A stretch of 20,804 nt of DNA from a virus, in IMG/VR virus record IMGVR_UViG_3300035183_000942, positions 1-20,804 of that record; one strand, written 5' to 3'. Both the position numbers and the translations under genes were made by a program. Numbering within the stretch: position 1 is the first letter of the stretch; the number at the start of each line of letters is the position of its first letter. The notes beneath the pieces were generated by a model. That model made no database searches. It saw nothing but the letters and a program-made list of their open reading frames with translations, and was not told the origin of the DNA. Positions 1 to 20,804 of the stretch are shown here, in pieces.

Positions 1-792
1 GCGGAGCGCGAGGAACGCGGCCTGGACCTGCTGGGTCACGGGCCCCGGGCGGCCCGTGCCCACCGGCCGCTCACCGACGCGCACCACGGGCAGGACTTCC
101 CACGACGTGCTCGTGAGGAAGACCTCGTCGGCGACCGTGAGCATGGCCGCCGGCACCGGGCCCTCGTACACCGGCAGCCCAGCGGCCCGACAGGCCTCCA
201 GTGTGGCCCCCCGGGTCACCCCCGGCAGCACGCCCGGCCCCACGGCCGGCGTGCCGATGTGGCCCTGGCGGACCACCCACACATTCGAGTGGGTGCCCTC
301 CTGGAGCCACCCGTCACGCACGAAGACCGCCTCGTCGTAGCCGGCCGCGAGCGCCTCCTGGCCCGCGAGCGCATTCGGCACCAGGAAGGTGGTCTTCAGA
401 TCGCACCGTTGCCACCGGAGGTCCGGGGCCAGCGCCACGGCGGCGCCGGTGGTCCACAGGTCGGCCCGGTACGCCGGCAGGTCCCTGACCCACCAGGCGC
501 GGGTGGTGGGCGTGACGAGCACGTAGCCGAGCCCATCGGCGTCCGTGGCGCCACAGCGCGCGTGGACCGTGTCGGCGGAGGGCCACTCGTCCCCCAGCGT
601 GAGGCCCAGGGCGGACGCTCCGGCCTGGAGCCGGGCCCAGTGGGCCTCCAGGCGGAAGGGGCGCCCGCGGTAGAGCCGGTAGGCCTCGTACACGGCCAGC
701 CCCAGCAGGAGCCCTCCATCCACCAAGGGCACAGTGGCCTCGGCGATCCGGACCCAGGCCCCGTTCACCCAGCCCCACTCGCGAGGGGTCAC
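1..792 (-). CDS. Class IV PLP-dependent aminotransferase (D-amino-acid / branched-chain type), 3' end cut by window edge
   Basis: The 264 visible residues follow the fold-type IV aminotransferase pattern almost from end to end. There is an N-terminal WVNGAWV...VPLVDGGLLLG segment (about 8-31), then FRLEAHWARL (46-55), then CDLKTTF with the expected PLP-binding lysine at K133 (codon 396..394). EGTHSNVWVV, GVLPGVTRGATLE and DEVFLTSSWEVLPV follow. These are the landmarks of D-alanine/branched-chain transaminases and aminodeoxychorismate lyase, and the spacing best resembles D-amino-acid transaminase. Family members have about 280-290 residues, so only about 20 C-terminal residues are missing. 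The GTG start at 792 overlaps the TGA of the upstream virion-type gene (GTGA), with GGGAGG 10 nt before it, so it appears translationally coupled to the phage late operon. The substrate cannot be told from sequence alone. The family is near certain. That it is phage-carried rests on the overlap. Confidence 0.9.
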   Translation of the reverse strand, partial: MTPREWGWVNGAWVRIAEATVPLVDGGLLLGLAVYEAYRLYRGRPFRLEAHWARLQAGASALGLTLGDEWPSADTVHARCGATDADGLGYVLVTPTTRAWWVRDLPAYRADLWTTGAAVALAPDLRWQRCDLKTTFLVPNALAGQEALAAGYDEAVFVRDGWLQEGTHSNVWVVRQGHIGTPAVGPGVLPGVTRGATLEACRAAGLPVYEGPVPAAMLTVADEVFLTSTSWEVLPVVRVGERPVGTGRPGPVTQQVQAAFLALR

Positions 793-2228
793 GGCTGGCT
801 CGCCTCCCGAAGCGACGGCGGCGGCACGGGCGGCACGGGCGCCGTCCACAAGGCGGGGTTGACGTAGGCCGACCAGCCCGCTCGGGCGGCAGTGCCCAGC
901 GTGTCCGGGGCGATGGGCAAGGAGGGCACCGGGAGCGGGGACTGTCCCGTCCGCGGCGTGCGCATCGTGGCGAACAGCCCCGGATCGAGTCGTAGGCCCG
1001 CACGGGGCAGGCCCGGCACCGGCTGCACCAGGGGGTTCTGGACAGTGGCGCCCCCGAGTCGGGGGTCGTGGAACGTCAACGCCGCCCAGAGCCACGGGTA
1101 CCGAGACTCGGGGAATCGGTCGGCCCGGTTGAGCACGTACGTCGCGACCTTGGGCATGTCCCAGACCAGCCCCTCCTCGGTCGGCTGGAAGGGTTTCGTG
1201 GTCCGCCACAGCCGGTCGAAGTCGTACCAGGCTCGGCTCTTCCGCGCGGCCTCCTGCCGGGCCTTCAGAGCCTCTTCCGCCCCCGGCTGCTTCAGCCGGA
1301 TGGCCTTGGTGAGGGCCGCATCGATCAGGTCCGAGAGTCGCGCCTGCTCTTGGATCAGCGCGGCACTCGCTTCGGGCGTCACGGCGGCTCCGCGCCGTCG
1401 AGCAGCCTCCCGGGTGGCCGCCAGCTGCTCGCCCAGAGCCTTCATCCGATCGAGGAGCCCGTTGACCGTGGTGGAGATGGGTCCGTTGGCGTCGATGCTG
1501 AGGACTACGGGGTATAGGCCTACAGCCTCACGCACGGCCCGCTCGGCCTTCTGGTTGATCTCCCGGATGACGGCGGGGCCCACGGCCGGGTCCCGGAGCC
1601 GAGCCAGCTCTTCGGGACGCCCCTGGCCGATCTTCGGCGCGAGCTCCGGGATCTCCTGGGCGAGCCCCTGAGCCAACTCCTCGCCGATCTTCTCGTTGAC
1701 GCGGCGGGTCCACGACGACCCGGCCCGGTTGGCCATCCACCGCCGAATCCCCTGGACCGCCTCGGCCGGCAGCTGCACGGCCTCGCCGGCCAGGCCGGTG
1801 AGGAAGCCTGCGGTGGCCCCCTGTCGGGGGTCGCCCTCGACGAGCCCTCCAAGGGCCCCGGCCACCGTGGGCACGGCGACCCGGGTGGCCGAGGCCAACG
1901 CTCGGCCGGCCAGGGGCACACCGCGGACCGCGGCCCCCGCCGGCCCGGCGAGGAGACTTCCGGCCACGGTCGCCGCCTCCGTCGGCGTGGTGGGCACCAG
2001 CCCGCCCACGACGTCCCCGACGGCGTTCGCCACTGGCTCTGGGATCGCCAAGGGGCCACGGTGGAGGCCCGTGGCGATCGCTCGAGACGTCGCGTCCCGC
2101 GCGGCCTGGGCTCCCTGCTGCAGGCGGTCCATCCACGTCGGCTCCGCCGCTTGTTGGGCCGCCAGCTGATCGGCCTGGGCCTGCTCCTCGGGACTCACGG
2201 GACGGCCCTGCTCATCGACCCACGGCAT
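789..2228 (-). CDS. Probable internal virion / DNA-ejection-type protein, 479 aa
   Basis: I do not recognise a named family. The protein has a polar Gln/Ala-rich N-terminus (1-50). A long Gly/Ala/Val-rich hydrophobic stretch follows (about 64-150, including GDVVGGLV and VAGALGGLVEG) and could insert in or cross a membrane. Next come helical segments rich in Glu/Arg/Ala (about 165-330), and a Pro-rich C-terminus with WLWAALTFHDPRLGG. A mix of Gly/Ala-rich amphipathic stretches and long helices is common among podoviral internal or ejection proteins, and the position after capsid and before the end of the late operon fits. The ATG at 2228 overlaps the preceding stop as TGATG, with GGAGG 9 nt upstream. 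The stop overlaps the aminotransferase start. A minor tail or head-completion protein is an alternative. Confidence 0.75.
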   Translation of the reverse strand: MPWVDEQGRPVSPEEQAQADQLAAQQAAEPTWMDRLQQGAQAARDATSRAIATGLHRGPLAIPEPVANAVGDVVGGLVPTTPTEAATVAGSLLAGPAGAAVRGVPLAGRALASATRVAVPTVAGALGGLVEGDPRQGATAGFLTGLAGEAVQLPAEAVQGIRRWMANRAGSSWTRRVNEKIGEELAQGLAQEIPELAPKIGQGRPEELARLRDPAVGPAVIREINQKAERAVREAVGLYPVVLSIDANGPISTTVNGLLDRMKALGEQLAATREAARRRGAAVTPEASAALIQEQARLSDLIDAALTKAIRLKQPGAEEALKARQEAARKSRAWYDFDRLWRTTKPFQPTEEGLVWDMPKVATYVLNRADRFPESRYPWLWAALTFHDPRLGGATVQNPLVQPVPGLPRAGLRLDPGLFATMRTPRTGQSPLPVPSLPIAPDTLGTAARAGWSAYVNPALWTAPVPPVPPPSLREASQP

Positions 2229-4618
2229 CAGGGCACCCTCCGCAACCGCCGGCCGTCTGGGAGGATCACCTCGCGGGGCGCGGCCTCGGGGTGCCAGGGC
2301 AGGGATCGCGCGAACGCCTCCATGGACGCCCGGGCGTCCGACGACGAGAGGAACTCGGCCCGTCGCGCGATGTCCGCGAACGTCCGCAAGAGCTGGGCCT
2401 TGGTGCGGACCATCTCCTGGCTGTCCCCGGCGTCGATCATCAGCTTCTCGATGGCCTTGACGTCCTTGTCCGAGAGGTTCTGGGCGCTCTGCTGGAAGGT
2501 CCGGGCCACGACGAGCTTGAAGGCGCTCGCGGCGTCGGCCACCCACTGCGGCCCGGGCTTCCCGGCCAGGCGCTGCGCCTTGTCCGCCAGCCAGTTCTGG
2601 ACTCGGCCCAGGCCGCCTTGGGCCATCCGGTCGCCGATGGTCTCGTAGAACGTCGCCAGCTCTTCGGCTGTGGCCGCCGCCGACAGGGCTTTGGCCGCAG
2701 GGGACCCGGGCCCCACGATGCGGTAGTTCCCTCGGGCCAACAGGTCTTGCAGCGCGCCCATCGTGGCGGGTGGGGGCTCGGGCCGCCCCGTCTCCGTGTT
2801 GACCAGGAGCGCGCCCGGCTCCCAGGCCTGAATGGGCTTGCGCTGGGCGAACTGCTCCCGGACTTCCTCGGCCGCCACCGCGCCGGCCCGCTGGCGCTCC
2901 ACCTGACGGCGCTGGAACGCCTCGGCCACGGTGCCGGCCACATCCCGGGAGGTCTGGCCAGCCGGTGAGGCGGATCCGAGGGCTGCCGAGTCGGGGGCTG
3001 GGGACGCGGTCGGCACGCCAGCCAGTCGCGACAGCACCGTGGGATAGTCGCGGGCCCCCGGGACGGCCGCCGTGGCCGTCGCCGCGGTCTCCGGCCCGGC
3101 CTGCGCCGTCTCGCGGAGGCGACGCATCGCGTTCATGGCGTCGGCCACGGCAGCCTGGGCCGTGAACCGAATCGCCGGGTCCTGGGACCTGAGCATCTCG
3201 ATGACCTGCTCGCGAGTGAGCCGGTGCTGGTCGAAGACATAGCCCCACAGGTCCCGATCGGCGGCGTCCTTGAGCCCGGGGAGCCCGGCGCCCGTGATCT
3301 GGTACTCGGTGACCTGCCCCTCGGGGCTCACGGCGAGCACGGTGCCCGAACTGGTGTCGTGGATGATCTTGCGCGCGTCCGGCACGGGTTTCATGACCAG
3401 GCCCGTCGGCGTGCGCTGCTCGACCCACGGGATGCCGTCGATGACATGCACCGTGCTGCCCACCGGCATGTGCTGGAGCATCCGCTGATAGAACTCACCG
3501 GCCGCAGGGGACACCAGAGCGGCCCGCTGCGCGGCCTCGGCCACGCCTTCCCGGGTCAGGGCAGCCGTCTCTCCCGTGCCGGCGCCCAGGCGGCCCGATT
3601 CGATGCCTAGGGCGAATCGGGCTCGCTCTCGGGCCTCGGCTGCCTGGCGGAGCGCTGCCTCTCGCCAAGGCTGCGTCGCCTTCAACACCGCGTCAGCGGC
3701 CAAGGGGCTGATCTGGCCGGACTGGATGGCCTGGTTCAGCGCGGTGAGGGCGCGCTGGGGGTCCTGCGCCGCCACGTCGGTCAACTGGCTGATGACCGAG
3801 AGCGCTTGGGCGCCCGCCGCACGCTGCTGTTCGGCCTCCTGCCCGCGCTGCCAGCCCGCGAGGCCCTGCGCGGCGAGGCCCGAGAGGCGCGGATCGAACC
3901 CGGCCGCGAACCCGAGCACGGCGGGCGCCAGGAACGAGGTCACGGACCGTTGGGGCATCGGCGGCACGCGCAGCTCCGGGAGCCCCACGCTGGCGGCCCC
4001 CAGCGGCGCCGCAGGCGTGACGTCCGGAGTGGCATCCAGCCGGACCGTCGGGGCCGTGGGGGTGGGCTCCGGAGCCGGCGGACCGCCCTCGGGGGGCTTG
4101 GACCAGATCCACTGCCGTTCGGTCGTGAGCTGCAGAGGGGGTGGCGCAGCCGGGGCGGCCGTGGCGCCGACGGGAGCAGCCGGGCTCGCGCCGCCGACGT
4201 CCGTGAGCGTCTGGGGTTCGATGAACGTGGATGGGCTCGTGGACCCCGAGGCGCCGCCGACGTCCATGAGCGTCTGGGGATCGACGAACGCGGATCGATC
4301 CGTGAACCCCGACGCATCGACGCTCGCCGTGGCTGCCCCGCCCGATGACGAAGACGAGGACGAGGCCAGTCCCGCCAGACCCTGGCCCACGGCGCTCAAG
4401 ATGCGCCCCCAGTCCACGCCGCCGCCGTCGTCTCCTTGGGGCTGGGTCACGCCGACCTGATACCGCCCCCGCAGGGACGGCAGGGGTTGCGCGGCGGCCC
4501 CGCGCCACGGGTCCATCTCGACCACGGGCGCCGTGCTCGTCTGCGCGACGTCCCGCATGGCCTGCTGGATGATCTCGGCCGGGTCGGGCAGGACGCTGAC
4601 CAACGGGAGTAGAGCCAT
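2228..4618 (-). CDS. Large virion-associated protein, 796 aa, probable internal/ejection protein
   Basis: No enzymatic motif is visible. The N-terminal third looks disordered: Ser/Gly/Ala/Pro-rich, with a run of seven serines at about residues 89-95. A duplicated 21-residue unit follows, each copy ending in PQTLxDVGGAS (nucleotides 4190-4315). The remainder is Ala/Gln/Arg-rich and predicted largely helical. The C-terminal part (about 650-780) carries LSDKDVKAIEKL and AQLLRTFADIARRAEF, a helical pattern like that in large podoviral internal proteins. The length and its place between the other two large Ala/Gln-rich proteins suggest a structural component of the capsid interior or the ejection apparatus. 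The ATG at 4618 lies 9 nt past the TAG of the previous gene, with TAGGGA as a modest ribosome binding site. Function is inferred from context only. Confidence 0.8.
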   Translation of the reverse strand: MALLPLVSVLPDPAEIIQQAMRDVAQTSTAPVVEMDPWRGAAAQPLPSLRGRYQVGVTQPQGDDGGGVDWGRILSAVGQGLAGLASSSSSSSGGAATASVDASGFTDRSAFVDPQTLMDVGGASGSTSPSTFIEPQTLTDVGGASPAAPVGATAAPAAPPPLQLTTERQWIWSKPPEGGPPAPEPTPTAPTVRLDATPDVTPAAPLGAASVGLPELRVPPMPQRSVTSFLAPAVLGFAAGFDPRLSGLAAQGLAGWQRGQEAEQQRAAGAQALSVISQLTDVAAQDPQRALTALNQAIQSGQISPLAADAVLKATQPWREAALRQAAEARERARFALGIESGRLGAGTGETAALTREGVAEAAQRAALVSPAAGEFYQRMLQHMPVGSTVHVIDGIPWVEQRTPTGLVMKPVPDARKIIHDTSSGTVLAVSPEGQVTEYQITGAGLPGLKDAADRDLWGYVFDQHRLTREQVIEMLRSQDPAIRFTAQAAVADAMNAMRRLRETAQAGPETAATATAAVPGARDYPTVLSRLAGVPTASPAPDSAALGSASPAGQTSRDVAGTVAEAFQRRQVERQRAGAVAAEEVREQFAQRKPIQAWEPGALLVNTETGRPEPPPATMGALQDLLARGNYRIVGPGSPAAKALSAAATAEELATFYETIGDRMAQGGLGRVQNWLADKAQRLAGKPGPQWVADAASAFKLVVARTFQQSAQNLSDKDVKAIEKLMIDAGDSQEMVRTKAQLLRTFADIARRAEFLSSSDARASMEAFARSLPWHPEAAPREVILPDGRRLRRVP
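4190..4315 (-). repeat. Two tandem 63-bp units inside the 796-aa protein gene
   Basis: The units at 4190-4252 and 4253-4315 share a period of 63 bp, so the frame is kept and a 21-residue unit is duplicated. Each begins (plus strand) with GCCGCCGACGTCC and continues with TGAGCGTCTGGGG. In protein the pair reads as two copies of a motif ending PQTLxDVGGAS. Substitutions between copies are scattered, so the duplication is not recent. Confidence 0.8.
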
Positions 4619-4627
4619 GGGGAGTCC

Positions 4628-5914
4628 CTACAAGCCGGGGGAGTCGAAGGGGTCTCGCCAGTTGGGGTCCACGGCCGATGCTGGAGCCGGTGGCGCCGCG
4701 GGCGCCGGGGGCTGGGGCGGGTTGTCGCCGAACGGGGCCACGTCGGTCAGCGACGTTTCCACCTGCTCCGTGGTGTGGCCGAGCGGCGGGAACCCGCTGG
4801 GCGTCATCCCCAGCAGCGAGGTCACCAGCTGCTGCTGGCGGAGCAGGTCCTGCTGGGCCAGGGTGGCGGGGAGCTGCGCGGCCTGGAGCTGGTTCGCCCA
4901 CCGCTGCTCTTCGAGCGTCATGCCGTGGGTGCCGGCGCTCAGCCACGACCCGAGCGCGTTGGCGGCAAAGCCCAGAGCAGCCTGCCGCTGCGCGATGGCC
5001 GCCTGGACCTGGCCCATGAACTCGGCCTCGGCGAGGCGGCTGCGAATCTGCGCCTCGAGCGTCGCGATCTGGGTCTGCAGCGACTCCTTGAGGTTCCGGG
5101 ACTCCGCCGTGAGCTGCTGCGCTTGCAGCCGCGCCCGCTGGGTTTCGAGTAGCTGCACTTCCTCCTGGCGGGCGCGAATCTGCGCCTCGAGCTGAGCGGC
5201 GGCCGCCTCGTGAGCCAGCACCTGCTGCGTGATGGGCAGCGCGAGCTCCAGGCCACGCTGGCTCACGGCCTCGCCCAGGGCCCCGCTCCGGCCCAAGCCC
5301 CCCGCGGTCATCGCGGCGGTCAGTCCGGGCGTCACCACCTGCTCCAGCACGTCACGAGCCGCGAGCGTGGCGGCCGTGGGGTCGATCCGCGCCACGGCCA
5401 CGGGGGCCTGGGTGTCCACGGGGACCGCCTCATACTCGTACACCTGGGGCGTGTAGCTGACGCTGGCGGCGCCGTAGTTGATGCCCCCGACGTTGATGGG
5501 CTGGCTGGCCATCGTGTTCCACACGCCTTCGGTGGCCCGAGCCAAGGCGCCCGTGAGCGGGTCCGCCGCGAACCGGGCGCCGGCCTGGGACGGCTGCGCG
5601 AGGTACGACTGCCGCAGCGCTTCGGTCTCCGGGGTGAGGGCGAACGGATTGGGAGTGGGGCGGACGATGGACGACCATCCCCCCGCGGCGTCGAGGGCCG
5701 TGGCGGCCGAGCCCAGCCGCAGCATGCTGCCCCCCGCCATGGCCCCGGCAGCGGTCTCTTGCTCGGGCGTCAGGGTCGTGGTCTGGGTCGTGGTGCCCGT
5801 GAACGCGGTGTCGCGGGGCTGTGCGACGCCGGACGACGACCGGCTGCGGGCGGCCGAGATGACTCCCCCGAGCAACGAGGCGCCGGCAGCGATGGCCATT
5901 CCCCATCCCGCCAT
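4628..5914 (-). CDS. Probable internal virion (DNA-transfer-like) protein, 428 aa
   Basis: The N-terminus has a short hydrophobic Gly/Ala stretch (about 2-22, MAGWGMAIAAGASLLGGVIS), typical of phage internal or DNA-transfer proteins. A Thr-rich linker follows. An alpha-helical region carries the motif GLTAAMTAGGLGRSGALGEA (about 200-220). A long Gln/Glu/Ala/Arg coiled coil then follows (about 232-305). The C-terminal part is Pro-rich. This architecture resembles P22 gp7/gp20-type and similar podoviral ejection proteins, though I cannot show homology. The ATG at 5914 follows the TAG of the upstream gene by 3 nt, with GAGGG 8 nt before it. It is the first of three large proteins of similar composition, which probably act together. 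Confidence 0.8.
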   Translation of the reverse strand: MAGWGMAIAAGASLLGGVISAARSRSSSGVAQPRDTAFTGTTTQTTTLTPEQETAAGAMAGGSMLRLGSAATALDAAGGWSSIVRPTPNPFALTPETEALRQSYLAQPSQAGARFAADPLTGALARATEGVWNTMASQPINVGGINYGAASVSYTPQVYEYEAVPVDTQAPVAVARIDPTAATLAARDVLEQVVTPGLTAAMTAGGLGRSGALGEAVSQRGLELALPITQQVLAHEAAAAQLEAQIRARQEEVQLLETQRARLQAQQLTAESRNLKESLQTQIATLEAQIRSRLAEAEFMGQVQAAIAQRQAALGFAANALGSWLSAGTHGMTLEEQRWANQLQAAQLPATLAQQDLLRQQQLVTSLLGMTPSGFPPLGHTTEQVETSLTDVAPFGDNPPQPPAPAAPPAPASAVDPNWRDPFDSPGL

Positions 5915-5917
5915 GAT

Positions 5918-6406
5918 CTAGCCCTCATCGGGCGCCGGCGGCGCCTCAGCCGGGCCGGTCGGCACCCACTGCAAGACGTGACGGTAGACGCGGAACCCGA
6001 GGTCCGCCCAGTCCTTGGGATCCCGGTGCACGGTGAGGACCACGCGGCTCGCGCCCACCTGGGCGGCCCAGTCCAAGACCGACCGCACGGCGCGTTGCCG
6101 CGCATCCCCGACGTTCTCGTCGGCCCGGACCTGGAGGATCACCACGCGGGTCCGGGCCCCATGGCCCGAGGCCTCCGCGAGCACGTGGCCCACGAGGGAC
6201 CCCTGCCGGACCAGGCCCACGGCCAGCAGCGTCGGATCGCCCTGCCAGAGGCGGGCGAGCACCGTGCGGGCGAAGGCCTCGGGCTCGTACTCCGGCTGGA
6301 ACGCGGCAGCGTACGCGGCCACGCGCTCCGCCAGGAACGGCGTCAACAGCCGCAAGCCCGGATGCCCGGGATCGATCCGCACGAGGCTCACGGGCTCGGC
6401 GCTCAC
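5918..6406 (-). CDS. GNAT-like acetyltransferase-fold protein, 162 aa
   Basis: The order of elements fits a GNAT N-acetyltransferase. A helical N-terminus is followed by LLAVGLVRQGSLVGHVLAE (about 60-78). A strand, RVVILQVRAD (86-95), leads into the region that normally holds the acetyl-CoA pyrophosphate loop (95-107), then the helix AVRSVLDWAAQ. After that come the strand ASRVVLTVHRD (119-129) and a C-terminal LGFRVYRHVLQW, the usual GF-x-Y/F-R signature. The loop lacks a clean R/QxxGxG/A pattern (ENVGDARQRA), so catalysis is uncertain. The GTG start at 6406 overlaps the upstream TGA, with GGAGG 6 nt before it. GNAT-like proteins recur beside capsid genes of some podoviruses; whether they are enzymes or structural is unclear. 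Confidence 0.75.
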   Translation of the reverse strand: MSAEPVSLVRIDPGHPGLRLLTPFLAERVAAYAAAFQPEYEPEAFARTVLARLWQGDPTLLAVGLVRQGSLVGHVLAEASGHGARTRVVILQVRADENVGDARQRAVRSVLDWAAQVGASRVVLTVHRDPKDWADLGFRVYRHVLQWVPTGPAEAPPAPDEG

Positions 6407-6696
6407 CCTCGGCCTCCGAGCACCATCTGCGCGATGGCCTCATCCAGGGACTCCACGGGCACCGGGCGCAGGAGCCCCCCCGGCAGGATGAGGCCGGCCC
6501 GCGCCGACCGGCGGTACAGGTCGTCCTCGGCGAGCTGGCGCCGCTGCTCCGACTCCAAGAGCACGTCGGCCACCCGCTCATCCACGCGCACGCGGCCCGG
6601 CCCGTAGACGCGGTCGTTGATCTGATGCCGGAACGTGAGCGTCAGCTCTAGCATCCGAGGCCGTCCGGTCCGGCGGCCCGTCGTGGGTCGTGGCAT
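6403..6696 (-). CDS. Small conserved-type virion module protein, 97 aa
   Basis: No family is recognised. After a short basic N-terminus (PRPTTGRRTGRPR) the protein reads as two or three strands (MLELTLTFRHQINDRVYGPGRVRVDE) followed by helices containing LLESEQRRQLAEDDLYRR and LDEAIAQMVLGG. The position directly after the major capsid gene suggests a head-completion or connector role, but this is inference. The chosen ATG at 6696 has GAGG 8 nt upstream, inside a hairpin. An internal ATG at 6654 would give an 83-aa protein starting at the first strand but lacks a good ribosome binding site. The stop overlaps the start of the GNAT-like gene by four bases (GTGA). Confidence 0.7.
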   Translation of the reverse strand: MPRPTTGRRTGRPRMLELTLTFRHQINDRVYGPGRVRVDERVADVLLESEQRRQLAEDDLYRRSARAGLILPGGLLRPVPVESLDEAIAQMVLGGRG

Positions 6697-6697
6697 C

Positions 6698-6713
6698 TCC
6701 CCGTCCTCGGGGA
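6698..6713 (-). promoter_or_regulatory. Hairpin over the ribosome binding site downstream of the capsid gene
   Basis: TCCCCG and CGGGGA form a perfect 6-bp stem with a 4-nt loop, which reads AGGA on the transcript. The hairpin ends just before the ATG at 6696 and encloses its GAGG/GGGGAG ribosome binding site. No T-run follows, so translation control or mRNA processing is more likely than classical termination. Confidence 0.45.
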
Positions 6714-6794
6714 CAGGGGCGCGTGGTCGGCCTCACGCCGGCCGGGTGGACGGCCACGGTCAGGCCCTCCACGCGCCCCCGCCGCTCCCAGCGG

Positions 6795-8081
6795 TTAAGC
6801 CGGGAGATTCGCACTGTACGTCGAATTCGCCTCGATGCGCGTGAGGAAGGCGTCCTCCAACAGGAACGGCTTCCACATGACCTTCGCGCCGACCTTGCGG
6901 CCCAGCGCCAAGGGGTTGCTGAACGACGGCCCCGGCGGCGTCAGGAACGACTGGAGCGACTGCCCATCCAGCGTGACGCGGCCGAAGGCGTCCTTGCCGC
7001 ACACGAAGGCGACGAACACCTCCTTCTGGTCCGCCGGAGGCGCCGGCGGGGTCCGCAGCTCGGTGGCGGCGGAGTACGTGGTGCCCGTGAACGACAGGAC
7101 CGTGCTGGCGGCCTGGCGCGTGAAGACGCGCTTGAACGCCGTGCCGGACGTGTTCGACATGTACACGTCGTACACGTAGTTCGTGGACGTGGGCAGCGTC
7201 AGCGTGAACGCCGCATCCGCGTCCGCCACCGTGAGGTCCTGGCTGATCTTCCGCTCGTAGTCCGTCGTCGCATCCCGGGCGACGATGCGGATCTTGCTGT
7301 TGTCGGTGGCGCCGCCCGTGCCGGACATCGAGTGCTGGGCCCGCTCGGCGGTGGCCGCCGCCGTCGTGGGCGCGGGCACGCCCTTGAGGTAGGGCAGGAA
7401 GTTCGACCGGTAGTAGCGGCCCCCCATCCATCGGCCGATCTCGCCCTGGTCCAGCTCGTCGGACCGGAAGGCGCGGGCGTTCTGGAACGCGGGGTCGGTC
7501 CCCAGGATGTCGGCCTCCAGCTGCGGGGGCAAGATGACGGCGAACATGTTGCCGTCGTAGGGCATGGCGCCGCGGGCGCGCAGCCCCGTGATGGTGCGCA
7601 GAATGTCCGCGGTGGTGAGCTTCTTGGTCCCGTCGAGCGCCGACCGCGAGGCCACGCCCCCCGCGTACTCGATGTTGGTGCCGTTCATGAGCGTGGTCGC
7701 CAGCTCCCGCTCGATGAACTCGGACATGGCCAGGGACACCCGCTCCGTCGCCAGGCTCAGGACCGGGTGCACGACGGTCACCTCGGCCACGTCGGAGAGG
7801 AACGCCACCAGGCCGTACTGGTTGACGGTGACGTCGACGTTCTCCGTGGCCATGGCCACCGCGTCGGGGTTGACGCCTTCCGACAGGGCGGCGACGGGCA
7901 GCGCAAATCGCTTGTACCGGACGAGGCGCAGGGTCGTGCCCATGCGCTGGGGCAACGACTCCTGCCGCGCGAACTTCCCGAGCACGAGGTTGCGCTCGGC
8001 CAGCTCGTACATCCGCCGGCCGATGTAGACATTCGGCGCGTCGGCACTGATGGTCGCGAAGGTCGTGATGGCATCCGCCAT
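6795..8081 (-). CDS. Major capsid protein, N4-gp56 family
   Basis: The 428 residues match the N4-gp56 family of HK97-fold capsid proteins. There is an N-terminal RRMYELAERNLVLGKFARQE (22-41), then GTTLRLVRYKRFALP (48-62) and LSEGVNPDAVAMATENVDVTVNQYG (66-90). LSDVAEVTVVHPVL (95-108) and LATTLMNGTNIEYAGG (127-142) follow, and then GRWMGGRYYRSNFLPYL (216-232). A segment of about 115 residues (roughly 237-352), rich in Thr/Ser and predicted beta, is inserted before the conserved VFVAFVCGKDAFGRVTLDG (355-373). It looks like an Ig-like or surface-exposed domain. The shell is probably built from this protein with help from the scaffold gene just upstream. The ATG at 8081 has GGAGG 11 nt before it. 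The preceding 130-bp gap with an inverted repeat may allow separate control of capsid expression. Confidence 0.93.
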   Translation of the reverse strand: MADAITTFATISADAPNVYIGRRMYELAERNLVLGKFARQESLPQRMGTTLRLVRYKRFALPVAALSEGVNPDAVAMATENVDVTVNQYGLVAFLSDVAEVTVVHPVLSLATERVSLAMSEFIERELATTLMNGTNIEYAGGVASRSALDGTKKLTTADILRTITGLRARGAMPYDGNMFAVILPPQLEADILGTDPAFQNARAFRSDELDQGEIGRWMGGRYYRSNFLPYLKGVPAPTTAAATAERAQHSMSGTGGATDNSKIRIVARDATTDYERKISQDLTVADADAAFTLTLPTSTNYVYDVYMSNTSGTAFKRVFTRQAASTVLSFTGTTYSAATELRTPPAPPADQKEVFVAFVCGKDAFGRVTLDGQSLQSFLTPPGPSFSNPLALGRKVGAKVMWKPFLLEDAFLTRIEANSTYSANLPA

Positions 8082-8135
8082 GGTGGGGGCGTCCTCCGTC
8101 GGTTACGGGTCTCGTGTCCGGGTCAGGGCCTGCCG

Positions 8136-8201
8136 GGACCTGTGCTGGCCCACCATGCGTGCCGCGGCCCCAACCCCGTTCCGCGGCCCCTGCACAGGTC
8201 C
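8136..8201. repeat. Inverted repeat between scaffold and capsid genes
   Basis: GGACCTGTGC (8136-8145) and GCACAGGTCC (8192-8201) are perfect 10-bp inverted repeats. Between them are two CCGCGGCCCC copies (8163-8172 and 8181-8190), whose CCGCGG cores can pair with each other. The result is a two-tier stem in the only sizeable gap (130 bp) of the late operon. It may act as an RNA processing or attenuation site setting the ratio of scaffold to capsid, or as a binding site. No T-tract is seen on either strand. Confidence 0.6.
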
Positions 8202-8211
8202 GTCCATCCGC

Positions 8212-8823
8212 TCAGAAGGTCACGCGGCCCAGGGCGCGGGCCAGGTCGTCCGTCGACATGGTCCGCGCGAGCTCCGCGGTCAGGGCGGGGCCCCCGCGAC
8301 TCCCGCCGGCGCCCGGCCCGACCACGGCCGCGTCCTGCGCCTGCTTGGCCCGGGCCGCGTCCGCATCGGCCATCCGCTGGCGGAAGTAGTCGAAGTGGGC
8401 TCCGCGGTACAGGTGCCACAACGTCTCGCGCGTGGTCGGTCGTCCGTTCGCCAGCGTGTCCTGGAACATCTGCTCCAGGTGCGGCGCGAACTCACGCGCC
8501 TCCGGGTGCTGCAAGTAGAACCGCGCCATGTCCTCGGCGGCCTCGGCCCGCAACGTGGCCGCCTGCAGCGCCGGCTCCAGGTAGGGACGAATGGCCTGGT
8601 AGACCGGGTCCGGCGGCTGTTGGGCCTGCGACGGGGCCTGCGTGGCCTGGCGGATGGCCTCGCGCTGCCGGGCCATCTCCTGCATCGCGGCCTGGCGCTC
8701 CTGCGCCATCACCTGGCTCACCGCTTCGGTCATCACGGACTTGAGCGCGTCGGCGTCGAACTCGAGCACCTGCGCCTCCGGCGCCGGGTCCGGCGTCGGG
8801 GCCGTGGGCGTGGCCGTGTCCAT
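8212..8823 (-). CDS. Probable scaffolding protein, 203 aa
   Basis: The composition and position are those of a phage head scaffold. The gene lies directly upstream of the capsid gene. The protein is mostly helical, acidic at the N-terminus (TPDPAPEAQVLEFDADALKSVM, spanning about residues 10-31), then Gln/Ala/Glu/Arg-rich (about 32-70, MAQERQAAMQEMARQREAIRQ). It continues with HPEAREFAPHLEQMFQD (about 109-125) and ends in a basic tail (RTMSTDDLARALGRVTF), as capsid-binding tails of scaffolds often do. There is no catalytic motif and no protease signature. The ATG at 8823 lies 8 nt from a GGAGG that overlaps the TAG stop of the preceding gene (TAGGAGG). Direct similarity to a named scaffold is not claimed. 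Confidence 0.75.
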   Translation of the reverse strand: MDTATPTAPTPDPAPEAQVLEFDADALKSVMTEAVSQVMAQERQAAMQEMARQREAIRQATQAPSQAQQPPDPVYQAIRPYLEPALQAATLRAEAAEDMARFYLQHPEAREFAPHLEQMFQDTLANGRPTTRETLWHLYRGAHFDYFRQRMADADAARAKQAQDAAVVGPGAGGSRGGPALTAELARTMSTDDLARALGRVTF

Positions 8824-8835
8824 CGATGCGTCCTC

Positions 8836-9018
8836 CTACGACTGGCGACGGAGGCGCCGCAGGGTCAGCGCCAGTCGAGCCCGACGGCCCAGCACGCCGG
8901 GCGCCGACGCGGCCCTCTGCAGGGTCTCCGACGGAATGGGACGGTCCGGCGGCACCCCCAGCTGGCGGTGCAACGCCCCCGGCTTCGTGATCGCGGCCTG
9001 AATCCAGCGCTTCGCCAT
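8836..9018 (-). CDS. Small basic protein, 60 aa, phage-type, unknown function
   Basis: The protein is short, very basic and well bounded: MAKRWIQAAITKPGALHRQLGVPPDRPIPSETL and so on, ending in a run rich in Arg and Leu (ARLALTLRRLRRQS). The pattern 'xWIxxAIxKPGALHxQLGVPxxxxIP...RARLAxTLRxL' is one I recognise as recurring in small proteins of phage head modules, without a known role. The positive charge suggests contact with DNA or the acidic scaffold. The ATG at 9018 lies 7 nt past the stop of the previous gene with no clear ribosome binding site, so expression probably depends on coupling. Confidence 0.75.
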   Translation of the reverse strand: MAKRWIQAAITKPGALHRQLGVPPDRPIPSETLQRAASAPGVLGRRARLALTLRRLRRQS

Positions 9019-9025
9019 GGCCGGG

Positions 9026-9400
9026 TCACAACCAGGCCTGACCGCCCGCGGGCGGCAGGCTCATGGGCCGGTCTTGCCATGTGCCGGGCGGCAGGCTCGC
9101 GGGCGGCAGGCTCATGGGCCGGTCCTGCCACCCGCCGCCGCCGGGGGGCGCCGCCGGGGGGCGCACCGCGAGCAGCCCTGGCGGACGGGCGAACGCGATC
9201 CGGAGCGGAGGGCCCACCGTGAGACCGCCGCCAGGCGCCGAGAACACGGGCGGCCAGCGGCGCGGAGAGCCACCCAGCGCCGCCTCGGCGGTCGAGCCGA
9301 CGGGAGCCGCTACGGGACTGGGCAGACTCCGGTGGCCCCCCTGACGCGGCGGGGGCTTCAGGGCTCTGGGGCCAGGGATCGCACCAGGTTGCCACAGCAT
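9026..9400 (-). CDS. Proline/glycine-rich low-complexity protein with repeats, 124 aa
   Basis: No family is recognised. The protein is dominated by Pro, Gly, Arg and Ala and is probably disordered. The C-terminus carries two copies of WQDRPMSLPPA, 17 residues apart, from a 32-bp DNA repeat. The start is supported by a strong ribosome binding site: GGAGGAGG, with the TGA of the upstream gene just after it, 8 nt before the ATG at 9400. A longer upstream frame exists but would overlap the preceding gene heavily and lacks this signal. Placement among head genes suggests a virion or assembly role. The good start signal is the main reason to call it a gene rather than spacer. Confidence 0.6.
   Translation of the reverse strand: MLWQPGAIPGPRALKPPPRQGGHRSLPSPVAAPVGSTAEAALGGSPRRWPPVFSAPGGGLTVGPPLRIAFARPPGLLAVRPPAAPPGGGGWQDRPMSLPPASLPPGTWQDRPMSLPPAGGQAWL
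9048..9130. repeat. 32-bp direct repeat pair, 51-bp period
   Basis: Copies at 9048-9079 and 9099-9130 differ at one base. A partial third copy of the GGGCGGCAGGCTC part lies between them. The 51-bp period keeps the reading frame of the Pro-rich gene and creates its two WQDRPMSLPPA units. Confidence 0.8.
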
Positions 9401-9404
9401 GGGA

Positions 9405-9668
9405 TCATCCTCCTCCGACAGGCGCCACCAGGGCGCGCAGCTGTTCCGGGAGATCGCGGACCTCCTTGAGGGCCCGGGCGCGGCCTTGGAGCAGTCGAAT
9501 CTGGTCGGGGTCCTGGGCGGCCACCAGTGCCGCCACGGTGGCCTGGTAGCGCTCATCGAGCACCGCGCGCACCTCGGGCCACAAGTGCCCCAGCTGCTCG
9601 ACGGTCACCCGCCGCACCGGTGGGGCAGTCAGGCCGTCCGCGAGGTCCACGGTCCCGCCGGAGGGCAT
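9405..9668 (-). CDS. Small helical head-module protein, 87 aa, unknown function
   Basis: After a short N-terminal tail (MPSGGTVDLADGLTAPP) the protein is nearly all helix. It has VTVEQLGHLWPEVRAVLDERYQATVAALVAAQD (about 20-52) and then IRLLQGRARALKEVRDLPEQLRAL. The QGRxRALKEVxDLPE ending resembles small proteins near phage portal and connector genes, but no function is known to me. The ATG at 9668 overlaps the preceding stop as TGATG, which argues for translational coupling to the beta-rich protein upstream. The stop lies between the ribosome binding site and the start of the Pro-rich gene. Confidence 0.75.
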   Translation of the reverse strand: MPSGGTVDLADGLTAPPVRRVTVEQLGHLWPEVRAVLDERYQATVAALVAAQDPDQIRLLQGRARALKEVRDLPEQLRALVAPVGGG

Positions 9669-10018
9669 CACGCCTTCAGGACCAGGAAGCCCACGCGCAG
9701 GGTGCCGTTCAGGGCCGCCGACGCATGGACGTTGCGGATGACGATGGTCACGGCGCCGGCGGCCGGCGTCGCCGTGCGGATCATCGGCGCCCCGGCGCTG
9801 TTCGTCCCGTTGGCGAGCGTCACCAGCACGGCGTCGTTGGCCCCGACGCAGGCGTTGGTCAGCGTCAGGGTGGCCTCCGCGCCGGCCGCGGTCGTCAGCG
9901 CGTCCGTGGTGATGACCCCGGCCACGGCGTCCAGGGTCGCAGCGCCGCCCGAGGCCGTCGCCGTGTTCGCGGCGGTGATCTTCGCGCCAGCGGGCCACGA
10001 GAGCCGTAGATCGTGCAC
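9668..10018 (-). CDS. Small beta-rich structural protein (possible head decoration), 116 aa
   Basis: The protein alternates short strands rich in Ala/Thr/Val with turns. Segments include GAKITAANTATASGGAATLDAVAGVITTDALTTAAGAEATLTLTN (about 11-55), VLVTLANGTNSAG, and GAVTIVIRNVHASAALNGTLRVGFLVLK. The pattern 'AGVITTxALTTAAGAxxTLTLTN...VxVxNxHASxALNGTLxVxFxVxKA' is one I recognise from small phage structural proteins, often near capsid genes. A decoration or fibre-associated role is plausible but unproven. The start is GTG at 10018, 5 nt from AGGAGG. The TAG stop of the portal gene is part of that signal (TAGGAGG). Confidence 0.75.
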   Translation of the reverse strand: MHDLRLSWPAGAKITAANTATASGGAATLDAVAGVITTDALTTAAGAEATLTLTNACVGANDAVLVTLANGTNSAGAPMIRTATPAAGAVTIVIRNVHASAALNGTLRVGFLVLKA

Positions 10019-10027
10019 AGTCGCCTC

Positions 10028-11878
10028 CTATCCGGCTCGCAAGCCCGCGAGCCCTGCCGGGACCTGCCCCTCGGCGAAGCCCCGGGCCACTTGACGCTCG
10101 GCTTGTTCTGGCGTGGCCGCCATCACGGCCCCGGCCATCGGGCCGCCGGGGGCCACGGGGCCTGCCGCGGGCGGCGCCGCGGGCACGGCCCCGGGCGGGG
10201 GCCCCGGAGCCACGCGACGGATGATCTTGTCGGCCATGCGACCGCCGACCGTGTCGCGCCACAGGTGCTTGCCCAACAGCCCGAAGTCGATGTCCCACCC
10301 CTGCCGGACCATGGGCTCGTACAGCCGGCCCAGCACGTTGAGCACGGTCAGCTCCTGCTGGGCGCGCAGCCGGACGTCCTGCGACTGGAGCGAGCCGATC
10401 CACCGGAACTGCATGGGCGCCATGAGCTCCTGCGCCGTGATGCGCGTCCGGGCCACGGCCTCGGACCCCGGAATCACGATGACCTGCTGGGGCGGGACGA
10501 ACCGCAGCGTGAGCGTGTAGCAGTCCATCAACAACGGCGTCAACAGCTCGTCCTCGATCGTCTCGGCCACGTCCTTGATGTCCGCCATGGAGAGGCCGAT
10601 CAAGGACGACACCGCGAACCCCGCCCGGGGCATGCCGCGCGTGGGCTGCCCTTCGGCCAGCGGGTTGGACCCGCTGAACGAGTCGATGAAGCCGAGCGTC
10701 ATCTGGATGCCCTGGAACCCGGCCGACAGGGTGTTGGGCGGCTCCATCCACTTGACGCCAGCAGGGTCCCCCAACCACTTGGCCCGAGGGCGGAACACGA
10801 ACGTGTCGGCCCGAGCCACCAGGTCCGGGTTGACCACGGCCGGCGGGTTCAGCGCCGTGGCCTGGCCCTCCAGGGTCATGTTGACCTCGTCGTTCAGGAG
10901 CACGTTCAGCGGCTCCAGGTCGGACGCCATCGACGAGGTGTAGTGCTCGCCCGGCAGCTGGCGCGCCAGAGCCATCCGGTAGGGGGGCACCGGGAACTGG
11001 GCGAAGCGGACGCGGACCACGCGCGGCCCGCCGGCCACGTTCCACACCACCCACGCCTGCACCCACCGGGCCTCTCGGCGGAACCACAGCTCCGTGAGCG
11101 AGACGAAGGCCACGGAGGGCGTGGGCGGAGCCTGGCCCTCGGCGGGGGGGCCACTCTGCGCATCGGTGGGCACCGAGAAGCCCGACTGCTGCAGCCGGCG
11201 CACGTAGTACGTGGGCCACTCCGGCGTCGTCAGCTCCCGGCGATCGAGCGGATCCGCCACGCCGCTGGCCGCGTGCGCCCGGTAGCGCTCCCACGGCATC
11301 AGCGTGTGCTCGAAGATCAGCTCGGCGTCCTCCAGCGCCGTGACCGTCTCGGGCCACACGTACAAGGCGAAGGGGTCCACCACCCACGCCATGGGCCAGA
11401 CCCACGTGCCGCGGTCGTTGTGCTGCACATCCAGACCGGTCTTGACGATGGCCCGCTGGAAGAGCAGGAAGCAGCGCACGGCCTGCTTGACCAGAGACCG
11501 CGCCCGAATCCGCGTGGTCAACAGCCACGTCAGGTACCCCTGCCAGGCCGCGGCCTGCGTGGCCAGCCCGTCCTCGTCCGCCGAGTCGGACATGGGCTGG
11601 ACGTCGAAGAAGGCCGTGGACGGGAAGAGCATCTGCACGGTGCGCGTGACGAACCGCTCGACGGCGCGGCGCAGGGCCGGGATGTAGTGGTTGAACCACT
11701 CGCCGCGGAACCCCGGACGGGTGTGCTCGGCCTTCCAGGCCGCCAGGGCCCGGAGCCACACCTCTTCGAGCGGGCGGCGCCGCTGCTCGATGGAGCGGAT
11801 CAACGGCGCGTAGGTCGTGCGGATCTCCTCGCGGAGCGCCGCATCGCCCGTCTGATCCGGCAGCAGGTCCTGAGCCAT
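10028..11878 (-). CDS. Portal protein (head-tail connector), 616 aa
   Basis: Portal rings form the DNA entry vertex of the head and dock the terminase. The length, the place right after TerL and several features fit a podovirus portal. The N-terminal helices contain RPLEEVWLRALAAW and WFNHYIPALRRAVERFVTRTVQMLFPSTAFFDVQP. A mid-protein WRGxx-free segment ends in PPYRMALARQLPGEHYTSSMASDLEPLNVLLNDEVNMTLEGQATALNPPAVV, of the kind found in the clip/wing region. The C-terminal part has LKAQQ-like helices (VRLRAQQELTVLNVLGRLYEP). The last about 60 residues are Pro/Ala/Gly-rich and probably disordered. The ATG at 11878 lies 5 nt past the TerL stop, with GGTGAG upstream. The family assignment is from pattern recognition, not alignment. 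Confidence 0.85.
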   Translation of the reverse strand: MAQDLLPDQTGDAALREEIRTTYAPLIRSIEQRRRPLEEVWLRALAAWKAEHTRPGFRGEWFNHYIPALRRAVERFVTRTVQMLFPSTAFFDVQPMSDSADEDGLATQAAAWQGYLTWLLTTRIRARSLVKQAVRCFLLFQRAIVKTGLDVQHNDRGTWVWPMAWVVDPFALYVWPETVTALEDAELIFEHTLMPWERYRAHAASGVADPLDRRELTTPEWPTYYVRRLQQSGFSVPTDAQSGPPAEGQAPPTPSVAFVSLTELWFRREARWVQAWVVWNVAGGPRVVRVRFAQFPVPPYRMALARQLPGEHYTSSMASDLEPLNVLLNDEVNMTLEGQATALNPPAVVNPDLVARADTFVFRPRAKWLGDPAGVKWMEPPNTLSAGFQGIQMTLGFIDSFSGSNPLAEGQPTRGMPRAGFAVSSLIGLSMADIKDVAETIEDELLTPLLMDCYTLTLRFVPPQQVIVIPGSEAVARTRITAQELMAPMQFRWIGSLQSQDVRLRAQQELTVLNVLGRLYEPMVRQGWDIDFGLLGKHLWRDTVGGRMADKIIRRVAPGPPPGAVPAAPPAAGPVAPGGPMAGAVMAATPEQAERQVARGFAEGQVPAGLAGLRAG

Positions 11879-11883
11879 GGCGC

Positions 11884-13434
11884 TCACCGTCGGACCTGGT
11901 AGGTGTCCAGCCAGGGAGCCAGCTGGCGCTGCTCGTCCAGGGTCAGCCCGCGCTCCGGGCCGGTCATCCACGACCACGGCGGCCCGTCGAGCGTGGACCC
12001 GTGGCCGTTGGACGCCATGAGCGTGTCCAGCACGCGCGGGTCCGCCCGGAGCAGGCGATAGTAGTTCTCGCCGGCATACCGCACGGTGTCCGCGAGGTTG
12101 TCGTAGAAGCCGTCCTTCACCGGCTTCTCCCGAGTCACGGGGGCGCCGGGCTTGGCGGCAGGGTAGTGGTAGCCGCCGCTGAACATGTCCAGGGTGTGGC
12201 GACACGCGCGATGCACCTGCAGGACCGGCTTGCCGCAGCGGCAGCGGGTCCGCAGAGCGTCGCGGACCAGCGCGAGCCCCGGGTCCACGTTGGGCAGGTG
12301 GCGGTACTTGAAGCGGAGGGAGAACGGCGGCCGGCTCAACCGGGTGATCGGGCCGGGGCCGTGCTCGCCCACCGCCGCGCCGGCCCGGTCCCCGCAGTCG
12401 GTGTACAGGCTCCGGGGGTGGTCGGGAAACCGCGCCGCAGAGGCGTCGCCGACGACGATCGTCGCGAGCTGCTCCGACTCCAGCTGGCGGCCCACGAACT
12501 CGTGCTGAATCCACCAGTGGAGACCCTGGGCCTTGCAGCGGGGGAACTGGTGCCACGTGACGGCCGGAGCGTGGTAGCCGAAGTCCCACGCTCGGACCAC
12601 CGTGATGGGGAGCACGGGGAGGTCCGCCGTGTGGACGGCCGGGGCGAAGGGCGGCGCGTAGACGGGCTGGCCCTCGTAGCTGAAGCCGTACTCCCCCTCC
12701 ACGATGCGGCGCACTTCCGACGGGGGATTGACGCCCACCAGGTCCGCCACGTAGGACGGCGGGAGGAACGGGTTCTCCCGCGTCGAGACTCGGATGAGCC
12801 GATAGCTGGTCGTCACCGGGTCGGGCGTGGCCTCCGTCCGGGTGAGGGTGCCGGGCGTCAGACCGAAGACCTCCGCGATCCAGTGATGCTGGTGCGGGGG
12901 GTTGGTCGCCAGGAAGCCCCGCAGCCACCGGCTCGCCTGGGGCAGACGCAGGCGGCCCTGGAGCGCCACCCAGGTCTGACGCGGCTCCTCGGCCGCCTCG
13001 TCCATGAAGAACCAGCCGTACTCGGGACCGAGGAAGCGCCCGAGGTCCCGCCCGGACTCCCGGAAGTGAATCTCGGCCAGGTTGGGCAGCACGACCACGT
13101 TCGGCCAGCCGTCCCGGGACTCCCGCGTCTCGAAGGGCACGCCGGCTCGCTGGAGGGTCTCCAGGAAGACCCGCTGGGTGGAGTCGCGGAGCTTGGGGTA
13201 GCTGCGACGGATCACGAGGCCCCGGTTCCCCGGCACCTGGAGGGAGAGCACCACGCCGAGGACCGCACACGGCAGCGTCTTGCCCGCCCCGTAGCCGCCG
13301 ACGAGCGCCACGTACTTCTCGGTCGCCTCCAGGAGGGCGCGCTGATGGGGCAACAGGTCCGCGTGGGGCGTGCCCGCCCGGGCACACTCGGCGCGCGTGC
13401 AGGCCGGGAAGAAGCCCTCGATCGACGCGACCAC
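11884..13434 (-). CDS. terL: Terminase large subunit (packaging ATPase/nuclease)
   Basis: TerL cuts concatemeric DNA and pumps it into the prohead. The 516-aa protein has all key elements. The Walker A motif is GGYGAGKT (46-53) and the Walker B motif is GWFFMDEAAEE (140-150, with the catalytic DE). The coupling motif is ATNPP (176-180). The RNase H-like nuclease has acidic residues in AWDFGY (D284), YTDCGD (D346) and KDGFYDNLADTVRY (D441/D445/D449). A CxCGK...H pattern (about 398-412: CRCGKPVLQVHRACRH) could bind a metal and looks like an insertion. The start is GTG at 13434, directly adjacent to the TGA of the previous gene (TGAGTG). Confidence 0.95.
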   Translation of the reverse strand: MVASIEGFFPACTRAECARAGTPHADLLPHQRALLEATEKYVALVGGYGAGKTLPCAVLGVVLSLQVPGNRGLVIRRSYPKLRDSTQRVFLETLQRAGVPFETRESRDGWPNVVVLPNLAEIHFRESGRDLGRFLGPEYGWFFMDEAAEEPRQTWVALQGRLRLPQASRWLRGFLATNPPHQHHWIAEVFGLTPGTLTRTEATPDPVTTSYRLIRVSTRENPFLPPSYVADLVGVNPPSEVRRIVEGEYGFSYEGQPVYAPPFAPAVHTADLPVLPITVVRAWDFGYHAPAVTWHQFPRCKAQGLHWWIQHEFVGRQLESEQLATIVVGDASAARFPDHPRSLYTDCGDRAGAAVGEHGPGPITRLSRPPFSLRFKYRHLPNVDPGLALVRDALRTRCRCGKPVLQVHRACRHTLDMFSGGYHYPAAKPGAPVTREKPVKDGFYDNLADTVRYAGENYYRLLRADPRVLDTLMASNGHGSTLDGPPWSWMTGPERGLTLDEQRQLAPWLDTYQVRR

Positions 13435-13698
13435 TCACGCCTCCCCAGGGTCGGGAGACGGCCCGCCCGACTGCGTCATCTGCACCAAGAGGTCCGCGGG
13501 CAGGGGGACCGACCGCGGCGTCTTGGGCGTCCGCGCCGCCAGCCACTGCGCCGTCCGCATCACCGTGCTCGTGTCGAGCACGATCGGCGTCGGCACGCCC
13601 TCCAGGGCAATCCGCCCCGTGGTCACGGCCTGCTCGATCAACTGCCAGGCCCGGCGGGTCAGGGCCTCGTGCCGCTCCGCGTCCTCGCTCCGGATCAT
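13435..13698 (-). CDS. Probable terminase small subunit, 87 aa
   Basis: The gene directly precedes terL and abuts it without a gap, the usual place of the DNA-recognising small subunit. The protein has helical segments (AERHEALTRRAWQLIEQAVTTG and TSTVMRTAQWLAAR) but is shorter than most small terminases. I see no clear helix-turn-helix, so the name rests on context. The ATG at 13698 has GAGG 5 nt upstream. Oddly, the frame stays open for another 66 codons upstream, up to the TGA of the holin-like gene, reading as a disordered Ala/Gly/Ser/Asp/Pro segment with no ATG, GTG, TTG or CTG. The protein could therefore be longer through an unusual start or stop-codon readthrough. Confidence 0.6.
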   Translation of the reverse strand: MIRSEDAERHEALTRRAWQLIEQAVTTGRIALEGVPTPIVLDTSTVMRTAQWLAARTPKTPRSVPLPADLLVQMTQSGGPSPDPGEA

Positions 13699-13896
13699 GA
13701 GGGCCTCGGCGGCCGGGGCCCCTTGGGCCGAGGCACCACCCGAGCCGGCACCCGACGGGACGGACTCGTCGGCGGCCGCAGGGACGGCCCCGCCGGCGGA
13801 CGCGGGGCGATCCGCAGAATCAGCACGTGGAGACTCGGAGTCCGACGGGTCATCGACGCCCTCCGCCGAGCCTCCCCCTCGACCCGACGCGCCCCG

Positions 13897-14082
13897 TCAC
13901 TCGATCGGCTGCCGCGTGACCCACCGCAGCACGACGTTCGCCACCCCGAGCAGCGCCGGAGCCAGGTACAGCGTGACCCCGTCCCGCGTGAACCCGGCCT
14001 GCGCCCACGCCCCCAGGGCCGTCACGACCGCGCCCACGTTGGTCCAGACCGTCTTGCTCTGATACCAGCGCTTGGCGTCCAT
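13897..14082 (-). CDS. Small two-helix membrane protein, holin-like, 61 aa
   Basis: The N-terminus MDAKRWYQSKTVWTNVGAVV is a form I recognise from small phage membrane proteins often annotated as holin-like. Two hydrophobic segments follow (about 14-30 and 37-54) separated by a short charged turn (FTRDG), with a basic/polar C-terminus (RWVTRQPIE). This is a small class II holin-type topology; lysis function is not shown. The ATG at 14082 is preferred because GGGGAGG sits 6 nt upstream. A GTG at 14088 would overlap that signal. It is the first gene of the leftward operon, and its TGA is followed in frame by a long open stretch leading into the terminase gene. Confidence 0.7.
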   Translation of the reverse strand: MDAKRWYQSKTVWTNVGAVVTALGAWAQAGFTRDGVTLYLAPALLGVANVVLRWVTRQPIE

Positions 14083-14123
14083 GGCCACCCTCCCCGGGGC
14101 CCCCAGGCCCGCTCGGCGTCAGA

Positions 14124-14150
14124 CTCGTACAGCTCGCCGCCATGGGTCAA
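14124..14150 (-). promoter_or_regulatory. Weak candidate promoter for the leftward late operon
   Basis: Read on the minus strand, TTGACC (14150-14145) and TACGAG (14129-14124) are separated by 15 bp, about 40 bp before the first gene of the late operon. Only the -35 box is good and the spacing is short. A phage-encoded polymerase or an activator may be needed instead. Confidence 0.2.
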
Positions 14151-14179
14151 GCAGAAAGTGACCGGCAGGGGACCCGGGC

Positions 14180-14240
14180 AGACGCGCGGAGGGCGCCGAG
14201 AGGACACGCGGGGCCTCGGGAGGACGCGCGGGGGGACCGG
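14180..14240. repeat. Three tandem units of about 20 bp
   Basis: Units at 14180-14200, 14201-14220 and 14221-14240 share an AGGACRCGCGGGG core (AGACGCGCGGAGGG in the first). They lie about 100 bp upstream of the first late gene. Confidence 0.6.
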
Positions 14241-14300
14241 CCGGGCCCTTCCGCCGGGGCCTGGGCCCCGGGGGTCCCAGCAACCGGGCAGCCCCCCCGC

Positions 14301-14348
14301 TTGTGAACGTGCTCACATTCACAGCCTTGTGAACGTGTTCACATTCAC
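14301..14348. promoter_or_regulatory. Two direct copies of a TGTGA-N6-TCACA palindrome
   Basis: Two 22-bp copies, starting at 14301 and 14327 (26-bp period), differ at one base. Each contains an exact TGTGA-N6-TCACA (14302-14317 and 14328-14343), the consensus form of CRP/Vfr-type sites, followed by TTCAC. The second has the fuller symmetry TGTGAA/TTCACA. They lie upstream of the leftward operon and are probably operators for a host CRP-family regulator or a phage repressor with similar specificity. Confidence 0.65.
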
Positions 14349-14364
14349 GAGCGACCCCCAACAT

Positions 14365-14660
14365 CTTGTGGTCCGGCCGCCAGCCACCACAACCGGTGGT
14401 GGTCGAGGCGCCGATGGGCCCAAGCCCTTGTGGCCCCACCCGTTGTGGTCCCGGGAGGCGGTGACCACAACCCGTGGTGGTCCAACCCCTAGGGGTCCGG
14501 CGGGCTGGTTGCCCCTACCCCTGGTGGCCCAGCGGCTGTGGGGCTCGAGCCCTGGTGGGCTACGGGCCGGCGACCCCAACCCCTGGTGGCCCAATCCCTC
14601 GCGGCCCCATCCCTGGTGGTCCGGCGGCCGCATGACCCCTACCCGTTGTGGTCCGGCGCC
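14365..14660. repeat. Degenerate GTGG-rich repeat block with internal inverted repeats
   Basis: At least eight imperfect units share a core such as CCCTGGTGGCCC, CCGTTGTGGTCC or CCCGTGGTGGTCC, spaced about 23-45 bp apart. Several are inverted repeats themselves, for example CCACCAC and GTGGTGG flanking AACCG (around 14384-14402), and GACCAC/GTGGTC (around 14463-14482). The translations are repetitive Gly/Trp/Pro strings, so this is not coding. Confidence 0.6.
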
Positions 14661-14990
14661 GCTGGCGGCTCGAGGCGAGGCCCGGCGCCGGCCGCCCTGG
14701 CGTCCCAGCCCTGGCCATGGGCGCCGTGGGGCGCGGGCTGAGCGCCCTGCCGCCCTGCCGCCGCCGTGCCGGCCCGCGTGCGGGCCCGGGGCCGGGCCGT
14801 GGGCTGTGGCTCGGGCCCAGCCACCTCGGGCTCGGGTAGGCGCGGGCCCGGGCCTCGGGCCTCGGGCTCGGAGCCTGACTAGGGCGGAGTCGGCACCGTG
14901 AGGCGCGCGGGGCCGAGCGCTCCCTTCCTTTCTTCTAAGAGGGGGAGGCGCGGCGCGCGGCGCCCGGCCCGGAGCCCGGCGCGCGAGCGG

Positions 14991-15110
14991 CTCGAGGCGC
15001 CCGGCGGGGCCTGACCCCTCGAGGCTGCGACTCGAGGCCGGCGCCGTCGAGGCCTCGAGCCCGGACGCGCCGCCGGCCGGAGTCCGCGGCCGAGGCCCGG
15101 CGCCGGGCTC
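14991..15110. repeat. CTCGAG cluster and GC-rich inverted repeat
   Basis: CTCGAG occurs at 14991, 15018, 15031 and 15054 (also at 14544 and 14669), mostly as CTCGAGGC. GAGCCCGG (15057-15064) and CCGGGCTC (15103-15110) form an 8-bp inverted repeat that extends by three pairs past a bulged A. The function is unknown. Confidence 0.5.
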
Positions 15111-15326
15111 GGTAGTCCCTCGATGCGGCAGCAGGCTCCGCCGGCCCGGATGCCCGGCCCGAGCCCAGGCGTCCGCGAACCGGGCCCGTCCCGTCCGCGA
15201 GCCGGCGACGTCGCGGCCGAGGGGCCAGGCGCCCGAGGGAGCCGCCGGACGGCTCGCGGGCCCGCTGGCGCCGGCTGCCGTGCCCTGTGCCGTGAGTGGC
15301 CAGGTGGCGTGTCACGCCCCGTAGCG

Positions 15327-15346
15327 CTTGTGAAGGCGTTCACAAG
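15327..15346. promoter_or_regulatory. Third TGTGA-N6-TCACA palindrome, perfect 8-bp arms
   Basis: CTTGTGAA and TTCACAAG flank GGCG, giving the most symmetrical of the three sites. It lies about 1 kb to the right of the first two, on the early-gene side of the control region, so one regulator may bind both flanks. Confidence 0.65.
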
Positions 15347-15380
15347 CCGGCCAGCCCGGCGGGTACCAACGGTGACGTGA

Positions 15381-15553
15381 GTGGAAAAATTCCACACTCT
15401 CCGTTAGGAGCAGGATCTGAGTGTGTCAAAGTGGCAGTGGTGGGGCGGGCGGACTGCAATTTTTGCACTCGGGGCTGACAGACGGTGTGGAATTTTTCCA
15501 CACGTGAGGGGCAGCGAGTGTCTGGTGGCGGACAGTGTGTAATTTTTACACAC
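15381..15553. repeat. Four short palindromes with covarying arms and AT-rich core
   Basis: The sites are 15381-15395 (GTGGAA-AAA-TTCCAC), 15455-15467 (TGCAA-TTT-TTGCA, extended to GA..TC with one mismatch), 15485-15503 (GTGTGGAA-TTT-TTCCACAC) and 15535-15553 (GTGTGTAA-TTT-TTACACAC). The pair flanking the AA/TT core is G-C, C-G, G-C and T-A in turn, each time matched in the other arm. Centres are 73, 33 and 50 bp apart. These are islands of A/T in very GC-rich DNA. They may be operators, origin elements or small RNA hairpins. Confidence 0.7.
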
Positions 15554-15852
15554 CTGGGGTGGGCGGCGCCCCACTCCCCCTCCACACACCTCCATGAGAC
15601 AGAAGCAACACATTATCGGACGTAGCCGTTTCGGTTCGGAGGCCCACTGGCCGCGAAGCCGGTAGACACGCCACCACGCGTCGGAAGCGCCCCACGAAGC
15701 GGAGTGCCGCGAGGCGCCAGGCGATTCGCTTGAGATGACGCGGAGATCGCTGACACGGGCTGCCGCGAGCGGCGCGCATGGCGCCGGGCCCTGAGGCCAG
15801 ACACCCCCACGGATAGTGTCCGCAAGGTCTCGGAGCCTCTACATCTTGGGGC

Positions 15853-15880
15853 TTGACAGCAGGGATAGCGGTGATATCGT
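15853..15880 (+). promoter_or_regulatory. Sigma70-like promoter for the rightward gene cluster
   Basis: A perfect TTGACA (15853-15858) is followed after 16 bp by TATCGT (15875-15880), 51 bp before the first rightward start codon. Such an AT-containing pair stands out in this sequence. The -10 box matches TATAAT at four of six positions. Confidence 0.6.
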
Positions 15881-15931
15881 CCCCAGTGACGGGCTCGCAT
15901 GGGGCGGAGCCGGAGAAAGGGGGAGCAAGGG

Positions 15932-16273
15932 ATGGGATGGAAGATCCAGTACGGCAGCACCACCAAGCCGACGCAGTCATGGGGCCGAGAGGTGGAGGAG
16001 ACGCTCCGGCTCCACCGAGCCAATGCCTCCACCTTCCTGTCGGACCTGGCCTATGCCGCGGCGCGCGAGTTCACGTCGGGCTGGCATGCCGACGACTGGC
16101 GCGCGGCTCGGCGCGGGCTGAGCCCGCGGCAGCGTGAGCTCCTCCGCGAGCTCGCCGACACGCTCGCGAGTGAGTGGACCACGTCGTGGGACACGCCGGC
16201 CGACACGCGGGCGTACGCGCGGGAGCTCCGCCGCGCCATCCCCCGGGCCGTGCGGGCCTTGGCGCGCCGGTAG
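15932..16273 (+). CDS. Hypothetical helical protein, 113 aa, first early-type gene
   Basis: No family is recognised. The protein starts MGWKIQYGSTTKP and is then largely helical and charged, with Arg/Ala/Glu/Trp-rich segments (VEETLRLHRANASTFLSDLAYAAAREF, LSPRQRELLRELADTLASEW) and a strongly basic C-terminus (ELRRAIPRAVRALARR). This composition would suit a nucleic-acid-associated or regulatory protein, but no motif decides it. The ATG at 15932 has GGGGGAG 6 nt upstream. An in-frame ATG at 15899 would add 11 residues without such a signal and lies close to the promoter. It is the first gene after the rightward promoter. Confidence 0.7.
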   Translation: MGWKIQYGSTTKPTQSWGREVEETLRLHRANASTFLSDLAYAAAREFTSGWHADDWRAARRGLSPRQRELLRELADTLASEWTTSWDTPADTRAYARELRRAIPRAVRALARR

Positions 16274-16289
16274 GCAAGGGAGGAACACC

Positions 16290-16916
16290 ATGAGCACGCG
16301 ATTCCGGGAAGTGGTGAACACGCGCTTCGGCGGCCGGCTGTCAGCCGGCTACCACGAGCCAGGCTCCGGTAAAGCGTCCGCGCATGAGGCCGCGGCCGCC
16401 GCGCGAGGTCTACCGTGGTCCGATAGCCCATGGGCCGCAGGGCTGCCTGACCTGCAGCCCCTCAATGACGGCCCCTGGTCATCGGATGAGGCGAGGACTG
16501 CCGCCCTGGTTCCCGTCGTCGAGGCGCTCTGGGACTGGCTGCACTGGCCGTCTAGCCGACAGCGGGCCTGGTCCCACGAGGTCGTGCTCCGGACGGTGAG
16601 AGAGGTCGTGTCGCGGTGCGCGTGGGCGCACGGCGCCCCAGAGGCGGCCGACGCCTGCGCAGGCGCCGCCACGATCGACGACGCCCGCGCCGCCGCCGGG
16701 TGGCTCGTCAGCGACCTGGCCTACCTGGCGCGCACCGGGCCTCTCCACGAGATGGCGCGGTCAGCCCACTTGGCCGCCTCGATCCAGCACGAGGCGGCAG
16801 CGGCGGCAGCGGCCTATGCCGCTCGCGCGTGGGCCGAGCTCGGCAAGCCCGATGCGGCCGACGAGGCGCTCCGCACGGCCTGCCGCATCTGGCGCGAGGC
16901 GGCCCTGTCGCAGTAG
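16290..16916 (+). CDS. FGGRLSAG-family phage protein, copy 1 (208 aa), unknown function
   Basis: The protein is a paralog of the one at 19192-19911. Shared blocks are RFGGRLSAGYH (12-22), ARGLPWSDSPWAAGLPDLQPLNDGPWSSDEART (about 38-70), ALWDWLHWPSSRQRAW, VLRTVREV, and the C-terminal AARAWAELGKPDAADEALRTACRIWREAA. The middle and end are Ala-rich (HEAAAAAAAYAARAW). I recognise this arrangement (FGGR-S-G-H-P, then DLxPLNDxPWSSD, then an Ala-rich helical region ending in CxIWxEA) from proteins of unknown function in other phages. No catalytic motif is evident. The ATG at 16290 is preceded by AAGGGAGG, 7 nt away. The same leader (AAGGGAGGAAC) precedes the second copy. Confidence 0.8.
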   Translation: MSTRFREVVNTRFGGRLSAGYHEPGSGKASAHEAAAAARGLPWSDSPWAAGLPDLQPLNDGPWSSDEARTAALVPVVEALWDWLHWPSSRQRAWSHEVVLRTVREVVSRCAWAHGAPEAADACAGAATIDDARAAAGWLVSDLAYLARTGPLHEMARSAHLAASIQHEAAAAAAAYAARAWAELGKPDAADEALRTACRIWREAALSQ

Positions 16917-17015
16917 CCCGACCCGCGCCGGGATCCGCGCGGGCTGCCTCGCGGCCGGGCAGAACCAGAGGCCGTGAGATCGGACCATGAGCACCATGAG
17001 AGAGGAGGAGAAGCG

Positions 17016-17486
17016 ATGGACGCGCAGGGCATGGCCCAGACCGAGCCCCAGACCGAGCCGCAGCCCCAGCCCGAGCCCGAGCTGCCCCAGTACGTGCGCG
17101 AGGCGTGCGATCTAGCGGCCTCCGGCGCCGAGCCGCCGGACACGCCACTGCAGATCGTCGCGGCCCGCAAGGATTACTCCGCCCGCGGGCGGTGCCGGGA
17201 GCACTGGTACCGCCTCGCCTGGCGGGGCGGCGAGTGGCGATATCTCGGCGACCGGCGGCTCGCGGTCGGGCGGTTCCTTGCGGCGGACAGGCATGACGCA
17301 GTCGACGCCGATGTTTGGCCCGGAGAGCTCATCGTCGAGCACGATCGCGGCGGCCCGATCCGGGCGGCCTACCTGGTCACCGAGGAGGAGCTCATGCGGT
17401 GCGAGCTGCGTCGGACGCGCGACGGCCAGCTCCGCATCACCCTACCGGACGGGCGGGACGTGGTCCGCCCGAACCCGCGGCGGTGA
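17016..17486 (+). CDS. Hypothetical protein, 156 aa, with Pro/Gln/Glu-rich N-terminus
   Basis: The first 30 residues are a low-complexity Thr-Glu-Pro-Gln stretch (QTEPQTEPQPQPEPELPQ), followed by a folded-looking part. This has YVREACDLAASG, then strands around HWYRLAWRGGEWRYLGDRRLAVGRFLAAD (about 77-105), and a C-terminal LRRTRDGQLRITLPDGRDVVRPNPRR. No known family or motif is recognised. The ATG at 17016 has AGGAGGAG 5 nt before it. An upstream ATG at 16974 would add 14 residues and lacks a signal. The gap to the previous gene is 99 bp with nothing notable. Confidence 0.75.
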   Translation: MDAQGMAQTEPQTEPQPQPEPELPQYVREACDLAASGAEPPDTPLQIVAARKDYSARGRCREHWYRLAWRGGEWRYLGDRRLAVGRFLAADRHDAVDADVWPGELIVEHDRGGPIRAAYLVTEEELMRCELRRTRDGQLRITLPDGRDVVRPNPRR

Positions 17487-17499
17487 GGGAGGACAGACC

Positions 17500-17709
17500 A
17501 TGGACGGCGCACGATCACTGTCGATCCGAGCCATCGATGTCGGGTTCGACTTGCGGGTGCTGGGCATGATCGTCGAGATTCCGCGCACGGTGACGGCCGT
17601 CACCTACGACGATCGGCAGGGGGAGGCTCGAGTGGTCCGCGGAGACGCGGGCACCATCGCGCGCGCCCTACGGCGTGCCGGCTACCGCGTGCGGTGGGCG
17701 GACGCCTGA
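17500..17709 (+). CDS. Hypothetical small alpha/beta protein, 69 aa
   Basis: No family is recognised. The protein alternates strands and a helix: SLSIRAIDVGFDLRVLGMIVEIP, TVTAVTYDDRQGEARVV, then GTIARALRRAGYRVRWADA. The ending (helix with ARALRRAGYRVRW) is typical of small phage proteins with a compact alpha/beta fold. The ATG at 17500 lies 13 nt after the previous stop, with GGGAGG about 7 nt upstream. The start at 17500 is preferred to a longer frame inside the previous gene because of that signal. Confidence 0.7.
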   Translation: MDGARSLSIRAIDVGFDLRVLGMIVEIPRTVTAVTYDDRQGEARVVRGDAGTIARALRRAGYRVRWADA

Positions 17710-17728
17710 GCGAGCGCAGTCGTGGCTT

Positions 17729-17755
17729 ACGGCGGACGGCCCATCCGTCCGCCGT
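17729..17755 (+). terminator. Perfect 11-bp hairpin, terminator- or attenuator-like
   Basis: ACGGCGGACGG (17729-17739) and CCGTCCGCCGT (17745-17755) pair perfectly around the 5-nt loop CCCAT, in the 69-bp gap between two small genes. No T-run follows (GGGCCCCC instead), so it may be a partial terminator, an mRNA stabiliser or a processing site. Confidence 0.55.
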
Positions 17756-17778
17756 GGGCCCCCACCGAAGGGAGGCGC

Positions 17779-17952
17779 ATGACGATGACCCGATGGCTCG
17801 ACACGTGCGACGGGTGCGGGGCTGACATCCCCCCCGAGGCCCCGGCCGGGCTGTGCGAGGCCTGCGAGGATGCGCGGGCCCGCGACGACGACGCGGCCCG
17901 TCGCGGGTACGAGTACGAGACGTACCCGTGGTGGGACGACGACTGGAGGTGA
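17779..17952 (+). CDS. Small zinc-ribbon-like protein, 57 aa
   Basis: CDGC at 10-13 and CEAC at 26-29 form a CxxC-12-CxxC pattern that could hold one zinc ion. The remainder is very acidic (ARDDDAA, then YEYETYPWWDDDWR at the C-terminus). Small acidic zinc-ribbon proteins in phages often bind host RNA polymerase or other proteins, but nothing here proves a partner. The ATG at 17779 has GGGAGG only 3 nt upstream. The ATG at 17785 (MTRW) has 9 nt spacing and would shorten the protein by two residues. The stop TGA lies within the next gene's ribosome binding site. Confidence 0.75.
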   Translation: MTMTRWLDTCDGCGADIPPEAPAGLCEACEDARARDDDAARRGYEYETYPWWDDDWR

Positions 17953-17959
17953 TGAGCCG

Positions 17960-18199
17960 ATGAGCGTCCGCATCCTGTACGACTCGTCAGCCGGAGCCGC
18001 AGCCCTGTACTGCTCCTCGTCCGGATGGGCCTTCGGGCCCGTCATCCGCGACGCAGACGGGGTCCCGGCTCCTGACCTTGCCCGGGAGTGGCTCGCGTGG
18101 CTCCGCGAGCGGGGGACCGACCCCCGCCTGCTCAGCGACGCGGACCTGGAGCGAGCGTACGTGACGTGGCGCGATGCTCGCCACGTGGAGGAGGCCTGA
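17960..18199 (+). CDS. Hypothetical protein, 79 aa
   Basis: The protein is a compact alpha/beta type: MSVRILYDSSAGAAALYCSSSGWAFGPVI (two strands with a turn), then EWLAWLRERGTDPRLLSDADLERAYVTWRD (helices). The pattern 'VRILYD...ALYxSxxGWAFGPV...LSDADLExxYxxW' is one I recognise from small phage proteins, with no assigned role. Translation should be strong: GGAGGTGAT, a full anti-16S match, lies 6 nt before the ATG at 17960 and includes the stop of the previous gene. Confidence 0.75.
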   Translation: MSVRILYDSSAGAAALYCSSSGWAFGPVIRDADGVPAPDLAREWLAWLRERGTDPRLLSDADLERAYVTWRDARHVEEA

Positions 18200-18201
18200 C
18201 G

Positions 18202-18375
18202 ATGGATGAGCGCGAAATCCCCACGCGATGGCGCGACCTGCTCGACTTTGCGCGCATCTGTTGCGCCAACGCCGTGCGGCTCGAAGCTACCGACCCTCGA
18301 GACGTGCTGTGCGTCTGTGCGCATCGCGAGTGGTGCGACACGCACGGGCTCACGCACGTCGGCACGCATGATTGA
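18202..18375 (+). CDS. Cysteine-containing small protein, 57 aa, unknown
   Basis: The protein starts MDEREIPTRWRDLLDFARICCANAVRLEATDPRD. A short region then holds most of its Cys/His residues (VLCVCAHREWCDTHGLTHVGTHD, about 35-57). Together with the CC pair at about 20-21 these could ligate a metal, but the spacing matches no family I know. The ATG at 18202 follows the previous stop by 2 nt, with GGAGGAGG 7 nt upstream, so coupling is likely. Confidence 0.7.
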   Translation: MDEREIPTRWRDLLDFARICCANAVRLEATDPRDVLCVCAHREWCDTHGLTHVGTHD

Positions 18376-18388
18376 GAGGAGACGCGCC

Positions 18389-19195
18389 ATGCCGTACACC
18401 ATCCGAGTCCCTGCTAGCGATCTCCGGCACGCGTGGGCGATGGTCGCGGGCGCCGCGTCCCGCGATGCGGATCGGCCGCACCTCGCCGCCGTGCGGCTCA
18501 GCCTTGCCGGGCTGGGCCATGACTACCCGACGCTCCGGCTTCTGGCCACGGACGGGTATGAGCTCCGATGGGCCGACGTCGTGTCCGCCGACCGACGCGA
18601 CGACGCGACGCCCGCCGAGCCTCCGCCGCCCCTCGCCGTCCCGGCCGACGCTCTCGAAAACGGGCCCCGTGGTCGGCACGCCCTGGTCGGACTGGCCTGG
18701 CCCACCAACGGTGGGCCCGCCCGCATCGCCGATGCCGACGTGACGCTCGTCGAGGGGTTCCCGGAAATTGACCGGCTCATCCCTGACGCAGCGCCCAACG
18801 CAGCCCTGGTGGTCCCGGCGCGCGAGTGGATCGCCGGGTTGCGCGCCGCCGCCGCCGCATCCGGAGCCCATGCCATCACTATCCGGGCCCGGGCCGGCGC
18901 GACGGCGGCGTTCTTCCGCGCCGCCGATTCGCGCAGCCGGCTCGCCGCCGTGGTCCGCGTCCCCCTAGATGCGCCGGCGCCGCGCGACGTCGCCGTCCGC
19001 GTCGATGCCCAGCGGCTCGCGCGGCTCAGCGCCGCCGTCGCGGGCTCCGCGCGCTACCTGTGGATCGCCGTCGAGGCGCCGCGGCGCCCGCTGACGGTGC
19101 TCCCGGCGCGCTCCGCTTCGGCGCCGCACTTGACGCATGGCGCGGTGGTCATGCCCTGCGCGCCTGTCGCATGGCAGAAGGGAGGAACGCCATGA
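18389..19195 (+). CDS. Reduced DNA polymerase sliding clamp (DnaN-like), 268 aa
   Basis: Sliding clamps encircle DNA and tether polymerases. Features of bacterial DnaN can be seen: LAAVRLSLAG...TLRLLATDGYELRWADV (32-64), the counterpart of the first-domain LxLxATDxExxxxxxV; VEGFPEIDRLIPDA...ALVVPAREWIAGLRAAAAAS (121-158), like the FPxxxxllP and following helix of domain 2; DVAVRVDAQRLARLSAAV (200-217); and the C-terminal HLTHGAVVMPCAPV (247-260), like the DnaN ending YVVMPMRL. The protein is about 100 residues shorter than cellular DnaN (about 366), so one domain may be missing or condensed. The ATG at 18389 has GAGAGGAG 7 nt upstream. The stop overlaps the next ATG by four bases (ATGA). Similarity is judged by eye, and the shorter form is unusual. 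Confidence 0.7.
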   Translation: MPYTIRVPASDLRHAWAMVAGAASRDADRPHLAAVRLSLAGLGHDYPTLRLLATDGYELRWADVVSADRRDDATPAEPPPPLAVPADALENGPRGRHALVGLAWPTNGGPARIADADVTLVEGFPEIDRLIPDAAPNAALVVPAREWIAGLRAAAAASGAHAITIRARAGATAAFFRAADSRSRLAAVVRVPLDAPAPRDVAVRVDAQRLARLSAAVAGSARYLWIAVEAPRRPLTVLPARSASAPHLTHGAVVMPCAPVAWQKGGTP

Positions 19196-19911
19196 CGACA
19201 GTCCCGTCGGTTCCTGTCGAGCAATTCCGTCACGTCTTGCAGGAGCGGTTCGGCGGCCGGCTCTCCGCTGGCTGCCACCGCCCAGACGATGGCGTAGCAT
19301 GCGCCCTCGAAGCCGCCGCGGTAGCCCGCGGGCTGCCGTGGACGGACAATCCGTCGGCCGTCGGGCTGCCGGACCTGCGGCCGCTCAATGACGGGCCGTG
19401 GTCGAGCGATACTGCGCGGACGGAGGCACTCGTCTCTGTCGCCGAGGCCCTGTGGGATTGGGCGGAGTGGACTAAGGCCCAGCGGCGGGCCTGGTGCGAG
19501 ACGGTTGCCCTCCGGACGGTCCGAGAGCTCTTGCCCGACCTCCTGCGCGCGTTCGGCCTGCCGGAGCACGCTGCTGCGTGCGCGGCCGCGGGCACGCTCC
19601 CTGACGCCCGCGCCGCTGCCTGGGCGGCGGTGAGCGGACTGTCTCAGCGGTCGTCGGGTCACGCGTGGCCAGTCCTGGAATCGGCCCGGACGGCCGAGCA
19701 AGCCGTTGCGACGTGGTGGTCGCCCGCGCCGGCGGCCCGCGCGGCTTGTCATGCGGCCCGCGCGTGGGCCGAGCTCGGCCTGTGCGACGCAGCCGAAGAG
19801 ACGCTACAGCAGGCCTGCCGCATCTGGCGCGAGGCGGCCCGCGACTCGGCCAGCCTGGCGTATGCCATGCACAGGCTGACGCACGCCAGTCAGCCGGAAC
19901 CGAGAGGATGA
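19192..19911 (+). CDS. FGGRLSAG-family phage protein, copy 2 (239 aa), unknown function
   Basis: The protein is a diverged paralog of the one at 16290-16916. It shares RFGGRLSAGCH (19-29), ARGLPWTDNPSAVGLPDLRPLNDGPWSSDTARTEAL, ALWDWAEWTKAQRRAW, ALRTVRELLP and ARAWAELGLCDAAEETLQQACRIWREAA. It has a longer N-terminus and about 20 extra C-terminal residues. The middle segments have diverged most, while the blocks above are nearly the same, so those residues probably carry the function. Even the ribosome binding leader (AAGGGAGGAAC) is shared, which points to a gene duplication including the leader. The ATG at 19192 overlaps the clamp stop (ATGA), so the two proteins are made together. No known catalytic motif is present. 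Confidence 0.8.
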   Translation: MTTVPSVPVEQFRHVLQERFGGRLSAGCHRPDDGVACALEAAAVARGLPWTDNPSAVGLPDLRPLNDGPWSSDTARTEALVSVAEALWDWAEWTKAQRRAWCETVALRTVRELLPDLLRAFGLPEHAAACAAAGTLPDARAAAWAAVSGLSQRSSGHAWPVLESARTAEQAVATWWSPAPAARAACHAARAWAELGLCDAAEETLQQACRIWREAARDSASLAYAMHRLTHASQPEPRG

Positions 19912-19913
19912 CC

Positions 19914-20132
19914 ATGCGACACCGACACATGCTCACGCTCCGCGTGGACCCGCGCCTCCTGCGTCCGATCCGCATTGCCGCGGCCCCGCGCCCGATGAAT
20001 GCCTGGATCGTCGAGGCCATCGAACGCGCGCTTGGGCAGCAGGCTCAGCGGGACCCCGCCCTGGCCGCTGCGCTCGATGTGGCGCAGCCGCCGAACGACG
20101 GCCGAGCGGACGCGACGCCGGCGACGCCCTGA
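19914..20132 (+). CDS. Ribbon-helix-helix (Arc/MetJ-like) DNA-binding protein, 72 aa
   Basis: MLTLRVDPRLLRPIRIAAAPRPMNAWIVEAIERAL (6-40) matches the ribbon-helix-helix pattern. There is a strand of alternating residues (LTLRVD), a first helix (PRLLRPIRIAAA) and a second helix beginning MNAWIVEAIERAL, as in Arc-type dimers. The tail is polar and probably flexible. Such proteins usually repress phage promoters, so it could act on the palindromes in the control region. I prefer the ATG at 19914, with GAGAGG 6 nt upstream. The ATG at 19908 overlaps the previous stop but has no room for that signal. It is the last gene of the rightward cluster. Confidence 0.75.
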   Translation: MRHRHMLTLRVDPRLLRPIRIAAAPRPMNAWIVEAIERALGQQAQRDPALAAALDVAQPPNDGRADATPATP

Positions 20133-20147
20133 CGCCCGAGGCGGGAT

Positions 20148-20188
20148 GCCACCGCGCGCGGGTGAGCCGTCACCCACGTCGCGGTGGC
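20148..20188. terminator. Nested hairpin between convergent genes, likely bidirectional terminator
   Basis: The outer arms GCCACCGCG (20148-20156) and CGCGGTGGC (20180-20188) are a perfect 9-bp inverted repeat. Inside it, GGGTGA (20160-20165) and TCACCC (20170-20175) pair around GCCG. It fills the 63-bp gap between two converging clusters. T-runs are absent, as often in GC-rich genomes. Confidence 0.5.
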
Positions 20189-20195
20189 GCCGTCG

Positions 20196-20399
20196 TCATC
20201 GCACGCGCTCCGTCGCCAGGAGCCCGCCGAGACTGAGCCGCGCCTCGCGCGGCTCCGGTTGCGGCTCCGGGCCCGCCACGATCTCGCGCGCAGGGTCGTG
20301 CGCCCGCAGACGCGCCCAAGCAAGCCCCTCCGTCGGGGCGCGAACCTCGATGACGTGGCCCGCGCGATCCACGAATCGCCACCGCGTCATCGCTGTCAT
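20196..20399 (-). CDS. Hypothetical small protein, 67 aa
   Basis: No family is recognised. The first half looks like a small beta-alpha element (WRFVDRAGHVIEVRAPTEGLAWARLRAHDP), and the second is a charged Pro/Glu/Arg segment (VAGPEPQPEPREARLSLGGLL). The pattern 'WRFVDxxGHxIEVxAPxExLAWARLRxHDP' could be a compact phage-type fold. The ATG at 20399 overlaps the stop of the upstream gene (ATGA), so it appears coupled. An internal ATG at 20390 (MTRWRF) is also possible. It is the last gene of the leftward RusA cluster. Confidence 0.65.
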   Translation of the reverse strand: MTAMTRWRFVDRAGHVIEVRAPTEGLAWARLRAHDPAREIVAGPEPQPEPREARLSLGGLLATERVR

Positions 20400-20593
20400 C
20401 GGTGGTCCCCATCGAGCTCATCGAGCGTGTCGGCCACGCGCCGCGAGACCTCGATCACGGCCTCCAGGATCTCGACGAGCTCGCGCCACGGCAGGCCCTC
20501 CTCCGCGTCCGCGTCCTCCAGCCGCTCACGCAGCCGACCGATGGCGTCCTCGCACCACTCCAGTTGGCCATGCAACAACCGAGACCGTTTCAT
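20396..20593 (-). CDS. Hypothetical coiled-coil protein, 65 aa
   Basis: The protein is acidic and almost entirely helical: LLHGQLEWCEDAIGRLRERLEDADAEEGLPWRELVEILEAVIEVSRRVADTLDELDGDHR, with heptad-like hydrophobic spacing and one Gly-Leu-Pro break (about 33-35). This suggests a helical hairpin or small oligomer. No family is recognised. The ATG at 20593 overlaps the stop of the RusA-like gene (ATGA), with AAGGAG 8 nt upstream. The stop overlaps the next start in the same way. Confidence 0.7.
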   Translation of the reverse strand: MKRSRLLHGQLEWCEDAIGRLRERLEDADAEEGLPWRELVEILEAVIEVSRRVADTLDELDGDHR

Positions 20594-20804
20594 CGGTGTC
20601 GCTCCTTCCGCTCTGGTGGTGGCTCGTCTACCCGGGCGACCGTGATCTGGACGCCCGGGGCGCCGTCGTACACCTTCTGCAGTTCGAGCCGGACGATCCG
20701 CGCGTCATCCGGGAACACGATGCCCTGCAGGGCATCCAGCACGCCCGAGGCGAGGCGTTCCACGTCCGGGCGCACCGTCGGCCAGGCGCGCTTGGCCGCT
20801 GGCC
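20590..20804 (-). CDS. rusA: RusA-like Holliday junction resolvase, N-terminus cut by window edge
   Basis: RusA cuts four-way DNA junctions formed in phage replication and recombination. The 70 visible residues contain its signature: RPDVERLASGVLDALQGIVFPDDARIVRLELQK. This matches the family pattern KPDxDNLxKxxLDALxGxxxxDDxxV, with metal-binding acids in PD and DD. The second Asp of the first motif is replaced by Glu (PDVE) and the Asn by Arg, which could alter metal binding. A strand (GVQITVARV) and a basic tail (PPPERKERHR) end the protein. The frame is open to the right edge, so the true start lies outside. A GTG at 20775 is probably internal. Confidence 0.85.
   Translation of the reverse strand, partial: PAAKRAWPTVRPDVERLASGVLDALQGIVFPDDARIVRLELQKVYDGAPGVQITVARVDEPPPERKERHR

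Follow-up and report, generated by a model that had tools for sequence, protein, structure and literature searches.

The usual description of sliding clamps is of rings with six domains, to which a few viral clamps are exceptions. In DnaN, the bacterial beta clamp, each subunit has three clamp domains, and the ring is built so that domain 3 of one subunit contacts domain 1 of the other. The trimer clamps T4 gp45 and PCNA have two clamp domains per subunit and are acidic overall. Two-domain subunits form six-domain rings in eukaryotes and in some phages, and viruses that lack loaders have clamps with much positive charge that do not form rings and bind directly to DNA, UL42 as a monomer and UL44 as a dimer (PMC9690074). 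Here we describe a 268-aa protein, called the clamp protein below, that resembles DnaN without its domain 1. It is encoded in a virus record from IMG/VR, a linear stretch of 20.8 kb that we call the window.

The clamp gene and its setting

The clamp gene is an uninterrupted open frame of 268 codons, and the features that we assigned in and around it are listed in Table 1. Its codon-position GC (0.80/0.61/0.85) is similar to that of the neighbouring genes, as is that of one antisense frame, in a window where GC per kilobase ranges from 69 to 76%. The clamp gene is a real gene. Its stop codon (TGA, 19193-19195) overlaps the start of the following gene (ATG at 19192) as ATGA. The left two thirds of the window are a minus-strand structural module with the terminase large subunit, a podovirus-type portal (head-tail adaptor) and the major head protein, and the right end carries small genes of unknown function, all in one plus-strand run. 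Between the structural module and the small genes, positions 14100-14900 are very GC-rich (76% over 14001-15000) and apparently gene-poor. A PADLOC search gave no match. Three IMG/VR contigs from different metagenome records (L042, L043 and L048) show an identical pattern of matches to the terminase, portal and capsid genes of the window; these are apparently the same phage or a near-identical sister of it.

Table 1. Positions of the clamp gene, its parts and the neighbouring FGGRLSAG-family genes in the window.
Feature	Position	Strand	Basis
DnaN-like clamp without domain 1, 268 aa	18389..19195	+	PHROG 947 match, alignment A9, model, VIA-align
Domain 2, about residues 1-134; domain 3, about 137-259; tail, 260-268	18389..19195	+	alignment and model
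Shine-Dalgarno-like AGGAG, 7 bases 5' of the ATG at 18389	18377..18381	+	sequence
R29-L32, corresponding to E. coli R152-L155 of subsite I; R152 and L155 kept, Y153 to P, Y154 to H	18473..18484	+	A9
A53-L59 (ATDGYEL), corresponding to E. coli A171-L177, domain 2 motif lining subsite I	18545..18565	+	A9
P125-P132 (PEIDRLIP), corresponding to E. coli P242-P249; pocket P242 and R246 kept, V247 to L	18761..18784	+	A9
V253-P256 (VVMP), corresponding to E. coli V360-P363, pocket floor	19145..19156	+	A9
FGGRLSAG-family protein, 239 aa, start overlapping the clamp stop (ATGA)	19192..19911	+	sequence, phmmer
Second FGGRLSAG-family paralogue, 209 aa, away from the clamp gene	16287..16916	+	phmmer, FGG2 against FGG1, E 1.5e-63

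The two FGGRLSAG paralogues share the motif order FGGxLSAG ... LPDLRPLNDGPWSSD ... CRIW. The family is undescribed, and searches with both proteins against Pfam, PHROG and PADLOC gave no significant match. Relatives occur in contigs of different phages with high and low GC, and their C-terminal halves are alanine-rich and variable. In total, five other viral contigs carry the family, some of them clearly from different phages and at least one AT-richer. No clamp was found in these five contigs or in the contigs that share the capsid gene; all are partial records, in which an empty answer counts for little. An earlier note on this DNA had given the 268-aa frame and the ATGA overlap correctly, and had suggested from the overlap that the two proteins function jointly. 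Since no clamp was found in the partial records that carry the FGGRLSAG gene elsewhere, the overlap is better seen as ordinary gene packing than as evidence of a joint function, and the second copy in the window is not coupled to the clamp gene at all.

We found no polymerase gene in the window, which is an incomplete record. Two of the five contigs with an FGGRLSAG gene carry a family A DNA polymerase, as does one relative that shares the capsid gene of the window phage, so it is plausible that the window phage has such an enzyme outside the window. The earlier note had proposed a search beyond the window for a phage polymerase with a clamp-binding motif. No Pol III alpha was found in the related viral records. 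In 3300011445_000018 and 3300012179_000016, the FGGRLSAG-family gene lies within a few kilobases of the family A polymerase gene.

Homology to DnaN and predicted structure

The clamp protein matches PHROG 947 (DNA polymerase processivity factor, the phage DnaN family) with an E-value of 2.6e-9, its residues 7-241 aligning with positions 130-352 of 368. When the sequence was reversed the best E-value was 0.88, and four composition-preserving shuffles matched nothing; the alanine-rich composition is therefore not the source of the match. A profile of ten DnaNs that we built also detects the protein (hmmsearch, E 3.2e-7), and an hhalign comparison to the 10 DnaNs gives a probability of 95.6 (E 1.2e-8) over domain 2. 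The ten-DnaN profile found nothing comparable in related contigs. By contrast, the match to TIGR00663 is weak (residues 4-59 to positions 126-176, with 11.1 bits against a cut-off of 137.65), and no Pfam model matches. On these sequence comparisons, the clamp protein is a distant homologue of DnaN.

A first large MAFFT alignment (A7) was dropped because domain 3 was misaligned. The selected alignment (A9), with subsets of rows chosen by motif register, places the protein in register with 14 DnaN domain 2-3 segments from the first strand through VVMP. The protein is very divergent (16-24% identity), and 43/225 positions overall are identical to E. coli. As aligned, the protein lacks domain 1, and its start codon lies at the boundary of domain 2. 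Upstream of the gene, none of the frames showed a remnant of domain 1, and the gene is thus not a frameshifted full-length dnaN. With domains 2 and 3 only, the protein has two clamp domains per subunit, as PCNA and gp45 do, instead of the three of DnaN. Searches with peptide patterns in viral and genome contigs, and with tblastn in phages, turned up no close relative.

We predicted the structure of the monomer with AlphaFold, using the 14 DnaN rows (pLDDT 80.2, pTM 0.81). In Foldseek and VIA-align, model residues 1-259 superpose on E. coli beta 123-366 with Z of 21-24 and rmsd of 2.6-3.6. The DnaN rows bias this model, which supports the fold but is no independent proof of it. From the single sequence, AlphaFold gave an uninformative model (pLDDT 34.5), in which the predicted secondary structure of domain 3 still fits. 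The model made with the DnaN rows shows the complete strand-helix pattern of a clamp domain in domain 3, with all strands predicted. Domain 2 lacks its second inner helix, and residues 86-98 are unstructured (pLDDT about 67). The protein is predicted to have the domain 2-3 clamp fold.

In both Foldseek libraries the best rows are DnaN. Below the DnaNs, the viral list has PCNAs and also phage clamps of two-domain size; examples are a 238-aa protein of Gordonia phage Horus and a 217-aa protein of Bacillus phage Sam46, both publicly annotated as Pol III beta-type clamps. Because these clamp-annotated proteins are already in public data, the two-domain-size architecture is probably not unique.

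The earlier note had described a shortened DnaN with both ends recognisable. Its DnaN similarity, its VVMP C-terminal end and its two domains hold up in the PHROG 947 match, A9 and the model. The N-terminal end is absent: in the register of PHROG 947, TIGR00663 and A9, ATDGYELRW, which had been taken for it, corresponds to ATDGHRL, a motif of domain 2 (E. coli 171-177; the nonapeptide spans 171-179). The note had proposed profile comparisons and a structure prediction as checks; of these, the DnaN profiles gave the matches to PHROG 947 and in hhalign, with a weak match to TIGR00663 and none in Pfam, and the monomer prediction gave the clamp fold under the guidance of the DnaN rows.

The clamp-binding-motif pocket and the subunit interface

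We compared the clamp-binding-motif pocket with E. coli DnaN using the residue list of PMC11139829. Subsite I, where the hydrophobic end of the motif is bound, is identical at 9/12 positions (R152, L155, T172, G174, L177, P242, R246, V360 and M362), and the changes are H175 to Y, R176 to E and V247 to L. This is significantly more than the 43/225 identical overall (p 2e-5). Pocket columns are not kept significantly more often than other family-invariant columns (9/16 vs 9/21, p 0.3). As those other columns are kept almost as often, the signal is one of joint retention of the domain core and the pocket. The polar subsite II is mostly lost, with 2/8 positions kept (M362 and P363) and H175, N320, Y323, V344, M364 and R365 altered; the substitutions include N320D, Y323R, M364C and R365A.

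Alanine substitution of I272 and L273, in the domain 3 interface, makes beta monomeric (PMC3022782). The clamp protein has alanine at both corresponding positions, which may be due to chance in a protein with 23% alanine.

Short DnaN-like proteins in other phages

Searching phage records with E. coli DnaN (tblastn) also found proteins of 178-224 aa in enterobacterial, Vibrio and Pseudomonas phages, and a Paracoccus phage query added gp31 of Burkholderia phage BcepC6B. The annotations of these short proteins read Pol III beta, RusA-like resolvase or hypothetical. Four were tested, and all belong to PHROG 3007, with strong matches. In the alignment the short proteins carry domain 2 and the latter half of domain 3, and lack domain 1 and the first half of domain 3; a later alignment, with E. 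coli DnaN alone, places this last stretch differently. Several PHROG 3007 proteins, among them L024:2983-3519, L026:2935-3489, L027:2944-3522 and L222:2447-3049, match DnaN domain 2 (PHROG 947, E-values of 1e-7 to 7e-15), and one alignment shows them ending in the pocket strand VVMPMR. Judging by these alignments, PHROG 3007 proteins are apparently ring-less mini-clamps with neutral-to-basic charge, and the label of RusA-like Holliday junction resolvase is likely an annotation error. In BcepC6B (L222), the frame 5' of the annotated start of gp31 encodes the conserved DnaN domain 2 stretch AQQDIRYYLNG. The annotated start at 2534 is probably too late, and the true start would be at about 2447.

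In BcepC6B the PHROG 3007 gene comes after the DNA polymerase gene, and in Serratia phage Eta it precedes the helicase gene, with a primase nearby. A family A polymerase match was found in 3/9 phages with domain-1-less proteins (one of them below the cut-off) vs 0/8 phages with full-length DnaN, an association that is suggestive only. Across these 17 phages (9 domain-1-less and 8 full-length DnaN) we found no recognisable clamp loader.

The clamp protein matches neither the PHROG 3007 profile, at E-values up to 10, nor PHROG 3007 proteins in BLAST. It shares with the family, which is present in coliphage, Salmonella, Klebsiella, Vibrio and Pseudomonas phages as well as BcepC6B, the absence of domain 1, the presence of domain 2 and of the C-terminal pocket strand, and a neutral-to-basic charge. 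The clamp protein has the first half of domain 3, unlike PHROG 3007 as aligned, whereas PHROG 3007 keeps more of the pocket.

Charge reversal

The clamp protein has a pI of 10.1 and a net charge of +5 at pH 7. In comparison, 160 full-length DnaNs have pI 4.6-5.9 (4.6-6.3 for their domains 2-3 alone) and nine annotated phage DnaNs have pI 4.4-6.5, so that all 169 full-length DnaNs are acidic (pI 4.4-6.5). Fourteen sampled domain-1-less phage proteins, including the clamp protein, range from 6.8 to 10.1 and do not overlap with the full-length set. The difference from the phage DnaNs is significant (n=14 vs n=9, Mann-Whitney p 4e-5), though the other 13 domain-1-less proteins are one family and the charge shift counts as about two lineages. 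The inner helices of the clamp protein have a formal charge of +4, at the top of the DnaN range. Outside the inner helices the formal charge is +1, vs -6 to -14 in the 14 DnaN rows. The GC-rich genome could account for part of the high pI, although the neighbours of the clamp protein in the window are mostly acidic or near neutral; three others are basic. In the literature that we searched we found no description of a charge reversal tied to the loss of domain 1; one may nevertheless exist.

Discussion

The closest described relative of the clamp protein is DnaN (PHROG 947, TIGR00663), with which it shares the predicted domain 2-3 fold, the motifs ATDG, FP..R.IP and VVMP, and subsite I. It differs in lacking domain 1, in being basic instead of acidic, in having lost most of subsite II, and in falling far under the TIGR00663 cut-off with no match in Pfam. 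T4 gp45 and PCNA resemble it in their number of domains, but its sequence motifs are those of DnaN and Foldseek puts DnaN above PCNA. The herpesvirus proteins UL42, a monomer, and UL44, a C-shaped dimer, have in common with it their positive charge and the direct DNA binding, free of ring and loader (PMC9690074), that we propose here. The likeness to UL42 and UL44 is a working analogy only, with no sequence relation shown.

Each interface of a DnaN ring joins domain 3 to the domain 1 of the partner, and without domain 1 a dimer ring of the DnaN type would therefore be impossible. Either domain 2 would replace domain 1 in that contact, giving a trimer, or there would be no ring. We tentatively favour a factor derived from DnaN that serves processivity or tethering and makes its own contact with DNA, perhaps as a ring-free protein in the manner of UL42 and UL44; we hold this as the leading possibility, short of a probable one. 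The clamp protein would act as a monomer or an open assembly and would lie on DNA by way of its basic inner helices, lacking the acidic outer surface that DnaNs usually have. The retained pocket may tether a polymerase or another replication protein, and the host clamp loader would not be needed. The polymerase served could be a phage family A enzyme or the host Pol III. Three features lean towards the absence of a ring, each of them weakly: the missing helix of domain 2, the alanines at 272/273 and the lost acidic outer surface. The position of PHROG 3007 genes next to replication genes in BcepC6B and Serratia phage Eta is consistent with a tethering role. Against it we count the lack of a close relative, the loss of most of subsite II, and a pocket that is not conserved above other invariant columns.

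A two-domain clamp could instead close as a head-to-tail homotrimer of six domains, like PCNA or T4 gp45, and be loaded by the host loader for a phage or host polymerase. We consider this somewhat unlikely, but it is a strong rival of the tethering factor. Both clamp domains are predicted to be complete except for one helix, the inner helices are basic, other two-domain subunits do form six-domain rings (PMC9690074), and viral PCNAs and the Horus and Sam46 clamps are found in the Foldseek lists below the DnaNs. However, the missing second inner helix (residues 86-98) sits in the half that would need to contact domain 3 of the neighbour, and at the domain 3 interface the hydrophobic pair is replaced by Ala-Ala. 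In addition, the acidic outer surface of all DnaN rows is lost, and a loader gene was not found in the 17 phages examined; the window is a partial record.

Less probable again, and in our view improbable, is a decoy or dominant-negative clamp that captures, away from DNA, the clamp-binding motifs of host replication or repair proteins and in this way starves the host replisome or redirects it. The kept hydrophobic subsite I would suit a decoy, and PHROG 3007 as aligned retains the parts that make up the pocket, in domain 2 and the C-terminal half of domain 3, but not the rest of domain 3. In addition, full I272A-L273A beta could not be cloned and a monomeric clamp with a working cleft was suggested to be dominant negative in vivo (PMC3022782). 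Subsite II, however, holds the conserved glutamine of the motif and is mostly changed, the strong positive charge and basic inner helices point to DNA and not to a soluble decoy, and the related short proteins sit in replication modules. Finally, it is very improbable that the protein is what is left of a full-length DnaN in decay, or a clamp fold put to an unrelated use as a scaffold: it is very divergent, absent from the other records searched and only partly conserved in the pocket, but its frame is unbroken and has a ribosome-binding site and a clean start at the domain 2 boundary, with no domain 1 remnant upstream and every domain 3 strand predicted.

Coming back to the tethering factor, it may be one case of a wider change. 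From the DnaN ring, which is acidic and depends on a loader, phages may at least twice have derived a basic, ring-free polymerase clamp without domain 1, once in the clamp protein (domains 2 and 3) and once in PHROG 3007 (domain 2 and the C-terminal half of domain 3), giving a DnaN-derived counterpart of herpesvirus UL42 and UL44. We regard this broader proposal as speculative and, taken as a whole, rather unlikely.

A DnaN relative that lacks the ring domain and has its charge reversed, with a parallel in PHROG 3007, suggests that bacterial clamps can become loader-free tethering factors. PHROG 3007 itself is an unstudied and probably misnamed family, and the 'RusA' annotations in many enterophage genomes would then need correction.
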